This document shows positions 1 through 64,000 of a DNA stretch of 64,000 nt, one piece after another. The stretch covers positions 1 to 64,000 of the forward strand of contig DVHE01000022.1 of assembly GCA_018712245.1 (NCBI GenBank). Direction: 5' to 3'. Numbering within the stretch: position 1 is the first letter of the stretch; the number at the start of each line of letters is the position of its first letter. A program made the position numbers and the translations under genes. Source of the stretch: Candidatus Avoscillospira avicola. GTDB taxonomy: Bacteria; Bacillota; Clostridia; Oscillospirales; Oscillospiraceae. The notes under the pieces are model-generated. The model was not told where the DNA came from, ran no database searches, and saw nothing but the letters and a program-made list of their open reading frames with translations.

Positions 1-347
1 ATTTCGCCGCTGCCTGCGCCCGCAGGCGCGTTTCGGAGCGCAACCGCCGCTTGCGGCGGCTCTTAGCGCGGAGATGCGGCGAAACTCTGCGAGGCTTGTT
101 TTCCGCTTCCGGAGGTTCTTCGACACGCTGAAGCCCGGGCGTTTGCCCGGGCTTTTTTGGAAAAAAACCGTTGCAGAGCGCGGCGCGTTTGCTGGGTGCA
201 GCAAAAATGACGGGAAAAGCGGTTATCTTGCAAGAATAAGCACGATATTGTGATTGATTATGTTGGTTTTTGTGAGATTGACGAAAAACTTATGAATTTT
301 GCATGAAATCTTGTCAGAACCGCAGGGCGTAACTGCGGTGAATTTAC
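1..347. other. Intergenic leader region, no gene seen
   Basis: I see no credible gene in the first 347 bases. There are small GC hairpins (CCTGCG-CC-CGCAGG at 13-26 and CCGCCGC-TT-GCGGCGG at 44-59). The end of an upstream gene may lie left of the window. The track ORF at 258-446 (-) has no ribosome binding site and low-complexity composition, so it is left out. Confidence 0.5.
131..158 (+). terminator. Rho-independent terminator
   Basis: GCCCGGGC, a short GTTT-containing loop, GCCCGGGC and then TTTTTT form a classical intrinsic terminator. It probably ends a gene left of the window and insulates the LysR promoter that follows. Confidence 0.8.
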
Positions 348-376
348 TTGACAATCAGTCTTTGAATATCTATAAT
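348..376 (+). promoter_or_regulatory. Sigma-A promoter of the first LysR gene (TTGACA-17-TATAAT)
   Basis: A perfect consensus -35 (348-353) and -10 (371-376) are separated by 17 bp and lie about 60 bp upstream of the LysR GTG start. A full-consensus promoter for a regulator implies strong intrinsic expression unless repressed; the palindrome at 384-399, over the start point, would allow autorepression. Confidence 0.85.
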
Positions 377-383
377 TAAATAC

Positions 384-399
384 CGATAACAAAATATCG
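384..399. promoter_or_regulatory. Palindrome over the LysR transcription start
   Basis: CGATA-N6-TATCG is a 16-bp interrupted palindrome starting 8 bp after the -10 box, so it covers the expected transcription start. The position suits LysR autorepression. Its arms resemble, in opposite polarity, the CTATATC-N6-GATATAG boxes near the 3' end of the same gene. Function is inferred from position only. Confidence 0.45.
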
Positions 400-438
400 A
401 AAACAGAGCAACTTACGGGTGAAAACGGGAGGAAGGCA

Positions 439-1350
439 GTGAACACCCAGCATTTTCAATATTTGGTGGAAATCGAACGAACCCGTTCCATTTCCCAGGC
501 CGCTAAAAATCTCTTTCTCAGCCAGCCAAATCTCAGCCGCGTGCTTCACGAACTGGAGGAGGATCTGGGATTTGCGATTTTTGAGCGGACAAGCCGCGGC
601 GTTACGCCGACAGACCGCGGCGCCCTCTTTTTGCAATACGCCAGGCGCATTCTGCGAGAGCTGGACAGCATCGAGGCGCTGGGCCGCAGCGGGCCAGTGA
701 AGAGCCGGCTCCGGATATGCTTTCCGCGGTCCGGGCGGTATTTGGATGCGACGGCCCGCTATCTGGCCCAGTGCTGCCAGAGCGGGTCGGTGGACGCGGA
801 AATCCGCGAGTGCCATGCCAGACAGACGCTGGAAATGCTGGATAAAGGCGATACGGAGCTGGGGGTAATCCGGTTCCGCTCGGAATATGAAGACTACTTT
901 CGGGATCAGGCAAGCCTCCGGAGCCTGCAATTTCAGGTGCTGAGGGATTATCGCTATCAGCTGATGATGCACCCGAACCATCCCCTGGCGCAAAAACCGC
1001 AGATTTTCCAATCGGACCTGGAGACGTTTGTGGAGATCGCCCATGGCGATACGTTCCGCCAGTCCGAATCCAGGGGCAGCGAACCGCGGCGGCGGATTTA
1101 CTCGGTGGACCGGCTGGCGCAGGTGTGCCTGCTGCATACCATTCCAGGATCATATATCTGGATTTCGCCGGCCTCGCCGGACGACCTCAGGCACTGGGGC
1201 CTGATTCAGCGGGACTGCTCCGATAATACCGACGTCTATCGAGACGCGCTGCTTCATCGAAAAAGCTATATCCCAACTGATATAGAGAATGGGCTGCTTA
1301 AGATTATTTCCCAGGGTTTCCAGGGAGATTCTATATCGGAAATGATATAG
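439..1350 (+). CDS. LysR-family transcriptional regulator
   Basis: This 303-aa protein has the usual LysR length. The N-terminal winged HTH spans residues 1-60 (SISQAAKNLFLSQPNLSR then LEEDLGFAIFERTSRGV), followed by a linker helix and a periplasmic-binding-protein-like effector domain from about residue 90. The start is GTG at 439 behind GGGAGGAAGG. It is encoded upstream of, and co-directional with, the dehydrogenase-fumarase-Hdr/Flx-fumarate reductase operon, and its last codons overlap a palindrome that would sit about -55 to -73 from the operon promoter. The inferred role is control of that operon, perhaps sensing a C4-dicarboxylate or malate/fumarate; the ligand cannot be read from sequence. 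Confidence 0.9.
   Translation: MNTQHFQYLVEIERTRSISQAAKNLFLSQPNLSRVLHELEEDLGFAIFERTSRGVTPTDRGALFLQYARRILRELDSIEALGRSGPVKSRLRICFPRSGRYLDATARYLAQCCQSGSVDAEIRECHARQTLEMLDKGDTELGVIRFRSEYEDYFRDQASLRSLQFQVLRDYRYQLMMHPNHPLAQKPQIFQSDLETFVEIAHGDTFRQSESRGSEPRRRIYSVDRLAQVCLLHTIPGSYIWISPASPDDLRHWGLIQRDCSDNTDVYRDALLHRKSYIPTDIENGLLKIISQGFQGDSISEMI
1266..1285. promoter_or_regulatory. Operator box 1, CTATATC-N6-GATATAG
   Basis: This is a perfect 7-bp inverted repeat with a 6-bp spacer inside the LysR coding region. It is identical in arms and spacing to the box at 1331-1350, 65 bp downstream (about six helical turns). Two identical palindromes at this spacing suggest cooperative binding of a dimer-of-dimers such as a LysR tetramer. 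Confidence 0.55.
1331..1350. promoter_or_regulatory. Operator box 2, CTATATC-N6-GATATAG, overlapping the LysR stop codon
   Basis: The second copy of the palindrome includes the TAG stop of the LysR gene. If the -10 at 1392-1397 is used, the box lies around -54 to -73, the usual position of a LysR recognition site. It is read as the primary activator site for the downstream operon. Confidence 0.6.
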
Positions 1351-1391
1351 CGTTTCCAAAATAAGCATAACTGCTTCGGCAGATTTTTTGC

Positions 1392-1397
1392 TATACT
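1392..1397 (+). promoter_or_regulatory. -10 element of the mdh-fumC-hdr-flx operon
   Basis: TATACT lies about 47 bp upstream of the dehydrogenase ATG. No good -35 exists at 17 bp (AACTGC-like), so the promoter looks activator-dependent, in keeping with the LysR boxes just upstream. A strong ribosome binding site (TTAGGAGGG) precedes the ATG at 1444. Confidence 0.5.
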
Positions 1398-1443
1398 ATG
1401 TAAGATGTAAGAAAAATGTATGAAAACTTAGGAGGGTATTGCA

Positions 1444-2394
1444 ATGAGCAAAATCACAGTCATCGGTGCCGGCAGTGTCGGCGCGGCGATCGCCAACGAT
1501 CTGACCATTCAGGGTATTGCCTCTGAAATCGTCCTGGTGGACATCAACACCCAGAAGGCCAGAGGCGAGGCGCTCGATATTTACCAGGGCGCGCATTTCG
1601 GCACGCCTACCATCGTCCGCCCCGGCGACTATTCCGACGCCGACGGCTCCGATGTGGTCATTATCACTTCCGGCCTGCCCCGGAAACCCGGCCAGACCCG
1701 GCTGGAGCTGGCCCAGTCCAACGTGAACATCATCAAGCAGATCGCGCCGCAGATTGTAGCCCATGCGCCCAATGCCATTTATATCATCGTGTCCAACCCG
1801 GTGGACGTGCTGACTTACGTCTTCCACAAGGTGTCCGGCCTGCCCGAGAACCAGATCATCGGCTCCGGCACCATCCTGGATACCAGCCGTCTCCAGGCGC
1901 AGCTGGCCAGGCAGTTCCACGTGAGCCCCAAGAATGTCCACGCCCACGTCTACGGCGAACATGGCGATTCCTCTTTTGTTCCCTGGTCTCTTGCCCATAT
2001 CTCCAACAATCACATCGACTATTACGCCACCCATTCCCCGGATTCTGAGCGCATTCATTGGACCGGCGATGAGGCGGCCCGGGAGGAAGTGGAGGAATAT
2101 GTCCGCACCTCCGGCGCGCAGGTCATCAAGGACAAGGGAGCCACGTTCTTCGCTGTGGCCATGTCCGTGTGCCACATCTGCAAGTGCATCTTCTCCGGCG
2201 CCGGCACGGCCCTGACGGTCTCCACCATGATGCACGGCGAGTATGGCATCGAGGATGTCTGCCTGAGCGTACTGACCATCGTGGATCGCAACGGCGTCCG
2301 CGGCAAGATCATGAACGCGCTGACCGAGGATGAGGTAGCCAAGCTCCACAACAGCGCGAACCGGCTGAAAGAGGTCATCAGCAACATCGAGTAA
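1444..2394 (+). CDS. mdh: Malate dehydrogenase of the LDH-like family
   Basis: This 316-aa NAD-dependent 2-hydroxyacid dehydrogenase has a Rossmann motif GAGSVG (residues 8-13), an NAD-binding Asp (LVDIN), the catalytic Asp in LDTSR and the catalytic His in GEHGD (about H173). The mobile-loop specificity residue in GLPRKPGQTR is Arg (about R80, LDH position 102). Family knowledge assigns Gln there to lactate and Arg to malate/oxaloacetate, so oxaloacetate/malate is favoured. The remainder of the scaffold is LDH-like, and Thr is kept in GATFF. It is first in the operon, 16 nt before the fumarase ribosome binding site. It would feed malate to FumC or oxidise malate; L-lactate dehydrogenase is the alternative. 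Confidence 0.8.
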   Translation: MSKITVIGAGSVGAAIANDLTIQGIASEIVLVDINTQKARGEALDIYQGAHFGTPTIVRPGDYSDADGSDVVIITSGLPRKPGQTRLELAQSNVNIIKQIAPQIVAHAPNAIYIIVSNPVDVLTYVFHKVSGLPENQIIGSGTILDTSRLQAQLARQFHVSPKNVHAHVYGEHGDSSFVPWSLAHISNNHIDYYATHSPDSERIHWTGDEAAREEVEEYVRTSGAQVIKDKGATFFAVAMSVCHICKCIFSGAGTALTVSTMMHGEYGIEDVCLSVLTIVDRNGVRGKIMNALTEDEVAKLHNSANRLKEVISNIE

Positions 2395-2424
2395 TCCAAA
2401 ATTTGAGCATTGGGAGGAGTAGCA

Positions 2425-3801
<1,377 letters not shown>

Positions 3802-3811
3802 GGAGGACGCG

Positions 3812-4600
3812 ATGACATATTCCTATTTTCCCGGCTGCACCCTCAAGACCCGGGCCAAGGACCTGGATCGCTGGGGCCGCGAAGCCATGGAGGCGCTGGG
3901 GATTACCCTGGAAGAGCTGCCCGAGTGGCAGTGCTGCGGCGCGGTTTACCCCATTGCCCGGGATGAGATCGCTTTGCGCCTCTCCTCGGTCCGGGCGCTG
4001 GCGGCGGCACGGGATTTGGGCCGGCCCCTGGTCACGCTCTGCTCCGCCTGTCACCACGTCATTAAGCGGGTCAACGGCGATATGCAGCACGATGAGACCA
4101 TCTGCGACCGGGCCAACAATTACTTAAAGCTGGACAATCCCTACCACGGCGAAGCCCAGGTACTGCACTATCTGGAGGTCCTGCGGGACAGCGTGGGCTT
4201 TGACAAGCTCAAAGAAAAGGTGGTCAAGCCCCTGACCGGGCGGAAGATCGGCGCCTATTACGGCTGCCTTCTGCTCCGGCCCAGCAGCGAGCTGGCCTTT
4301 GACGACCCGGAAAATCCCACCATCATCGAGGACTTCCTCCGGGCCATCGGCGCGGAGCCGGTCATTTACGCCCAGCGCAATGAGTGCTGCGGCGGCTATG
4401 TCACCCTGGAGAACCGGGACTTTGCCAAAAAGCGGGTGGCCGCTGTGCTGGATAACGCCGCCGCCCTGGGGGCGGAAGCCTTGGTCACGGCCTGCCCGCT
4501 GTGTATGTACAATCTCAGAGAGAACGGCGGCACCATGCCGATCTATTATTTCACCGAGCTTCTGGCGGAAGCTCTGGGGATCAAGGAGGCGGAGGCATGA
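3812..4600 (+). CDS. hdrB: Heterodisulfide reductase subunit B-like protein (two CCG domains)
   Basis: This 262-aa protein has two cysteine-rich CCG domains. The first shows PGC, QCCG and CSAC; the second YGC, ECCGG and CPLC. In HdrB these ligate non-cubane 4Fe-4S clusters that carry out disulfide or two-electron chemistry. It is soluble with no transmembrane segment. Its stop overlaps the ATG of HdrC (ATGA), so the two are translationally coupled. In methanogens HdrB reduces CoM-S-S-CoB; this organism presumably lacks those cofactors, so here it is more likely an electron relay from HdrA/HdrC to the fumarate-reductase-type subunits, or it acts on an unknown disulfide (inference). Confidence 0.88.
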   Translation: MTYSYFPGCTLKTRAKDLDRWGREAMEALGITLEELPEWQCCGAVYPIARDEIALRLSSVRALAAARDLGRPLVTLCSACHHVIKRVNGDMQHDETICDRANNYLKLDNPYHGEAQVLHYLEVLRDSVGFDKLKEKVVKPLTGRKIGAYYGCLLLRPSSELAFDDPENPTIIEDFLRAIGAEPVIYAQRNECCGGYVTLENRDFAKKRVAAVLDNAAALGAEALVTACPLCMYNLRENGGTMPIYYFTELLAEALGIKEAEA

Positions 4601-4977
4601 GAGACTCCATCGAAACCATCCGCCGGATCTCCGGCGTCAATCCCTTGAAGTGCATGAAGTGCGGCAAATGCACCGCCACCTGTCCCGCTTACGACGAGAT
4701 GGAGTACCATCCCCATCAGTTTGTGGACATGGTGGTCAATGACCGCCTGGAGGAGCTGATGTCCTCCAAGGGAATCTATCTTTGCCTGAGCTGCTTTGCC
4801 TGCATCGAGCGCTGTCCCCGGGGCGTCAAGCCCGGCGCGCTGGTGGAGACCGTCCGGCTGAGCGTCATCCGCCAGCAGGATCAAAACCATCTCAAACCGC
4901 AGGATATTCCCGCGCTGCTGGAGGAGGCCCTGCCCCAACAGGCCGTCACCAGCGCGCTGCGCAAATATAGAAGGTAA
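4597..4977 (+). CDS. hdrC: Heterodisulfide reductase subunit C-like ferredoxin
   Basis: This 126-aa protein carries two 4Fe-4S motifs, CMKCGKCTATCP (about residues 18-29) and CLSCFACIERCP (about 65-76), the pattern and size of HdrC. ATG at 4597 overlaps the HdrB stop and follows AAGGAGG; the longer track start at 4501 is inside HdrB. It probably passes electrons between HdrA and HdrB. It lies 11 nt upstream of HdrA. Confidence 0.88.
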   Translation: MRDSIETIRRISGVNPLKCMKCGKCTATCPAYDEMEYHPHQFVDMVVNDRLEELMSSKGIYLCLSCFACIERCPRGVKPGALVETVRLSVIRQQDQNHLKPQDIPALLEEALPQQAVTSALRKYRR

Positions 4978-4988
4978 GGAGGAGAACC

Positions 4989-6980
4989 ATGCAGAGAATT
5001 GGCGTATTTGTGTGCTGGTGCGGCAGCAATATCGCCGCCACCGTGGACGTGGAGGCCGTGGCGGAGGCCCTGTCCCACGAGGCCGGCGTGGTGTTCTCCA
5101 CCAACTACCAGTATATGTGTTCCCAGGCGGGCCAGGAGCTGATCCAGGACACCATCCGCGAGCAAAAGCTCACCGGCGTGGTCATCTGCTCCTGCTCTCC
5201 CCGGATGCACGAGAATACCTTCCGCAAGACCTGTGAGCGGGCTGGCATCAACCCCTATATGGTGGAGATTGCCAACATCCGTGAGCAGTGTTCTTGGATT
5301 CACAAGGACAAGGCCGTCGGTACGGAAAAGGCCATTATTTTGGGCCGGGCCGCCATCGCGAAAGTCCTGCTCAACGCGCCGCTGACCGCCGGCACCAGCC
5401 CCGTGGTCAAGCGGGCGCTGGTCATCGGCGGCGGCATCGCCGGCATCCAGACGGCGCTGGACATCGCCGACGCCGGCTTCCCGGTGGACATCGTCGAGAA
5501 GGAGCCCACCATCGGCGGCAAGATGACCCAGATCGACAAGACCTTCCCGACCCTGGACTGCGCGGCCTGTATCCTCACCCCCAAGATGGTGGACGCCGCC
5601 CAGAACGAGAATATCAAAATCTACGCCTACTCCCAGGTGGAGGCCGTCAAGGGCTTCGTGGGCAACTTCACCGTTACCATCCGCCGCAAGGCCCGGTACG
5701 TGGATGAGACCAAGTGTACCGGCTGCGGCCTCTGCACTGAGAAGTGTCCCCAGAAGAAGGTGCCCAACGCCTTCAACTTAGGGCTGGACACCCGGCGGGC
5801 CATTTACATCCCCTTCGCCCAGGCGGTGCCGAAGATCGCCACCATCGACGCGGACTACTGCACCATGCTCAAAACCGGCAAGTGCGGCGTTTGCTCCAAG
5901 GTCTGCACCGCCGGCGCCATTGACTATAAGCAGCAGGACACCTTGGTGGAAGAGCAGTACGGCGCCATTGTTGTGGCGACGGGCTATAACCCCATCAAGC
6001 TGGACCAGTTCGACGAGTTCGCTTACTCCCAGTCGCCGGACGTGGTGACGTCCCTGGAGCTGGAGCGGCTGATGAACGCGGCCGGCCCCACCGGCGGCAC
6101 GCTGCTGCGGCCCTCGGACAAGACGCACCCCCACACCCTGGTGTTTGTGCAGTGTGTGGGCTCGCGCTGCGACGGCGGCGAGAAGGGCAAGCCCTACTGC
6201 TCCAAGATCTGCTGCATGTACACCGCCAAGCACGCCATGCTGATCCGGGAGAAGTACCCGGACACCGAGGTATACGTCTTCTACATCGACGTCCGTACCC
6301 CCGGCAAGAACTTCGACGAGTTTTACCGCCGGGCTGTGGAGGAGTACGGCGTCCACTACATCAAGGGCATGGTCGGCAAGGTCACGCCCCAGAACGGCAA
6401 GCTCTATGTCCAGGCCGCCGACCTCTTGGGCGGCCAGCAGCTGAAGATCGAGGCCGACATGGTGGTGCTGGCCGCGGCCATCGAGCCGGACAAGTCCGCC
6501 CGGCCTCTGGCGACGATGCTCACCGCCTCCATGGACACCAACGATTTCTTCACCGAGGCGCACCCCAAGCTGCGGCCTGTGGAGAGCCCCACGGCGGGTA
6601 TCTTCCTCTCCGGCGCTTGCCAGGGTCCCAAGGATATCCCCGAGACCGTGGCCCAGGCCGGAGCCGCCGCCAGCAAGGTCATCGGCCTCCTGGTGAAGGA
6701 TCACCTCACCTGCAATCCCTGCGTGGCCGAGAGCAATGAGCTGATGTGCAACGGCTGCTCCGCCTGCGAAAAGGTCTGTCCCTACGGCGCGATTTCCTAC
6801 ATCGACAAGGACTTCCGCGGCCCGGGCCGCACCACGCTCAAGCGGCGGGTGGCCCAGGTCAACCCGGCTGTCTGCCAGGGCTGCGGCGCCTGCACGGTGG
6901 CTTGCCCCTCCGGGGCCATGGACCTCAAGGGCTTCTCCAATGCGCAAATTATGGCGGAGGTGGATGCGATATGCAAGTAA
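4989..6980 (+). CDS. hdrA: Heterodisulfide reductase subunit A-like FAD/Fe-S protein, candidate bifurcating subunit
   Basis: This 663-aa flavoprotein starts with the HdrA N-terminal motif GVFVCWCG, then an FAD Rossmann motif VIGGGIAG (about 145-152), the HdrA signature FPTLDCAACILTPKM, a 4Fe-4S motif CTGCGLCTEKCP (about 243-254), and two C-terminal ferredoxin motifs (CNGCSACEKVCP, CQGCGACTVACP). In characterised Hdr complexes the HdrA FAD is the electron-bifurcation site. AGGAGG precedes ATG 4989, and the stop overlaps the MvhD/FlxD start. Inferred role: splitting or merging two electron streams (NADH, ferredoxin, and the HdrB/FrdAB branch). Confidence 0.92.
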   Translation: MQRIGVFVCWCGSNIAATVDVEAVAEALSHEAGVVFSTNYQYMCSQAGQELIQDTIREQKLTGVVICSCSPRMHENTFRKTCERAGINPYMVEIANIREQCSWIHKDKAVGTEKAIILGRAAIAKVLLNAPLTAGTSPVVKRALVIGGGIAGIQTALDIADAGFPVDIVEKEPTIGGKMTQIDKTFPTLDCAACILTPKMVDAAQNENIKIYAYSQVEAVKGFVGNFTVTIRRKARYVDETKCTGCGLCTEKCPQKKVPNAFNLGLDTRRAIYIPFAQAVPKIATIDADYCTMLKTGKCGVCSKVCTAGAIDYKQQDTLVEEQYGAIVVATGYNPIKLDQFDEFAYSQSPDVVTSLELERLMNAAGPTGGTLLRPSDKTHPHTLVFVQCVGSRCDGGEKGKPYCSKICCMYTAKHAMLIREKYPDTEVYVFYIDVRTPGKNFDEFYRRAVEEYGVHYIKGMVGKVTPQNGKLYVQAADLLGGQQLKIEADMVVLAAAIEPDKSARPLATMLTASMDTNDFFTEAHPKLRPVESPTAGIFLSGACQGPKDIPETVAQAGAAASKVIGLLVKDHLTCNPCVAESNELMCNGCSACEKVCPYGAISYIDKDFRGPGRTTLKRRVAQVNPAVCQGCGACTVACPSGAMDLKGFSNAQIMAEVDAICK

Positions 6981-7411
6981 ACGGACAGTTTCAACCGACC
7001 ATTGTGGCCTTTTGCTGCAACTGGTGTTCCTATGCCGGCGCCGATCTCTCCGGCACCAACCGCCTGCAATATCCCGCCAACGTGAAGATCATCCGCATTC
7101 CCTGCTCCTGCCGGCTGAACCCGATGTTCATTCTCCGGGCCTTCCAGCGGGGCGCCGACGGTGTGATCCTCTGCGGCTGCCACCCCGGCGACTGCCACTA
7201 CACCACCGGCAACTACTATGCCCGCCGGAGAATGACGCTCCTCTTCAATATGCTGGAGTATCTGGGCATTGAGCGGGACCGGACCAGGGTGGAGTGGGTC
7301 TCCGCCGCCGAGGGCGCCAAGTTTGCCGCCACCATGAACGACTTTGTCGAGACCATTACCCGTCTGGGCGAGAATAAGAGACTGGAGGATCTGCGATGCA
7401 AGAGCAAGTGA
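6971..7411 (+). CDS. mvhD: MvhD/FlxD-like electron-transfer subunit
   Basis: This 146-aa protein matches the hydrogenase iron-sulfur delta subunit (MvhD/FlxD): FCCNWCSY near the N-terminus, IPCSCRLNP, and CGCHPGDCHY, all cysteine motifs binding a 2Fe-2S cluster. It links HdrA to its electron-input module. ATG 6971 follows GCGGAGGT and overlaps the HdrA stop; the track start (6746) lies inside HdrA. No hydrogenase genes are near, and the partners downstream are Flx-like, so input is probably NADH rather than H2. Confidence 0.9.
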   Translation: MQVNGQFQPTIVAFCCNWCSYAGADLSGTNRLQYPANVKIIRIPCSCRLNPMFILRAFQRGADGVILCGCHPGDCHYTTGNYYARRRMTLLFNMLEYLGIERDRTRVEWVSAAEGAKFAATMNDFVETITRLGENKRLEDLRCKSK

Positions 7412-8358
7412 GAGCAAAAGCCATTGAGCTGCTGCAAAGCGGAACCTGCGACCGGATTCTCGGCTGGAAAACCGGCGAGTTCTTCTATGACGTGACCCCG
7501 GCGGTGTTCACCACCGTGGAGGAGATCGAAAAGGACCTGGTCTACAACGCCTTTTGCGGCGCGAACTTTTCCAAGTATCTGATTGCCGAGAGCCGCAAGG
7601 GCGGCAAGATCGGCGCGTTCTTGAAGCCCTGCGACACCTACTCCTTCCAGCAGCTTCTGAAGGAGCATCGCATCTGGCGGGAGAATACCTACATCGTGGG
7701 CCTCAGCTGTCCTGGTATGTGCGACATGGACAAGATTCGCGAGGCCGGGATCAAGGGTGTCACCGGCGGCGATTTCACCGGAGAAACCCTCTCCTTTGAG
7801 ACGCTCTACGGGCAGCAGGAGATCGCCCGGGAGGCCGTGCTGGCTGAGCGGTGCAAGTTCTGTAAGAGCAAAAAGCTGGTGATTTTCGACGAGCTGCTGG
7901 GCGAACAGGGCGAAGAGCGGGAAACGGGCCGCTTCGACGAGGTGGAGCGGCTGGAGGCCATGACGGCGGAGGAGCGCTTCGCCTTCTGGCAGCAGGAGCT
8001 CTCCAAGTGCATCCGCTGCAATGCCTGCCGCAATGTCTGTCCTGCGTGCAGCTGCGAAAAGTGCGTCTTCGACAACCCAAAATCCGGCGTGGAGAACAAG
8101 GCTGCCGCCAACAGCTTTGAGGAGCAGCTGTTCCATGTGATTCGGGCTTTCCACGTGGCGGGCCGCTGCACCGACTGCGGCGAATGCTCCCGAGTCTGTC
8201 CGCAGCACATCCCGCTGCATCTCTTAAACCGCAAGTTCATCAAGGATATCAACGAGATCTACGGCCCCTACCAGGCCGGCGCCGATCCCGATACCCGCCC
8301 GCCGCTGCTGAACTTCAACCAGGGCGACCCGGAACCGAAGAGGGGGGATGTAGGATGA
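7396..8358 (+). CDS. flxC: FlxC-like 4Fe-4S electron-transfer subunit
   Basis: This 320-aa soluble protein overlaps the 3' end of mvhD by 16 nt. It has CKFCKSKK mid-protein, a cysteine-dense region CIRCNACRNVCPACSCEKC, and CTDCGECSRVCP near the C-terminus, giving at least two 4Fe-4S clusters. Order and composition match FlxC of FlxABCD-HdrABC, which links NAD(H) oxidation to HdrA. The N-terminal 150 residues resemble FrhB/FdhB-type proteins. The stop overlaps the next ATG (ATGA). The FlxC label rests on gene order and cysteine pattern. Confidence 0.75.
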   Translation: MQEQVRAKAIELLQSGTCDRILGWKTGEFFYDVTPAVFTTVEEIEKDLVYNAFCGANFSKYLIAESRKGGKIGAFLKPCDTYSFQQLLKEHRIWRENTYIVGLSCPGMCDMDKIREAGIKGVTGGDFTGETLSFETLYGQQEIAREAVLAERCKFCKSKKLVIFDELLGEQGEERETGRFDEVERLEAMTAEERFAFWQQELSKCIRCNACRNVCPACSCEKCVFDNPKSGVENKAAANSFEEQLFHVIRAFHVAGRCTDCGECSRVCPQHIPLHLLNRKFIKDINEIYGPYQAGADPDTRPPLLNFNQGDPEPKRGDVG

Positions 8359-9374
8359 AGAAAATCGCCGTTTCCGCGCTGCCGCAGCTGCTGGAGGCCA
8401 TGGCCGCGCAGCAGGCGTTGTATCTGCCGGTCCAGCAGGGGAGAAGTGCCCAGTTCACCCGGTATGAGTCGGGCATGGAGCTTTCCGAAGCCCTCAACAC
8501 GGGCCGCAGTGCCAAGGACCTCTTCTTCCCCCAGGTGGAGAATCTGGTGGACTTCAAGGTGACGGGCAAGGCCATCGAAGTCATTGAGAGCCGGGACGTG
8601 GGCGAGGACTTCATCCTCTTCGGCGTCCGCGCCTGTGACTGCCGCAGCTTTGATATCCTGGATCGTGTCTTCCTGGGAGACCCCAAGGACACCTATTATG
8701 AGAACCGCCGCAGCCACGCCACGGTCATCACCCTGGCCTGCGGCGCGCCGGAGGAGACCTGCTTCTGCACCGTCTTCGGCATCGACCCGGCGGATCCCGC
8801 CGGGGACGTCACCGCCTGGAAGGCGGGCCAGTGGCTGTGCCTCCGGGCCAATACCAAGAAGGGTGAGAAGCTCCTGGCGTCTCTGCCCATGCTACAGAAC
8901 GGCGGCGAGGACGCCGTGGTGGCTGCTCAAGCTGCCATCCACGCCATCACGGAAAAGCTGCCCCTCAAGGACCTGAACCTCACCGGCTTTGACGGCGACC
9001 ACCTGATGGAGAAGTTCAATTCTCCCCAGTGGGCGCAGCTCTCCGAGAGCTGCCTGGGCTGCGGCAGCTGCACCTTCGTTTGCCCCACCTGCCAGTGCTA
9101 CGACATCAAGGACTTCAACACCGGCCATGAGATCAAGCGCTTCCGCTGCTGGGACAGTTGTATGTACTCTGATTTCACCATGATGGCCCACGGCACCAAC
9201 CGCCCCACCCAGCTGGAGCGGTTCCGCCAGCGGTTCATGCACAAGCTGGTCTACTTCCCGGCCAATAATGAGGGGATTTATGGCTGCGTCGGCTGCGGTC
9301 GGTGCCTGCAAAAATGCCCCATTTCCATGAACATCGTCAAGGTCATCAAAACACTGGGGGAGGGAGCGCAATGA
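8355..9374 (+). CDS. flxB: FlxB-like 4Fe-4S dicluster subunit (AsrA/HydB-like)
   Basis: This 339-aa protein is preceded by AGGGGGGATGTAGG and starts at ATG 8355; the track start at 8184 is inside FlxC. FGVRACDCRSFDILDR is characteristic of the anaerobic sulfite reductase A / sulfhydrogenase beta family, with two C-terminal ferredoxin motifs, CLGCGSCTFVCP and CVGCGRCLQKCP. In Flx and AsrAB systems it passes electrons from the FAD/NAD subunit to partner Fe-S proteins. It overlaps FlxA by ATGA. Confidence 0.8.
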   Translation: MKKIAVSALPQLLEAMAAQQALYLPVQQGRSAQFTRYESGMELSEALNTGRSAKDLFFPQVENLVDFKVTGKAIEVIESRDVGEDFILFGVRACDCRSFDILDRVFLGDPKDTYYENRRSHATVITLACGAPEETCFCTVFGIDPADPAGDVTAWKAGQWLCLRANTKKGEKLLASLPMLQNGGEDAVVAAQAAIHAITEKLPLKDLNLTGFDGDHLMEKFNSPQWAQLSESCLGCGSCTFVCPTCQCYDIKDFNTGHEIKRFRCWDSCMYSDFTMMAHGTNRPTQLERFRQRFMHKLVYFPANNEGIYGCVGCGRCLQKCPISMNIVKVIKTLGEGAQ

Positions 9375-10204
9375 GTTTGAAACGAGATCCCCTGATTCCC
9401 ATGATCGGCGTCGTCACCGATGTCCGCACCGACACGCCGGACGTCAAGACCTTCCGGGTGGTGGGGCTGGACGGGAAAAAGCCCTTTGCGCATATCCCCG
9501 GCCAGTGCGCGATGCTGAGTATGCCCGGCATTGGCGAGGCGCTGTTCTCCATTACTTCCTCACCCACCAACGAGGATTACTTGGAGTTCTCCATCAAAAA
9601 ATGCGGCTGTGTCACAACCTGGCTCCATGAGATCGAGCCAGGCCAGCAGGTGACTATCCGGGGCCCCTACGGTAACGGTTTCCCGGTGGACACAGAGCTG
9701 AAAGGTAAGGATCTCCTGATCATCGCCGGCGGAATCGGCCTGGCGCCGGTTCGCTCCGTCATCAACTACGTCCGGGCCAACCGGTCAAACTACGGCACGC
9801 TGGATATCGTCTACGGTTCCCGGAGCAAGGAGGACCTGGTGGACTACCAGGAGATATTGGACGAGTGGATGGCCGAGGACGGCATCAACGTCCACTTGAC
9901 CATTGACCGGGAGCAGCCCGATTGGGACGGCCACGTGGGCTTCGTGCCCAACTACGTCAAGGAGCTGAACTTCGACACTTCCAAGACCGTGGTTATGTGC
10001 GGCCCGCCCATCATGATCAAGTTTACCCTGGCCGGCCTGGAGGAGCTGGGCTTTCAGCGGGATCAGGTGTATACCACCTTTGAGCTGAAAATGAAATGCG
10101 CCCTGGGCAAATGCGGCCGGTGCAACATCGGCGACAAGTACGTCTGCAAGGATGGCCCCGTCTTCCGCCTGGATCAGATGACAGAACTGCCGGACGAGTA
10201 TTAA
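9371..10204 (+). CDS. flxA: FlxA/AsrB-like FAD- and NAD-binding oxidoreductase subunit
   Basis: This 277-aa protein of the ferredoxin-NADP reductase / PyrK fold has an FAD-binding beta-barrel (FSITSSPT for the RxYS-type site), a nucleotide-binding region LLIIAGGIGLAPVRS, CGPP near the C-terminus, and a 2Fe-2S motif CALGKCGRCNIG. It is the probable NADH entry point of the complex. ATG 9371 overlaps the FlxB stop; the track start at 9302 is internal to FlxB. The fumarate-reductase-type Fe-S gene follows after 12 nt. Confidence 0.88.
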   Translation: MSLKRDPLIPMIGVVTDVRTDTPDVKTFRVVGLDGKKPFAHIPGQCAMLSMPGIGEALFSITSSPTNEDYLEFSIKKCGCVTTWLHEIEPGQQVTIRGPYGNGFPVDTELKGKDLLIIAGGIGLAPVRSVINYVRANRSNYGTLDIVYGSRSKEDLVDYQEILDEWMAEDGINVHLTIDREQPDWDGHVGFVPNYVKELNFDTSKTVVMCGPPIMIKFTLAGLEELGFQRDQVYTTFELKMKCALGKCGRCNIGDKYVCKDGPVFRLDQMTELPDEY

Positions 10205-10216
10205 GGAGAAATATCG

Positions 10217-10891
10217 ATGGAACAAATGGTGAATGTTTTTCTTTTCGGCAAGCGCTACCAGGTGCCGGCCAGCGCCACCATTATGGAGGCCATGGAGTAT
10301 GCCGGCTATCAGCTGGTCCGGGGCTGCGGCTGCCGCAATGGCTTCTGCGGCGCCTGTGCCACCCTCTACCGAATTGCCGGGGATCGGGAGCTGCACGCGT
10401 GTCTTGCCTGCTCCACCCAGGTGCAGGACAATATGTATGTGGCCACGCTGCCCTTCTTCCCCCTGGTGAAAGAGGTCTATGACATCGAGAAGGTCAAGCC
10501 CACCGAGCAGATTATGATGCAGCTCTATCCCGAAATCTATTCCTGCGTCGGCTGCAACGCCTGCACCAAGGCCTGTCCCCAGAGCCTCAATGTCATGCAG
10601 TACATTGCCTACGCCCAGCGGGGCGAATATGAAAAGTGCGCCGAGGAGTCCTTTGACTGCGTCATGTGCGGCATCTGCTCCTCCCGCTGCCCGGCGGGGA
10701 TTTCCCATCCCCAGGTGGCTATGCTGGCCCGCCGGCTCAATGGTAAGTATCTGGCGCCCCACTGCGACCATCTGGACGCGCGGATCGCGGAGATCGAACG
10801 GGGCGACTATGTGCCGCTGATTGAGGCGCTGATGGAGAAGCCTCTGGAGGAGATCCAGGCGCTCTACAACAACCGCGAGATTGAGAAATAA
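10217..10891 (+). CDS. Fumarate reductase/succinate dehydrogenase-type iron-sulfur subunit
   Basis: This 224-aa protein has an N-terminal plant-type 2Fe-2S domain (CGCRNGFCGAC, with LACSTQV) and a C-terminal 4Fe-4S pair, CVGCNACTKACP and CVMCGICSSRCP. This is the layout of SdhB/FrdB/TfrB-type electron-transfer subunits, except that the second half carries two ferredoxin motifs instead of the 3Fe-4S pattern of membrane SdhB. It has no membrane anchor partner. AAGGAG precedes ATG 10217. It presumably connects the Hdr/Flx module to the flavoprotein encoded 13 nt downstream. Confidence 0.8.
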   Translation: MEQMVNVFLFGKRYQVPASATIMEAMEYAGYQLVRGCGCRNGFCGACATLYRIAGDRELHACLACSTQVQDNMYVATLPFFPLVKEVYDIEKVKPTEQIMMQLYPEIYSCVGCNACTKACPQSLNVMQYIAYAQRGEYEKCAEESFDCVMCGICSSRCPAGISHPQVAMLARRLNGKYLAPHCDHLDARIAEIERGDYVPLIEALMEKPLEEIQALYNNREIEK

Positions 10892-10904
10892 GGAGGCTGC
10901 AACC

Positions 10905-12515
10905 ATGTATCAAGACGCAATCATGCGGGAATCCGCAGAAAAAGTGGCGGCGGCCCGGGCGGAAAACGTCAAGCTGGACCCTCGCCGCATGACGGCGGAG
11001 GAGAAGGACCAGCTTCTGAAAGAGTTCCACCCTGATTATCGGGCGGAGAAGTTCGCGGTTTTGCAGGTAGGTCCCAACAAGGGCGAAAAAGTGCCCACCG
11101 AGCTGGCGGCGCTGCTCCAGGCCAACTCCCGTATCACCGCCGGCCAGATCGATCTCGCCAAGCCCGATTACGAGTGCGATGTGCTGGTCATCGGCGGCGG
11201 CGGCGCCGGTACTTCCGCGGCGATCGAGGCCCACCAGAGCGGCGCCAAGGTCATGGTCGTCACCAAGCTTCGCATGGGCGACGCCAACACCATGATGGCC
11301 GAGGGCGGCATCCAGGCCGCCGATAAGCCCGGCGACTCTCCGGCTCAGCACTTCCTGGACGCCTACGGCGGCGGCCACTTCGCCGCGCAGAAGGATCTCC
11401 TCTGCAAGCTGGTTTCCGACGCGCCCGAGGCCATCCGCTGGCTCAGCGACCTGGGCGTGGAGTTTGACAAGGCGCCCGACGGCACCATGATCACCACCCA
11501 CGGCGGCGGTACCTCCCGCAAGCGGATGCACGCCGCCAAGGACTACTCCGGCGCCGAGATCATGCGGACGCTGCGGGATGAGGTTCTCAACCGCGAGATT
11601 CCCGTGGTGGATTTCACCGCCGCCATTGAGTTGGTGCTGGACCAGCAGGGCCGCTGCTGCGGCGCTGTCCTCCTCAATATGGAGACCAGAGAGCTGAAGC
11701 TGGCCCTGGCCAAGACCGTGATCCTGGCCACCGGCGGCGCCGGGCGGCTCCACTACCAGGGCTTCCCCACCTCCAACCACTACGGTGCCACCGCCGACGG
11801 CCTGATTCTTGCCTACCGTGTCGGCGCGCAGCTCCTGTATCCCGATACCCTCCAGTACCATCCCACCGGCGCGGCTTTCCCGGCTCAGATTTTCGGCGCG
11901 CTGGTCACAGAAAAGGTCCGCTCCCTGGGCGCTATGCTGATCAACGCCAACGGCGAGGCCTTTATGAACCCGCTGGAGACCCGGGACGTCTCCGCCGCGT
12001 CCATCATCCGGGAGTGTTCCGCCCGGGGCAACGGCGTCAAGACGCCCGCAGGCTACGCCGTCTGGCTGGATACGCCCATGATCGAGATCAAGAACGGCGA
12101 GGGCACCATTGCCAAGCGCATTCCCGCCATGATGCGGATGTTCGGCAAGTACGGCATTGACATCCGTAAGGAGCCGATTCTGGTCTATCCTACGCTCCAC
12201 TACCAGAACGGCGGTGTGAAGATCACGGTGGATGGCCAGAGTATGGTGGAGAACCTGTTCGTGGCCGGCGAGGCTGTCGGAGGCATCCATGGCCGCAACC
12301 GCCTGATGGGCAACAGCCTGCTGGACGTCATCGTCTTTGGTCGCAACGCCGGCAAGCATGCCGCGGCCAAGAGCCGCGATGTGGTGCCCGGCACGCCCAC
12401 GCTGGCGCATATCGATGCCTTCCGCAAGATGCTGGAGGAGGCCGGTATCGAGACCGACGCCGTCTCTCCTAAACTGCTGCCGGACTATGCCCGCAGAGAA
12501 AATGTGCTGAAATAA
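10905..12515 (+). CDS. Fumarate reductase-type flavoprotein, last gene of the Hdr/Flx operon
   Basis: This 536-aa FAD protein of the SdhA/FrdA/NadB superfamily has a dinucleotide motif VIGGGGAG (about 95-102), NTMMAEGGIQAA (flavin attachment/isoalloxazine loop region), QYHPTG, and LVTEKVRSLG, which keeps the TE-x-x-R arrangement near the fumarate-binding and catalytic residues. It has an extra 90-residue N-terminal extension and no Tat signal, so it is cytoplasmic. ATG 10905 follows AAGGAGG; the track TTG start (10881) lies in the upstream gene. With mdh and fumC in the same operon the substrate is most likely fumarate; another enoate is possible. Confidence 0.82.
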   Translation: MYQDAIMRESAEKVAAARAENVKLDPRRMTAEEKDQLLKEFHPDYRAEKFAVLQVGPNKGEKVPTELAALLQANSRITAGQIDLAKPDYECDVLVIGGGGAGTSAAIEAHQSGAKVMVVTKLRMGDANTMMAEGGIQAADKPGDSPAQHFLDAYGGGHFAAQKDLLCKLVSDAPEAIRWLSDLGVEFDKAPDGTMITTHGGGTSRKRMHAAKDYSGAEIMRTLRDEVLNREIPVVDFTAAIELVLDQQGRCCGAVLLNMETRELKLALAKTVILATGGAGRLHYQGFPTSNHYGATADGLILAYRVGAQLLYPDTLQYHPTGAAFPAQIFGALVTEKVRSLGAMLINANGEAFMNPLETRDVSAASIIRECSARGNGVKTPAGYAVWLDTPMIEIKNGEGTIAKRIPAMMRMFGKYGIDIRKEPILVYPTLHYQNGGVKITVDGQSMVENLFVAGEAVGGIHGRNRLMGNSLLDVIVFGRNAGKHAAAKSRDVVPGTPTLAHIDAFRKMLEEAGIETDAVSPKLLPDYARRENVLK

Positions 12516-12544
12516 GATACAGCATCAGGGCGCGAGAAATGATT

Positions 12545-12584
12545 TGACGGCTTTTGCCTCCCTACAAGGAGGCAAAAGCCGTCA
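12545..12584. terminator. 17-bp perfect hairpin ending the redox operon
   Basis: TGACGGCTTTTGCCTCC, a 6-nt loop and the exact complementary arm follow the flavoprotein stop by about 30 nt. There is no U-tract on either side, so it may work as a 3' stabilising or processing hairpin or a weak terminator instead of a classical intrinsic terminator. Confidence 0.6.
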
Positions 12585-12648
12585 GACCGCGCCCATTTGA
12601 CGGGGCTGATCGCTTCGCCAAATTACAGTATGAAAGGTTGAATGAACC

Positions 12649-12939
12649 ATGACTGTCGCTGAAATTCTCGAAACTCTGATGATTATTTCCTTTGGTATCT
12701 CCTGGCCGCTCAACATTCTCAAGTCCTACCGCAGCCGGACCACCAAGGGCAAGAGCCTTCCCTTTACGCTGTTCATCCTCTTCGGCTATATCTGCGGCAT
12801 TATTTCCAAAATTCTGTTGAAGAACTTCAATCTGGCCTTCTGGTTCTATATCCCCAATATCATCATGGTTTCCATCGACGTCTGCCTCTATTTCCGCAAC
12901 CTCAAGCTGGATCAGGCAGCCGACGCCGCCAAGCGCTGA
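12649..12939 (+). CDS. SemiSWEET/PQ-loop-like small membrane protein
   Basis: This 96-aa protein has three predicted membrane helices (about residues 5-22, 38-58 and 66-85) and a PQ-loop-like signature at the first helix end (SWPLNILKSYRSRTTKGKS), the size and layout of bacterial SemiSWEET transporters. These dimerise to form a small-solute channel, usually for sugars. It lies downstream of the fumarate operon beyond the long hairpin, in the same direction, so partial read-through is possible. Substrate unknown; a link to C4 acids or sugars is speculation. Confidence 0.75.
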   Translation: MTVAEILETLMIISFGISWPLNILKSYRSRTTKGKSLPFTLFILFGYICGIISKILLKNFNLAFWFYIPNIIMVSIDVCLYFRNLKLDQAADAAKR

Positions 12940-12959
12940 ACCATATACGCAATTTTCAT

Positions 12960-12996
12960 CCGGTGCAGTCTTCCTCACTGCACCGGATTTCTTTTA
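12960..12996. terminator. Terminator between the SemiSWEET and MATE genes
   Basis: CCGGTGCAGT, a 7-nt loop and ACTGCACCGG followed by ATTTCTTTT. The T-rich tail is on the + side, so it ends transcription of the SemiSWEET gene; the convergent MATE gene lies to the right. Confidence 0.75.
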
Positions 12997-13035
12997 GGCT
13001 GGTCCATGATGATCCCGCCCACCCACAGGGGGCGG

Positions 13036-14370
13036 CTACGCCACTGCGCGCTTTTCCAGCTTCAGCGTCTTGACGAATACCAGCGACAGGAAGGTGGCAA
13101 TAGACCAGCCGATGGGCCAGGCGCACCAGATGCCGGTGGAGCCGAAGAGGGCGGAGAGGGTGGCTGCCAGCACCACCCGAAGAATCAGGTCTGTAAAGGT
13201 GCCGATCATAAACTGGGTCATGGCGCCGGTGCCCCGAAGGATGCCGTCGGCCACCAGCTTGACCGACACGGCGAAGTAGAAGGGCGACAAGATTCGCAGG
13301 AAGATCAGGCCTGTGTCCATGGCGGCCTGGGAGGGATTCTCCAAAAACAGCAGCAGCAGCCACCGACCGGCGAAGAAATAGGCCACAGCCAGCGGAACGC
13401 ACAGCGCCCAGACCATCTTGGTGCCGGCGCGGAAGCCCTGGCGGATTCGATCCAGCTTCCAGGCTCCCAGGTTCTGGGCCGCAAAGTTGCTGACGCCGTT
13501 GCCCAGGGTGGTGAAGGAGGTGACGACCAGGTTGTTGAGCTTCACCGCCGCGGAGTAGCCGGCGATGACGCCGGGTCCGTAGCCGTTGATGACGCCCTGG
13601 ATGATGATGTTGCCCACGGAAATAAAGCTCTGCTGCAAAATGCTGGGTACCGCAATTCTGCCGATGCGTCCCAGCATGGGCCAGGAGAAGAGCGGCACAG
13701 GCCCGGCCACGAGAATGGCCTTCAGCCGCCGCAGTACCACCACCACAGCCAGCACGCAGCTGATGCCCTGGCAGAGGAAGGTGGCCCAGGCCACACCGGC
13801 CACGCCCATTTGGAAGGCCGTGACGAACAGAATGTCCACCGCGATGTTGGCCGTGGAGGAGGCTGCCAGGAAGTAGAAGGGCGTCTTGGAGTCTCCCAGA
13901 GCGGAGAAAATGCCTGTCGCGATGTTGTAGAAGAACAGGAAGGGCAGTCCGTAGAGGTAGATGTTCAAATAGAGCAGGCTGTCAGCCATCAGCTCCTGGG
14001 GCGTCTGGATCAGCAGCAGGAGCTGCCGGCCCAGCAGCAGGCCCAGGGCCATCAGTACCAGGCAGAGGATGCCGCTGGCGATGCCCGCCGTGGAGACGGC
14101 AGTTTTCATCTCCCGATGCTCCTTCGCTCCGAAGAGCTGGGAGACAATTACGGAGCAGCCGATGTTGCAGCCGAAGGCGAAGGCCAGGAAGATCAGCGTG
14201 ATCTCGTAGCTGTTGCCCACCGAGGCCAGGGCGTTCTCGCCCACGAACCGTCCGGCTACCAGACTGTCGGCAATGTTATAGAGCTGCTGGAATACGATGC
14301 TGCCGAAGAGCGGCAGGCAGAATTTCCACAGAACGCTGCTGGGCTTTCCTGTGGTGAGGTCTTGATTCAT
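13036..14370 (-). CDS. MATE-family multidrug/Na+ antiporter
   Basis: This protein of about 444 aa has twelve hydrophobic segments and the MATE N-terminal pattern NQDLTTGKPSSVLWKFCLPLFGSIVFQQLYN. It exports cationic drugs or metabolites using Na+ or H+ gradients. The second Met (14370) is preferred over the track Met (14379): AGGAG directly abuts the first ATG but lies 9 nt from the second. It is divergent from a LysR gene across 135 bp and convergent with the SemiSWEET gene. The N-terminus closely resembles the second MATE (15417-16769). Confidence 0.92.
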   Translation of the reverse strand: MNQDLTTGKPSSVLWKFCLPLFGSIVFQQLYNIADSLVAGRFVGENALASVGNSYEITLIFLAFAFGCNIGCSVIVSQLFGAKEHREMKTAVSTAGIASGILCLVLMALGLLLGRQLLLLIQTPQELMADSLLYLNIYLYGLPFLFFYNIATGIFSALGDSKTPFYFLAASSTANIAVDILFVTAFQMGVAGVAWATFLCQGISCVLAVVVVLRRLKAILVAGPVPLFSWPMLGRIGRIAVPSILQQSFISVGNIIIQGVINGYGPGVIAGYSAAVKLNNLVVTSFTTLGNGVSNFAAQNLGAWKLDRIRQGFRAGTKMVWALCVPLAVAYFFAGRWLLLLFLENPSQAAMDTGLIFLRILSPFYFAVSVKLVADGILRGTGAMTQFMIGTFTDLILRVVLAATLSALFGSTGIWCAWPIGWSIATFLSLVFVKTLKLEKRAVA

Positions 14371-14422
14371 CGGTGTCATCTCCTGTCTGATGGCAAGAGG
14401 CTTGCGCCCCGCTGCCTCAGGT

Positions 14423-14451
14423 ATTATACTAAGAGCAGCAAAATATGTACA
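14423..14451 (-). promoter_or_regulatory. Promoter of the divergent MATE gene with a palindrome at -35
   Basis: On the minus strand, TGTACA (14446-14451), 17 bp and TATAAT (14423-14428) lie about 55 bp upstream of the MATE start. The interrupted palindrome TACA-A-TGTA overlaps the -35 and is a plausible site for the divergent LysR protein. Confidence 0.55.
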
Positions 14452-14505
14452 ATGTATATTTCTACTGGCTGGTATGTAATTTTGACATAGCAGGAGGAGA
14501 TGCCC

Positions 14506-15420
14506 ATGGCGGTATCCTACGATTTATACCGGATATTTTATGCCGTGGCCCAGGCGGGGAGCCTGACCCACGCGGCGCAGGCCCTCCACAGCAACCAGCC
14601 CAACGTGACCCGGGCCATTCAGAATCTGGAGCAAGAGCTGGGAACGGCGCTCTTTCTCCGGTCCAACCGGGGCGTGACGCTGACCGCTGAGGGAGAGCGG
14701 CTTTTCCACCATGTCCAGGCGGCGCAGGCGCACCTGGAAGCAGGGGAGCGGGAGCTGCTGAGCGGACGGCGCCTGAAGAGCGGGCTCGTCACCATCGGCG
14801 CCACGGAGACGGCGCTGCACACCATGCTTCTGCCGGTGCTGGGGCGGTTCCACCGGGCCTATCCCGGAATCCGGCTGCGGATCACCAACCATCCCACGCC
14901 CGAGGCCCTGGAGGAGCTGCGGGCCGGACGGGTGGAGCTGGCCCTGGTCAGCTCGCCGGAGCATTTGGGGCAGCTCCACAGAGAGACGCTTTCGGTCTTC
15001 CGGGACGTGGTGGTGGGGGACGCCGCCTTTGCACCGTTGGCGCGCCGGCCCCTGTCTTTGGAGGAATTGCTGGAGCAGCCCCTGGTCTTTTTGGGCCAGG
15101 AGACCCAGGCCTATGGGCTATACCAATCTTTTTTTGCGGCCCGGGGCTTGGTGTTCGCACCGGACCTCCAGGTGGATACCACCGGCCAGATTTTACCCAT
15201 GGTCCTGGGTGGCTTGGGCCTGGGTTTCCTGCCCCAGCGATTGGCAGCGCCGGAGCTGACAGCGGGCCGCGTGGTGGAAATCCGGCTGACGGAGCCGCTG
15301 CCGGAGCGAAACGTCTGCCTGGTGACGGACCCGGCCCGTCCCCTGAGTCCGGCGGCGGGAACCCTCTGCCAGATGCTGCTGGAAGAGCGGGACAGGCCCG
15401 GAAAGGAGAGAACGCAATGA
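14506..15420 (+). CDS. LysR-family regulator between two MATE genes
   Basis: This protein of about 304 aa has an N-terminal winged HTH (GSLTHAAQALHSNQPNVTRAIQNLEQELG, residues about 18-46) and a C-terminal effector domain. The second Met at 14506 (MAVSYDLYRIF) has the better spacing from CAGGAGGAG; the track start 14500 is only a few bases from it. It is divergent from one MATE gene and overlaps the start of a second by 4 nt (ATGA), so it probably controls both exporters in response to an unknown exported compound. Confidence 0.92.
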   Translation: MAVSYDLYRIFYAVAQAGSLTHAAQALHSNQPNVTRAIQNLEQELGTALFLRSNRGVTLTAEGERLFHHVQAAQAHLEAGERELLSGRRLKSGLVTIGATETALHTMLLPVLGRFHRAYPGIRLRITNHPTPEALEELRAGRVELALVSSPEHLGQLHRETLSVFRDVVVGDAAFAPLARRPLSLEELLEQPLVFLGQETQAYGLYQSFFAARGLVFAPDLQVDTTGQILPMVLGGLGLGFLPQRLAAPELTAGRVVEIRLTEPLPERNVCLVTDPARPLSPAAGTLCQMLLEERDRPGKERTQ

Positions 15421-16769
15421 ATCAGGATTTGACCCGGGGCCCCATCACCCGGGGGCTGCTGCGCTTTGCGTGGCCGTTTATGGTGGGAAATCTCTTGCAG
15501 CAGCTTTATAATGTGGTGGATACGCTGATCGTCGGGCGATACCTGGGCAGCGACGCCCTGGGAGCCGTGGGGTCCTCTTATACGCTGATGACCTTTTTGA
15601 CCTCCATTCTCCTGGGCCTCTCCATGGGCAGCGGCGTCTTCTTCTCCATCTGCTGCGGCCAGCGGCAGATGGAGCGGCTGCGGCGGGGGATGGTGCTGTC
15701 CTTTGGCCTGATCGCGGCGGTTACGGCGGTTCTCAACGCCGCAGTTTTTTTGCTGCTCCAGCCGATTTTGACGCTTCTGCAGGTGCCGGCTTCGCTGCGG
15801 GACTTGATGGGGACGTACCTCTTTGTCATTTTCTTCGGAATTGCTGCCACCTTTCTCTATAACTACTTCGCCTGCCTGCTCCGGGCCTTGGGCAATTCTT
15901 TGGCGCCTCTGATCTTCCTAGCGGTGTCGGCCCTGCTGAACATCGGCCTGGATTTACTGTTTGTGCTGGTGTTTTCCTGGGGCGTCGCCGGCGCGGCGGC
16001 GGCCACGGTGATTGCCCAGTATGTGGCGGGGCTGGGCCTGGCGGTCTATGCCTTCGTCTGCTGTCCTGCCATCCGCCTGCGGCGGACGGATTTTGCCTAT
16101 GACCGGCGGGATATGCGGGAGATTTTGCGCCTTTCCAGCCTCACCTCCGTGCAGCAGTCGGTGATGAACTTCGGTATTCTGATGGTGCAGGGCCGGGTTA
16201 ATTCCTTTGGCCCGGCGGTGATGGCGGCCTTTGCGGCGGCTGTAAAGATCGATTCCTTTGCCTATATGCCGGTGCAGGATTTCGGCAATGCGTTTTCCAC
16301 CTTCGTAGCTCAGAATTTCGGCGCGGGGCAGGAGAAGCGGATTCGCGCGGGAATCCGCAGCGCCGTGGCCACGGCGGCGATCTTCGGCGCCGCCCTTTCC
16401 CTGGCTGTGTTCCTGCTGGCCCGGCCGTTGATGCTGCTGTTCGTCCGGCCGGAGGAGACGGAGATTTTGGCCGTCGGCGTGGCGTATCTGCGCATTGAGG
16501 GGAGCTTTTACTGCCTGATTGGCTTTTTGTTCCTGCTGTATGGCTATTACCGTGCCATGGGACGGCCCGGAATGTCGGTGGTGCTGACGGTGATCTCCCT
16601 GGGCACCCGGGTGGCCCTGGCCTATGGCCTCTCGGCCATTCCCGCCATCGGCGTCACCGGCATCTGGGTTTCAGTGCCCATTGGGTGGCTGCTGGCGGAT
16701 CTGGTGGGCTTTGGAGGCGACCGGCGGCTGCTGGGCCGGACGCCCCGGCAGGATGCCCCGGCGCCTTGA
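15417..16769 (+). CDS. MATE-family efflux transporter (second copy)
   Basis: This 450-aa polytopic membrane protein has two six-helix halves typical of MATE/NorM-like transporters; its N-terminus NQDLTRGPITRGLLRFAWPFMVGNLLQQLYN parallels the gene at 13036-14370. ATG overlaps the LysR stop (ATGA), so translation is coupled. Co-expression with the regulator suggests induction by substrate. The two MATE genes flanking one LysR gene may be paralogues from duplication or a two-part efflux system. Confidence 0.92.
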   Translation: MNQDLTRGPITRGLLRFAWPFMVGNLLQQLYNVVDTLIVGRYLGSDALGAVGSSYTLMTFLTSILLGLSMGSGVFFSICCGQRQMERLRRGMVLSFGLIAAVTAVLNAAVFLLLQPILTLLQVPASLRDLMGTYLFVIFFGIAATFLYNYFACLLRALGNSLAPLIFLAVSALLNIGLDLLFVLVFSWGVAGAAAATVIAQYVAGLGLAVYAFVCCPAIRLRRTDFAYDRRDMREILRLSSLTSVQQSVMNFGILMVQGRVNSFGPAVMAAFAAAVKIDSFAYMPVQDFGNAFSTFVAQNFGAGQEKRIRAGIRSAVATAAIFGAALSLAVFLLARPLMLLFVRPEETEILAVGVAYLRIEGSFYCLIGFLFLLYGYYRAMGRPGMSVVLTVISLGTRVALAYGLSAIPAIGVTGIWVSVPIGWLLADLVGFGGDRRLLGRTPRQDAPAP

Positions 16770-16859
16770 CCACTTGACGCCGCTTTTCCACCACTGGCCG
16801 GATTTGCCGCGACAACGCAGGACGTCTGTGCTATGCTGATGGCACAAGGAGGGAAAACC

Positions 16860-17309
16860 ATGAGAATTATCTTGGAAGAAGGGGCAAACCCGGAGCTGGA
16901 GTTGGTCATCCGCGGCGACCTCCAGGATCCACAGATACCGCGGCTGATGGAGGCGCTTCAGTGCTGCGGAGGAATGTCGAAGCTCTTCCTCTACGCGCAG
17001 GAGCGGGAATATATCCACCGGGCCGAGGAGATTGATTACTTTGAGGCCGCCGGAGACCGGGTCTACGCGCACCTGGGGAACCAAGTCCTGGAGGTACGCC
17101 ACAAGCTCTACGCATTGGCGGAGGGACTCTACGGGAAGGGCTTTGTCCAGATCAGTAAGGGCGTGGTGGTCAATACGGCCCAGGTAGCCTCCGTGGCCGC
17201 GGAGTTTTCGGGAAACTATGTGGTGCATCTCAAGAATCAGACCCGCCTTTCTCTCTCCCGTAAGTACGTCAAGCAATTTCGTCAGTATATTTTGGAGGTA
17301 GCGAAATGA
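16860..17309 (+). CDS. LytTR-domain transcriptional regulator (no receiver domain)
   Basis: This 149-aa protein has an N-terminal region of about 45 residues and a C-terminal LytTR DNA-binding domain (EIDYFEAAGDRVYAHL, FVQISKGVVVNTAQVASV, LSRKYVKQFRQYI). It lacks a CheY-like receiver domain, as in the small LytTR regulators that pair with DUF3021 proteins. AAGGAGGG precedes ATG 16860; the track start at 16833 is upstream of that site. Its stop overlaps the DUF3021 ATG. A promoter GCGACA-17-TATGCT lies just upstream. The membrane partner probably modulates its activity. Confidence 0.9.
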   Translation: MRIILEEGANPELELVIRGDLQDPQIPRLMEALQCCGGMSKLFLYAQEREYIHRAEEIDYFEAAGDRVYAHLGNQVLEVRHKLYALAEGLYGKGFVQISKGVVVNTAQVASVAAEFSGNYVVHLKNQTRLSLSRKYVKQFRQYILEVAK

Positions 17310-17695
17310 ACTGGAAACAAGTATGGATCAGGGCGAGAACGGGGCTGTTGGTTGGAATGCTGGTGCAGCTGATTCTGCTGTGGTCTATGCAGGATACTTA
17401 TGGAAGCGCCCTGGAGATCACCGTCTGGATGGGCGCCTCGGTGATCTACGGCGTGGCCAGCGGCCTTTTTGACCAGGAGCGGCTGAACCTGCTGGCGGCG
17501 ACGGCGCTGCACTTCCTGCTCTCCTACGCTGTCACCGTGGCGGCGTGTATGGTACTCGGCTATGGGGAGACCCTTTTGGCGTGCGCCCTGGGCTGCCTTC
17601 CGCTTTTTTTGGTTCTTTACGTGCTGATCTATTTGGGCATCACCATTGCGGTGCGGATTCAGATGAAAAAAATCAATGAAAAGCTCCAGAAATAG
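17306..17695 (+). CDS. DUF3021 membrane protein, partner of the LytTR regulator
   Basis: This 129-aa protein has four predicted transmembrane helices (about 12-30, 38-58, 70-90 and 97-117) and a short basic C-terminus. This is the DUF3021 layout, and the family is typically encoded directly after a receiverless LytTR regulator, as here with a 4-nt overlap. It is likely an inner-membrane inhibitor or sensor of the LytTR protein; the signal is unknown. Confidence 0.85.
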   Translation: MNWKQVWIRARTGLLVGMLVQLILLWSMQDTYGSALEITVWMGASVIYGVASGLFDQERLNLLAATALHFLLSYAVTVAACMVLGYGETLLACALGCLPLFLVLYVLIYLGITIAVRIQMKKINEKLQK

Positions 17696-17708
17696 CGAGC
17701 AAAACGGA

Positions 17709-17736
17709 AGCGCCGGACGCATTCGCGTCCGGCGCT
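17709..17736. terminator. Bidirectional terminator between DUF3021 and pgi
   Basis: AGCGCCGGACGC-ATTC-GCGTCCGGCGCT is a perfect 12-bp stem with a 4-nt loop between two convergent genes. On the minus side it is followed by TTCCGTTTT, so it can serve pgi; on the plus side the tail is weaker. Confidence 0.75.
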
Positions 17737-17752
17737 GGCCCTTTATAACCGA

Positions 17753-19036
17753 TCAATAGCCGGGCTTGCCCAGCAGGTGGAACATATTCTTCTTGTAGGC
17801 TTCGACGCCGGGCTGGTTGAAGGGGTTGACGCCGGACATATAGCCCGACACGCCGCAGGCGAACTCAAAGAAGTAGATGAGCCGGCCCACTTCCTCGGCG
17901 CAGATCTTGGGCAGATGCAGGACGGACACAGGCACACCGCCGTCGATATGGGCGGCCCGGGTGGCCTCCATGGCCTTGGTGTTGACGTAGCTCAGCTCTC
18001 GGCCGGCCAGGTAGTTGAGACCGTCCAGGTTGGCCTCGTCGCCGGGAACCACCACGGAGGCGTCCACGTTGTCGAAGAAGACCACAGTCTCCTGGAGGAA
18101 GCGCTCGCCGTCCTGGATATACTGGCCCATGGAGTGGAGATCAGCGGTCAGATCCACAGAGGCGGGGAAGATGCCGACGCCGTCCTTGCCCTCGGATTCA
18201 CCGTAGAGCTGCTTCCACCACTCGGCCATAAACCGGAAGGCAGGCTCATAGGCGGCCAGCACTTCCACCTTCTTGCCCTGGCCATAGAGAGCCTGGCGCT
18301 GGGCGGCGTACTGCGCGGCTACGGAGTTGACGCCCTGGGCCATGCAGTCCTCCCGCTCTTTGGCGGCGCCTGCCATCAGGGCCTCGATGTCGATACCGGC
18401 CACGGCGATGGGCAGGAGACCCACGGCGGTCAGCACGCTGTAGCGTCCGCCCACGTCGTCGGGCACCACGAAGGTCTCGTAGCCCTCTTGGGTGGCCATG
18501 GTTTTCAGAGCGCCGCGAGCCTTGTCGGTGGTGGCATAGATGCGGCCCTTAGCGGCCTCTTTGCCGTACTTCTTCTCCAGCAGCTCCTTGAAGAGACGGA
18601 AGGCGATGGCGGGCTCGGTGGTGGTGCCGGACTTGGAAATGACATTGATGGAGAAGTCCTTGCCCTCCAGCATGGCGACAGTGTCCATCACGGCGTCGGC
18701 GGAGAGGCCGTTGCCGATGAAATAGACCTCGGGGTCGTCCTTGCAGAGAACGTTGTGGTTGGGCCCTTTGATCAGCTCGATCACGGCGCGGGCGCCCAGG
18801 TAGGAGCCGCCGATGCCGATGACCACCAGAGCCTGGGAGTCGCTGCGGATTTTCTGCGCGGCGGCCTGGATGCGGGCAAATTCCTCCTTGTCGTAGTTGA
18901 CCGGCAGATTGACCCAGCCGATGAAGTCATTACCGGCGCCGGTGCCGTTGACCAGGGTTTGGATGGCAGCCTCGCAGGCGGCCTGGTTGATGGCTGCGCC
19001 GAAGCTGGCGGCGCCGGTACGATCCAATTGCAGCAT
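17753..19036 (-). CDS. pgi: Glucose-6-phosphate isomerase
   Basis: This 427-aa protein, shorter than enteric Pgi but normal for Bacillota, interconverts glucose-6-phosphate and fructose-6-phosphate. Motifs are [11 protein letters not shown] (phosphate loop), [13 protein letters not shown], and [17 protein letters not shown]. It is the second gene of a two-gene minus-strand operon with the ROK glucokinase; the 30-nt gap contains its ribosome binding site. Together they phosphorylate glucose and pass it into glycolysis. Confidence 0.96.
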
Positions 19037-19066
19037 AATGTTATGATCCTCCTAAAGTGTTGTTGG

Positions 19067-20026
19067 TTACGAGTAGTGTTCCATGGCGTTGCTTCCCAGC
19101 ATGGCGGCGCCGATGACACCGGCGTCGTTGCCCATGACGGCGGGGACGATCTTGGCGAAGTCCCCGTAGAAGCACTTCTTGGCCACGTTCTCCCGGAGCG
19201 GGGCGAAGAGGAACTCTCCGGCATGGCATAGGCCACCGCCCAGGGCGATGACCTCCGGGTCCAGCAGATGGATCATGGAGATACAGGCGGAGCCCAGGTA
19301 GTCGATATAGCTGTTGAACACAGCCAGCGCGGTCTTGTCGCCCTCCTTGGCGCAGTCCACCACCAGCTTGGCGTCGATGGCAGAGGCGTCGCCGTTGGAC
19401 TTGGCGAAGAGCAAGCTCTTGGGATGCTCCTCCATGGCTTTGGCGCCGGCGCGGCCCAGAGCGGAGGCGGAGCAGTAGGACTCAATGCAGCCCAGGTTGC
19501 CGCAGGTGCAGGGGATGCCGCCAGCCACCAGTGGCATATGGCCCAGCTCCACGCCCTGGCCCTTGCCGCCGGTGAACATTCTGCCGCCCAGAATCAGGCC
19601 GCCGCCCACGCCGGTGCCCAGGGTAAAGAGAACGGCGGTCTTGCAGCCCCGGAAGGCGCCCTTGCCTAACTCCGCCAGACACGCGCCGTCAGCATCGTTG
19701 GCAAGGAAGACGGGGGTCTTGCAAAAGTGAGACTGGAGCTGTGCTTTCAGGGGAACGTTGTGAAAGTTGAGGTTGTAAGCGTTGAGAACCGTGGAGCCGG
19801 TGGCGTCGATACTGCCGGGGACGATAACGCCCACGCTGTCCAAGCTGTCCTCGGTCAGGCCTTTGAGGGCCAGCAGCTTGTGGCACTCCGCCGCGATGCG
19901 CTCAGCTACCTGCGCACCGTCCAGATGGGGGAAGGGGATGGAGATACGCGAGACGATTTCCAGCGCATCGTCCACCAGGCCGATTTTGATATTGGTACCG
20001 CCGATGTCCACACCGATTTGGTACAT
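19067..20026 (-). CDS. glk: ROK-family glucokinase
   Basis: This 319-aa sugar kinase has an N-terminal ATP phosphate-1 motif DIGGTNIKIGL, a central TLGTGVGGGLI and the ROK zinc motif CTCGNLGCIES. It phosphorylates glucose at C6 with ATP. Start at 20026 (MYQIGVDIGG) follows AAGGAG at 8 nt; the track start 20080 would add 18 poorly supported residues upstream of the ribosome binding site. It forms an operon with pgi. No HTH domain is present, so it is a kinase and not a NagC-like repressor. Confidence 0.93.
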   Translation of the reverse strand: MYQIGVDIGGTNIKIGLVDDALEIVSRISIPFPHLDGAQVAERIAAECHKLLALKGLTEDSLDSVGVIVPGSIDATGSTVLNAYNLNFHNVPLKAQLQSHFCKTPVFLANDADGACLAELGKGAFRGCKTAVLFTLGTGVGGGLILGGRMFTGGKGQGVELGHMPLVAGGIPCTCGNLGCIESYCSASALGRAGAKAMEEHPKSLLFAKSNGDASAIDAKLVVDCAKEGDKTALAVFNSYIDYLGSACISMIHLLDPEVIALGGGLCHAGEFLFAPLRENVAKKCFYGDFAKIVPAVMGNDAGVIGAAMLGSNAMEHYS

Positions 20027-20068
20027 ACAATCACTCCTTGCCTTGTGAATTCCATTGGTGTCTTTTCT

Positions 20069-20097
20069 ATTATCCTCCAAAAGGCCACCCCCGTCAA
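20069..20097 (-). promoter_or_regulatory. Promoter of glk-pgi
   Basis: On the minus strand, TTGACG, 17 bp and GATAAT lie about 43 bp upstream of the glk ATG. It is the best sigma-A match in the glk/pepD divergent region. Confidence 0.6.
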
Positions 20098-20138
20098 GGA
20101 AAATGTTCCAGTGCCGTTGGCTTTTTCTCGGTTCTGTG

Positions 20139-20167
20139 GTAGAATAGCCGCATGGCGGCTATTCTAC
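20139..20167. promoter_or_regulatory. 13-bp perfect inverted repeat in the glk/pepD divergent region
   Basis: GTAGAATAGCCGC-ATG-GCGGCTATTCTAC is a perfect 13-bp stem with a 3-nt loop. It lies upstream of the glk promoter and of pepD, so it is not positioned to end either gene; an operator, or a hairpin in an unannotated transcript, are the options. Confidence 0.5.
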
Positions 20168-20266
20168 TTATCATTTCAAGTCCTTTTTCTCGCCCCTGGC
20201 GTGGCAAGAAAAGGATGGCTGATGATACCATACTTATATCCTGTCCATTTATGAGGAGGCAGAACG

Positions 20267-21733
20267 ATGTCTGTGCTTGATACGATGAACCCCCAACGGG
20301 TGATGCACTATTTTGCGGAAATTTGCGCCATTCCCCACGGCTCCGGCAACACCCAGGCCCTGAGCAACTACTGCGCGGCCTTCGGCAGAAGCCACGGCCT
20401 GGAGGTCTATCAGGACGAGGCTGGGAACGTGGTGCTGATCAAAGCGGCGTCGCCGGGCTATGAGGATGTCCCCGCTGTAATTGTCCAGGGCCACCTGGAC
20501 ATGGTCTGTGACCGGGAGCCGGGCTGTGACCTGGATATGACCCGAGAGGGACTGCGTCTGCGGACCGACGGGGCCTACGTCTGGGCCGAGGGAACTACCC
20601 TGGGCGGAGACGACGGCATCGCCGTGGCCATGGCGCTGGCGGCACTGGAGGCGGAGGATCTGCCCCATCCCCGGCTGGAGGTGGTGCTGACCACCGGCGA
20701 GGAGATCGGCATGCTGGGCGCCGTGGAGCTGGAACCCGCGATGCTGCAGGGCCGAATGATGCTCAACATCGATTCCGAGGTGGAGGGCGTCTTCACCGTG
20801 TCCTGCGCCGGCGGCGTGCGGGCCACCAGCCACGTGCCGGTGGCGTATGAGACGGTCAACGGCGTCTTCTGCGGCGTGATCATCAAGGGACTCATCGGCG
20901 GTCACTCCGGCGTGGAGATCCACAAGGGCCGGGCCAACGCAAACCTTCTGATGGGCCGCGTCCTCAGCGCCCTCACGGCCGAGCTGCCGGTCCATCTGGC
21001 CGCCGTCGTCGGCGGCCAGGCCGACAACGCCATTGCCAATGAGTGCGTCGCGACCATGGTGATCCGGGAGGCGGACGTGGAGCGGGCCGCGGCCATCGTC
21101 GCCGCTCTGGGCGAGGCCTTCCGCAGGGAGTACCAGACCGCCGACCCCGGGCTGACGGTGGAGTGGCGGCAGGACCCCCGGGCCGAGGACCACGAGGCCG
21201 TCACCACGGCGGAATCAGCCCGCCGCGTGGCCGACGCCCTGCTGCTCCTGCCCCACGGCATCCAGACCTGGAGCATGGATATCCCCGGCCTGGTCCAGAC
21301 CAGCCTGAACCTGGGTGTCGCCCGGATGGCTGCCGGGGAGCTGACCGCTACCTTTGCCGTCCGCAGCAGCCTGGCTTCGGAGAAGGCGTGGGTCTGTGAC
21401 CGCATCGAGCGCTTGACATCCCTGCTGGGCGGCCATGTCTCCTATGTGGGGGACTACCCGGCCTGGGAGTACCAGAAGGACTCGCCCCTGCGGGATTTGG
21501 TGACGGACGTCTACCGCCGCCAGTACGGCCGGGAGCCGGTGATCGAGGCCATCCATGCCGGCCTGGAGTGCGGCGTCTTCGCCGGAAAGCTGCCGGGCCT
21601 CCAGTGCATCTCCTTTGGTCCCAACCTCTTGGAGATTCACACTGTGCGGGAAAAGATGGACGTGGCCTCGGTCCAGCGGACCTGGACCATGCTCCAGGAA
21701 ATCCTGCGCCGGACTAAGGAGCTGAAGAGATGA
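20267..21733 (+). CDS. pepD: Aminoacyl-histidine dipeptidase (beta-alanyl-histidine/Xaa-His, M20 family)
   Basis: This 488-aa M20 metallopeptidase has a metal/catalytic motif GHLDMVCD, the bridging-Asp region GGDDGIAVAMALAAL and the TTGEEIGMLG Glu pair; the tail includes FGPNLLEIHTVREKMDV, typical of PepD. It hydrolyses dipeptides such as Xaa-His using two zinc ions in the cytosol. TGAGGAGGC precedes ATG 20267. Its stop overlaps the start of the next gene by 4 nt, so they are co-translated. Confidence 0.93.
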   Translation: MSVLDTMNPQRVMHYFAEICAIPHGSGNTQALSNYCAAFGRSHGLEVYQDEAGNVVLIKAASPGYEDVPAVIVQGHLDMVCDREPGCDLDMTREGLRLRTDGAYVWAEGTTLGGDDGIAVAMALAALEAEDLPHPRLEVVLTTGEEIGMLGAVELEPAMLQGRMMLNIDSEVEGVFTVSCAGGVRATSHVPVAYETVNGVFCGVIIKGLIGGHSGVEIHKGRANANLLMGRVLSALTAELPVHLAAVVGGQADNAIANECVATMVIREADVERAAAIVAALGEAFRREYQTADPGLTVEWRQDPRAEDHEAVTTAESARRVADALLLLPHGIQTWSMDIPGLVQTSLNLGVARMAAGELTATFAVRSSLASEKAWVCDRIERLTSLLGGHVSYVGDYPAWEYQKDSPLRDLVTDVYRRQYGREPVIEAIHAGLECGVFAGKLPGLQCISFGPNLLEIHTVREKMDVASVQRTWTMLQEILRRTKELKR

Positions 21734-22593
21734 CCAGAACGGAATTTGCCAAACGCATGACCTGTGGTCCGCTGCTGTTGGACGGCGCCACCGGGTCCAA
21801 TCTGATGAAGGCCGGGATGCCCAAGGGCGTCTGCGCGGAACAGTGGATTCTCGACCATCCCCAGGCGATTCTCAGGCTCCAGCGGGCCTATGTGGCCGCA
21901 GGGAGCCAGGTGCTGCTGGCGCCCACCTTCACTGCCAGCCGTGCTTATCTCGGACAGCACGGGCTGGAGGGAGAGCTGGCGTCCATCAACCGCCGGCTGG
22001 TGGCCCTGAGCCGGGAGGCGGCCCAGGGGAAAGCCTGGGTGGCCGGCGACGTGACCACCATGGGCCGGGCCGATGTGCCCTATGAGACCATGCTGGAATA
22101 CTACACCGAGCAGGCCAGAGCCTTGGTGGACGCCGAGGTGGATTTGATCCTCTGCGAGACGCTGATGGGCTTTGAGGAGGCCATGGCCGCCCTGGAGGGC
22201 TGCCGCATGGCCGGTGCGGACTTGCCTGTCTGCTGCTCCTTCTCTGTCACTGCCGACGGGATGCTCTACTTTGGCGGCAGTGTCTTTGAGGCGGCGCCGC
22301 AGCTAGAGGGCTTCGGGGCCGACGCCGTGGGCATCAACTGTTCCGTGGGCCCTGACCAGCTGGAGAGCGTGATCCGCTCCCTCCGGGAGAGCCTCACCGT
22401 GCCGGTCATCGCCAAGCCCAACGCCGGAATGCCGGAGATCGACGCGCAGGGAAATGCCCGCTATTCCATGAACGCAGAAGAATTTGGCCGCCATATGGCC
22501 GCGCTGCACCGGGCCGGCGCTGTGATTTTGGGCGGCTGCTGCGGTACGGAGCCGGCGTATATCCGGTCCCTTTGCGCGGCTCTTCAGGGTTGA
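21730..22593 (+). CDS. Homocysteine S-methyltransferase family protein
   Basis: This 287-aa protein forms the zinc-binding barrel of the homocysteine methyltransferase family: DGATGSNL at the N-terminus, NCSVGPDQ (first Cys ligand) and ILGGCCGTEPAYI (two Cys ligands). It may transfer a methyl group from S-methylmethionine or methyl-folate/corrinoid to homocysteine. At 287 aa it is the stand-alone MetH N-domain/MmuM-like form, without folate- or B12-binding domains. It is coupled to pepD by ATGA overlap. Donor uncertain. Confidence 0.85.
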   Translation: MTRTEFAKRMTCGPLLLDGATGSNLMKAGMPKGVCAEQWILDHPQAILRLQRAYVAAGSQVLLAPTFTASRAYLGQHGLEGELASINRRLVALSREAAQGKAWVAGDVTTMGRADVPYETMLEYYTEQARALVDAEVDLILCETLMGFEEAMAALEGCRMAGADLPVCCSFSVTADGMLYFGGSVFEAAPQLEGFGADAVGINCSVGPDQLESVIRSLRESLTVPVIAKPNAGMPEIDAQGNARYSMNAEEFGRHMAALHRAGAVILGGCCGTEPAYIRSLCAALQG

Positions 22594-22622
22594 CAGGATT
22601 GCCCAGAGGCAGTATAATATGG

Positions 22623-22646
22623 ATACGCAACCGGAAGGTTGCGTAT
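22623..22646 (+). terminator. Hairpin after the pepD operon
   Basis: ATACGCAACC-GGAA-GGTTGCGTAT has a perfect 10-bp stem and GNRA-type loop, followed by TTTCC and, farther on, a TTTTT stretch. It probably terminates the pepD operon and separates it from the acyl-CoA synthetase promoter. Confidence 0.6.
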
Positions 22647-22654
22647 TTCCAGAC

Positions 22655-22693
22655 TTAATAATCCGTTTTTGCTATTATATAATCCGATTTTGC
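22655..22693 (+). promoter_or_regulatory. Acyl-CoA synthetase promoter with 21-bp-spaced direct repeats
   Basis: TTAATA (22655-22660), 17 bp, TATAAT (22678-22683). Two 15-bp direct repeats, ATAATCCGTTTTTGC (22658-22672) and ATAATCCGATTTTGC (22679-22693), differ at one base and start 21 bp apart, two helical turns, overlapping the promoter. They could bind a regulator on one DNA face. Confidence 0.5.
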
Positions 22694-22706
22694 GGTAGGA
22701 GGTACC

Positions 22707-24350
22707 ATGGAATTTTATCAGCAGTTTGTCAAAGAGACCTATGATGCCGACGGCGTTCTCACGGAGTTTGCCATCCAGTGCCCGGAGCATTTCAACTTCG
22801 GCTATGACGTGGTGGATGCTCTGGCGGAAAAGGACCCGAAGAAGCTCTGCATGGTCTGGTGCGACCAGGAGGATCGGGAGCGGTATTTTACCTTTGGCGA
22901 AATGGCACGTCTGAGCAACCAGGCGGCCAATGTGCTGAAGGCCCACGGCATCGGCAAGGGAGACCGGGTGATGCTGATGCTCAAGCGTAACTATGAGTAC
23001 TGGTATATCATCGTGGCCCTTCACAAGCTGGGCGCCGTGGCCATTCCTGCCACCCATACGCTGATGGCCGCGGACATCGCCTACCGTATCCAGGCTGTGG
23101 ACGTCAAGGCCGTGGTGGTGACGGCGGACAACAGTGACGGCCCCCGGGAGCTTACGAAGTGCGACACGACCGGCGTGGAGAAATTTCTGATCCGCGGGCA
23201 GATGCCCGGCTTTGTGGACCTGAATGCCGAGATCGAGGCCGCCCCCGAGACGCTGGACCGGGTGGAGACCTGGGCCAAGGAGCCGATGCTCCTCTACTTT
23301 ACCTCCGGCACCACCGGTGAGCCCAAGGCAGTCATGCACGACCACTCCTACGCCCTCTGCCACATCCTCACCGCCAAGCACTGGCAGAACGTCCGCAAGG
23401 ACGGCCTCCACCTGAGCGTCTCCGACACCGGCTGGGGCAAGGCCGCCTGGGGCAAGCTCTACGGCCAGTGGCTCTGCGAGGCTCCCGTTATGGTCTATGA
23501 TTACGATCAGTTCGACCCCCGGGCGCTGATGGATGTGATCATGAAGTACCACGTCACCACCTTCTGCGCGCCGCCCACCATCTACCGCTTCTTCGTCAAG
23601 CGCGGCATCACCTCCGGCGCTTTTGATTCGGTCAAGGATGTAGTGACAGCCGGCGAGGCCATGAACCCCGAGATTGCCCGCCGCTTTGAGGCAGAGACCG
23701 GCCTCAAGCTCCGGGAGGGCTTCGGCCAGACCGAGTCCACGCTGATGATCGCCGACCTGGTGGGCCAGCCCCACCACCTGGGCACCATGGGCCGTCCCAC
23801 GCCCCTGTATCACATCGAGCTGCGCAAGGAGGACGGCACCGTAGCCGCCCCCGGCGAGACCGGCGAGATCGTGGTGGTGCCTCCGGCGGACGGCACCCAT
23901 TTCGGAATCTTCATGGGCTACTGCGGCGACCAGGCCGCCTATGATGAGGTCTGGGAGGGCGGCGTCTACCACACCCGGGACCTCGCGACCATGGATGAAA
24001 GCGGCTACATCACCTATGTCTCCCGTACTGACGACGTCATCAAGTCCTGCGGCTTCCGCGTCAGCCCCTTCGAGGTGGAGAGCGTGCTGATGCAGCACCC
24101 GGCGGTGCTGGAATGCGCCGTCACCGGCGTGCCGGACCTGGGCCGCGGCTTCCGCATCAAGGCCACCATCGTCCTCACCGACGGCTATGCGGGCAACGGC
24201 AGCCTCTCCCGGGAGCTGCAGCAGTTCGTCCTCCAAAACACGGCTTCTTACAAGTGCCCCAAGATTTTCGAGTACGTCTCTGAAATGCCCAAGACCATCA
24301 GCGGCAAAATCCGCCGCGTGGCCATCCGTGAGAAGGACAGCCGGAAGTAA
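22707..24350 (+). CDS. AMP-dependent acyl-CoA synthetase (medium-chain/ACSM-like)
   Basis: This 547-aa member of the ANL superfamily has a P-loop LLYFTSGTTGEPKAVMHDH (A3), FGQTES (A5), YHTRDLA (A7) and a C-terminal region with SGKIRR containing the catalytic Lys (A10). It activates a carboxylic acid with ATP to an acyl-AMP and then acyl-CoA. Similarity in length and motifs to medium-chain acyl-CoA ligases suggests medium-chain, branched or aromatic acids. AGGAGGT precedes ATG 22707. It is single, with its own promoter and a strong terminator. Confidence 0.88.
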   Translation: MEFYQQFVKETYDADGVLTEFAIQCPEHFNFGYDVVDALAEKDPKKLCMVWCDQEDRERYFTFGEMARLSNQAANVLKAHGIGKGDRVMLMLKRNYEYWYIIVALHKLGAVAIPATHTLMAADIAYRIQAVDVKAVVVTADNSDGPRELTKCDTTGVEKFLIRGQMPGFVDLNAEIEAAPETLDRVETWAKEPMLLYFTSGTTGEPKAVMHDHSYALCHILTAKHWQNVRKDGLHLSVSDTGWGKAAWGKLYGQWLCEAPVMVYDYDQFDPRALMDVIMKYHVTTFCAPPTIYRFFVKRGITSGAFDSVKDVVTAGEAMNPEIARRFEAETGLKLREGFGQTESTLMIADLVGQPHHLGTMGRPTPLYHIELRKEDGTVAAPGETGEIVVVPPADGTHFGIFMGYCGDQAAYDEVWEGGVYHTRDLATMDESGYITYVSRTDDVIKSCGFRVSPFEVESVLMQHPAVLECAVTGVPDLGRGFRIKATIVLTDGYAGNGSLSRELQQFVLQNTASYKCPKIFEYVSEMPKTISGKIRRVAIREKDSRK

Positions 24351-24353
24351 ATC

Positions 24354-24392
24354 AAAATCCCTGGAGATCCTCGGATCTCCAGGGATTTTTTG
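24354..24392. terminator. Strong bidirectional terminator
   Basis: AAAATCCCTGGAGATCC-TC-GGATCTCCAGGGATTTT gives a 17-bp perfect stem with A-tract and T-tract ends, between the convergent acyl-CoA synthetase and NAGPA-type genes. Confidence 0.9.
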
Positions 24393-24414
24393 CAGCGCGG
24401 GGAAGTTTTCCCGT

Positions 24415-25770
24415 TTATTCCGCCCGCTTGTAGACAAAAGCAGTGGGCAGAGGCCGGCCGTAAGGCAGGCTCTGGTTGGAACACTTGGTGATGTATTCGC
24501 CGTCAAACCACATCATGGCACTGGTGCCGCCGTCCAGGTTCATGGCCTGCATGCAGCCGTGGCGCTTGAGAATCTCGGCGCATTCGATGACGTGGGTGCC
24601 GGTGGAGCGAAGGGGCATCCGGCCCTCAATGACCAGCATCAAAATCTCGTATTTGTCCGACTGGCCGATGCAGGTCCGGGGCTGGAGCGCGGTCCAGCCG
24701 CAGTTGGAGTCCACCACGATGTTGCCGTCGATAATCAGCGCCGGCTGGAATTCCACGGCGTCGGTGGCGTCTTCAGAAACGGCGTCGCTGGCATCCTTGA
24801 TATAGAAGAGGTCGTCCTCGTGGAGTTCCAGGCGCTTGTAGCCCCAACCCATGTGGGCCGAGCCGTAGGCGGTGCCGTCGCAGAGGGCATAGCCGGCCAG
24901 GGTGCCGCCGTTGCCGTTTCCGTTGGGGTCAATAAAGCCGCTGGCGGCAATGCCGATGATGCCGTTGTGATTTTCGGCGATGGTGCCGGAGTATTCACCC
25001 GTGACGCCCAGCTGGCTGGAGGGGTACAGGCTCAGCCGCGAGGGATCCTTGGCGATGGCCAGCACACCCAGATAGCCCGAGCCGGAGACCCGCACCAGAA
25101 GAACCTGGTTCTTGGCGTCGATGGCCAGGACCTGCTCGCCGTGGATGGTCTGGATGGAAGTGCCGCTGTCGTCCAGGCCGGCCTCGTTGATGTAGAGGTT
25201 GTCCCAGCCGTTTTGCAGGGCTTCGGGATGCTCGCTCAGGTAGGCCTCCAAGGAGGGCTTGTCGATCTCATAGAAGAGGGTGTAGAAGTTTTCCTCCGCC
25301 ACCTCTTCCGGGTCCACCTGCGGCGGTACCTCCACGTCGGCCTCCATTTCGTCTGGGCCGGTCTCTTCTTCCACCGTCGCGGCGTCCTGCTCTTCGTCTT
25401 CTTTGTTCCAGCTGGAACTCATGCCGATCTGCTGCTCAATGGCCTGGCGGCGCTGATCCATCACGTCTTCGATGATGTCGGGGGGGATGATGGCTGTGGC
25501 CAGCCATTTGTGGCTCAGGGTGTCCATGGCGGTCTCGATGTAGATGGTGCGCCACTTGGAGATAAAGCTGTTGTCGGAGTAGATGGCAACAAAGTAGAGA
25601 ATCTCAATCAGCAGTAAGCAGCCCAGAAAGATGGCCAGACCCTTTAGGGGATTGCGCCGTTTGGCAGGGTAGGAGGCAACGGCGGAATCGCCCGCGGCGG
25701 CAGTGGCCAAAATGGCTTTGCGGTTTCGCGGCAGTCGGGAACCGGATCGCGTGGTACCAAATAGTTTCAA
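24415..25770 (-). CDS. Membrane-anchored phosphodiester glycosidase (NAGPA-domain) protein
   Basis: This 451-aa protein has a basic cytoplasmic N-terminus, one membrane segment (about residues 44-66, GLAIFLGCLLLIEILYFVAIY), an acidic linker, then a C-terminal NAGPA-type domain with the signature MNLDGGTSAMMWFDG. The family includes enzymes that remove GlcNAc from phosphodiesters and many exopolysaccharide-associated bacterial proteins. It is predicted to be anchored with the catalytic domain outside. The start is an unusual TTG with AAAAGGAG 11 nt upstream; no better ATG is nearby. It is divergent from the 1-phosphofructokinase gene. Confidence 0.82.
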   Translation of the reverse strand: MKLFGTTRSGSRLPRNRKAILATAAAGDSAVASYPAKRRNPLKGLAIFLGCLLLIEILYFVAIYSDNSFISKWRTIYIETAMDTLSHKWLATAIIPPDIIEDVMDQRRQAIEQQIGMSSSWNKEDEEQDAATVEEETGPDEMEADVEVPPQVDPEEVAEENFYTLFYEIDKPSLEAYLSEHPEALQNGWDNLYINEAGLDDSGTSIQTIHGEQVLAIDAKNQVLLVRVSGSGYLGVLAIAKDPSRLSLYPSSQLGVTGEYSGTIAENHNGIIGIAASGFIDPNGNGNGGTLAGYALCDGTAYGSAHMGWGYKRLELHEDDLFYIKDASDAVSEDATDAVEFQPALIIDGNIVVDSNCGWTALQPRTCIGQSDKYEILMLVIEGRMPLRSTGTHVIECAEILKRHGCMQAMNLDGGTSAMMWFDGEYITKCSNQSLPYGRPLPTAFVYKRAE

Positions 25771-25995
25771 GTGAAATTACGCTCCTTTTCTTGAGTCCTG
25801 GTGCGAGGCGGCACTTGGCAGTGCTGCCCAATACGGAACATCGAAAAATAAAGAAAAGTGTTCCAATTCATTCCAAAATAGCGGACAATGTCCCGCCTAT
25901 TCTAGCACACTTTGTTGAGAAATGCAAATTCTAATCTAATATTTGGAAGTCCTTCTGTCAAACAGACGAAATTGAGGCGGAAAGGTTCCCGACAC

Positions 25996-26043
25996 TTTAC
26001 TTTTTTTTGTTCAAGTCGTAAAATAGGTATGAAATATTTTCAT
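25996..26043 (+). promoter_or_regulatory. 1-phosphofructokinase promoter and start-point palindrome
   Basis: TTTACT (25996-26001), 17 bp, TAAAAT (26019-26024), followed by ATGAAA-TAT-TTTCAT (26029-26043), a perfect 15-bp palindrome across the expected start point. A repressor bound there would block initiation. Confidence 0.5.
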
Positions 26044-26065
26044 CATGAACGAAGAGGAACGTGCC

Positions 26066-26995
26066 ATGATCATTACTGTCACCCTGAACCCTGCATTGGA
26101 TAAGACCGTGATTTTGCCGGGCTTTGCGGTCAATACGGTCAACCGAGTCAGTGCTACGCGCCTGGACCCCGGCGGAAAGGGCATCAATGTCTCCAAGGTC
26201 GTCAAGGCTCTGGGCGGTAAGACGTTGGTTTTGGGCGTCCTGGGCGGTGCTGCCGGCGGCTACATCCAGGCTTCTATGGATGAGATGTCCCTGCCCAATG
26301 ATATGGTCCTGACCGGCGAAGTCACGAGAACGAATATCAAAATTATCGATCCCTTGCTTCAGACCAACACGGATATCAACGAGGCCGGCAGTCCCATCAC
26401 CGAAGCTACGCTGGAAGCTGTATGGCATAAGCTGACACGCGCTGTCAAGGCCGGAGATACGGTGGTATTTGCGGGCAAGAACCCGCCGGGAATGTCGGAC
26501 AGCCGCTTGGCTGAATGGGTGACGCGTCTGCACGGCATGAATGTCTATACTTGTGTGGATACCGTCGGAGAACCCATGCGCCAGGCCATCAATGCACAGC
26601 CCGACATCATCAAGCCCAATCGGGAAGAGCTTTCCGAGCTGCTGGGCCGCCGCATGGTGACGGATACCGACGTACTGGACGGTGCCAGGGAGTTGGTGGA
26701 CCGCGGTGTGGGTTTGGTGGCTGCCTCCATGGGCAGTGAGGGCGCCGTGTTTGTCACCCGGAAGCAAACGTTCCGGGGCTATGCCCCCAAGGTGCCGGTG
26801 GTCAGTGTGGTGGGCGCCGGCGACGCCATGATGGCCTCTCTGGCCCATTACATCGCAGCCGGCTGCTCGCTGGAGGAGTCTGCCCGGCGGTCCATCGCCG
26901 TCAGCGCTGCCAGCGTCATGTGCAGTGGCTCCAATGCCCCGGAGCTGGATATGATCCTGCCGCTGATCGACCAGGTACGAATGGAAAAAATATAA
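26066..26995 (+). CDS. fruK: 1-phosphofructokinase (PfkB family)
   Basis: This 309-aa PfkB-family hexose kinase has ITVTLNPALDKT at the N-terminus, GGKGINVSKVVKALGG (PfkB signature 1), and VVGAGDAMMAS (signature 2 with the catalytic Asp). It phosphorylates fructose-1-phosphate to fructose-1,6-bisphosphate; tagatose-6-phosphate kinase is a close alternative. Start at 26066 is preferred over the track's 26045, because AGAGGAAC is correctly spaced only for the internal ATG. No FruA/PTS gene is adjacent, which is unusual for a fru locus. Confidence 0.85.
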   Translation: MIITVTLNPALDKTVILPGFAVNTVNRVSATRLDPGGKGINVSKVVKALGGKTLVLGVLGGAAGGYIQASMDEMSLPNDMVLTGEVTRTNIKIIDPLLQTNTDINEAGSPITEATLEAVWHKLTRAVKAGDTVVFAGKNPPGMSDSRLAEWVTRLHGMNVYTCVDTVGEPMRQAINAQPDIIKPNREELSELLGRRMVTDTDVLDGARELVDRGVGLVAASMGSEGAVFVTRKQTFRGYAPKVPVVSVVGAGDAMMASLAHYIAAGCSLEESARRSIAVSAASVMCSGSNAPELDMILPLIDQVRMEKI

Positions 26996-27005
26996 AATTG
27001 AACAT

Positions 27006-27042
27006 AAAACCGGGAACAGTTTTTGGACTGTTCCCGGTTTTG
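27006..27042. terminator. Bidirectional terminator after fruK
   Basis: AAAACCGGGAACAGT, a 6-nt loop and ACTGTTCCCGGTTTT form a 15-bp stem with A/T-tract flanks between the convergent fruK and HD-domain genes. Confidence 0.9.
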
Positions 27043-27063
27043 TCTGTCAACAAAAGAAGCGCA

Positions 27064-27648
27064 TCACCCCAGCGCTGCCATCTCGGCGGCCACGGTGTCC
27101 TCGCTCTCGGCCATGGCGGCCAGGGTTTTTCCCAGCAGCTCGTCCAGCTCCCAGCCCAGGCGCTCCGCGCCCTGGCGAATCACATCCCGGGAGCAGCCGG
27201 CGGCGAACTTCTTGTCCTTGAACTTCTTCTTGAGGCTGGAAAGCTCCATGTCCTTACAGCTCTTGGAGGGGCGCATCTTGGCAGCGGCCCAGATGAGGCC
27301 GGTCAGCTCGTCGGCGGCGAAGAGGACCTTTTCCATCTCCAGCTCCGGCTCCACGTCGGAGCAGAGCCCGTAGCCGTGGCAGACCACCGCGTGGATGAGC
27401 TCCTCTGTGGCGCCTGCGGGGGCCAGCAGTTCCGGGGCTTTTTTGCAGTGTTCCTCCGGCCACTGCTCGAAGTCGACGTCGTGGAGCAAGCCCACGGTGG
27501 CCCAGAAATCCTCGTCTCCCTGGCCCAGCTCCCGGGCGAGAATGCGCATCACGGCCTCCACAGTGAAGGCGTGCTGCAGGTGGAAGGGTTCGGAATTATA
27601 TTGCCGCAGCAGAGCAAGTGCCTCCTGCCGATTCATGCCAGCGTTCAT
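27064..27648 (-). CDS. HD-domain phosphohydrolase
   Basis: This 194-aa protein has an HD-superfamily core: a helix with HLQHAFTVEAVM, the metal motif GLLHDVDFEQWPEEH (HD pair), HAVVCHGYG, and an Asp in the last helix (LFAADELTGLI). It is probably a metal-dependent hydrolase of a nucleotide or phosphoester; the family is often annotated as hydrolase. AGGAGGT lies 8 nt before ATG 27648. It is divergent from the XRE regulator. Confidence 0.82.
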   Translation of the reverse strand: MNAGMNRQEALALLRQYNSEPFHLQHAFTVEAVMRILARELGQGDEDFWATVGLLHDVDFEQWPEEHCKKAPELLAPAGATEELIHAVVCHGYGLCSDVEPELEMEKVLFAADELTGLIWAAAKMRPSKSCKDMELSSLKKKFKDKKFAAGCSRDVIRQGAERLGWELDELLGKTLAAMAESEDTVAAEMAALG

Positions 27649-27822
27649 GGCGGATACCTCCTAGAGAATTTTGTTCTATCTTATCGCGCCCTGGCGGAAA
27701 AATCAAGGTCTCCGGCCACAAGCGGCGGATTCTCGGATTCTGAGAGAGGTTCCAAGCCTTGGGCCTTCCATTCTCACTCTCATTCCGGTAGAATGGCCCT
27801 AGAAACACAAGGAGGGATACAC

Positions 27823-29057
27823 ATGGAAGCCAAGACTTTTGGGAGCTTTCTGGCCGCGCTGCGCAAGGCCCAAGGCATGACGCAGAAAGAGCTGGCGGAA
27901 CGGCTCCATATATCTGATAAGACCGTCAGCCGCTGGGAGCGGGACGAGGGAACGCCGGACCTGGCCATCATTCCGGTGCTGGCGGAAATCTTCGGCGTCA
28001 GCTGCGACGAGCTGCTCCGGGGAGAGCGCCGTTCGCCCGCCGACCGGGTGGACGCCGCCACCACGGCGAAAGGGGAGCGGGAACGGCGGCGTTTGCTCCA
28101 GGCCGGTCTATCCCGGTACCGCAGTCAATCGATGATTGCAGTGGGTCTTGACATGGCGGGCCTGATCGCGGCACTGATTTGCAATCTGGCTTTTTTGCAG
28201 GCCGTGCTGGGCTTTTTCATCGGCGCGCTGTTCCTGGTGGCCGGAGCCGTCTGCCAGGCGATATTTATGAACCAGGCCTTTTCCAGCGTCGCGGATTCGG
28301 ACTTACCGGAAGAGGCGCTGCAATCCTACCGGCAATCCGTTATCGGTCTGGCCTTCTGGTCCTTTGGGCTAACCTTGGTGCTGCTGGGCTTCAATGCGCC
28401 GCTGCTGCTGGTGGACGCCTATCTCGGCCTGTCCGCCGGGAGTGCGCTGCTGCTGGGCATTGTTGGAGGCGCAATAGGGTTGGTAATCTATGGCGTCGCC
28501 CGGTATTTTGTAAAGGCTGCCCTGGTGCGCCGCGGCGTTCTCAGCCTGGGGGCGCGGGAGGATATCTATTGGAAACGCCGCCGGCTGCAGGGAAAATGCG
28601 CCCTGGTGCTGGCGGCGCTGCTGCTGACCACGGCAGTGGTCCATTGGGCGGCAAACCAGTTTTTTGGCCCTTATCAGACCATGGTGGGAACCACCTTCAC
28701 GGACTTCGCAAGTTTTGCTGCCTATATGGAAGAAGATGTGCCGGTTTCGGCAGTGAGGCCAACCAGCAGGCGGCGCCGGAGGATACGTCGATTGCACCGG
28801 AGGAGATATCACCTTCTACCTTGGAAGACGAGAATGGCAATGTGCTGGTGTCATACCAGCGGCGCAATTACAGCGTGTTTCGGATTTCCTATGGGGGAGA
28901 GAACTATCTTCCCATCACGGTTTACACTTACAGCGATTTAGCGGCGGCAAAGCAGCGCGTGGCGCTTCGGAACTTCTGCTTTGTTGTGGCCTATGTGCTG
29001 GAAACTTCCGCTGTGGCGGCGGCATATCTTCTGCGGCGGCGGCAGGTCGCCGCTTGA
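27823..29057 (+). pseudogene. XRE regulator with membrane domain, frameshifted near 28745
   Basis: ATG 27823 follows AAGGAGGG. The first frame encodes an XRE HTH (residues 5-60, MTQKELAERLHISDKTVSRWERDEGTPDL) and four to five membrane helices up to about residue 305 (MEEDVPVS). The first frame then turns into Arg-rich nonsense. The +1/-2 frame from about 28750 to the stop at 29057 instead reads as normal protein (SEANQQAAPEDTSIAPEE, NYSVFRISYGGENYLP) and ends in a last membrane helix. A single missing base around TTTCGGCAG (28744-28752; TTTCCGGCAG would restore the frame) explains this. Either a sequencing/assembly error or a natural null mutation. Intact homologues would be about 411 aa. Confidence 0.75.
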
Positions 29058-29066
29058 CGGCGCGGC

Positions 29067-29274
29067 TCCAGCGGGTCGAAAAAGTATTTTTGCCCCGCTG
29101 TCCCCTGTTTTTGCAACTTTAAGAAAGTTGCAAAAACGACCTTATTGAACGAGCATGGCCCAGGCCAGCTTCTCTTGCCCTGCTGGCAATTCACCTTCGG
29201 GGGCCCTTTGCCCCCTGCACACATCCCCCGCTGCTCTGTTGCAACGGCTTTTATCATAGTTTTTTGACAGTCTC
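29067..29274 (-). repeat. Dispersed intergenic repeat, copy 1 (inverted relative to copy 2)
   Basis: Read on the minus strand it matches the + strand at 31146-31308: GACTGTC-AAAAACTATGATAAAA, CAACAGAGCAGCGGGGGATG, GCAGGGGGCAAAGGGCCCCC, TTCAATAAG, an internal hairpin TTTTTGCAACTTT..AAAGTTGCAAAAA, and CTTTTTCGAC-CGCTGG. Copy 1 carries about 40 extra bases in the centre. It has no ORF and looks like a MITE/REP-type element. Confidence 0.75.
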
Positions 29275-29336
29275 AGGCCGCGGCTTGACGCCGCGGCCCT
29301 TTGTTTGCTACAATAGCCCCAAAGGAGGGATGCCCC

Positions 29337-30392
29337 ATGGCACGTCTCGTCAGCCCGCCGCCCCTGCGTCGGGGAGACCGGGTGGCCATCGTCAGCCTCT
29401 CCAGCGGGATGCTGGGAGAGAATCCCCACAGCGTCAAGCTGGGCGCGGCGCGTCTGCGGGAGCTGGGCCTGGAGCCGGTCTTCATGCCCCACGCCCTGGA
29501 TGGCGCGGCGGCGCTGCACGATCACCCGGAATACCGGGCGGAGGATTTGAAAACAGCCTTTTTCGACGACTCCATCCGGGGCGTCTTCACGGCCATCGGC
29601 GGGGACGACACCTACCGGCTGCTGCCGTACCTGATGGAGGACGCGGCCTTCCGGGAACAGGTTCTGAGGACGCCCAAGGTGTTCTCCGGCTTCTCCGACA
29701 CCACCAACAACCACCTGATGTTCCACCGCCTGGGCCTCCAGACCTTCTACGGTCCCTGTTTCCTCTGCGACTTTGCCGAAGCCGGGAAGACCATGCTGCC
29801 CTATACCCGGGCGGCGGTGGAGACGTACTTCGGAAACCCTGCGCCCATCCGCCCCAGTGACACCTGGTACGAAGAGCGGACGGACTTCTCCGCTGCGGCG
29901 GTGGGCACCGAGCGGATTGCCCATCGGGAGACCCACGGCTTTCAGCTGCTCCAGGGGCCGGGCGTCTTCGAGGGTGAACTGCTGGGCGGCTGCCTGGAGA
30001 GCCTGTACGATATTTTGACCTCGACCCGCTATGCCGACCAGGCGGAACTTTCCCGGCGGTATCGCATTTTCCCGGAGCGGGAGGCGTGGCGCGGCAAGAT
30101 CATGTTCCTGGAGACCTGCGAGGAAAAGCCAGCGCCGGAGCTGGTGCGGACGGAGCTGGAGGCCATCGCGGCTACCGGGGCCTTCCGGGAGATCAGCGGC
30201 TTGATTGTGGGTAAGCCTCAGGACGAAGTGTTCTACGAGGAATATAAGGAGATCTATCGCCAGGTGATCGACGATCCGGCGCTGCCCATTCTCTATAACG
30301 TCAATTTCGGCCATGCTTACCCCCGCACGGTGCTGCCCTACGGCGCTTCGGTTCGGGTGGATGCGGCGGCGCAGAGCATCTCGTTTTTATAA
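29337..30392 (+). CDS. LD-carboxypeptidase family protein (peptidase S66, MccF-like)
   Basis: This 351-aa protein of the S66 family starts PPPLRRGDRVAIVSLSSG, followed by FTAIGGDDTYRLLPYL, the nucleophile-elbow region FSGFSDTTNN and a C-terminal half with LETCEE and NFGHAYPR (Glu/His of the Ser-Glu-His triad). These enzymes cleave LD-peptide bonds in cell-wall tetrapeptides or, as MccF, inactivate microcin C-like antibiotics; this length and the long insert lean towards the MccF-like subgroup. AAAGGAGGG precedes ATG 29337 (track start 29301 is upstream of it). It opens a three-gene cassette flanked by inverted repeats. Confidence 0.85.
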   Translation: MARLVSPPPLRRGDRVAIVSLSSGMLGENPHSVKLGAARLRELGLEPVFMPHALDGAAALHDHPEYRAEDLKTAFFDDSIRGVFTAIGGDDTYRLLPYLMEDAAFREQVLRTPKVFSGFSDTTNNHLMFHRLGLQTFYGPCFLCDFAEAGKTMLPYTRAAVETYFGNPAPIRPSDTWYEERTDFSAAAVGTERIAHRETHGFQLLQGPGVFEGELLGGCLESLYDILTSTRYADQAELSRRYRIFPEREAWRGKIMFLETCEEKPAPELVRTELEAIAATGAFREISGLIVGKPQDEVFYEEYKEIYRQVIDDPALPILYNVNFGHAYPRTVLPYGASVRVDAAAQSISFL

Positions 30393-30402
30393 GGAGTATG
30401 CC

Positions 30403-30729
30403 ATGGCAAAACTGGAAAAGACGCTGCAAGAAAATTTTGACCACCTGCTCCGGCGGATTGAACAGGGGATTCTGGAGGGCAGCGTGTCCGCTTCGCTGGA
30501 GGATGCCAGCGATTTTCGCAGCGGCGATGCCCGGTGCAGCGTCCGGGTCTTTGAGCGATATAGCTACGCCGGCGGCAACCGAGTGAGCCTCAATGTGACG
30601 CTATTTCAATCCAGCGATGGCCCAGTGCATCTCTCTGCCATCACCGCCGGCGGAAGCCAGGCTTTGTTTTTCAAAATTAACACCTGGGGCGAGGAGGCCT
30701 TCCTCGAGAAGCTCCGGGAAATTCTCTAG
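30403..30729 (+). CDS. Conserved small protein, DUF6054-like
   Basis: This 108-aa soluble protein (MAKLEKTLQENFDHLLRRIEQG) has a basic N-terminal helix and a beta-rich C-terminal half (VSLNVTLFQ, HLSAITAGGSQA). It resembles the DUF6054 family of Bacillota; function unknown. AAGGAG precedes ATG 30403, which is 10 nt after the LD-carboxypeptidase stop, indicating an operon. The track start at 30313 overlaps that gene and is rejected. Confidence 0.7.
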   Translation: MAKLEKTLQENFDHLLRRIEQGILEGSVSASLEDASDFRSGDARCSVRVFERYSYAGGNRVSLNVTLFQSSDGPVHLSAITAGGSQALFFKINTWGEEAFLEKLREIL

Positions 30730-30744
30730 CAGAAGGAGCAGATT

Positions 30745-31116
30745 ATGGATTTCTTCTTTGGCGGCGGCTTTCAGATCCTCTTTTTCCTGGTTTTTTTCTT
30801 GATTATCGGCGTGTTCCTTGCCACCATGATCCGCGGAATCGGCCAGTGGCACAAGAATAACCAATCCCCCCGGCTGACGGTGGAGGCCACAGTGGTGACG
30901 AAGCGGACCAATGTTTCCCGCCACCACCATCACAACGGCGCGGGCCACATGGGGCATACCTCCACGTCTACCACCTACTTCGTCACCTTCCAGGTTGCGA
31001 GCGGCGACCGGATGGAGCTGCGGATGGACGGCTATCAATACGGGATGCTGGCCGAGGGAGACCGGGGCAGACTTACCTTTCAGGGCACGCGGTACCTGGG
31101 CTTTGAACGGACATAA
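30745..31116 (+). CDS. DUF2500-like membrane protein
   Basis: This 123-aa protein has one N-terminal membrane helix (about residues 8-30), a His-rich linker (RHHHHNGAGHMGH), and a soluble beta domain with TTYFVTFQVASGDRMELR and EGDRGRLTFQGTRYLGF, characteristic of DUF2500. Function unknown; the histidine cluster could bind metal. It is the third gene of the cassette, 15 nt after the DUF6054-like gene. Confidence 0.8.
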   Translation: MDFFFGGGFQILFFLVFFLIIGVFLATMIRGIGQWHKNNQSPRLTVEATVVTKRTNVSRHHHHNGAGHMGHTSTSTTYFVTFQVASGDRMELRMDGYQYGMLAEGDRGRLTFQGTRYLGFERT

Positions 31117-31120
31117 AAAG

Positions 31121-31332
31121 GGTGCTGCGCACCGCGCAGCCCCCGAGACTGTCGAAAAACTATGATAAAAACCTCCGCAACAGAGCAGCGGGGGATGGGC
31201 GCAGGGGGCAAAGGGCCCCCTGCGCGTTCAATAAGAGTGTTTTTGCAACTTTTATAAAGTTGCAAAAAACTAAGGCAGCGTGGCGAAAACACTTTTTCGA
31301 CACGCTGGGGTGCTGCGCACCGCGCAGCACCC
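31121..31332 (+). repeat. Dispersed intergenic repeat, copy 2, bracketed by GGTGCTGCGCACCGCGCAGC hairpins
   Basis: The core at 31146-31308 matches copy 1 in inverted orientation. Direct copies of a self-complementary 20-mer (GGTGCTGCGC-ACC-GCGCAGC) flank it at 31121-31140 and 31310-31329; the second folds perfectly (10 bp, loop ACC). The internal TTTTTGCAACTTT..AAAGTTGCAAAAA hairpin is also present. The layout suggests a small non-autonomous element. Confidence 0.75.
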
Positions 31333-31344
31333 TTTGGCGTTCGA

Positions 31345-31905
31345 TCAGGAATCCAGCGCCGGGTTCGTAGCGTAGATGTTTTTCGAGTTGAGTCGCTGGC
31401 GCAGCAGCTCAATCGCCTCGCCGAAGCGCTGGAAGTGGACGATTTCCCGCTCCCGCAGGAAGCGGATGACGTCGTTGACGTCCGGGTCATCGCTCAGGCG
31501 GAGGATGTTGTCATAGGTGACACGGGCTTTCTGCTCAGCGGCCAGGTCTTCCGTCAGGTCGGCGATGGGGTCGCCCTTGACGGCCATGGACGCCGCGGAC
31601 CAGGGGGAGCCGGAGGCGGCGGTGGGGTATACGCCGGCGGTGTGGTCCACGAAGTAGGGCATAAAGCCGCTCTCCTCCATCTGCGCGTCGGTCAGCTTCC
31701 GCGTGAGCTGATGTACAATGGCGCCGATCATCTCCAGGTGGCCCAGCTCCTCAGTGCCGATGTCGGTCAGCAAACCCTTTAGCTCCGGATAGGGCATGGA
31801 GTAGCGCTGGCTGAGATACCGCAGCGAGGCGCCCAATTCTCCGTCTGGACCTCCATACTCCAATAGGCTATAAAATGGGCGAGGTTGTGGGAAGCGCAAA
31901 AACAC
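31345..31905 (-). pseudogene. cotJC: Spore-coat manganese catalase (CotJC-like), 5'-truncated at the prophage junction
   Basis: From YGGPDGELGASLRYLSQRY onward this is a CotJC/Mn-catalase protein: GTEELGHLEMIGAIVHQL (Glu and His ligands), DLAAEQKARVTYDNI, and REREIVHFQRFGEA (Glu/His). The usual N-terminal 35-45 residues (MWxYEKKLxYPV-type) are missing and replaced by MFLRFPQPRPFYSLLE, which has no family resemblance and is encoded by DNA next to the phage recombinase gene. So the host gene is interrupted near 31858-31870 by prophage integration, and its 5' end should lie at the far prophage end. It could be restored by excision. CotJC is a spore-coat protein; the product here is probably not made properly. 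Confidence 0.8.
31840..31900. other. Prophage attachment junction (att site) inside cotJC
   Basis: The conserved cotJC reading frame (YGGPDGEL) stops matching the family just upstream of about 31860 (minus-strand sense), and unrelated sequence runs from there to the recombinase terminator. Serine integrases usually lie beside one att site, as here. The exact core cannot be set without the other end; GAGTATGGAGG or its neighbours is a candidate. Confidence 0.65.
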
Positions 31906-31930
31906 CGGATATTCTGAACTTTTCGGAGGG

Positions 31931-31966
31931 AAACAAGCGCGGCGGGGGCTGCGCTTGTTTTTTTAT
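31931..31966. terminator. Terminator downstream of the serine recombinase
   Basis: AAACAAGCGC, a 10-nt loop and GCGCTTGTTT followed by TTTTA on the plus side. It lies directly after the recombinase TAA (minus strand), between phage and host DNA. Confidence 0.75.
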
Positions 31967-33432
31967 ATGCTGGCGCGGTAGGTGATGGTGAGGAGGTTTG
32001 CCTCTTTATCGTAGGTGCAGCGCTCGACGAGGGAGCGGAAGGCGGCGTTTTTCATCTCCAGCGTGGCGCTGGGGGAATGGAAGGTGGAAAGCGCCTTCTT
32101 GATGTGGGAGCGGATGGCGGCGTTCATGGCGGTGGGATCGGTCTGGGCGGTGAGTTTCTTGATCTGGTATCGCGTGCTGTCCATATCCCTGACAATGGAC
32201 TCCCTGGCGGCGGAGAAATCCTCGAGGTCGATGACGCCGGCCAGGTAGGCGTCCTGGAGGCGGGCCTTTTTGGCTTGGAGGCTGCGGAGGGAGGCTTGCA
32301 GCGCCGTGATCTGCTGCATGGAGGGGGACGAGACGGCGGAAACCTGGAAGGAAAGGGACAGGCCGGACGCTGCGTCCTCCTCCAAGCGGGCCAGGATGGC
32401 GTCCTCCAGGGCATCGGGCAGGACGCGCTGGGAGTGCTGACAGCGGCCCTTGACATAGTTATTGCACAGGAAATAGGAATAGCCATGGGCGCGCTGATAA
32501 ATGAGCGTGGTGCCGCAGGAGGCACAGCGGACGACGCCGGAAAGCCAGTGCTTCAGCTCGGACGTGGGGCGGGCCTTGTAGCCAAACTGCGCTTTGAGCG
32601 CGTTCGTCCGGGCATTGGCGGCATCGAAAAGCGCCTGGGAGACCAGGGGCTGGTGGGGCGCGTCGGAGAGAATGATATTTTCGTCCGTGAAGTTCCGGCG
32701 GGTGCGGCCCGTGGGGTTCCACCGGAGTTTGCCGATATAGACGGGGTTTCGGATGATATACTCAATTGTACGACTTTCGAACGGGTTCCCCCGGTGGGTA
32801 CGGACACCGCGGGCATTGAGGGAGCGGGCGATGGCCGTATAGCCCTGGCCGTCCGCGAAGGACTGGAAAATCTCCTGGACCAGCGCAGCCTCTTCCGGGA
32901 CAGGGATCAGCATCCCGTCCTGCACACGGTAGCCGAAGGAGGGCGTGGCCTGCAGCTTGCCCTTCTGGGCGTTGACGGTCATGGACCTTTTGACCTCCTG
33001 GGAGAGGCGGATGGAATAAAATTCGTCCATCCACTCAATGATGCGCTCGATCAAAGAGCCGAACGGCCCGGCGATCAGCGGCTCGGAGATGGAAACGACG
33101 TCCACGCCGCACTTGGAGCGGAGGATGGATTTATAGAAAATGCTTTCCTCTTGGTTCCGGGCGAAGCGGGAAAACTTCCAGACCAGGAGAACGGAGAAGG
33201 GCGGGCTGGACTTGGCGGCGGCGATCATCCGCTGGAACTCCGGGCGGCGGTCGGCTTTCTTGCCGGAAATACCGGCGTCGATGTAGACATGGTCGGAGAG
33301 CAGAATGAGGTTATGGGTTTTGCAGTATTTTTGAATTTCCACCAGCTGAGACTCCGGGGAAAGTTCCGCCTGGTCATCGGTGGAGACGCGGATATAGGCA
33401 GCGGCGAACACGGGGGACTGGGGAGCGGGCAT
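31963..33432 (-). CDS. Large serine recombinase (phage integrase)
   Basis: The protein is about 489 aa. The resolvase domain has the nucleophile Ser in YIRVSTDDQ (about S17), DAGISGKKADRRPEFQRM and KFSRFARNQEES; the recombinase domain includes PSFGYRVQDG and TAIARSLNARGVRTHRGNPF; a zinc ribbon has CASCG..CNNYVKGRC; and the C-terminal end is coiled-coil. It performs site-specific integration and, with a directionality factor, excision. ATG 33432 lies 8 nt after AAAGGA; the track start 33441 directly abuts that site. It sits at the phage edge beside truncated cotJC. Confidence 0.95.
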   Translation of the reverse strand: MPAPQSPVFAAAYIRVSTDDQAELSPESQLVEIQKYCKTHNLILLSDHVYIDAGISGKKADRRPEFQRMIAAAKSSPPFSVLLVWKFSRFARNQEESIFYKSILRSKCGVDVVSISEPLIAGPFGSLIERIIEWMDEFYSIRLSQEVKRSMTVNAQKGKLQATPSFGYRVQDGMLIPVPEEAALVQEIFQSFADGQGYTAIARSLNARGVRTHRGNPFESRTIEYIIRNPVYIGKLRWNPTGRTRRNFTDENIILSDAPHQPLVSQALFDAANARTNALKAQFGYKARPTSELKHWLSGVVRCASCGTTLIYQRAHGYSYFLCNNYVKGRCQHSQRVLPDALEDAILARLEEDAASGLSLSFQVSAVSSPSMQQITALQASLRSLQAKKARLQDAYLAGVIDLEDFSAARESIVRDMDSTRYQIKKLTAQTDPTAMNAAIRSHIKKALSTFHSPSATLEMKNAAFRSLVERCTYDKEANLLTITYRASI

Positions 33433-33450
33433 GGGGATCATCCTTTCGGG

Positions 33451-33478
33451 TTGACAGTTAACACATATATGTTATAAT
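33451..33478 (+). promoter_or_regulatory. Rightward promoter TTGACA-16-TATAAT beside the integrase
   Basis: Consensus boxes at 33451-33456 and 33473-33478 point away from the integrase. The spacer holds a perfect ACATATATGT palindrome, a candidate operator. The predicted transcript meets a terminator at 33546-33580. Confidence 0.65.
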
Positions 33479-33484
33479 CAGAAT

Positions 33485-33580
33485 GTAGAGGATACGGCGC
33501 TTGTATCAGTTTTGGATGGTCTATACTTCAAATACTGGAAAGCGGCACCCGACGACTGGTACTCGTCGGGTGTTTTTTTA
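33485..33580 (+). ncRNA. Candidate small RNA (about 95 nt) next to the integrase
   Basis: Starting about 7 nt after the TATAAT at 33473-33478 and ending at a textbook terminator (CACCCGACGA-loop-TCGTCGGGTG then TTTTTTT, 33546-33580). No ribosome binding site precedes the short ORF inside it (ATG 33516, 23 codons), so it looks non-coding. It may also be an attenuated leader. Function unknown. Confidence 0.5.
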
Positions 33581-33671
33581 TAGATAAATAGAACAACTGG
33601 CTAATTGAAATAAAAATTGTTATAACAGTTGATAAAACAGTTGCTGTTTAAAATAAGACGGGAAAAGGAGA

Positions 33672-33721
33672 CAACCCCTCAGTCAGCCTGCGGCTGACAG
33701 CTCCCCTTACACAGGGGAGCC
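33672..33721. repeat. Repeat family A, copy A1
   Basis: CAACCCCTCAGTCA, inner palindrome GCCTGCGGC, TGACAGCTCCCCTTACACAGGGGAGCC: two nested hairpins (AGTCAGCC/GGCTGACA-type and CTCCCC/GGGGAG). It lies in a gene-free gap with B1. The same unit recurs at least eight more times in the prophage. Confidence 0.85.
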
Positions 33722-33740
33722 TTTGGGGGGCCGGGGAAAA

Positions 33741-33788
33741 CACCTCTCCGTCACGGCTGCGCCGTGCCACCTCCCCTCAAGGGGAGGC
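33741..33788. repeat. Repeat family B, copy B1
   Basis: CACCTCTCCGTCACGGC, GCC-containing inner palindrome, GTGCCACCTCCCCTCAAGGGGAGGC. Related to family A in design (an inner stem plus a CTCCCC/GGGGAG stem) but distinct in sequence. About 20 bp separate A1 and B1. Confidence 0.8.
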
Positions 33789-33802
33789 TTTGGCGGGTCC
33801 GG

Positions 33803-34231
33803 TTATCGGTAGTACAGGTTGACGCGGCGGCGGGCGCAATGACGAAATATTTTCTTGAATTTTTCAAGGGTTTCACAAACAGATTTTCCACTATACGTAG
33901 TTGTATCAAGATCAAACTGAATGTCTTTGATTGCATTGTAAATTTTACGGCATTCATCAGGTGAGAACTGGCCGCGATCATCGGGATGGCAGATCAGTAT
34001 GTTCAGGTCATCATTGCTTTGCGAATTCCAGATGGACATATCTTCCTCTGTGAGCGGGCCGATGTATTTTCCGTCACAAAAACCGTCGCAACGTCCACGC
34101 CGAAAAATTTCTCTGCATTTTGTGCCGTAAACATGATTTATAAGTTCTTCTATGAATGCACTGTAACGGCCATAGGACCCGTGAAAATTATCTTCGTGAG
34201 AAAGACCTGTGGCGAATGTATCAAGTCCCAT
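33803..34231 (-). CDS. Phage protein of unknown function, lysogeny region
   Basis: This 142-aa acidic protein (MGLDTFATGLSHEDNFHGSYGRYSAF) has several Cys residues and no recognised domain. AAAGGA precedes the ATG. It is downstream of the repressor gene on the same strand, separated by a terminator, where phages often carry superinfection or lysogenic-conversion genes. The lower GC content than the flanking genes suggests separate acquisition. Confidence 0.6.
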   Translation of the reverse strand: MGLDTFATGLSHEDNFHGSYGRYSAFIEELINHVYGTKCREIFRRGRCDGFCDGKYIGPLTEEDMSIWNSQSNDDLNILICHPDDRGQFSPDECRKIYNAIKDIQFDLDTTTYSGKSVCETLEKFKKIFRHCARRRVNLYYR

Positions 34232-34253
34232 ATTGCATATCCTTTCTGAATAG

Positions 34254-34291
34254 AAAATAGCCGGTCCGACGCCAGGACCGGCTATTTTTTT
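34254..34291. terminator. Terminator after the repressor gene
   Basis: AAAATAGCCGGTCC, a 7-nt loop and GGACCGGCTATTTT form a 14-bp stem with T-rich flanks on both sides. It overlaps the last bases of the repressor gene. Confidence 0.85.
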
Positions 34292-34952
34292 ATGCGTTGG
34301 CGGCGGGCGGTGAAGGAGAGGACCCGTCCGCCCCCTTTTCCTCGGCCATCAGCTCCTGGCGGTAGGCCTCCACGCGCTCTTCAATGGTGGAATTTGAGAT
34401 CGTTGATTGAACAGACCTCTTGAAATTTCCGGATGATACCAAGAAATCTGCATATTGTTTAAGGTTTTGTTTTCCAATATCATTTAACTTTCGATATTGG
34501 AGAAGCAAGGACAATTCATTATCGTTAAGAGTGGGGAGTGTAGAACCAATTGCCCATTCACGACCCAAGAGATGATCAGTTGAGAAAGATAAGGCTTCAG
34601 CAATATTGCTTAGTTCGACAGGGTCTGGAAAGTCTTCGAAATTTTCTAGTTCAATAAGTCTGGACTCGCTCATATGTGCAAGCTCGGCTAGATGCTTTGA
34701 ACTCCATCCTCTGCGTTCTCTCTCAGATTTGATCTTATCTGGAAATGGAAAATAGAAACTATCATCCGCCAATAAAGTAACTTTAACACCGAGTTTTTCT
34801 GCAAAAGAATTTACAGTCTTTATATTTGGTTCACGTTCACTATTTTCATAACGACTGATTGCTTGTTTTGTTGTTCCGAGTTGATCTGCTAATTCTTGTT
34901 GAGTAAGGTTAAGAGTAGTACGAATAAACTTAAGTTTTTCACCGAATTTCAT
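34290..34952 (-). CDS. XRE-family phage repressor (CI-like, two HTH regions)
   Basis: This 220-aa protein has an N-terminal HTH (LNLTQQELADQLGTTKQAISRYENSEREPN, residues 14-43) and a second HTH-like region (WSSKHLAELAHMSESRLIELENFEDFPDPVELSNIA, about 83-118), then a C-terminal segment without the LexA-type peptidase signature. It probably maintains lysogeny and represses the rightward promoter at 35023-35051. GGAGGG precedes the ATG and lies inside the palindrome at 34956-34972. GC content is lower than in neighbouring genes. Confidence 0.85.
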   Translation of the reverse strand: MKFGEKLKFIRTTLNLTQQELADQLGTTKQAISRYENSEREPNIKTVNSFAEKLGVKVTLLADDSFYFPFPDKIKSERERRGWSSKHLAELAHMSESRLIELENFEDFPDPVELSNIAEALSFSTDHLLGREWAIGSTLPTLNDNELSLLLQYRKLNDIGKQNLKQYADFLVSSGNFKRSVQSTISNSTIEERVEAYRQELMAEEKGADGSSPSPPAANA

Positions 34953-34955
34953 ATA

Positions 34956-34972
34956 GTCCCTCCTTTAGGGAC
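34956..34972. promoter_or_regulatory. Palindrome across the repressor start point
   Basis: GTCCCT-CCTTT-AGGGAC covers the predicted start point and the ribosome binding site of the repressor gene. It is a candidate autoregulatory operator; because transcription would begin inside one arm, it is unlikely to be an RNA hairpin. Confidence 0.4.
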
Positions 34973-34973
34973 G

Positions 34974-35002
34974 ATTATACACGATGTAATCAAAAAATGC
35001 AA
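34974..35002 (-). promoter_or_regulatory. Promoter of the repressor gene (PRM-like)
   Basis: On the minus strand, TTGCAT (34997-35002), 17 bp and TATAAT (34974-34979), about 20 nt upstream of the repressor ATG. Confidence 0.75.
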
Positions 35003-35022
35003 CAAGAAAAATCTCCAATATG

Positions 35023-35051
35023 TTGACAAAACGAAAAGTGTATGATATATT
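35023..35051 (+). promoter_or_regulatory. Rightward early promoter (PR-like)
   Basis: TTGACA (35023-35028), 17 bp, TATATT (35046-35051) directly upstream of the Cro-like gene. Back-to-back with the repressor promoter, with about 20 bp between the two -35 boxes, the standard lysis/lysogeny switch layout. Confidence 0.8.
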
Positions 35052-35091
35052 GATGATGTCACCAAAAGGATTACAGCAAAGGAGGGATAAA

Positions 35092-35292
35092 ATGGTTAAC
35101 GAACAGCTTAGAAGAGAAATCAAGAAAAAATTTAAGACAGATATGGAAATGGCAGAGAAAATGGGGTGGACCAAGCAGAAATTGAGCAAAACCATCCTTG
35201 GACAAAGATGCCCGAAAGTATCTGATATCAATGCGATGAGTAATGCTCTTGAAATTCCTGTAGAAACAGTGATTTCTTTTTTTATTCAGTGA
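35092..35292 (+). CDS. Cro-like small HTH protein
   Basis: This 66-aa protein is basic with an HTH (TDMEMAEKMGWTKQKLSKTILGQRCPKVSDINAM). AAAGGAGGG precedes ATG 35092; the track start at 35020 lies in the promoter. As first gene of the rightward operon opposite the repressor, it fits the Cro role of shutting down repressor synthesis. Confidence 0.8.
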   Translation: MVNEQLRREIKKKFKTDMEMAEKMGWTKQKLSKTILGQRCPKVSDINAMSNALEIPVETVISFFIQ

Positions 35293-35359
35293 GTCACCAA
35301 TAGGTTTACTTTCTGCCGCGGAGCGGGCGGGGGTGCAACGGGGAAGGGAGGTGAAGGGG

Positions 35360-35629
35360 ATGCCATTCATTTCGGAATTTTACAGGCAGCCAAAAGTAAA
35401 GCCCCTGGCGCTGGCGCTGATTGCGGCAGCGGCAGCGGAAGGGGCAAGTTTGCATGACCTGGAAGAAGCCTATACCGTGGTCATACAGGAGTACAGGCAC
35501 GTGATCAAGAAATCAGGAGAGATCATAACGCAGTTTCGCGGCGAGGTCGAGGGAAGCTTCGAACGTGCTGAGAAAGAAATCGAAGCGTTCCGAAGAGGAC
35601 GCACCGGGATTACGGGCGAGGAAGTCTGA
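35360..35629 (+). CDS. Small phage early protein, helical
   Basis: This 89-aa protein (MPFISEFYRQPKVKPLALALIAAAAAEGASLHDLEEAYTVV) is mostly helical and has no known domain. GGAGGT lies 7 nt before ATG 35360. Its 3' half overlaps an antisense gene (35513-35722) that also has a perfect ribosome binding site, so both could be real. Confidence 0.55.
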   Translation: MPFISEFYRQPKVKPLALALIAAAAAEGASLHDLEEAYTVVIQEYRHVIKKSGEIITQFRGEVEGSFERAEKEIEAFRRGRTGITGEEV

Positions 35630-35722
35630 AAAGACAGCGTGGGTATAGGTAAGTGCCACACGCTGCTCCAATTCAGAATAATCCCCGTCAAGGGTATACG
35701 GCGGCTTTGGCATCATTGACAT
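35513..35722 (-). CDS. Small antisense-oriented phage protein
   Basis: This 69-aa product (MSMMPKPPYTLDGDYSELEQRVALTYTHAVF) starts at 35722 behind AAGGAGGTGATCTC, an ideal ribosome binding site; the track start 35755 is upstream of it. It overlaps the plus-strand ORF 35360-35629 by 117 nt. No domain recognised. Confidence 0.55.
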   Translation of the reverse strand: MSMMPKPPYTLDGDYSELEQRVALTYTHAVFSDFLARNPGASSSERFDFFLSTFEASLDLAAKLRYDLS

Positions 35723-35793
35723 GAGATCACCTCCTTTCAATCCACATTCTACCATGGAATTGGAAGGGGTGCAATGGAGAAGGGGGAAAACCT

Positions 35794-36174
35794 ATGAATG
35801 CTGTTGAAGAGCTTATTGAGATGGGCTATCCGAAGAAGATCAAAGGGAACGGAGGATACGAAGCCGTGTTGGTAGGCGTTCAGCCGCTTTTGGATGGAGA
35901 GGTCGCTGGCGTGTATCGCTATCCTGGTGGAGACGCAGTCCATCACATTTCGGAAATCAATGCTTTCTTTGCGAAGGTGGATATTCGGGACAGCTTGAAG
36001 CTGTACTTGGATGCGCACGACGTGGTACAGGCGCAGCTGGCAGCAGCAGCCGGGATGACGCGGCAGAAGCTGAACGCGGCGCTGCACAAGCAGCGGAAGC
36101 TGGATGCCAACGAGCTGCTGCGGATTTGCGATGTGCTGGAGATCAGCGCGGACGATCTGTGGTGCCAGACATAA
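35794..36174 (+). CDS. HTH phage regulator
   Basis: This 126-aa protein has an N-terminal alpha/beta part (about 65 residues) and a C-terminal Cro/CI-type HTH (VVQAQLAAAAGMTRQKLNAALHKQRKLDANELLRICDVLEISADDLW). The N-terminal half resembles small HicB-like antitoxin folds by eye, which would fit a regulator, but this is uncertain. GAGAAGGGGG precedes the ATG. Confidence 0.65.
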   Translation: MNAVEELIEMGYPKKIKGNGGYEAVLVGVQPLLDGEVAGVYRYPGGDAVHHISEINAFFAKVDIRDSLKLYLDAHDVVQAQLAAAAGMTRQKLNAALHKQRKLDANELLRICDVLEISADDLWCQT

Positions 36175-36213
36175 ACATACCGCCAGGGCGGGAAGCCGAG
36201 GCGGTACGTCCGG

Positions 36214-36381
36214 TCAGTCCGGCATATCAGGGAAGAGACGGTGCGCTTCCTCTTTGTGGGGTTCGTCATAGCCGAAATTCAGAAGCATCAGCCGGCGTTC
36301 TTCATCTGACACGGCGCGATTGAAATCGTGGAGTTCCGATTTAATCCAACCGTCCGGCCTGAAAAACGGGTACCTGTCCAT
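36214..36381 (-). CDS. Small phage protein missed by the ORF track
   Basis: This 55-aa ORF, MDRYPFFRPDGWIKSELHDF..., has an ideal ribosome binding site (AAAGGAGGTGACCAAT) before ATG 36381, ending TGA at 36214. It is acidic, with good codon composition for this genome (ELHDFNRAVSDEERRLMLLNF). Function unknown. It is on the opposite strand to the early operon, like 35513-35722. Confidence 0.6.
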   Translation of the reverse strand: MDRYPFFRPDGWIKSELHDFNRAVSDEERRLMLLNFGYDEPHKEEAHRLFPDMPD

Positions 36382-36520
36382 ATTGGTCACCTCCTTTCGC
36401 GGGGGAGGGGAGCAACGGGACGAGGCGCGGGGAGGGACAGCAAGGCAATGCCTTGCAAAACGAGTATATCACGAAATGTATCGAATAACAAGACGAGCGG
36501 ATAGAGGGAGGGGACGGGCA

Positions 36521-36856
36521 ATGGCACGGAAACGGGTAACGGCCCGGGGGCTGGAGCAGATGGGATACCAGGGGTTCCAGCAGACGAGCAGCGGAGAGGC
36601 GGTGGAGGCGCCGTGGGCGCTGGAATTCATCGCCATGGCGGCCAACAGCTGCCCGGGGTCGCTGCGGTTCAGCCGGGACACGGAGGCGCGGCAGGTTCGC
36701 GTGGACTACACCCAGGAGAACGAAGAGAAGGGCGTGACGGTGCGGTTTTTCGCCGTGCGGAAAATGCTGGAGCATGAGGTAAAGAGAGGAGGTGAGGAGC
36801 ATGGAGCAGCTGACGGAGCGGGGGAAGAAGTTGGTGGAGGATATTCTGAGCGCTAG
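36521..36856 (+). CDS. Phage early protein of unknown function
   Basis: 111 aa, MARKRVTARGLEQMGYQGFQQ..., with ATG 36521 after AGGGAGGGGAC. The first about 88 residues look like a normal fold (VRVDYTQENEEKGVTVRFFAVRKMLEHEV); the last 20 or so residues overlap the next gene in another frame and are low complexity. The track start 36320 is upstream without support. Confidence 0.6.
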   Translation: MARKRVTARGLEQMGYQGFQQTSSGEAVEAPWALEFIAMAANSCPGSLRFSRDTEARQVRVDYTQENEEKGVTVRFFAVRKMLEHEVKRGGEEHGAADGAGEEVGGGYSER

Positions 36857-36959
36857 CAAAAAGCTGCCGGAGGAGCGGCAGTACACGCTATTGGGTGTGG
36901 CCATCGGCATGGGGCTGGAGCCGGTGCAGAAGGAGACGATGGAAGGCAAGAGCGCATGA
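36801..36959 (+). CDS. Small phage protein missed by the ORF track
   Basis: 52 aa, MEQLTERGKKLVEDILSAS..., with ATG 36801 behind AGAGGAGGTGAGG. It is helical and ends LGVAIGMGLEPVQKETMEGKSA. It overlaps the 3' end of the previous ORF and the start of the next (ATGA), typical of a compact early operon. Confidence 0.65.
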   Translation: MEQLTERGKKLVEDILSASKKLPEERQYTLLGVAIGMGLEPVQKETMEGKSA

Positions 36960-37123
36960 GTTATGGATACCACGCTACCATCCGAGCGGATTGGCCGGGC
37001 GTTGGTGCTTTCGGGGCGCTGATGGCCAGGCTGATCCGCCGGGGGCGGCGGGGCGAATACAAGGAAATGCTGGAAAGGAGCATGAAACATGAAACACACA
37101 GGGATGACCAGACCGGTGGATGA
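36956..37123 (+). CDS. Possible small phage ORF
   Basis: 55 aa, MSYGYHATIRADWPGVGAFG..., whose ATG overlaps the previous TGA. The ribosome binding site is weak (AAGGCAAGAG) and it overlaps the next gene by 35 nt. It may be translated by coupling. Basic central segment (RLIRRGRRGEYKEML); no domain. Confidence 0.4.
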   Translation: MSYGYHATIRADWPGVGAFGALMARLIRRGRRGEYKEMLERSMKHETHRDDQTGG

Positions 37124-37346
37124 TTTGGGACGGATTGTCATTCCCAAGGAGCTGCGGGACAGCATGGACATCCGGCCGACGGATCGGATGGAATTCTGGA
37201 TGACGGATGCGGGCATGGTGCTGCGGAAGGCGGAAGAGCGGTGCGCGGTGTGCGGCGGCGTGCATGGCGATATGCTGGACGTGGACGGCATGAAGTTCTG
37301 CCGGGTATGCGCCAGGAAGATTTCCAAGAAGCTAAGAACCGAATAG
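37089..37346 (+). CDS. AbrB/SpoVT-type regulator with a C-terminal zinc-ribbon-like motif
   Basis: This 85-aa protein has an N-terminal swapped-hairpin AbrB domain (RPVDDLGRIVIPKELRDSMDIRPTDRMEFW) and a C-terminal Cys set CAVCGG...FCRVCARKI that could bind zinc. AbrB-like proteins act as transition-state regulators or antitoxins; no toxin gene is adjacent. Prophages commonly carry such proteins to modulate host or early promoters. Confidence 0.8.
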   Translation: MKHTGMTRPVDDLGRIVIPKELRDSMDIRPTDRMEFWMTDAGMVLRKAEERCAVCGGVHGDMLDVDGMKFCRVCARKISKKLRTE

Positions 37347-37391
37347 GACGAACCGGCGGCGGAATAGGATGGACCGAAAGGGGTGTTGACC

Positions 37392-37700
37392 ATGGCAAGG
37401 AAGCAAGAGCCGATCCGCACGGTATCGTATGTACATATGGGCGATCAGCTGGTATGCACGGACGATTTGACGCCGGAGCAGAAGCAGCGGCTGGGGACCT
37501 GGATCAAAAAAACATGGCTCAACGAACTATTCCGCGGCCAGGCAGAATTCTTCGAGGAAGGAGCGGAACGGCATGGAGCAGAAAGCGGCGAACGGGTTCC
37601 GGGCGAACACCGTGGCGCAGTTCAAAATCGGGATATGGCTGGACGAGATGGGGATCTCCGTGGAGGACTTATGGGCGCTGGAGCCGACGGCGCCCAATGA
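37392..37700 (+). CDS. Small phage protein, probable shorter true product
   Basis: MARKQEPIRTVSYVHMGDQL... (about 102 aa open). The first about 60 residues (to FRGQAEFFEEGAERHG) look real; the rest is Gly/Arg-rich and overlaps the next gene in another frame, so an ancestral stop may have been lost. ATG 37392 is used; the track start 37383 is a few codons earlier. Confidence 0.55.
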   Translation: MARKQEPIRTVSYVHMGDQLVCTDDLTPEQKQRLGTWIKKTWLNELFRGQAEFFEEGAERHGAESGERVPGEHRGAVQNRDMAGRDGDLRGGLMGAGADGAQ

Positions 37701-37785
37701 GGTACGGGTTGTCAACGCCATCGGCCAGCGCATGGTGGTACGGTGGGAGGACGATCACGCGAGGATCATCCCGCAGGCACGATAA
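37573..37785 (+). CDS. Small phage protein
   Basis: 70 aa, MEQKAANGFRANTVAQFKIGIWLDEMGISVEDLWALEPT..., behind GAGGAAGGAG. The middle (IGIWLDEMGISVEDLWALEP) looks like a small helical regulator. It overlaps the previous ORF by 128 nt and ends 5 nt before a tRNA-like gene. Function unknown. Confidence 0.55.
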   Translation: MEQKAANGFRANTVAQFKIGIWLDEMGISVEDLWALEPTAPNEVRVVNAIGQRMVVRWEDDHARIIPQAR

Positions 37786-37790
37786 TTCGG

Positions 37791-37866
37791 GCAGGGGAGG
37801 CGCGTACGGATGCGCGGCGGCGTGAAGAACCGACGGCAGATGGTTCGAATCCATCCCCCTGCACCA
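37791..37866 (+). tRNA. tRNA-Phe(GAA)-like gene with a degenerate anticodon stem
   Basis: 76 nt. Acceptor GCAGGGG/CCCCTGC (7/7), D stem GCGC/GCGC with a GG-containing loop, T arm GATGG-TTCGAAT-CCATC (5/5), encoded CCA (37864-37866). The anticodon arm aligns as GCGGC-GTGAAGA-ACCGA, anticodon GAA, with mismatches at the first and last stem pairs. It may be a decayed or diverged phage tRNA; two intact tRNA-Gly genes follow within 640 bp. Confidence 0.6.
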
Positions 37867-37891
37867 TGGATCAAATTCAAAGGAGGACAGG

Positions 37892-38185
37892 ATGATTAAG
37901 GCAATCATAGAAAGAAGCGACGGGGAAGTAACTGTCAATGTGGAATTTGAAGGCAGTATGACAGAACTCCTATCTGATACGACATTCCTGGCCCGGGCAA
38001 TCGCGAAGGATTTGGAAAAGCAGAAGCCGGGATACGGCAGGGCGTATTTGGACGGGCTGCGGATGGGAATGCGCCTGGGCCTGTTCAGCCTGGAACTGCC
38101 GGAGGACCCGCCGGCGGGGCCTTGCCCGCAGGGGCCGGAGGGAGAACCGGGGGGACTGGAAGAGAAGGAAAACACGGGCGGCTGA
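37892..38185 (+). CDS. Small phage protein
   Basis: 97 aa, MIKAIIERSDGEVTVNVEFEGSMTELLSDTTFLARAIAKDL..., behind CAAAGGAGGACAGG. An N-terminal beta/alpha fold is followed by a Pro/Gly-rich tail. Its stop codon lies within repeat C1a (CGGGCGGCTGACAGCCGCCCG), so the repeat supplies the stop. Found in the tRNA gap; function unknown. Confidence 0.6.
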   Translation: MIKAIIERSDGEVTVNVEFEGSMTELLSDTTFLARAIAKDLEKQKPGYGRAYLDGLRMGMRLGLFSLELPEDPPAGPCPQGPEGEPGGLEEKENTGG

Positions 38186-38240
38186 CAGCCGCCCGGACGG
38201 GTAAGAGAATTGCGGGCCGATGTGGGCATCGGCCCCTACA
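38176..38240. repeat. Repeat family C, copies C1a and C1b
   Basis: C1a: CGGGCGGCTGACAGCCGCCCG (38176-38196). C1b: GCGGGCCGATGTGGGCATCGGCCCCTACA (38212-38240). Family C is a GC-rich perfect stem followed by CCCTACR; the stem sequence varies by copy (GGCGGCTxATAGCCGCC, GACGCGCGATGCGCGC, GGGCCGATGTGGGCATCGGCCC). Confidence 0.8.
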
Positions 38241-38252
38241 AGACGAAGATAT

Positions 38253-38326
38253 GCGGATATGGTGTAATGGCAGCACAGCAGCTTCCCAAGCTGCGGGCGC
38301 GGGTTCGATCCCCGTTATCCGCTCCA
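38253..38326 (+). tRNA. tRNA-Gly(CCC)
   Basis: Acceptor GCGGATA/TATCCGC, anticodon arm GCAGC-TTCCCAA-GCTGC (anticodon CCC), T arm with TTCGATC, and encoded CCA. A CCGCCGG/CCGGCGG hairpin follows directly. Confidence 0.92.
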
Positions 38327-38429
38327 CCGCCGGTTGGGCATGGCCGGCGGCCCTTTCCAAACGCCCCAGCCGCGCCGGAGTGACGGGGTGTGCGCCGAAA
38401 GGCGTGGACCGGTGCGGACTAGCATATGC

Positions 38430-38502
38430 GCGTGTGGTGTAGGCGGAAACACGGCGGCCTTCCAAGCCGCCTTCGCGGGTTCGAGGCCCGTCACGCGCTC
38501 CA
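38430..38502 (+). tRNA. tRNA-Gly(TCC)
   Basis: Acceptor GCGTGTG/CACGCGC with one G-U pair, anticodon arm GGCGGC-CTTCCAA-GCCGCC (anticodon TCC), T arm with TTCGAGG, encoded CCA. It is followed by the same CACCGCCGG..CCGGCGG hairpin as the first tRNA-Gly, suggesting tandem duplication. Both read glycine codons that are common in the collagen-like phage fibre gene. Confidence 0.9.
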
Positions 38503-38843
38503 CCGCCGGCGTGGACAGGCCGGCGGGTCCTCCCTTACTTGCATGAACGTCCCGGGGAACGAGGCGATGGGACGTGCGCTGCGGACACAGTGTGGATCGT
38601 TCCCACCCCGGCCCCTGCGGGGGCCGGGAGATAGATCGTGCATACAACCCAGAGGAACAACCCCTCAGTCAGCCTTCGGCTGACAGCTCCCCTTTCACAG
38701 GGGAGCCAGGCGGGCGGCTGATAGCCGCCCCTACGAGGTGCGAGGCATTTATGTGGGCGCATAAGGTGCGGTGGGAGGCAGAACAGAAATATTGAGAATA
38801 ACGCAGTCCTGGTGGGCTGCGATTTTTTGAAAGGAGCTTTGCT
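38503..38843. repeat. Gene-free gap with repeat copies A2 and C2
   Basis: It holds the hairpin after tRNA-Gly(TCC), a CCCCGGCCCC/GGGGCCGGG-like stem near 38600-38625, family A copy A2 (38658-38707) and family C copy C2 (38710-38735). No gene is supported; the track ORFs here are repeat translations. Confidence 0.7.
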
Positions 38844-39149
38844 ATGACGGATGTGGAACGGATCACCATGGAGAACCAGGAGCGGGTGCGCTTTGCGCGG
38901 GAGATCGATTGGAACAACCGGCGGGAATATCTGCTGGAGGTGAAGCGGCAGAAGGAGATGCGGAGGCGGCGCGTCGAGCAGAGATTTCGGCGAGGCATGG
39001 AGATCGCGGCATGGGCGTTTGTGGGAGCCGGTGCTGCCATGGCTGGGGTTGCAGTACACGCCGAGGCCTGGGGGCTGATGACGGCGGCAGGCGTGTGGTT
39101 TGCGCTGGCGGCCATCGCGGCCATGTTTACCGGGAAGGGTACGGACTGA
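38844..39149 (+). CDS. Small phage membrane protein
   Basis: 101 aa: an Arg/Glu-rich helical N-terminal half (about residues 1-50, likely coiled coil) and two C-terminal membrane helices (AAWAFVGAGAAMAGVAV, LMTAAGVWFALAAIAAMF). AAAGGAG precedes ATG 38844. Membrane association with a long charged cytoplasmic stem; role unknown. Confidence 0.65.
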   Translation: MTDVERITMENQERVRFAREIDWNNRREYLLEVKRQKEMRRRRVEQRFRRGMEIAAWAFVGAGAAMAGVAVHAEAWGLMTAAGVWFALAAIAAMFTGKGTD

Positions 39150-39268
39150 TGGGCAGCGCGGCGCGGCTGGTGCGCGGGGATCAGCAAAAGCAGATTGTAA
39201 AGCGCATCGAAGGGATGGCCGGGATTGCTGGGCGTGGAGGCAGATATTCAGTATGGGAGGGAAACACA

Positions 39269-39448
39269 GTGAGCAGGCAGAAAAATATGCGTAGGATTTC
39301 GGTTTTAGTAACGGCGCAGACGGCGCACAACCTGGGGAGGCTGGCGGCCATGGACGGCGGGAATGAGGGCCGCGTGATCGACAAACTTGTCCGGGACAGG
39401 ATGGTGATGCTCAAAGAGGCGGAGCGGATGGTGCGGCGGCATGAGTAA
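39269..39448 (+). CDS. Small phage protein, ribbon-helix-helix-like
   Basis: GTG 39269 follows GGGAGGG and gives 59 aa (SRQKNMRRISVLVTAQTAHNLGRLAAMDGG...). A beta strand followed by two helices resembles RHH repressors (RRISVLVTAQTAHNLGRLA). The longer ORF from ATG 39149 lacks a ribosome binding site and has poor composition. Possible DNA-binding protein. Confidence 0.55.
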   Translation: MSRQKNMRRISVLVTAQTAHNLGRLAAMDGGNEGRVIDKLVRDRMVMLKEAERMVRRHE

Positions 39449-39725
39449 TGGGAATTGGAAACTGCTGTACAACGACAAACGGCGATGCAGGATTTTTGCC
39501 TGCAAAAAGGAGAGGGGCGGTTTATGCTGCGCGGACTGCGCACGGGAAGACTGCAACAAGCGGTGTTTGAATTCGCCGGATCGGTGCGGGCAGGTAATCC
39601 GGCGGCAGCCGAAGGAAAAGGACGCGGAACAGCAGACGAAGACCGCTGCGGCACGGGAACATTTTTACAGTGAAAAAGACGATGCCTGGGAGACCAGGGC
39701 GTACACGAGAAAAAGGAGAATCTGA
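39441..39725 (+). CDS. Cys-rich small phage protein
   Basis: 94 aa; ATG 39441 overlaps the end of the previous gene. The N-terminal half holds a cysteine cluster (CRIFACKKERGGLCCADCAREDCNKRCLNS) likely to bind zinc; the C-terminal half is charged. Function unknown. Confidence 0.6.
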   Translation: MSNGNWKLLYNDKRRCRIFACKKERGGLCCADCAREDCNKRCLNSPDRCGQVIRRQPKEKDAEQQTKTAAAREHFYSEKDDAWETRAYTRKRRI

Positions 39726-39727
39726 AA

Positions 39728-39985
39728 ATGTCATACCTAAAAGAAAAACACGGGATCATTCTTCTGGGAAAGACCCCTGAGGGGACGTGTCCAATGTGTG
39801 CTGTGGCACACGATAAAGAAATGCCTCACAATCGGGACAGTTTAGTGTATCAATATAAGTTTTATGACGAAAATGGGAGATGGCCTACATGGCGGGATGC
39901 CATGGCCCATTGTCCGGAAAATATTAAGGCATATTGGACACAAGCACTTGAAGCGCGCGGCGTCAACGTAGATGGAGGAAGTTGA
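39728..39985 (+). CDS. Small phage protein with a CxxC motif
   Basis: 85 aa, MSYLKEKHGIILLGKTPEGTCPMCAVAHDKEMPHN..., behind AAAAAGGAG. CPMCAVAHD and later His/Cys suggest a small zinc-binding fold. No known family recognised. Confidence 0.65.
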   Translation: MSYLKEKHGIILLGKTPEGTCPMCAVAHDKEMPHNRDSLVYQYKFYDENGRWPTWRDAMAHCPENIKAYWTQALEARGVNVDGGS

Positions 39986-39987
39986 GC

Positions 39988-40308
39988 ATGGACGAGCTGA
40001 CCATGGAACAGTGGGAAATGGGCATCTATGAGGATGCCGTGGAGACCTGGGGCCGGGAAGCCCAGCTGATGAAAGCCGCCGAGGAGCTGAGCGAACTGGC
40101 GGCGGCGATCAACCGCCTCCTGTGCTGCGAAAAGTCTGGGTACCGGAGCCGGGAAGAGGTCATGGCGGAGCTGCAGGGAGAGTGGGCCGACGCTGAGATC
40201 ATGCTCAACCAGCTCCATGTGATGCTGGATATGGACGACGAGGTCTATATCGGCAAGCTGGAGGCGCTGGAGGAGAAGATCCGGAAGGCGCGGGAGAATG
40301 CGGGATGA
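39988..40308 (+). CDS. MazG-like nucleotide pyrophosphohydrolase-type protein
   Basis: This 106-aa all-helical protein has the MazG-type metal-binding pattern: KAAEELSELAAAINRLL (EExxE-like) and ELQGEWADAEIMLNQL (ExxD-like). Such phage enzymes hydrolyse NTPs or modulate ppGpp and nucleotide pools. ATG 39988 lies 8 nt after GGAGG; the track TTG start (39982) is too close. It overlaps the Dam-type gene by ATGA. Confidence 0.75.
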   Translation: MDELTMEQWEMGIYEDAVETWGREAQLMKAAEELSELAAAINRLLCCEKSGYRSREEVMAELQGEWADAEIMLNQLHVMLDMDDEVYIGKLEALEEKIRKARENAG

Positions 40309-41126
40309 AAGCCGTGTTCCGATATCCAGGAAGCAAATGGTCCATAGCAGAGTGGATCATCAGCCATTTCCCGGAAGGGTACGAGAAAATGGTGTATCTG
40401 GAGCCGTTTCTTGGGAGCGGGGCTGTGTTCTTCAACAAACAGCCCGGGGCAGTGGAGACGATCAACGATCTTGACGGAGATGTGGTAAATCTATTCCGCG
40501 TTTTACGGGAGCGCCCGGAAGAGCTGAAACGGGAATTAGAATTGACTCCATACAGCCGGGAGGAATATGACAGCGCTTTTGAGCCTTGCGATGATGAACT
40601 AGAACGGGCAAGACGGTTTATGGTTCGCACGACGCAGGCAATTGGAGCCAAGATGAACGGGAAATGCGGCTGGAGAAACCACAAACAGATGAAAATCGGT
40701 GGAACTGCCTGCAAGTGGGCTGGGATTACGGACGTGATTGACGAGGCAGCCAAACGGCTGCGAGGGAATACATCGAACTTGGTTCAAATTGAGCGGATGG
40801 ACGCGCTTCGGCTCATAGAGCGATACAACAATCGGGATGTGCTGATGTATGTCGATCCGCCATATGTGAGATCGACCAGGAAATCCGGTAGGCTTTACCG
40901 GAATGAGATGGACGATGCCCAGCAGGAAGAACTTCTTCGGATATTGTCAGAGACAAAGGCAAAGGTTGTATTGTCCGGCTATGACAATGCACTTTACAAT
41001 GATGCGCTCAGCGGGTGGCGAAAGGATCAGACGATGTCACAGACTACGTCAACAGTTATGGCTGTAGAGACGATATGGATGAACTACGAGCCGCCGGCGG
41101 AGCAGATGGAGGTGGACTTCGGATGA
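40305..41126 (+). CDS. D12-class N6-adenine DNA methyltransferase (Dam-like)
   Basis: This 273-aa protein has FRYPGSKW (motif X), VYLEPFLGSGAVFFNK (AdoMet motif I), and MYVDPPYVRST (DPPY catalytic motif IV). It transfers methyl groups from AdoMet to adenine N6, probably protecting phage DNA or modulating expression. There is no cognate endonuclease adjacent. It starts by ATGA overlap with the MazG-like gene. Confidence 0.92.
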   Translation: MKAVFRYPGSKWSIAEWIISHFPEGYEKMVYLEPFLGSGAVFFNKQPGAVETINDLDGDVVNLFRVLRERPEELKRELELTPYSREEYDSAFEPCDDELERARRFMVRTTQAIGAKMNGKCGWRNHKQMKIGGTACKWAGITDVIDEAAKRLRGNTSNLVQIERMDALRLIERYNNRDVLMYVDPPYVRSTRKSGRLYRNEMDDAQQEELLRILSETKAKVVLSGYDNALYNDALSGWRKDQTMSQTTSTVMAVETIWMNYEPPAEQMEVDFG

Positions 41127-41383
41127 AGTTTTCCAATGTGGCCGCTGTGGCGGCGCAGTATCGGAGAAAAGCGGAGCGGGATGGAGGGAAACGGCGTGGC
41201 GCTGACGCATTTAAGCCTGTTCACCGGGATCGGCGGCCTGGACCTGGCGGCGGAAATGGCCGGGTTTCGGACCGTGGGGCAGTGCGAGTGGGCAGACTAT
41301 CCGACAAAGGTGCTGGAAAAGCACTGGCCGGCGGTGCCGCGGTGGCGGGACATCCGGACGCTGACGTCGGAGAGTTTCTATGA
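41123..41383 (+). CDS. Short ORF between the two methyltransferases, doubtful
   Basis: 86 aa, [26 protein letters not shown]..., starting by ATGA overlap with the Dam-like stop and with GGAGGTGG 8 nt upstream. Only about 25 residues precede overlap with the C5 methyltransferase in another frame, and the rest is Gly/Arg-rich. Probably a truncated remnant or a short leader. Confidence 0.3.
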
Positions 41384-42410
41384 GCGGACTGGGTTACGAA
41401 CAGTTGACGTTGTTTCCGGCGGATTCCCGTGCCAGCCATTTAGTCTTGCCGGGAAGCGAAGAGGCAAGGACGATGACCGCTACCTCTGGCCGGAAATGCT
41501 TAGAGTTATACAGGAAATCCGGCCCGCTTGGGTCATTGGTGAGAATGTTGGTGGGTTCGTCTCAATGGGTCTCGACCAGGCGCTATCTGACCTGGAGGCC
41601 GCAGGCTACGAAGCGGGGGCGATTGTATTTCCGGCTTGTGCCGTTGACGCCGCCCACAGACGTGATCGATGCGCGATTATGGCCCACCGTAACTGCGACG
41701 ATTGCGGACCACGGGGGACCAAATCAGAGAGACAGCAGTGGGCGGCCTGGCTTGGAAATGGCTGCGAGAATGTGGCCGACTCCAAGAGCGAACGATGCGG
41801 AAAAACGAGGGAACATATCCAAAGATCCGAGGAATGGGCTTCCGGGCGTTGTGCTTTGGCCGACACCGAGCGCATCAGATGCCGGGAGAACGAAAATAAA
41901 CCCGCATATGACCAAGAATGGAACGGTCCAGCATATCGGGAAAACGGGCGGGCAGAGCTATGCGAGACTGGACCAGGTTGTGGCGATGTTTCCAACGCCG
42001 AGGGCGAGCGATGGAAAGGACACGATTACGATCCCGCCGAGCAGAGTGAGCGAACCGGGAAAGGACTCGCTTTCAACCAGAATTGCAAGAGATTTGCTTC
42101 CGACGCCGAAAGCGAACTGCGGGACGGGACCGAGCAACTGCGAGACAAGGCAGGGGTCGCCGGATTTGCAGACGGTCTGCAGCGGGACGCTGAACCCGGA
42201 TTGGGTGGAGTGGCTGATGGCGTTCCCGCCTGGATGGACCGATATTGGATAGACGAGCCGGATATTCCGAGGATCACGGCGAAAAAGGACCACTGGGCGG
42301 ATCGGCTGCGGGCGCTGGGGAACGCGGTGTACTGGCGGCAGTTTTACCCGATATTCCGGGGGATCATGGAGATAGAAATGATGGGGGATTTGAACAATGC
42401 GGTACAGTGA
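41196..42410 (+). CDS. C5-cytosine DNA methyltransferase
   Basis: About 404 aa. Motifs: [21 protein letters not shown] (motif I), [16 protein letters not shown] (motif IV, catalytic Cys in PCQ), IGENVGGF (VI, ENV), DAAHRRDRC (VIII), a repetitive target-recognition region, and RLRALGNAV (IX-X). It methylates cytosine C5. GTG 41196 is preferred because GGAGGGAAACGGC spaces correctly; ATG 41181 is an alternative and the track 41136 is less likely. For most of its length it overlaps a second plausible ORF in another frame (41380-42252). Confidence 0.9.
41380..42252 (+). CDS. Overlapping ORF embedded in the C5 methyltransferase gene
   Basis: 290 aa, in a different frame from the methyltransferase and entirely within it. 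It reads like a genuine protein: [40 protein letters not shown], four W/F/L-PTP-x-A units ([40 protein letters not shown]), and a C-terminus [19 protein letters not shown] that resembles phage proteins I recall encoded with C5 methyltransferases (unverified). It may be a DNA-recognition partner or a true dual-coding overlap. Start ATG 41380 has only GGAGAG upstream. Confidence 0.6.
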
Positions 42411-42789
42411 ACAGACATACAAAAAAGCGCTCGTCGAGCTGGCCAGACTCAGAGAAACGCTGGGGGAGCATGAGCGCGCCGCAGTAGATTTTGTAGCTGA
42501 GGCAATCGCGGAAAAGGCCGACCGGGAATACAACACCAAGCTGGGCGATTGGGTGAGCGTGGAAACACCTCCGACAACGCAGGGGTGGTATCACGTCGCA
42601 ATTTTAGACCTGAAAACTGGAAAATATACGGTGGAACAAGACCTTTACTCCATCGAACTGGCAAAAACGTACGGTCATGAACCGGGTTTCTGCAAAGCGA
42701 ACAGATGGGAGGAACGGGAGCGAATTGATTATTGGTGCAGATTTCCAGACCCGCCATACCGCCGACCGCCGGAGGGAGAAAATGCCTGA
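42397..42789 (+). CDS. Phage protein of unknown function
   Basis: 130 aa; the N-terminal half is helical ([24 protein letters not shown]) and the C-terminal half is Trp/Tyr-rich ([37 protein letters not shown]), resembling the DUF551-like domain of phage early proteins. It overlaps the methyltransferase end by 14 nt and the next gene by 8 nt. Confidence 0.65.
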
Positions 42790-43573
42790 ACACATCCTAT
42801 CTCTCAGCTACGGGAAAGACAGTCTGGCCTGCCTGGGCGCCATCGAGGAGCTGGGGTGGCCGCTGGACAGGATCGTTCATGCGGAGGTATGGGCAACGGA
42901 CAAAATCCCGGCAGACCTTCCGCCGATGGTGGAGTTTAAGAAGAAGGCGGACAAGATCATCAAAGAGCGGTGGGGGATTGAGGTTGAACACGTCAGGAGC
43001 CGTAGGACATATCAGGACTGCTTTTACATGATATGCGGGAAATCTGGGAGGCAAGCAAAAAGCAAGTGCGCAGGGAGTATTTACGGATGGCCGTTTCAAC
43101 GTGGGCCGTGGTGCAATTCACGGCTGAAGCAGCACGTGTTAGAAAAACTGCCAAAAGATGCAATGCAATATGTGGGAATAGCAGCAGATGAGCCTGGGCG
43201 GTTCCATGTATTGAGAGGGAATAAAACTTCCCCGCTTGTAGAGGCAGGATGGACTGAGCGTGATTGCTGGGAGTGGGATGAGAAGAACGGGCTGCTTTCT
43301 CCTACGTATACCACCGCGACCCGCGGCGGGTGCTGGTTCTGCCATAACCAGGGCGTGGGGCAGCTTCGGCTCCTGCGAAAGCACTACCCGGATTTGTGGG
43401 CGCTGATGCTCAAATGGGACAATGACAGCCAGGTCACATTCAAGGCGGACGGCCACACGGTCCACGACTTTGACCGGCGGTTCCAGTTGGAGGACGATGG
43501 GCTGATATCGCCGGATGACAGCGTATTCCGGTGGGAGATGCTGGACGCGGAACTGAATTACAGGTGGTTTTGA
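42782..43573 (+). CDS. PAPS-reductase-fold (adenine nucleotide alpha-hydrolase-like) phage protein
   Basis: This 263-aa protein has a PP-loop-type motif LSLSYGKDSLACLGAIEEL (residues 6-24) and downstream Cys (CWFCHNQG) typical of phage PAPS-reductase-family proteins. The family includes DndC and sulfate/thiol-activating enzymes; in phages they may modify DNA or nucleosides. ATG 42782 follows CGGAGGGAG; the track start at 42677 is inside the previous gene. Substrate unknown. Confidence 0.8.
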   Translation: MPEHILSLSYGKDSLACLGAIEELGWPLDRIVHAEVWATDKIPADLPPMVEFKKKADKIIKERWGIEVEHVRSRRTYQDCFYMICGKSGRQAKSKCAGSIYGWPFQRGPWCNSRLKQHVLEKLPKDAMQYVGIAADEPGRFHVLRGNKTSPLVEAGWTERDCWEWDEKNGLLSPTYTTATRGGCWFCHNQGVGQLRLLRKHYPDLWALMLKWDNDSQVTFKADGHTVHDFDRRFQLEDDGLISPDDSVFRWEMLDAELNYRWF

Positions 43574-43602
43574 CACTTAAAAACACGACAGGAGGATATG
43601 AG

Positions 43603-43794
43603 ATGAAACCAATGACACTTGGAAGAGCGATTGCAGTTTGCAAGAGCATCAATTCGCCGGACCCTTTTGCAGACGTGGAGGAGAAGCGGGAGGCGATCCG
43701 CACGATCCTGGGTGCGGCCACGCTGAACTCCATGACAAAGCATGACCTTCTGCGGGTGATGCGCTGGATGTGGGAGCAGAGGTTTGCAAAATGA
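43603..43794 (+). CDS. Small phage protein
   Basis: 63 aa, MKPMTLGRAIAVCKSINSPDPFADVEEKREAIRTILG..., behind CAGGAGGA (track start 43531 is upstream). It ends DLLRVMRWMWEQRFAK. Helical; function unknown. Confidence 0.6.
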   Translation: MKPMTLGRAIAVCKSINSPDPFADVEEKREAIRTILGAATLNSMTKHDLLRVMRWMWEQRFAK

Positions 43795-43811
43795 GCAAGG
43801 GAGGTATTTCG

Positions 43812-44366
43812 GTGAAGGTGTATATTGCCGGGGAAATTACTGGAGACAGGAATTATCGGGAGAAATTCTCTTGTGCGCAAGAGGATTTAGAGGGGCAGGG
43901 ATTTACTGTTCTAAACCCGGCAAAACTGCCGGAGGGCTTGCTGTCTGAAGACTATATGCGGATTTGCATGGCGATGATGGACAGCGCTGACATTGTGGCA
44001 TTTCTTCCGGATTACGAGCAAAGCCGTGGCGCTCAGATTGAATGGGCATGGTGTCAGTATGTGGGCAAGCAGACCATGTACCTGGAGAGCATGAGTTTTT
44101 ATCGTGCATATCCGAAGGGGGACGATCATAAGACCGCCCACATCGACCGGGAGGCGTTGAAGCCGTGCAGCAGGTGCAGACCCCAGGAAAACTCGCTCGA
44201 CCGTTTTTCGGGCCATGAGTTTTTAATTGATGACGCTGAAATTTATTTTTACGACAGCGAAGATGGATGGGAGGGCGAAGAAATCAGGTTTTGCCCGTGG
44301 TGTGGCCGGCCGTTGACTGAGGAAGCATGGGCGGAACTGGAGAAGCGGGTGAGGGGGTGTAATTGA
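43812..44366 (+). CDS. DUF4406-like protein fused to a Lar-like zinc ribbon
   Basis: 184 aa. The N-terminus KVYIAGEITGDRNYREKFSCAQEDL..LNPAKLPEGL..SADIVAFLPDYEQSRGAQIE is the DUF4406/nucleoside-2-deoxyribosyltransferase-like fold; the C-terminal half has CSRCRPQE...RFCPWCGRPL, a Lar-type (restriction alleviation) zinc ribbon. GTG 43812 lies 6 nt after GGAGGT; other starts are weaker. The fusion could couple nucleotide chemistry with anti-restriction, but function is inference. Confidence 0.7.
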   Translation: MKVYIAGEITGDRNYREKFSCAQEDLEGQGFTVLNPAKLPEGLLSEDYMRICMAMMDSADIVAFLPDYEQSRGAQIEWAWCQYVGKQTMYLESMSFYRAYPKGDDHKTAHIDREALKPCSRCRPQENSLDRFSGHEFLIDDAEIYFYDSEDGWEGEEIRFCPWCGRPLTEEAWAELEKRVRGCN

Positions 44367-44666
44367 GTGGCAACAAATTGGTGCATTCAAAAAGGTGTGA
44401 TATGTGACAGAGTAGCCGCTTCTGGATATTGTGCGCAGTCCGCTTGCACAAAAGTTTTTCAAACTGGAACAGCCAGGCAGACCAACGCCGACCGCATCCG
44501 CGCCATGAGCGACGAGGAGCTGGCAGACCAACTTGTAATCAGAATTGATGGGTTGGAAGAGTGCAGACTGTATCTATCGGCGCCGACTGGGAAACTGTTT
44601 ATTCCACGGAAAGAGGCTGTGCGAGTGACGCTTGAATGGTTGAGGAAGCCGGCGGAGGAGGACTGA
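44367..44666 (+). CDS. Small phage protein with a Cys/His N-terminus
   Basis: 99 aa from GTG 44367 (GAGGGGGTGT upstream). N-terminal WCIQKGVICDRV..GYC..SACTK cysteines; a central MSDEELADQLVIRIDGL motif common in phage early proteins; ends KEAVRVTLEWLRKPAEED. Function unknown. Confidence 0.6.
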   Translation: MATNWCIQKGVICDRVAASGYCAQSACTKVFQTGTARQTNADRIRAMSDEELADQLVIRIDGLEECRLYLSAPTGKLFIPRKEAVRVTLEWLRKPAEED

Positions 44667-44667
44667 C

Positions 44668-45498
44668 ATGGACTATAAGGAACTGGCCGAAAAGGCAAGA
44701 GAGATAGACGCAAAGGCAACCCCTGGACCTTGGATGTGGGATTTGCGCGAGTGCAACCATCAATGTCTTCTGACCACCACGCACAGCGGAAAATACTATG
44801 TCATGGGGTTTCAAAGGTGGGGGCTTCAAGATGCGCTGCCATCTTTCCAGGTATATGATCGATATGAAGGACAGATGAAAGACCGCGGAAGCCATGGAAT
44901 GGTCCGGGCTGATAAACTTTCAAAGTCATATCCAGGGCAAGAACACCACTACGGATTTGATAACTTTATCGACCACCCGGACGCAAGGTATATTGCAGAG
45001 TCAAGAGAATTGTTCCATCAGATGGCAACCGCAATCACTGAACTGCTTGCCAGAGCAGAGGCGGCGGAGGCCGCACAGGAGACCTTGCAGCGCGCTATGG
45101 CTGAGTATAAGGAGCGGGCTGAAAAGGCGGAGCAACGCGCCAAGAAGCTGGACGAGGCAATGGAATGGGCTAAGTACGCGTCGGGCACTTGGGAAAGAGC
45201 GTACTATAATGCGATGGCGCGGGCGGGAAAGGCGGAGCGAGAAGCAGAAGAAGAAAGACAGGAAGCAACTTTATGCAGAAATGGGTGGAAAAAGGCGGAG
45301 AAAGAGCTGGCGGCGGCGGTAAGTGACTTGGAAACCGTTATGGCATATGGAACGGGGAACTTGGACACCTGCATCTTCTGCAAGAACGCACAGTGCTATG
45401 CAAGGGGCGGGACAAAACCATGCCTGCCGAAGTGGCGCGGGACAACCCCTCAGTCACGGCGAAGCCGTGACAGCTCCCCTTACACAGGGGAGCCATGA
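44668..45498 (+). CDS. Coiled-coil phage protein with a repeat-derived C-terminus
   Basis: 276 aa. The N-terminal domain (about 1-120) has TPGPWMWDL; the centre is a long coiled coil (EAAEAAQETLQRAMAEYKERAEKAEQRAKKLDEAM); then DTCIFCKNAQCYARGGTKPC, a Cys motif. The final residues (TTPQSRRSRDSSPYTGEP) are encoded by repeat A3, so the ancestral stop was probably lost or replaced by repeat insertion. Ea22/Ead-like phage accessory protein by layout; function unknown. Confidence 0.65.
   Translation: MDYKELAEKAREIDAKATPGPWMWDLRECNHQCLLTTTHSGKYYVMGFQRWGLQDALPSFQVYDRYEGQMKDRGSHGMVRADKLSKSYPGQEHHYGFDNFIDHPDARYIAESRELFHQMATAITELLARAEAAEAAQETLQRAMAEYKERAEKAEQRAKKLDEAMEWAKYASGTWERAYYNAMARAGKAEREAEEERQEATLCRNGWKKAEKELAAAVSDLETVMAYGTGNLDTCIFCKNAQCYARGGTKPCLPKWRGTTPQSRRSRDSSPYTGEP
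45443..45494. repeat. Repeat family A, copy A3, inside a coding region
   Basis: A full-length family A unit (CAACCCCTCAGTCACGGCGAAGCCGTGACAGC...GGGGAGCC) that overlaps the last 17 codons of the preceding ORF in frame and ends just before its TGA. Confidence 0.85.
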
Positions 45499-45518
45499 AG
45501 TGAAGGAGTGAAACAAAT

Positions 45519-45749
45519 ATGTTTGAAAACAAAGACCTATGTGCCTGGATGGAAGATGCGGTGCGGCACATCATGGAGCATGAAACGGACGGGATTGCGA
45601 TCGTGGCGCAGAGCAGGGATGGGGAACTGTTTACGGCGCATTTCAACGTCGGATGCTGCCGGAAGATGGAGTTTGCCTCGCACATCCAGATCGACGCGGT
45701 ACATGATGTATTGGAGGCCAATGGGTACGTCAAGGAGGACGATGATTGA
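45519..45749 (+). CDS. Small phage protein
   Basis: 76 aa, MFENKDLCAWMEDAVRHIMEHETDGIAIVAQSRDGE..., behind GAAGGAG. Compact alpha/beta protein with Cys-Cys (VGCCRKMEF). Function unknown. Confidence 0.65.
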   Translation: MFENKDLCAWMEDAVRHIMEHETDGIAIVAQSRDGELFTAHFNVGCCRKMEFASHIQIDAVHDVLEANGYVKEDDD

Positions 45750-45997
45750 GCTGCGCGGGGTGCGAGTGCGCGGTGGAGGAGGCTTGGCCCAGAGGGACGG
45801 CGGCGCTGCGGTGCGCTTTCCGGGGGCTGGGCGAGGAACTGCGCGGGTCGATCACGCCGGAGGAGGCCAGGGCGCCGCAAACGCAGGCAGGGCGGGTGGT
45901 GCTGGTGTATCCAGTGGGGCGGCGCCGGTGCTTTGACGGGGCAGAGCCGCCGGTGTGGTGCCCGAAAATGGTGATAAATGTAAGAGACAAAGCGTAA
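45746..45997 (+). CDS. Small Cys-containing phage protein, TTG start
   Basis: 83 aa from TTG 45746 with AAGGAGG 8 nt upstream: CAGCECAVEEAWPRG... then LVYPVGRRRCFDGAEPPVWCPKMV. Overlaps the previous gene by 4 nt. The Cys pairs suggest zinc binding. Confidence 0.55.
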   Translation: MSCAGCECAVEEAWPRGTAALRCAFRGLGEELRGSITPEEARAPQTQAGRVVLVYPVGRRRCFDGAEPPVWCPKMVINVRDKA

Positions 45998-46332
45998 CGG
46001 GCCGATGTGGGCATCGGCCCCTACAAATGGAATGGAACGATGGAGAGGATCGACAGGAGCGCCGCGGGCGCGGCGTTGCTGTAGGCACTCTGCGGACAAC
46101 CCCTCAGTCACGGCAAAGCCGTGACAGCTCCCCTTACACAGGGGAGCCTTGCGGGAGGCGGATCGCCGCCCCTACGAAGGGCCGGGAAAACAGACGCGCG
46201 ATGCGCGCCCCTACGGGGTGCGGTGGGGCCGGCGGTGTTGCTGCCGATGCGGGGAAAACAACCCATCAGTCACGGCAAGGCCGTGACAGCTCCCCTTGCA
46301 CAGGGGAGCCTTGCGGGAGGCGGATCGCCGCC
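45998..46332. repeat. Dense repeat block: C3, A4, C4, C5, A5, C6
   Basis: C3 (45998-46026), A4 (46097-46148), C4 (46151-46177), C5 (46193-46220), A5 (46259-46310), C6 (46313-46332). A and C units are joined directly (A4-C4, A5-C6), so A+C behaves like a composite unit. No gene; the track's long ORF through this block is repeat translation. Confidence 0.85.
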
Positions 46333-46349
46333 TTGCGGGGTGCGGCAGA

Positions 46350-46405
46350 TACATTATATATAGAACGCGCGCGCGTTTCTGGCGGGAGTTCTTTTAGGCC
46401 TAGAG
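46350..46405. other. Possible Rep origin region: AT run, CGCGCGCGCG palindrome, TAGGCCTA
   Basis: ATTATATATAG followed by AGAA-CGCGCGCGCG-TTTCT (46362-46380) and the palindrome TAGGCCTA (46395-46402) lie within 100 bp upstream of the HUH-type Rep gene. Alternating CG can form Z-DNA and an AT-rich flank can melt, the usual makeup of a nick/origin site. Function inferred from position. Confidence 0.35.
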
Positions 46406-46449
46406 TTACGACCATTTTTCAAAAGAGGGGAGAGAGCGAGGTGAGAGTC

Positions 46450-47223
46450 ATGGAGCGGATGTACATAAGCCGGAACGGCGTGGTGGAAAAAACGCGATTT
46501 GTCGTGCCCGAGGGTACGAGGGAACGCAAATGGCGGAAGGTCAAGGGCCGAGATCGGAACAGACGGAAGGAAAACGACAGGAATGCGGTGCGGCAGCTGG
46601 CCAGGTTCCTAAACTGCAACGCGGACAGCACCGGGTTTCTGGTGACGCTGAATTTTTCGGACCAGGCGATGGAGAAGATTTTTGCCGGCATGGATGAGAA
46701 CCAGGCGCTGGAGGAATGCCAGCGGCAGGGCAGTTTATTTTTCCGGCGGCTGAAGCGGCGGCAGTCTGGCCGTCAGCTCTGCTATGCGTTCGTGGCGTCG
46801 GACATGGATGGGAAGACCGGAGAGCTGGTGCGGCGGCACGTTCACGCTGTGATTATGGGCGCGGACGCCGAGGCGATCCGGCAGAGCTGGAAGCTGGGAG
46901 ACTGCACAGACATTCGGCATCTCTGGAGCAAGGTGGATTTTACGGGCCTGGCGGCGTATCTCATCGAGCAGGTGCGGGAGGTGCCGGGCATGATGCGGTT
47001 TATCCCGAGCCGTGGGGCAAACAAGCCGGAAATTCGGGAGCGGGTTGTGGAGGGCTGCGTGGATGACGAAATCAAAGTGCAGCCGGGAGCCAGGGTGCTG
47101 GACCGGTCATCGTACACGGCTGGCAGCGTGGTGCAGTATGTGCGGTATTTGAGACGTCCGCCCAAGAAGAAGCGGGGCGGACACAAGGAAGGAGCAAAAG
47201 ACGATGAAAAATTCACAACGTAA
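46450..47223 (+). CDS. HUH-type rolling-circle replication initiator-like protein
   Basis: 257 aa. FLVTLNFSDQAM resembles Rep motif I, LVRRHVHAVIMG contains an HVH metal-binding motif (motif II), and FTGLAAYLIEQVREVPG supplies a Tyr-containing helix (motif III). This order matches rolling-circle Rep proteins that nick and covalently bind DNA via Tyr. ATG 46450 follows GAGCGAGGTGAG; the track start 45955 runs through repeats and is false. It may start phage replication or be a decoy domain; confirm by structure prediction. Confidence 0.65.
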   Translation: MERMYISRNGVVEKTRFVVPEGTRERKWRKVKGRDRNRRKENDRNAVRQLARFLNCNADSTGFLVTLNFSDQAMEKIFAGMDENQALEECQRQGSLFFRRLKRRQSGRQLCYAFVASDMDGKTGELVRRHVHAVIMGADAEAIRQSWKLGDCTDIRHLWSKVDFTGLAAYLIEQVREVPGMMRFIPSRGANKPEIRERVVEGCVDDEIKVQPGARVLDRSSYTAGSVVQYVRYLRRPPKKKRGGHKEGAKDDEKFTT

Positions 47224-47446
47224 AATCGGGAAGGTCGGGCCGCTGCGCCTGGGGGAGTTGGTATGGCGCGTGCCGGACACCTTCGGGCCGGATTTTTACA
47301 GGAGCAAGGAGGGCGGGAACATGGTGAAGCGGAAGCCAATCTGCGGCGTTGTGGTTTACATACATCCCCGGGGCAGATTCCACGTGGTGGAGTTCGCGGG
47401 TCGTTCCGGTGCGCCCCGAGAGGCGTTTTTCGGCGTGGATCGGTAG
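47204..47446 (+). CDS. Small phage protein
   Basis: 80 aa, MKNSQRKIGKVGPLRLGELVWRVPDTFGPDFYRSKEGGN..., ending CGVVVYIHPRGRFHVVEFAGRSGAPREAFFGV, a beta-rich module typical of a small phage protein upstream of the late operon. Overlaps the Rep gene by 20 nt. Confidence 0.65.
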   Translation: MKNSQRKIGKVGPLRLGELVWRVPDTFGPDFYRSKEGGNMVKRKPICGVVVYIHPRGRFHVVEFAGRSGAPREAFFGVDR

Positions 47447-47454
47447 GTGGGAGC

Positions 47455-47727
47455 GTGTACAGGTACAAGCGGGGTATCCGGTGCAGCTATGACCGGCAGG
47501 GGTATATTTATTTCACGTCTCGGCAGTATCGGTTTCTGCCGGCGGAGAAAAAGGAAAAGATCCGGAAGCTGTGCCGGGAGGCAGGCGGGGAAAACAGCCA
47601 GGCGCTGCTGGCGTTCGTAACCAGCGACAAAAGCGCCACGGAGGTGTGCATGGCGCATTTTATCAGCAAGGCGACGCTGTACCGGGCCGTGCAGCGGTAC
47701 TATGAGGCGTTCCCGAAGTGGCTGTGA
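47455..47727 (+). CDS. Small HTH protein, possible late-gene regulator
   Basis: 90 aa from GTG 47455 (AGGTGGGAG upstream). Basic N-terminus and a C-terminal HTH-like region (CMAHFISKATLYRAVQRYYEAFPKW). Its position, last before the terminase genes, fits regulators of late transcription (ArpU/RinA-type position). No homology can be verified here. Confidence 0.6.
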   Translation: MYRYKRGIRCSYDRQGYIYFTSRQYRFLPAEKKEKIRKLCREAGGENSQALLAFVTSDKSATEVCMAHFISKATLYRAVQRYYEAFPKWL

Positions 47728-48110
47728 GTGCGGGGCCTTTGACGGTGCGGAGATTGGCGGTGTATACGACGCGGAGGAACAACCCCTCAGTCACGGCGGA
47801 GCTGTGACAGCTCCCCTTACACAGGGGAGCCTTTGGGGCGCAGGTATTCAAGGGGAGGCTTTTGGGTGCGCAATGTTGGAAATTGATTTTTGTGAAAAAC
47901 GGTGAATATGTTCTTGATTTGCCAGCTACATTCGGAAGAATGCGGCTGGCGCTTTTTATATGTTTGAAAATTCACGTAAAACAGGTTGAGACTCAGAGAC
48001 ATTGCTTTGAGAGTAGCATATAGAAAACGAATTATTTCCCACGGAACGGGCGCGGGTGCGGGCGCGCGGGCGCGGGAATCCATATAGCGCCGGGGAGAGG
48101 AGGCGGCGGG
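47728..48110. repeat. Gap with repeat A6, a family B remnant and the early-operon end
   Basis: A6 (47780-47831) is followed by a family B tail (AAGGGGAGGCTTTTGGG, about 47849-47865), a terminator (47921-47957), and a GC-alternating stretch (CGGGCGCGGGTGCGGGCGCGCGGGCG) just before the terminase small subunit. No gene seen. Confidence 0.75.
47921..47957 (+). terminator. Terminator at the end of the early operon
   Basis: GCCAGC-TA-CATTC-GGAA-GAATG-CG-GCTGGC then GCTTTTTATA: two stacked stems with a GGAA tetraloop and a T-rich tail. Confidence 0.75.
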
Positions 48111-48653
48111 ATGCAGCAGGAACTGGCGAAAACCGAAAAAACCATGGAGAAGAAAAAGCGCGGTCCGAAAGGCAAATACAGCGCGAAGGGCCTGGAGGAG
48201 GCGGTGGACGCCTATTTCCGGCGGATATCGAAGCTGGTACAGGTGACGCTGCCGGATGGTTCCCTGGCAACCAATGCGGACGGGGAATGCGTGTGGAGGC
48301 TGGTGTACTTCGTCCCGCCCAGCATCACGGCGCTGTGCCTGGAACTGGAGATCGACCGGCGGACCTGGGCCAACTACGCGGCGGACAAAACCAAGGGGCC
48401 GGTTGTGGAGCGGGCCAGGGCCAGGATCGAGGCATATCTACAGGAGCAGCTGCTGACGCGGGAAAAGGGCGTCCAGGGCGTGATTTTCAACCTGACGGCC
48501 AACTACGGATGGAGGGACAGGAAGGAAGTGGCGCTGAGCGAGGAAACCCGGAAAAGCCTGGAGAAGCGGCGGGAGCCGATGACCATGGAGGAGAAGCTGG
48601 CGCTGCTCCAGGAAGCGGAGGCCATTGTGAGAGACCATGGCGCGGAGGAATGA
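48111..48653 (+). CDS. terS: Terminase small subunit
   Basis: 180 aa. Basic N-terminus (KKKRGPKGKYSAKG), an HTH-like region (PPSITALCLELEIDRRTWANYA) that binds the pac/cos site, and RARARIEAYLQEQLLTREKGVQGVIFNLTANYGWRDRKEVAL, a motif typical of this family. Directly upstream of and overlapping the large subunit by 17 nt. GGAGG precedes the ATG. Confidence 0.9.
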   Translation: MQQELAKTEKTMEKKKRGPKGKYSAKGLEEAVDAYFRRISKLVQVTLPDGSLATNADGECVWRLVYFVPPSITALCLELEIDRRTWANYAADKTKGPVVERARARIEAYLQEQLLTREKGVQGVIFNLTANYGWRDRKEVALSEETRKSLEKRREPMTMEEKLALLQEAEAIVRDHGAEE

Positions 48654-50187
48654 AAGCCGCCTGGACCAGGCCGTGGAGGCGGCGCAGTGGCTGAAGGAGC
48701 TACGGGAGACCAACAACGACACATTCCTTCCCCTTTTTTGGGACAAGCACCGATACCTGGTTTTGAAAGGCGGCGGCGGCAGCGGGAAGAGCATTTTTGC
48801 CGGGCGGAAAATCCTGGAGCGGGCGGCTACGGAGCCGGGGCACCGGTTTCTGGTGGTGCGGAAGGTGGCCAAGACGCTGCGAACCAGCTGCTTCAATCAG
48901 CTGAAAAGCCAGGCCTATGAGTACTACGAGGACCAGGTGGAGAAGATCCCGAAGGGCGAGAGCAGCGATATGTACATCACGTTCCGAAACGGGAGTCAGA
49001 TCCTGTTCGCGGGGCTGGATGACGTGGAGAAGCTGAAATCCATCTTTGACATTACGGGCATCTGGATCGAGGAGGCCAGCGAGGTACTGGAGAGCGACTT
49101 CAACCAGTTGGACATCCGGCTGCGGACGCAGTGCCCGTATTATCTCCAGTTCATCATCAGTTTTAACCCCATCAGCATCACGCACTGGCTGAAACGCCGG
49201 TTCTTCGACCTGGATATCTCAGACACGACGGAGCGGGAGAACTTCCGGGCGCTGACCAGGACGCATGAAAGCACGTACAAGGACAACCGATTTCTCAGAC
49301 TGGAGGCCATTCGGACTCTGGAGAATTTCAAACACACAGACCCTTACTACTACCGGGTGTACTGCCTGGGCGAGTGGGGCGTGACGGGTACCAGCGTCTT
49401 TGACGCCGAGAAGGTCACGGCCCGGCTGCTGGAGAAGATCAAGCCGGCGGCCATGGGGGATTTTACATACAGCTACGACGGGATGCGCGTGACGGACATC
49501 CGATGGACCGACAGCAAGGCCGGCGGCATCAGCATTTACAAGCCGCCGGAGGCCGGTGTGCCGTATGTCATCGGGTGCGACACAGCGGGAGACGGCAGCG
49601 ACTCCTTTGTGGCCCAGGTACTGGACAACCGGACCGGAGAGCAGGTGGCGGTGCTGCGGCAGACCTACGACGAGGACCTGTTTGCCAAACAGGTATTTTG
49701 CCTGGGGATGCACTACAACACGGCGCTGATCGGCGTCGAGACCAACTACTCCACGTTCCCGGTGATGGAGCTGGAGCGGCTGCGGTATCCGAAGCAATAC
49801 GTCCGGGAGAGCATTGACGACTACACTCACAAGGTGAAAAAGTCCTATGGATTCCAGACCAACAGCAAGACCAGACCGGTGATTATCGCCGGGCTGGTGG
49901 AGGTGGTACGGGAGAGCGTGGAGCTGATATGCCACACCACAACGCTGGAGGAAATGCTGACATTCGTCCGAAATGAGGATGGACGGGCGGAGGCAGAGGC
50001 GGGCGCCCACGACGACTGCGTGATGGCACTGGCCATCGCCCACTACATCCGTCCCAAGCAGCGGTATTTACAGGAGCTGCCGAGCGAAGAGAAGCGGAAA
50101 TGGACGGCGGATATGTGGGAGGACTACCGGCGGGCCAGCACGGAAGTGCAGGCGTATCTCCGAAAAAAATGGGGGGAGCCGGGATAA
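48637..50187 (+). CDS. terL: Terminase large subunit (PBSX family)
   Basis: 516 aa. Walker A LKGGGGSGKSIFAG (about 45-58), Walker B-like GIWIEEASE, coupling region IISFNPIS, and a C-terminal nuclease domain (IGCDTAGDGSDSFVAQVLDN, with Asp metal ligands; HDDCVMALAIAHY). It translocates DNA into proheads with ATP and cuts at the packaging site. The TAA stop is directly followed by repeat A7. Confidence 0.95.
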   Translation: MARRNESRLDQAVEAAQWLKELRETNNDTFLPLFWDKHRYLVLKGGGGSGKSIFAGRKILERAATEPGHRFLVVRKVAKTLRTSCFNQLKSQAYEYYEDQVEKIPKGESSDMYITFRNGSQILFAGLDDVEKLKSIFDITGIWIEEASEVLESDFNQLDIRLRTQCPYYLQFIISFNPISITHWLKRRFFDLDISDTTERENFRALTRTHESTYKDNRFLRLEAIRTLENFKHTDPYYYRVYCLGEWGVTGTSVFDAEKVTARLLEKIKPAAMGDFTYSYDGMRVTDIRWTDSKAGGISIYKPPEAGVPYVIGCDTAGDGSDSFVAQVLDNRTGEQVAVLRQTYDEDLFAKQVFCLGMHYNTALIGVETNYSTFPVMELERLRYPKQYVRESIDDYTHKVKKSYGFQTNSKTRPVIIAGLVEVVRESVELICHTTTLEEMLTFVRNEDGRAEAEAGAHDDCVMALAIAHYIRPKQRYLQELPSEEKRKWTADMWEDYRRASTEVQAYLRKKWGEPG

Positions 50188-50188
50188 A

Positions 50189-50375
50189 CAACCCCTCAGT
50201 CAGCCTGCGGCTGACAGCTCCCCTTACACAGGGGAGCCAAGCGGACGCGCAATGCGCGCCCCTACGGGGTGCGAGGCGGACGTGGAAGGTGCGGGAAACA
50301 CCGATCCGTCACGGCTGACGCCGTGCCAACTCCCCTCGAGGGGAGGCTTGCGGGCGGCTGATAGCCGCCCCTACG
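50189..50375. repeat. Repeat block A7-C7-B2-C8 between terminase and portal
   Basis: A7 (50189-50238), C7 (50242-50270, GACGCGCAATGCGCGCCCCTAC), B2 (50299-50347), C8 (50350-50375). Begins directly after the terL stop. No gene. Confidence 0.85.
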
Positions 50376-50417
50376 GGGTGCAGGACGGGAGAAGGAAGTT
50401 TGCAGATTGGAGGCAGC

Positions 50418-52457
50418 ATGAAAAAACAGGATGAACAGAAGCTGCGGCTTTGGCAGGAGCGGCTGAGCGTCAACGAGTCGGCCTATGAGGATGAACAGGC
50501 GCGTATGACGCTGCGGGAGGAGCTGTACGCCGGAAGCAGCACGATCCGGGCCATTGTGGCCAAGGATCAGAAAACCGAGACGCCCCACGTGCGCAACATC
50601 TGCGCGGAGCTGATTGAGGCCCAGGTGGACAGCAACATTCCGGCGCCGAAGGTCACGGCCCGCCGAAAAGAGGACGAGCTGAAGGCCAAACTGATTGAGG
50701 ATATGCTCCGAAACGAGCTGGACCGGCTGCCGTTTGAGCAGATCAACGACATGATGGAGCGCACGGTGCCCATCCAGGGCGGCGCGGCGTTGCTGCTGGA
50801 GTGGGACAACAGCCTCCGCACCCACACTACCGTGGGAGAGCTGGCGATCCGGGTCCTGCACCCGCGAAAAATCGTGCCGCAGGACGGCGTTTACACCGGC
50901 GTGGAGGACATGGACTATATCATCCTCAAAATGCCGCAGACCAAGGCGTACATCCAGCGGCGCTACGGCGTGGACGTATCCGATGAGAGCGAGGACGATC
51001 CCGAGATCAAGGGGGACGATGGCGGACCGAGCGACGACATGGTCACGCAGTACATGGCGTACTACCGGAACCAAAACGGCGGGATCGGCCTGTTTTCCTG
51101 GGTTTCGGACTATGTGCTCATCGACCTGGAGGACTACCAGGCGCGGCGGCTGAAGAAGTGCGCCACCTGCGGCGCCATGGAGCCGGCGGAGGATCTGGAG
51201 AGCCTGGACGCACCGACCATGGACGGCACGCCGCCGGGCGGCCCGGGAACGATGACGCGGAAGGGGCGGAAGGCCTGCCCCTACTGCGGCGGGACAAAAT
51301 GGGAGAGCGAGGCGCAGGACAGCGAGGAGATGCCGAATCCGGTGACGCGGTCAGACGGCTCGACCATCGGCGGCATGGTGGAGCGGGTGGTGCTGGATGA
51401 GACCATGGTGGACGCCATGGGGCTGCCGATGCCCATGACAACGCTGGAGCCGATGCGCGTGCCGTACTACAAGCCGAATATCTACCCCGTGATTTTGCAG
51501 AAAAACGTCAGCGTATACGGGAAATTCCTGGGCGACTCCGACCTGGACAAGATTGCAGACCAGCAGAACAGCACCAACCGGCTGGAGGCAAAAATCCTGG
51601 ACAAGCTGCTGAAATCCGGCAGTTTTGTGACGCTGCCGTCGGCGGCGCACATTGACAACAACGCCGAGGACATGAAAACCCTGCGGCCGGACAGCCCGGC
51701 AGACATGGCCATGATTGGGGTTTATACCCTGGAGGGAGATGTCCAGCAGGACATGGCGTACTTGGCGCAGATATACGAGGAGGCGCGGCAGGTCATCGGG
51801 ATCACCGACAGCTTCCAGGGCCGGGCGGATCGGACAGCCACCAGCGGGAAGGCAAAAGAGTTTGCCGCGGCGCAGAGCGCCGGACGGCTGGAGAGCAAGC
51901 GCGTGATGAAAAACGCGGCCTATGCGGCGCTTTTTGAGGCGATGTTCAAGTTTAAGCTGGCATACTGCGACGAGCCGCGGCCTGTGACGGCCCACGATGA
52001 CCAGGGAAACCCGGTGTATGAGGAGTTCAACCGGTGGGACTTCCTGGAGCAGGACGAGGCCGGGGAGTGGTACTGGAATGATCAATTCCTCTTCTCCACC
52101 GACGACACCGCGCCCCTGGCCAACAACCGGGAGGCCATGTGGCAGGAAGCGCGGATGAACTTGCAGACCGGGGCGTTCGGCGACCCAACTAATTTGCAGA
52201 CGCTGATTCTGTTCTGGAGCCAGATGGAAACGCTCCACTATCCCATGGCAGCGGAGGCAAAGCAGTATCTGGAGCAGCAGCTGGAGCAGCAGCAGGCCAT
52301 GCAGATGCAGCAGATGATGCAGATGCAGCAGGCGCAGGCCCAGCAGATGGACCATGCAGCCGCCGGATTGGACCAGGGAACGGCCAACGCAGTGGTGCAG
52401 CAGGCGAGAGCCAAGGCGGCACAGGATGTGATGGCGGGTGCGGGCGGACAGGGATAA
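50418..52457 (+). CDS. Portal protein with inserted zinc-ribbon-like motif
   Basis: 679 aa, longer than most portals. ATG 50418 after GGAGG (the track 50400 start is upstream). N-terminal helices, a central insert with CATCGAMEPAE...ACPYCGGTKW (two CxxC pairs, zinc-ribbon-like, roughly residues 250-300), then a core ending with YLAQIYEEARQVIGITDSFQGRADRTATSGKAKEF (portal stem/crown region) and a Gln/Met-rich tail (EQQLEQQQAMQMQQMMQMQQ). It forms the dodecameric DNA-entry vertex. The zinc-ribbon insert is unusual. Confidence 0.88.
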   Translation: MKKQDEQKLRLWQERLSVNESAYEDEQARMTLREELYAGSSTIRAIVAKDQKTETPHVRNICAELIEAQVDSNIPAPKVTARRKEDELKAKLIEDMLRNELDRLPFEQINDMMERTVPIQGGAALLLEWDNSLRTHTTVGELAIRVLHPRKIVPQDGVYTGVEDMDYIILKMPQTKAYIQRRYGVDVSDESEDDPEIKGDDGGPSDDMVTQYMAYYRNQNGGIGLFSWVSDYVLIDLEDYQARRLKKCATCGAMEPAEDLESLDAPTMDGTPPGGPGTMTRKGRKACPYCGGTKWESEAQDSEEMPNPVTRSDGSTIGGMVERVVLDETMVDAMGLPMPMTTLEPMRVPYYKPNIYPVILQKNVSVYGKFLGDSDLDKIADQQNSTNRLEAKILDKLLKSGSFVTLPSAAHIDNNAEDMKTLRPDSPADMAMIGVYTLEGDVQQDMAYLAQIYEEARQVIGITDSFQGRADRTATSGKAKEFAAAQSAGRLESKRVMKNAAYAALFEAMFKFKLAYCDEPRPVTAHDDQGNPVYEEFNRWDFLEQDEAGEWYWNDQFLFSTDDTAPLANNREAMWQEARMNLQTGAFGDPTNLQTLILFWSQMETLHYPMAAEAKQYLEQQLEQQQAMQMQQMMQMQQAQAQQMDHAAAGLDQGTANAVVQQARAKAAQDVMAGAGGQG

Positions 52458-52740
52458 AAACCAATCAGTCAGGACACCTCTCCGTCACGGCTGACGCCGT
52501 GCCACCTCTCCTCAAGGAGAGGCTTACGGACGCGCGATGCGCGCCCCTACGGGTGCGGCACAATGATTGATGGTGCATTCAACGCGGGGGCTTGCGGGCC
52601 GATGTGGGCATCGGCCCCTACGAAACATTCAGATATTCAGAAACTCCGGGGGGATGCCCCGGCCAGGGGAGCGACGGACGCCACGCGGGCAGCGGACGGC
52701 GGGAGACTGGATCAAAAACCACCAGAAAGGCGGTGAGACG
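52458..52740. repeat. Gap with B3, C9 and C10 repeats
   Basis: A-type remnant CCAATCAGTCAGG (52461-52473), B3 (52475-52523), C9 (52526-52553), C10 (52594-52622, GCGGGCCGATGTGGGCATCGGCCCCTACG). No gene. Confidence 0.8.
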
Positions 52741-52890
52741 ATGGACAAGAAGAGCGGCGGGAAGCCCAGCTATGCCGGACGGATCGGCAACAGCGGCGCC
52801 CAGATGGTCAAGGCTCCGTTCCCGGCCAATGGGCCGAAGGGCAAGACCACTAGCAAAACCGGAGACGATCTTCGGAGCGGGAAGAAGTGA
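52741..52890 (+). CDS. Small conserved phage protein between portal and scaffold
   Basis: 49 aa, MDKKSGGKPSYAGRIGNSGAQMVKAPFPANGPKGKTTSKT..., behind AAAGGCGGTGAGACG. Basic, Gly/Ser-rich, no cysteine. I recall similar proteins beside portal genes in Clostridia phages, but cannot verify. The track start 52567 is upstream of it. Confidence 0.6.
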   Translation: MDKKSGGKPSYAGRIGNSGAQMVKAPFPANGPKGKTTSKTGDDLRSGKK

Positions 52891-52933
52891 CAGAAGCGTT
52901 ACACGGGGAGATTTGCGAAGACAAAGGGTTCTG

Positions 52934-52988
52934 ATCCCCTCCGTCATGGCTTCGCCATGACACCTCCCCTTGGGCAGCAAGGGGAGGC
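52934..52988. repeat. Repeat family B, copy B4 (diverged)
   Basis: ATCCCCTCCGTCATGGCTTCGCCATGACACCTCCCCTTGGGCAGCAAGGGGAGGC, a B-type unit with a longer loop. It lies in the gap before the scaffold gene. Confidence 0.75.
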
Positions 52989-53048
52989 ATAGCCCGCAAA
53001 AATCGCAGGAACAGCGAAAAAATCCGACGGAAGGAGACAAACGAACAT

Positions 53049-53969
53049 ATGGAGATCGACTATGGAGCATTATTTGGCGTCGAAGTGGCCCAAGGCGCAG
53101 AAGGGCAGGAGGTCGCCGAACCTGCTGAAAACCGGGAAGACGCTGACAATGCAGGCGCAGAAGAGCAGGAGGTCGCCGAACCTGCCGCGGCCGATGGCCA
53201 GGAGCAGACTGTGGCCAAGGAGGCTGCAGGAGACCAGGATGGGCTGAGTTCTGAGCAGCCGGGGCAGAGCGCGGAGGAAAACGCCCGCTATGCGGCGGCC
53301 AGGCGAAAAGCGGAACAGGAGCGGGACGCGGCCATCGCGCGGGCCAGGGCAGATGCGCAGGCGGAGGCCCAGCGCGTGCTGGATGATGCGTTCCGTGGAA
53401 GCGGGCTTGTAGACCCGTACACCAAGAAGCCCATCACAAGCAAAGCGGATTTCGACGCCTACAAACAGGCGTTTGAAGCGGACCAGAGGGCCAAACTTCT
53501 CAAACGGAGCGGGATGAACGAGGCGCAGTTTGACGCATTCATTCAGAGCATACCGGAGGTCCGACGGGCCAAAGAGGCGGAGACCGCCGCCAACCGTGCC
53601 AGGGCTGAAATCAAGGTCCAGGAGCAGCTGGCGGAAATCCGCAAACTCAATCCGAACATTCAGAGCGTCCGGGATTTGACCACCATGGAGAGCTATCCGC
53701 AGCTCTACGCCATGGTACAGCGGGGATATGATCTGGCCGACGCGTACCGGCTGGCCAACTTTACGGAGCTTTCCAAGCGGGAGGCTGGGGCGGCGCGGCA
53801 GAGCGCGATTAACGCCGTAAAGAGCAAGAGCCACATGGTGCCGGCGGCGGAGCGAAGCGGCGCTTCGGAGGTCGTGGTGCCGGAGGAAACAAAGCAGCTA
53901 TACCGGCAGCTCAACCCGGGCGTCACGGACGACGAAATCAAGCGGCATTATGCCAAGAGCCACAGATAG
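53049..53969 (+). CDS. Capsid scaffold protein
   Basis: 306 aa, acidic Glu/Ala-rich N-terminus, central helices (AEENARYAAARRKAEQERDAAIARARADAQAEAQRVLDDAFRG) and a C-terminal helix ending VTDDEIKRHYAKSH, the layout of scaffold proteins that guide capsid assembly. Residues about 18-48 come from a 60-bp direct repeat (GCGCAGAAGRGCAGGAGGTCGCCGAACCTGC at 53095 and 53155). Located between portal and decoration/major capsid genes. ATG 53049 after AAGGAGACAAACGAACAT. Confidence 0.85.
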   Translation: MEIDYGALFGVEVAQGAEGQEVAEPAENREDADNAGAEEQEVAEPAAADGQEQTVAKEAAGDQDGLSSEQPGQSAEENARYAAARRKAEQERDAAIARARADAQAEAQRVLDDAFRGSGLVDPYTKKPITSKADFDAYKQAFEADQRAKLLKRSGMNEAQFDAFIQSIPEVRRAKEAETAANRARAEIKVQEQLAEIRKLNPNIQSVRDLTTMESYPQLYAMVQRGYDLADAYRLANFTELSKREAGAARQSAINAVKSKSHMVPAAERSGASEVVVPEETKQLYRQLNPGVTDDEIKRHYAKSHR

Positions 53970-53987
53970 GCTCAGAAAGGAGAAACT

Positions 53988-54380
53988 ATGGGATTTTTGA
54001 TCCACAGCGTCGATGACAACCGCGTCCTCGGCCTGGAATATCTGCCCTGCTCGGCCATCACGCCGAAGGTGGGCATGGCGCTGGTGCAGACCAGCGGCAA
54101 CCTGGCACTGGCCAGCGGCACCACGGCGCCGACGTATATCAGCATGTGTGAGCGGGATACGGCTTGCACGGCCGGGGAGCTGATCCCCGTGGTGCGGGTG
54201 CAGAAGGACATCATCTTCGGCGTCCCGGCTCAGGCGGCCATGACCAGCGTCAAGCTGGGCGACAAGGTGACGATCCACACCGACGGTCTGCAGGTGACGG
54301 CGACGACCGCCAGCGGCGTGGCCGAGGTGGTCGGCATGGACGGGACTGCCGCCGGCAGCACTGTGCTGGTGCGGTTCTGA
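53988..54380 (+). CDS. Head decoration-like protein
   Basis: 130 aa, beta-rich (AITPKVGMALVQTSGNLALASGTTAPTYISMCE, VTIHTDGLQVTATTASGVAEVV). Position between scaffold and major capsid and its size match capsid decoration/cement proteins. AAAGGAG precedes ATG 53988. Confidence 0.75.
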   Translation: MGFLIHSVDDNRVLGLEYLPCSAITPKVGMALVQTSGNLALASGTTAPTYISMCERDTACTAGELIPVVRVQKDIIFGVPAQAAMTSVKLGDKVTIHTDGLQVTATTASGVAEVVGMDGTAAGSTVLVRF

Positions 54381-54401
54381 GAAAGAAAGGAGGGTACATA
54401 A

Positions 54402-55412
54402 ATGGCGAATATTACGTTTCTGGAGGGTTCCGGGCTGAACGACAGCATCTTCGGCAAGAGCCAGGAACCTATCAAAATGTTCATCGAAAAGCGGGGCGAG
54501 GCCTTTGAGCAGGCCTCGATGATTAAAGAGCTGTTCCTGATGGTCAGCTCCAACAACTGGGCCGAAAAATACACCACCATGACGGCCATGCAGGGCTTCC
54601 AGCCGGTGGGCGAGAACGGCAACTATCCCGTGGACGGGATGCAGGAGAGCTTCTCCAAGACCATCGAGAACATGACCTGGAAGGACTCTTTCTCCCTCTC
54701 CCGCGAGATGATCGACGACGGAAAGCTGATGGACCTCAAAAAGCAGCCTGCCGCCTTTACGGCTGGCTATTACCGGACCCGGGAGCGGTTCGGCGCGGCG
54801 CTGCTGGCCGGGGCGGCCGGTGGTGCGGCGTCCGTCAAGTTTGGCGACAAGACCTTCTCCACCATCGGCGCCGATGGGAAGGGCCTGTTTGCCAAGGATC
54901 ATCCCAGCAAGCTGGGCAAGAAGGCGCAGAGTAACCAGTTTTCCGACGCGTTCAGCAATGACGCGCTGGCGGCCATGGAGAGCGCCATGCAGGACTTCCG
55001 GGGCGACGCCGGCGAGGTGCTGGACGTGGTGCCGCAGACCATCATCATTCCCAACGACTACAAGCTGAAGATGGACGTTTTCGCCGCCATCGGCGCGGAC
55101 AAGGACCCGGACACCAGCAACAACGGCTTCAACTTCAACTTTGGCCGCTGGAACGTAATCGTTTGGCCGTACCTCAACGAGTTCCTGGCCGCCGGGCTGA
55201 AGCCCTGGATCCTCATGGACAGCCGGTATAACCAGGAGAACGGCTGCGCAATCTGGCAGGACCGGGTAAACCTGGAGGTGCGCAGCGAACTGGCCGGCAA
55301 CGACGCGAACATCTGGAAGGGCTATGCCCGGTTCAGCGCTGGCTTCAACGACTGGCGCGGCTTTGCCATCGGCGGCATTTCCGGCGGCACGACGCTGGTC
55401 AGCGGCGGCTGA
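54402..55412 (+). CDS. Major capsid protein (HK97-fold expected)
   Basis: 336 aa. It has the length and composition of a major capsid protein: helical N-arm (SQEPIKMFIEKRGEAFEQASMIKELF), KQPAAFTAGYYRTRERFGAALLAGAAGG, an E-loop/P-domain mix, and VIVWPYLNEFLAAGLKPWILMDSRYN in the C-terminal A domain. AAAGGAGGGTAC precedes the ATG. Followed directly by repeat D1. Confidence 0.85.
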   Translation: MANITFLEGSGLNDSIFGKSQEPIKMFIEKRGEAFEQASMIKELFLMVSSNNWAEKYTTMTAMQGFQPVGENGNYPVDGMQESFSKTIENMTWKDSFSLSREMIDDGKLMDLKKQPAAFTAGYYRTRERFGAALLAGAAGGAASVKFGDKTFSTIGADGKGLFAKDHPSKLGKKAQSNQFSDAFSNDALAAMESAMQDFRGDAGEVLDVVPQTIIIPNDYKLKMDVFAAIGADKDPDTSNNGFNFNFGRWNVIVWPYLNEFLAAGLKPWILMDSRYNQENGCAIWQDRVNLEVRSELAGNDANIWKGYARFSAGFNDWRGFAIGGISGGTTLVSGG

Positions 55413-55413
55413 C

Positions 55414-55593
55414 GCCAACCGCTGCGGTCGCTGCATCCGCCACTGGCGGCGCTCCCTTGCGGGCCTCCCCTCCAGGGGAGGCTTGGGAAGGTGCGTTGGA
55501 TGGGGCGCGCAGAGCGAATAGGCTTACGGACGCGCGATGCGCGCCCCTACGAAAAGACAGGAAACAAACGTCAATCACGGCGAGGAGGAGAAC
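55414..55593. repeat. Gap with D1, B5 and C11 repeats
   Basis: D1 (55414-55465): GCCAACCGCTGCGGTCGCTGC..CACTGGCGGCGCTCCCTTGCGGGCC. B5 tail (55464-55487): CTCCCCTCCAGGGGAGGCTTGGG. C11 (55526-55551): GACGCGCGATGCGCGCCCCTAC. D is the same unit that splits an A repeat at 61050-61160. No gene. Confidence 0.8.
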
Positions 55594-58059
55594 ATGGCGA
55601 CATTGCAGGGCGTTCTGGAGCTGATCGACGACATCAAGCCCAACGCATTTTCGGACGAGGTGAAAACGGCCTGGGTCAACGAGGTCGAGGGACTGGTGCA
55701 GACCGAAGTTTTCCTCCTGGCCGTGGAGGATGTGGTGCAGTATCAGTGGCCGGCGGACAGCGGCGCGACGCTGCTGGCCAAGCCGCCCCACGATAAAATT
55801 TACTGGGTTTATCTGAGCGCCATGGTGGACTTCGGGAACGGCGAGTATGACAAGTACCAGAACACCATGCAGATGTTCAACCAGTTTTTCGGCGAGTATA
55901 TGCGATGGTACGCCCGCACCTACAACCCGGCGGACGGCGAGGCGGAGGTAAAGGGGTACTATCTCAGTGCCTATGCCATTGCCGTGGCCCACGGATTTGA
56001 AGGGACAGAGGCGGACTGGCTGGCCAGCCTCAAGGGCGAACCGGGAGACCAGGGAACCGGCCTGGATCTGCGAGGCCTTATAGCCAGCACCGATGAACTG
56101 CCGGAGCCGGAGAACTCCACACCGGGGCAGGCGTACCTGGTGGGGACAGAGGACGACAACGAGCTTTGGATTTTTGACGAGGCGCAGAACCAGTACGTGC
56201 CGGCGGGGCCGCTGCGGGGAGAAACTGGACCGACGGGACCGAAGGGCGACACGGGAGCCACCGGCCCGCAGGGGCCGAAAGGTGACACCGGCGCCACGGG
56301 CGCGGCGGGGCCGCAGGGTCCACAGGGCGAGACAGGCCCCCAGGGGCCGCAGGGTGCGGCATTTACCTATGCAGATTTCACGGCGGAGCAGTTGGAGGCG
56401 CTGACTGGCCCGCAGGGGCCGAAGGGTGACACCGGCGCCACAGGCCCGCAGGGGCCGAAAGGTGACACCGGCGCCACGGGCGCGGCGGGGCCGCAGGGGC
56501 CACAGGGAGAGACAGGCCCCCAGGGGCCGAAGGGTGAAGCGTTTACCTACAGCGACTTCACACCGGAGCAGCTGGAGGCGCTGACCGGCCCCCAGGGGCC
56601 GAAGGGTGACACGGGCGCGACGGGACCGGCGGGTCAGAAGGGCGACACCGGAGCCACCGGCCCCCAGGGGCCGAAGGGGGACACGGGGCCGCAGGGCATC
56701 CAGGGAGACCCAGGGCCGACGGGGCCAAAGGGTGATACAGGACCGCAGGGAGACCAAGGGCCGCAGGGACCGGCGGGACCGAAGGGTGACACGGGCGCCA
56801 CAGGCCCGGAGGGACCGCAGGGACCGAAAGGGGAGCCGGGGAAGGACGGCACCTCCTTCACGGTAAAGGACCGGTATGAAACGCTGGAGGAGCTGAAACA
56901 GGCCCATCCGACAGGCAAGGAGGGCGACGCCTATGCCGTGGGGACGGAGGATGACAACGTCATCTATCTCTGGTCGGAGTCGCAGCAGGATTACACACCA
57001 ATCGGAAAGCTGCAGGGGCCTGCTGGGCCGACAGGACCCCAGGGTCCGAAGGGCGACACCGGAGAGCCGGGCGCAACAGGCCCCCAGGGGCCGAAGGGTG
57101 ACACAGGAGCCACGGGACAGACAGGCCCCCAGGGGCCGCAGGGAGACCCGGGGCAGACGGGACCGGCGGGACCCCAGGGAGACCCGGGACCGCAGGGTGA
57201 GACTGGCCCACAGGGACCGGCGGGTGCTGCCGGCGAGAATGGAGGATACTATCAGCCCAGCGTTGACGACAACGGGGATTTGAGCTGGATGGGGTCCAAA
57301 GTCGGGATGCCGTCCGTACAGACAAAAAATATCAGAGGCCCGCAGGGTCCACAGGGCGCGACGGGTCCCCAGGGGCCGAAGGGCGATCCGGGCGAGACGG
57401 GTCCACAGGGACCTACCGGGCCGAAGGGAGACCCGGGAGAGACCGGCCAGGCAGGGCCGAAAGGCGATCCGGGTGAGACAGGGCCACAGGGTCCTGCGGG
57501 CCAGGACGGCGCCCAGGGGCCGAAAGGCGATCCGTTTACCTACGATGACTTTACGGAGGAACAACTGGCGGCACTGACAGGCCCACAGGGGCCGAAAGGT
57601 GATCGGGGTGAGACTGGGCCACAGGGGCCTGCGGGACAGGACGGCGCTCAGGGGCCGCAAGGACCGGCGGGTAAGGATGGCGCCAAAGGTCCCGCTGGCC
57701 CTGCCGGGCGCGGGATCACGGGGGTCACATACTCCAGCGCCACGAACAAGTGGACGATATCCTATTCAGACGGAAGCAGCGAGCAGGTGGAAGGTCCGGC
57801 TATTCCCACGCAGCTGAGCCAGCTGACCGGCGACAGCACACACCGCACCGTGACGGACGCGGAAAAATCCAGCTGGGATACCGCCGCAGACCAGGCCGCC
57901 GCCGCGATGCCGAAATCGGGCGGGACATTCACGGGGACGGTCAAGGCCGGCGGGGCCAGTTATGAAAGCCCTACGACGTATCTTCTCCGCAATACGCGGC
58001 TGGCGTCGTCTGACACCACGCCGACGGTCAACGGAGAAATCTGCTGGACATATGGGTGA
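55594..58059 (+). CDS. Head-tail connector-like domain fused to a collagen-like fibre
   Basis: 821 aa. Residues about 1-125 ([33 protein letters not shown]...) look like a phage head-tail connector domain; residues 125-165 ([33 protein letters not shown]) lead into long Gly-X-Y collagen-like runs broken by three [23 protein letters not shown] units and two [16 protein letters not shown]-type 60-residue modules; a C-terminal fold ([31 protein letters not shown]) ends the fibre. ATG 55594 after GAGGAGGAG; the track start 55537 is in repeat DNA. In the usual layout these would be two proteins; the fusion is odd. Confidence 0.85.
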
Positions 58060-58067
58060 GGTGAAAC

Positions 58068-58499
58068 ATGGCACACGGTACATTGATTGGCGGTGCCTCA
58101 TACGGAATTTCCGGTGGTAAATGTCTGGTGGACGGTACGGAGTACGGGATCAAAAAAGGCCGGACGCTGGTGGACGGAACTGGGTATGATGTCAAATTTA
58201 CACCATCTCTCACCGTTAGAGTAAAAGTCGAATATCACGTTTATGGGGCAGACAATGAAGAATTACAAATCTACCTGGACGGGCATAGCTATTACCAAGT
58301 CGTGCCCGTCCATGGGATAAGCGTCGGAGAAACCAAAGATTACAATTTCGAGTATAGCACTGGAATAAAGGTGGGATTCAGCGCGAGGAAAAATCGCACC
58401 GATGTTTTCAGCTTAGCTCCAGCTGAGTATTCGCACGTTAGCTCGATCACCTTAATTTTACAAAGTTTTGCGACGAGAATAGAGGAGGGACTCGCGTAA
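58068..58499 (+). CDS. Phage tail/fibre-associated protein
   Basis: 143 aa; repeated short motifs at the N-terminus (GGASYGISGGKCLVDGTEYGIKKGRTLVDGTGYDV) and a beta-rich C-terminus. Lower GC than its neighbours. Directly downstream of the fibre gene and overlapping the next start. Confidence 0.6.
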   Translation: MAHGTLIGGASYGISGGKCLVDGTEYGIKKGRTLVDGTGYDVKFTPSLTVRVKVEYHVYGADNEELQIYLDGHSYYQVVPVHGISVGETKDYNFEYSTGIKVGFSARKNRTDVFSLAPAEYSHVSSITLILQSFATRIEEGLA

Positions 58500-58852
58500 T
58501 GACGCAGATCACGTTAAACAACCAAACCTACGACGCCACAGTCTCCGGCACCTCCCGGGACACGGCGTGGGGCAACCGAGAGAGTAAATCCATCACACTG
58601 GCTATGGACTACGAAACGGCCATGGCAACGTTTGTGGACGACGTACCGTGGAGCATCCTATACCAGGGGCCGGACTACTACGACCCGGAAACACAGCAGA
58701 TGGTCACGCCGCCGGTTAAGGAATACGACAACAGCGACTACTGCCTGGCCGGTGACGTCACAGACCACCGGGACGGCACCATCACCGTGAAAATGGGCAA
58801 GCCCACGGCGGCGGAGATCAACCAAATTCTGATGGAGGCGATGACGCGATGA
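58499..58852 (+). CDS. Phage structural protein of unknown function
   Basis: 117 aa, MTQITLNNQTYDATVSGTSRDTAWGNRESKSITLAMDYETAMATF..., beta-rich, with YDNSDYCLAGDVTDHRDGTITVKMGKPTAAEINQILMEAM. ATG overlaps the previous stop. Probable tail or baseplate component. Confidence 0.65.
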   Translation: MTQITLNNQTYDATVSGTSRDTAWGNRESKSITLAMDYETAMATFVDDVPWSILYQGPDYYDPETQQMVTPPVKEYDNSDYCLAGDVTDHRDGTITVKMGKPTAAEINQILMEAMTR

Positions 58853-59286
58853 ACGAGATGCAGCGGGCACGGGCGTTGGCAGCGTCGGTTGTGGCATTAA
58901 AGACGTCGGCCACGGACCAGCAGGCGCTGGCAGCGTCGGCGCTCTATCCGACATATGAGGACCTGGTGGCGCGGCAGTACGCGGCGGAAAACGCCGGGTA
59001 CCGGTTCCAGTATGGAGGCGGACTCTGGAAGACCTTGCAGCCGGGGTACACCTTCGACGGGGTGTATGCCCCCGGGCCGGGTACCGAAAGCGTCTATACC
59101 CGCATCGACGAGAGCCACGCCGGAACACTGGAAGACCCCATCCCCTATGAGGGCAACATGGAGCTTTTCAGCGGGAAATACTACACCCAGGACGGCGTGG
59201 TATACCGATGCACCAGAGACAGCGGGCAGCCGCTTTACCACAAGCTGAGCGAGCTGGTGGGCCTCTATGTGGAGGTGGCAGCCTAG
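58849..59286 (+). CDS. Phage protein with a chitin-binding-like/tail receptor domain
   Basis: 145 aa. The N-terminal helix (QRARALAASVVALKTSATDQQALAASALYPTYED) is followed by a beta domain (YRFQYGGGLWKTLQPGYTFDGVYAPG...YEGNMELFSGKYYTQDGVVYRCTRDSG) with aromatic residues spaced as in carbohydrate-binding modules of phage tail proteins. ATG overlaps the previous gene by 4 nt. Confidence 0.65.
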   Translation: MNEMQRARALAASVVALKTSATDQQALAASALYPTYEDLVARQYAAENAGYRFQYGGGLWKTLQPGYTFDGVYAPGPGTESVYTRIDESHAGTLEDPIPYEGNMELFSGKYYTQDGVVYRCTRDSGQPLYHKLSELVGLYVEVAA

Positions 59287-59288
59287 GA

Positions 59289-59720
59289 ATGGAATTGAGG
59301 GAGATTTTGCTGAGCGGCGGCGGTGTCCTGGCTCTTGTGATGACGCTGGTGCAGATCGCGCCGGTGCAGGTCAACCCGTGGAGCTGGCTTATGAAAAAAT
59401 TGGGGCGGGCCATCAACGCCGAGGTGCTGGAGCAGGTGCAGACCACCCAGAGAAAGCTGGATGAGCATATCGAGCGAGATGATGCCGGGCGGGCCGATCA
59501 GGTGCGGGCAAACATCCTGGCATTCAACCGGCAATTGATGGCCGGGGAGCGGCACACCCGGGAGGAGTTCTGGGACATCCTTTCCGCCATAGACAGGTAT
59601 CACAAATACTGCGAGAGCCATCCGCAGTATCCAAACGAACGGGCCGTCCACGCCATCCACAACATCGGGCGGGTGTACGACGAGCGCCAGAAGAAAAACG
59701 ACTTTTTGCCGGACCGGTAG
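59289..59720 (+). CDS. Phage membrane-associated protein next to holin
   Basis: 143 aa, N-terminal membrane helix (LLSGGGVLALVMTLVQIAPVQV) then a helical cytoplasmic part (NAEVLEQVQTTQRKLDEHIERDDAGRADQVRANILAFNRQLM). I recall proteins of this layout beside holin genes in Clostridia prophages (unverified). ATG 59289; the track start 59208 lies inside the upstream gene, and the ribosome binding site is weak. Confidence 0.65.
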   Translation: MELREILLSGGGVLALVMTLVQIAPVQVNPWSWLMKKLGRAINAEVLEQVQTTQRKLDEHIERDDAGRADQVRANILAFNRQLMAGERHTREEFWDILSAIDRYHKYCESHPQYPNERAVHAIHNIGRVYDERQKKNDFLPDR

Positions 59721-59723
59721 ACG

Positions 59724-59776
59724 ACAACCCCTCAGTCACGGCGAAGCCGTGACAGCTCCCCTTACACAGGGGAGCC
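59724..59776. repeat. Repeat family A, copy A8
   Basis: CAACCCCTCAGTCACGGCGAAGCCGTGACAGCTCCCCTTACACAGGGGAGCC, intact, between two genes of the lysis region. Confidence 0.85.
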
Positions 59777-59805
59777 TTTAGAGGGTGCGTGAAAGGAGCA
59801 TACAT

Positions 59806-60051
59806 ATGGAAATTCTGAAGAAGTTCAAGTCGAGGAAGCTGTGGGTGGCCGTCATCGGCGTGCTGATGGGCGTGGCCATGATTTTCGGCGTCGATCCCAA
59901 CGTGGCTGAGACCGTGAGCGGCGCTGTGGTGGCCGTGGTGTCGGTGGTGGCCTACATCGTCACCGAGGGCAAGATCGACGCCGCTGCCGTCGGAGACGCG
60001 GCGCAGAAGGTCCAGGACGCCGTGGATGCCGTGACCGGGCAGGAGGATTGA
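59806..60051 (+). CDS. Holin
   Basis: 81 aa. Basic N-terminus (MEILKKFKSRKLW) and two membrane helices (VAVIGVLMGVAMIFGV, ETVSGAVVAVVSVVAYIV), then a soluble tail. ATG 59806 after AAAGGAG; the track start 59785 is earlier. It lies directly before the endolysin gene, overlapping its upstream region, so together they form the lysis cassette. Confidence 0.85.
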   Translation: MEILKKFKSRKLWVAVIGVLMGVAMIFGVDPNVAETVSGAVVAVVSVVAYIVTEGKIDAAAVGDAAQKVQDAVDAVTGQED

Positions 60052-60053
60052 GT

Positions 60054-60974
60054 ATGAGCAAGCTGGTCATTGACGTAAGCCAATTCCAGGGAACCATCGA
60101 TTGGGCCAAGGTTGCGCCGCAGGTGTCGGCGGCCATCATCCGGCTGGGATACCGCGGGTACGGCGCCGCCGGGACGCTCTGCACGGACCCGATGTATGAG
60201 CGTAACATGCGGGGAGCTATCGCCGCCGGGCTGCCGGTGGGCGTGTACTGGTGCAGTCAAGCGCTCAGCGACGCAGAGGCGTTGGAGGAAGCCCGGTACT
60301 GCGTGGACAAGCTGCGGGGTTATCAGCTGACGTATCCGGTGCTTTTGGACTCCGAGCATATGGGGCCGGGAGCCAGCGGACGGGCGGACAGGATCGGAAA
60401 GGCCAGGCGCACCCAGTACGGCCTGACCTGGGCCAGAGCCATGCGGGACGCGGGGTACACCGTGGGCCTCTACTGCTCTGAGAGCTGGTACACCGCCGAG
60501 ATCGACGGCGCACGGTTCGACGCGGAGGGGTTTGATATCTGGCTTGCCAAATACGCCAGCCAGCCGCCGGCCTACCGCTGCGACGCCTGGCAGTTTACGT
60601 CCACCGCCCGGATGGACGGGATCACGACAAACGTGGATCAGAACCACGTCTACAAGGACTACGGGTCGTCCGGCGGCATCGCCGATACCATCGCCCACGG
60701 CGTGGAGGACATCGGGCTGGATGCAGCGTACTGGACCCGCGTCCTCAGCGGCCAGGCCGTCGCCAGCGGGCAGAATATCAAGGCGCTGATGGACAAGTAC
60801 CATATCGCCATGCTGGGGCCGGACGACACCGTGGAAAACGCCGTAAACGAGTGCAGCCTGGACAGCCCGGAATACTGGCTGGACGTCATCGAGGGCCGCC
60901 GGGAGGCCAGCGCCGCCAACGTGAAGGCGCTCATGGACAAGTACCACACCGCGCTGGCGGAAGTGAAGAAGTAA
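60054..60974 (+). CDS. GH25 endolysin with C-terminal repeat module
   Basis: 306 aa. GH25 lysozyme-type catalytic domain: VIDVSQFQGTIDW (catalytic Asp), YPVLLDSEHMG (acidic pair region), WQFTST; about 190 residues. The C-terminal part holds two related units (GLDAAYWTRVLSGQAVASGQNIKALMDKYH and SLDSPEYWLDVIEGRREASAANVKALMDKYH), likely cell-wall binding. It cleaves the muramic acid bond of peptidoglycan at lysis. ATG 60054 after AGGAGG. Confidence 0.9.
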   Translation: MSKLVIDVSQFQGTIDWAKVAPQVSAAIIRLGYRGYGAAGTLCTDPMYERNMRGAIAAGLPVGVYWCSQALSDAEALEEARYCVDKLRGYQLTYPVLLDSEHMGPGASGRADRIGKARRTQYGLTWARAMRDAGYTVGLYCSESWYTAEIDGARFDAEGFDIWLAKYASQPPAYRCDAWQFTSTARMDGITTNVDQNHVYKDYGSSGGIADTIAHGVEDIGLDAAYWTRVLSGQAVASGQNIKALMDKYHIAMLGPDDTVENAVNECSLDSPEYWLDVIEGRREASAANVKALMDKYHTALAEVKK

Positions 60975-61020
60975 AAAACGGGCGCACGATGGCGCCATGC
61001 GGGGTGTGGGAGACTATGGA

Positions 61021-61177
61021 CAACCCCTCAGTCAGCCTGCGGCTGACAGAACCGGGTTGCCACTAAGCCTTCCCGTCCCGCGCTGCGGTCCGCCAAGGCA
61101 AGTGGCTGCCCAACCGCTGCGGTCGCTTACTCTGCCACTGGCAGCGCTCCCTTGCGGGCCCCTTACACAGGGGAGCC
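61021..61177. repeat. Family A repeat (A9) split by a second repeat element
   Basis: The left half of A (CAACCCCTCAGTCAGCCTGCGGCTGACAG, 61021-61049) and right half (CCTTACACAGGGGAGCC, 61161-61177) are separated by a 111-bp insert (61050-61160). The insert's second half (CAACCGCTGCGGTCGC..CTTGCGGGCC) matches D1 at 55414-55465. This is a nested insertion: D-type sequence landed inside an A copy, or recombined there. The track ORF starting here is repeat translation. Confidence 0.8.
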
Positions 61178-61262
61178 ATTCGGGCGAACGGTTTGCGTAA
61201 TTACAAGTATCACAAATTGGGCCGGTGCAAACCGGCCTATTTTAGAACATGGAGGTGAGAAC

Positions 61263-62249
61263 GTGCCGACCAGCTTACTGGACGCGGATTTGAAATTTGC
61301 CAACCTGGGGAAAAAGCAGGACTTAAAGAGCCGCGTGGACGGCATGGAGAGCTATCTCTATCAGCTGCTGGAGCAGCTGCGGTACAGCTTCGGGAACCTG
61401 GACAGGACGAATTTCAACGACGCCGGGTTCGCGGAGATCACCGGGATCATCAACCAGCCGATCATCGCGGAAATCAAGGGCATTGACGGGCAGCTTACAC
61501 AGATCACGGCCACCTCCGCCGCGCTGACGACCCGCGTGGAGGATGCAGAAGGGAATATCACCGCCCTATACCAATTCGCGGATGAGATCACCCAGCAGGT
61601 GGAGGACGCGGAGGGAAATATCGCCACGCTGACAATCCAGGCAAACAGTCTTTCCTCCAGGGTGACGAGCGCAGAGGGGAGCATCACCACGCTGACGCAG
61701 TCGGTGGACAGCATCGCCCTGGGCGTCACGAACGGCAGCACAAGCTCCACGATCCGGCTCTATAAGGACGGCGTCTCCATCAGCTCCGCAACTGTGAGAT
61801 TTACGGGCGTCGTGACGTTCAGCGACCTGGAGAACAGCGGAAACACCGTCATCAACGGCGACAACATCACTACAGGCACCATCCGGGCGGTGGACTATGT
61901 GGCCGTGGGGCAGATTGGAGACAACGACTATTCCGTATTTGCGGTGGAGGACGGAGCAGACAACAGAATAGGATACATCGGGTACCAGTTTATTGACGAA
62001 GACGATAATTACGCCGATAAGCTGTGGATCAGGACAGAGGCATTCGGAGATTGGAAACCGTGCATCAAGATCGAGGCCGCGGGCCGCGTATCACTGGAAT
62101 CGACAGACGTTTCGGATGGACTAATCTACATGAGATCAGCAAACGCAATCACGCTGTCTGCGGACCATTTTGTACAAATCGAAGTAAATGGTACAGAGTG
62201 GTCGTTTGAGGAGGACGGACTACATAAAAATGGAGCAAAAGTCCTATGA
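61263..62249 (+). CDS. Phage tail tip or baseplate-like structural protein
   Basis: 328 aa. GTG 61263 after GGAGGTGAG; the track start 61152 is in repeat DNA. N-terminal helical part (DLKSRVDGMESYLYQLLEQLRYSFGNLDRTNFND), a central repeating part with Ser/Thr-rich helical units (LTQITATSAALTTRVEDAEGNITALYQFADEITQQVEDAEGN), and a beta-rich C-terminus. Such proteins form tail-tip or fibre attachment parts. Function assigned by layout only. Confidence 0.6.
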   Translation: MPTSLLDADLKFANLGKKQDLKSRVDGMESYLYQLLEQLRYSFGNLDRTNFNDAGFAEITGIINQPIIAEIKGIDGQLTQITATSAALTTRVEDAEGNITALYQFADEITQQVEDAEGNIATLTIQANSLSSRVTSAEGSITTLTQSVDSIALGVTNGSTSSTIRLYKDGVSISSATVRFTGVVTFSDLENSGNTVINGDNITTGTIRAVDYVAVGQIGDNDYSVFAVEDGADNRIGYIGYQFIDEDDNYADKLWIRTEAFGDWKPCIKIEAAGRVSLESTDVSDGLIYMRSANAITLSADHFVQIEVNGTEWSFEEDGLHKNGAKVL

Positions 62250-62265
62250 CAATACAGGAGGAGCT

Positions 62266-62640
62266 ATGAAGTTATCGAAATGTTCTTACGCATATCGGGC
62301 GCTGCTGGAGCTGGGGAAGGAACCGTGCAGCTTTCAGACGGCCCACGCGATGATGAAGCTGAAGCGGAAACTCCAGGAGGAAGCGGAGTATCTGGCAGAG
62401 CAGGAAATGAAGCTGGCACAGAAGTACGCCGTGCTGGACGACCAGGGGAAGATCATCTGGACGGGGGAGAATAGGTTTCAGCTGCGGCCGGGACAGGCGG
62501 AAATATACCGCGCGGAGGTGGAAGAGCTGGTGAATATCGACGTTTCCATCACGCCGGAGGAAGCGGCAGCGCCGCCGGAAAGGATCACAATGGAGCAGCT
62601 GGAGGCGCTGGAAGGGCTGCTGATTTTTAAGGAGGTGTGA
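62266..62640 (+). CDS. Phage protein of unknown function
   Basis: 124 aa, MKLSKCSYAYRALLELGKEPCSFQTAHAMMKLKRKLQEEAEYLAEQEMKLAQKY..., helical, with a C-terminal segment rich in Glu. AGGAGG precedes ATG 62266; the track start 62188 is upstream. Chaperone-like or structural; unknown. Confidence 0.6.
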   Translation: MKLSKCSYAYRALLELGKEPCSFQTAHAMMKLKRKLQEEAEYLAEQEMKLAQKYAVLDDQGKIIWTGENRFQLRPGQAEIYRAEVEELVNIDVSITPEEAAAPPERITMEQLEALEGLLIFKEV

Positions 62641-62643
62641 GCC

Positions 62644-64000
62644 GTGGCATGGCTGCCGGAAATGGTGTATGCGGACCGCATCCGCAAAAAGACGCAGATC
62701 AAATTCGGCGGATATGACCACCGCGTCGGCGCCGAGGACGGGAGTATCTGGAACGAGCAGAACATTTCCAGCCGGGTGTATCCGGTTCTGGAGCCGCGGA
62801 AGCCGCGCTACACCGTGCGGCAGATCACCACGCCAAACGGCTATTACATTCACGACGGCGTCCACTACTGGGCGGACGGGACGGGCCTATACAAGGACGG
62901 GCAGAAGATCGGGGACGTGGAGAACAGCGAAAAGGTGTTCGCGTCCCTGGGCAAGTACATCGTCATCTGGCCGGACAAGCTGGTTTACCACACGCTGGAG
63001 GGGACGCTGGAAACGGTGGAACAGAGCTGGACCGGCGCGGCGAAAATCCAGGATGGGACATATTTGGACGTGGAGGCGGCCGCCAACACCATCCAGGCGT
63101 CGGGCGTGGATTTTGCCGAATACTTCCGGCCCGGGGACGCCGTGACCATCAGCGGGGCGACGGTTCACGAGAAAAACAACACCTCCATCATCATCCGAGA
63201 GGTGGACGGGGATGAACTGCGGTTCTATGAAAATTCCTTCGTCATCGAAGAGGGAGGAGACAGCGAGGCGGCGCTGACGATTAGCCGGGAGGCGCCGGAC
63301 ATGGACTTCCTATGCGAGAACGAGAACCGGCTGTGGGGCTGCAAGGGGGACACGATATTTTCCTCCAAACTGGGGGACCCATTCAACTGGAACTGCTTCG
63401 ACGGGCTGGCGACAGACAGCTACAGCGTGGACGTCGGCAGCGAGGGAGACTTCACCGGGGCGGTCAGCTATCTGGGGTACGCGGTGTTCTTCAAGCCGGA
63501 GCAAATCTACAAGGTGTACGGCAGCCAGCCCAGCAACTATCAGGTGATGGGCAGCGCGGCCCTGGGCGTGGACATCGGGAGCGGGAAGAGCCTGGCGGTG
63601 GCCGGAGAGACGCTTTTTTATCTATCCCGGGGTGGTGTGATGGCCTACACAGGCGGGCTGCCGCAGAATGCCTCTGAGGCCTTTGGGACGGAGCAATACC
63701 GAAACGGCGTGGCAGGATCCGACGGCATCCGGTACTGGATATCCATGGAGGACGCGGCCGGCGCAAGCCATCTCTTCTGCTTCGACACGCGAAGCGGCTT
63801 GTGGGCCAGGGAGGACGCAACAAAGGCCGGCGCGTTCGGATGGGACAGGGGCGTCTACATGGTCAAAAGCGACGGGGCGGTGCTGCTGATGGGGGACGCG
63901 CTCCAAGTGCCGCCGGAAGCCAGCGCAGAGGGCCAGGTGGCAAGCTGGGTGGAGTTCGGAGACTTCACGGACGAGGACCCGAACAAAAAAGGCGTAAGCA
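62644..64000 (+). CDS. Phage structural protein, partial (no stop within window)
   Basis: GTG 62644 follows AAGGAGGT, and the frame stays open to the end, giving at least 452 aa; the ORF track missed it because it has no stop. Start: AWLPEMVYADRIRKKTQIKF. It contains YTVRQITTPNGYYIHDGVHYWADGTG, many beta segments and FCFDTRSGLWAREDATKAGAFGWDRGVYMV, consistent with a beta-propeller or tail-tube-like phage protein. Exact role unknown; it continues right of the window. Confidence 0.7.
   Translation, partial: MAWLPEMVYADRIRKKTQIKFGGYDHRVGAEDGSIWNEQNISSRVYPVLEPRKPRYTVRQITTPNGYYIHDGVHYWADGTGLYKDGQKIGDVENSEKVFASLGKYIVIWPDKLVYHTLEGTLETVEQSWTGAAKIQDGTYLDVEAAANTIQASGVDFAEYFRPGDAVTISGATVHEKNNTSIIIREVDGDELRFYENSFVIEEGGDSEAALTISREAPDMDFLCENENRLWGCKGDTIFSSKLGDPFNWNCFDGLATDSYSVDVGSEGDFTGAVSYLGYAVFFKPEQIYKVYGSQPSNYQVMGSAALGVDIGSGKSLAVAGETLFYLSRGGVMAYTGGLPQNASEAFGTEQYRNGVAGSDGIRYWISMEDAAGASHLFCFDTRSGLWAREDATKAGAFGWDRGVYMVKSDGAVLLMGDALQVPPEASAEGQVASWVEFGDFTDEDPNKKGVS

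What the first reader, a model, noticed from the sequence alone, without database searches (positions are those of the whole stretch)
61021..61177. Nested insertion: a D element inside a family A repeat
A9 is cut after CTGACAG and resumes at CCTTACAC, with 111 bp between them; the second half of the insert matches D1 at 55414-55465 at about 90%. D1 itself borders a B-type tail. This shows one repeat class has inserted into another, giving a relative age.
Basis: seen in the sequence. Interest (0 to 1): 0.6.

Follow-up and report, generated by a model that had tools for sequence, protein, structure and literature searches.

The report
Small hairpin element inserted in another
A 109-base, two-hairpin mobile repeat found only in one genus of gut bacteria has jumped into an older and more widespread hairpin repeat in a prophage; a related genome still carries a copy of the older repeat uninterrupted at another matching site, which fixes the order of events.

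Summary
Confirmed and extended. The A repeat at 61020-61177 is split by a foreign block, and the whole block (61052-61160) is D, not only its second half. D is a 109-bp unit folding into two hairpins with compensatory changes. The genome has about 30 full copies and 12 fragments. Relatives in the genus carry 0-18, and no full copy was found in about 149 other genomes of the family, whereas A occurs in 37 of 151. D's ends hardly vary (CCGGGTTG...GGGCC), but its hosts do: A, a related family B, the loop of a GTAG-type REP (C), and other sites. It is therefore not a fixed A-D fusion. At one syntenic locus, G007 has the A uninterrupted (CAGCTCCCTTTACAC) where the own genome has CAGCTCC-[D]-CCCTTTGCAC: a clean 107-bp gain with CC at both ends. 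Window A9 has no direct empty site, because both related prophages lack A9 and differ beyond the lysin gene. D1 (55415-55465) is a truncated D-in-B copy. Best reading: a non-autonomous palindromic mobile element that inserts at C-rich spots beside or inside other palindromes, working like YPAL. Its mobiliser is unidentified. Some composites, notably C-D, then spread as units.

The parts
61020..61049 (+). 5' part of host repeat A9: leader and intact hairpin 1 (GTCAGCCTGCGGCTGAC)
   Evidence: Same 31-nt start as other A copies; hairpin in the DNA fold.
61052..61160 (+). D element, full length (109 bp counting the CC at both ends; net gain 107 bp)
   Evidence: About 30 full-length genome copies with the same ends; 18 matches in G006, fewer in G004, G005, G007, G002.
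61052..61053 (+). Left CC of the apparent 2-bp CC repeat (core or duplication)
   Evidence: CC is at both ends of nearly every full copy; the syntenic empty site in G007 has it once.
61055..61110 (+). D hairpin 1 (20 pairs, with bulges)
   Evidence: Consensus fold; 8 of its pairs have changes on both sides, 97.1% of cells paired.
61114..61157 (+). D hairpin 2 (long stem with inner CTGCC-ACT-GGCAG hairpin)
   Evidence: columns 64-106 change CG to UA and 83-93 CG to UA together. This half alone is the D1 fragment.
61159..61160 (+). Right CC of the apparent CC repeat
61161..61177 (+). 3' part of A9: rest of hairpin 2 (CCTTACACAGGGGAGCC)
   Evidence: Same 3' end as uninterrupted A copies. Predicted stem shortened from 8 to 5 pairs.
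59726..59778 (+). Uninterrupted A copy (A8), for comparison
   Evidence: Present in the related prophage G000:C81, absent at the same place in the G003:C28 prophage, so A itself is a gained element.
55415..55465 (+). D1: right hairpin of D only (5'-truncated copy)
   Evidence: Matches query positions 61-111 only.
55466..55482 (+). B-type hairpin 2 (TCCCCTCCAGGGGAGGC) following D1, the same kind of junction as full D-in-B copies such as L007 and L020

Best explanation
D is a small non-autonomous mobile element of 105-109 bp with two structurally conserved hairpins; nothing suggests that it codes for protein. It was inserted into a pre-existing A repeat between the lysin gene and the downstream tail-type gene of this prophage, splitting the 5' arm of A's second hairpin. 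It inserts at C-rich sites (mostly a pyrimidine followed by CC) at the foot or in the loop of other palindromic repeats, leaving CC at both ends. Shown: independent element, fixed ends, several host families, one syntenic uninterrupted host, conserved structure, genus-restricted range. Inferred: a transposase acting in trans moves it, most likely one working on hairpin or single-stranded DNA (HUH/Y1 type, the only candidate class found in every genome). Some composites, above all D in the C loop, then multiply as units, and others recombine and truncate, as in D1.
For: Copies and ends. Syntenic locus C56:38164: G007 has an uninterrupted A in the same B-A context (88% identity through both flanks), G000 has it with D, G003 and G006 have no B-A block at all. 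Several hosts and insertion points: A CAGCT^CC, B CACCT^CC and GCCA^CC, C loop GATGGT^CC^ACATC, and different sites in G004, G005, G002. Structure: 10 of 33 pairs change on both sides, 97.8% of cells paired, covariation score reached in 0 of 500 shuffles. Range: for D against for A. Composite spread: every C-D copy reads GATGGT or GATAGT before D, a loop absent from the listed uninterrupted C copies (117 pattern matches, about 100 listed). Y1 transposases in all 8 genomes, some RAYT-like and flanked by C palindromes.
Against: No mobiliser is tied to D and no longer element sharing its ends was found. D has no visible terminal inverted repeat. The CC repeat is too short to separate a target duplication from chance or a recombination core. 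Only one syntenic filled/uninterrupted pair was found, and the A hairpin-1 core there also differs between species, so some exchange touched the repeat. The D tree is too weakly supported to count independent insertions. Assemblies are incomplete (84% for the window's).
Confidence: 0.85

Rival explanations
1. A-D is an old stable composite repeat, and copies of A without D are deletion products.
For: Within each host family the junction is nearly constant, so the composites themselves have multiplied.
Against: D has the same ends in B, in the C loop and in unrelated contexts. A is far more widespread than D. The G007 site has no D remnant.
Confidence: 0.05
2. D reaches new hosts mainly by homologous or microhomology recombination and gene conversion among repeats, not by transposition.
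For: Mosaics exist: B half + D + C hairpin joined at GGGCC (L003), B half + D + A half (L004), D hairpin 1 joined to a C stem (L033). Hairpin-1 cores differ between orthologous A copies.
Against: Recombination does not easily explain identical D ends in hosts with no shared flanking sequence (C loop; G004, G005, G002 sites).
Confidence: 0.2
3. D is moved by a site-specific recombinase with a 2-bp CC core (IS110 or IS607 type), some of which are known to target REPs.
For: CC at both ends; IS110 members insert in REPs at fixed points (PMC1525189).
Against: No IS607 match over cut-off in 8 genomes, and only one partial IS110-like fragment (98.5 bits against a cut-off of 140), in G006. D is too short for a bridge RNA (own knowledge).
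Confidence: 0.12

Closest known systems
YPAL / RU-2 of Yersinia (about 168 bp palindromic mobile repeat)
   Same: Internal rather than terminal inverted repeats, not A+T-rich, intergenic, targets span or adjoin dyad symmetries, filled and empty sites known (PMC2229807).
   Different: D is 105-109 bp with two hairpins; at most a 2-bp CC at both ends against 3-26 bp duplications in YPAL; different bacterial phylum; relationship by sequence not tested.
REP elements with RAYT (TnpA-REP), GTAG family
   Same: Small structured, high-copy, non-autonomous repeats; Y1 enzymes present; the C host family here is GTAG-tagged and flanks RAYT-like genes.
   Different: D has no GTAG or CGTC tag and is 3-4 times longer; no link between D and a RAYT was found.
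Insertion sequences that target REPs (IS1397, IS621, ISPpu9 and others)
   Same: Insertion at fixed points of palindromic repeats (PMC1525189).
   Different: D is a 109-bp repeat without a transposase gene, not an IS, and enters several host families.
MITEs such as RUP (107 bp) and Correia/NEMIS
   Same: Size class, copy number, non-autonomous.
   Different: No terminal inverted repeats and no TA duplication.

Membership tests
GTAG/CGTC REP element | GTAG or CGTC tag at one end of a 20-40 bp palindrome | tested here: not met
   D ends are CCGGGTTG and GCGGGCC; 109 bp with two hairpins. Definition from PMC3733652.
GTAG/CGTC REP element | High copy number in intergenic DNA | tested here: met
   42 matches in the window's genome; the window copies lie between genes.
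MITE (TIR/TSD type) | Terminal inverted repeats | tested here: not met
   Left end CCGGGTTGCC against the reverse complement of the right end GGCCCGCAAG: no position agrees (read).
MITE (TIR/TSD type) | Target-site duplication of fixed length | tested here: inconclusive
   CC at both ends of nearly all full copies and once at the uninterrupted site; too short to be decisive.
MITE (TIR/TSD type) | Autonomous partner with the same ends | tested here: inconclusive
   None appeared among the D matches in 8 genus genomes, which are incomplete MAGs.
YPAL-like palindromic element | Internal inverted repeats, not A+T-rich | tested here: met
   Two covarying hairpins; G+C-rich sequence.
YPAL-like palindromic element | Targets in or next to dyad symmetries, with empty sites | tested here: met
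   Insertion in the arm or loop of A, B, C; one syntenic uninterrupted host.
YPAL-like palindromic element | 3-26 bp target duplication | tested here: not met
   At most CC.
IS200/IS605-derived element (Y1-moved) | Conserved 4-5 nt target to the left of the element | tested here: not met
   Left flank before CC is only biased to T or C (30 T, 13 C, 3 A of 46).
IS110 / IS607-moved element | Recombinase present in genomes that carry D | tested here: inconclusive
   No match over cut-off in 8 genomes, but the assemblies are incomplete, so absence is not proven.

The most novel reading that the evidence does not exclude
D is a new kind of mobile repeat specialised on other palindromic repeats: it uses hairpin-forming repeats as landing pads, and once lodged in the loop of a GTAG REP the composite is copied as a unit by the REP's own transposase, so that D hitch-hikes on RAYT-driven spread.
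Probability: 0.25. Interest if true: 0.65.

Novelty: new member of a known kind. Interest (0 to 1): 0.4.

Why it matters
Small palindromic repeats are abundant in bacteria, but how they move is poorly shown. Here one genus offers filled, uninterrupted and wholly absent states of the same locus and a clear layering of elements. The ten C-D copies suggest that a REP palindrome can still multiply with a 110-base cargo in its loop, which would test what REP transposases need to recognise.

Tried and rejected
Direct empty site for A9: two related prophages (G000:C81, G003:C28) match up to the end of the lysin gene but lack A9 and D and have a different downstream gene. Viral contigs: no relatives of the lysin or downstream protein, and no D. 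Phage records: no match. Rfam: only two tRNAs in the window. IS607 and IS110 as mobilisers: not supported. Tree of D copies to count insertions: host labels are mixed but support is too low (13 changes against 24.6 shuffled; starred branches force only 1 for each group). Other D loci (C57, C68): the relatives lack the flanking repeat block or differ downstream, so no exact D-only empty site. Literature searches found no description of A, B or D. A first alignment of D copies had three copies on the wrong strand and was replaced.

Full report
What is there. The window lies in a 2.41-Mb, 84% complete genome. Other genomes that carry the left end of D are recorded as Candidatus Avoscillospira (MAGs) and unnamed Clostridia. 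The right half of the window is a prophage: terminase, portal, major head protein, collagen-repeat protein, GH25 endolysin. Between the lysin (ends 60974) and the next gene (61263) stands A repeat number 9. Its first part, 61020-61049, equals other A copies, and its last part, 61161-61177, is the usual A end. The block between them is D, 61052-61160, preceded by two extra bases (AA).

D as an element. D has 42 matches in the genome, about 30 of them full length. The ends are nearly constant: CCGGGTTG on the left, GCGGGCC on the right. In the genus, the number of matches runs from 0 (G001, G003) to 18 (G006) and 42 (own). In about 149 other genomes of the family the only match was one 46-base piece. 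D has two hairpins. On 26 diverse copies, 97.8% of cells pair, 10 of 33 pairs change on both sides, and the covariation score was reached in none of 500 shuffles and by none of the slid versions. The structure was derived from the same alignment, so the slid control leans in its favour. The fold of the single window copy is only mildly better than shuffles (z -2.2), so covariation is the stronger evidence.

Hosts. D sits in A (CAGCT^CC^CYTTACAC), in B at two points three bases apart (CACCT^CC and GCCA^CC), in the loop of the GTAG palindrome C (GATGGT^CC^ACATCGGCC), and at other places in G004, G005 and G002, several of them just before A- or B-like palindromes. A fixed A-D fusion is therefore excluded.

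Order of events. At G000:C56:38164 the flanks are syntenic in G007, G003 and G006. G003 and G006 have no B-A block. G007 has B-A with the A uninterrupted: CAGCTCCCTTTACACAAGGGAGCC. G000 has the same B-A with D inside: CAGCTCC-GGGTTG...GCGGG-CCCTTTGCACAAGGGAGCC. The gain is 107 bp, or 105 bp plus a second CC. By range too, A (37 of 151 family genomes) is broader than D. For A9 itself no such comparison exists, since the related prophages differ there. A8 at 59726 is shared with the C81 prophage and absent from the G003 one, so A is itself a gained element.

D1. The D piece at 55415-55465 is hairpin 2 only and runs into a B-type hairpin 2 with the same kind of junction as full D-in-B copies such as L007.

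Composites and mosaics. All C-D copies share GATGGT (one GATAGT) before D. None of the listed uninterrupted C copies has that loop. The simplest reading is one insertion followed by multiplication of the composite. L003, L004 and L033 are mosaics joined at short shared sequences. Interrupted and uninterrupted A copies share several hairpin-1 cores, so either D entered A more than once or these cores are exchanged.

Mechanism. Shown: insertion, ends, hosts, structure. Inferred: movement in trans. Y1 transposases are in all eight genomes (in G005 below the family's cut-off). RAYT-like ones score 71 and 60 bits against NCBI's REP transposase model (cut-off 80, so below it) and are flanked by C-type palindromes. 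IS607 and IS110 are not supported. The left flank of D is only biased to a pyrimidine before CC, weaker than the fixed target expected of IS200/IS605 (own knowledge), so the mobiliser stays open. The insertion shortens A9's second hairpin from 8 to 5 predicted pairs; any effect on the prophage transcript is untested.

Verdict. Observation confirmed, interpretation supported and generalised; an ordinary kind of event in an unusually clear setting, with an element for which no description was found.

Noticed in passing
L060:14560-15000 and L101:3793-4168: Hairpin-1 core of the orthologous A copy differs completely between G000 (ACGCTGCGCGT) and G007 (AGGCCTTCGGCCT) while the flanking repeat sequence is nearly identical; A copies in the genome carry many such interchangeable self-complementary cores.
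   Followed up: partly
L060:5093-5548 and L060:8106-8553: A longer repeat (about 300-450 bp) that matches dozens of places of the genome on both strands, i.e. a large palindromic family distinct from D.
   Followed up: no
L167:1134-1900; L160:900-2100: RAYT-like transposase genes flanked by GTAG-type palindromes (C family), as in known REP-RAYT units; the own-genome copy appears interrupted by a stop codon.
   Followed up: partly
window 59726-59830: A8 and its downstream flank are almost identical in the C81 prophage although coding DNA just upstream differs, which hints at recent recombination.
   Followed up: no
L062:5750-6700: Intergenic regions in this genus hold dense arrays of several palindromic repeat families in a row.
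   Followed up: no
window 29068-29277 and 31142-31335: Long imperfect inverted repeats (91 and 79 nt) about 2 kb apart around open reading frames, possibly an insertion sequence or invertible unit.
   Followed up: no
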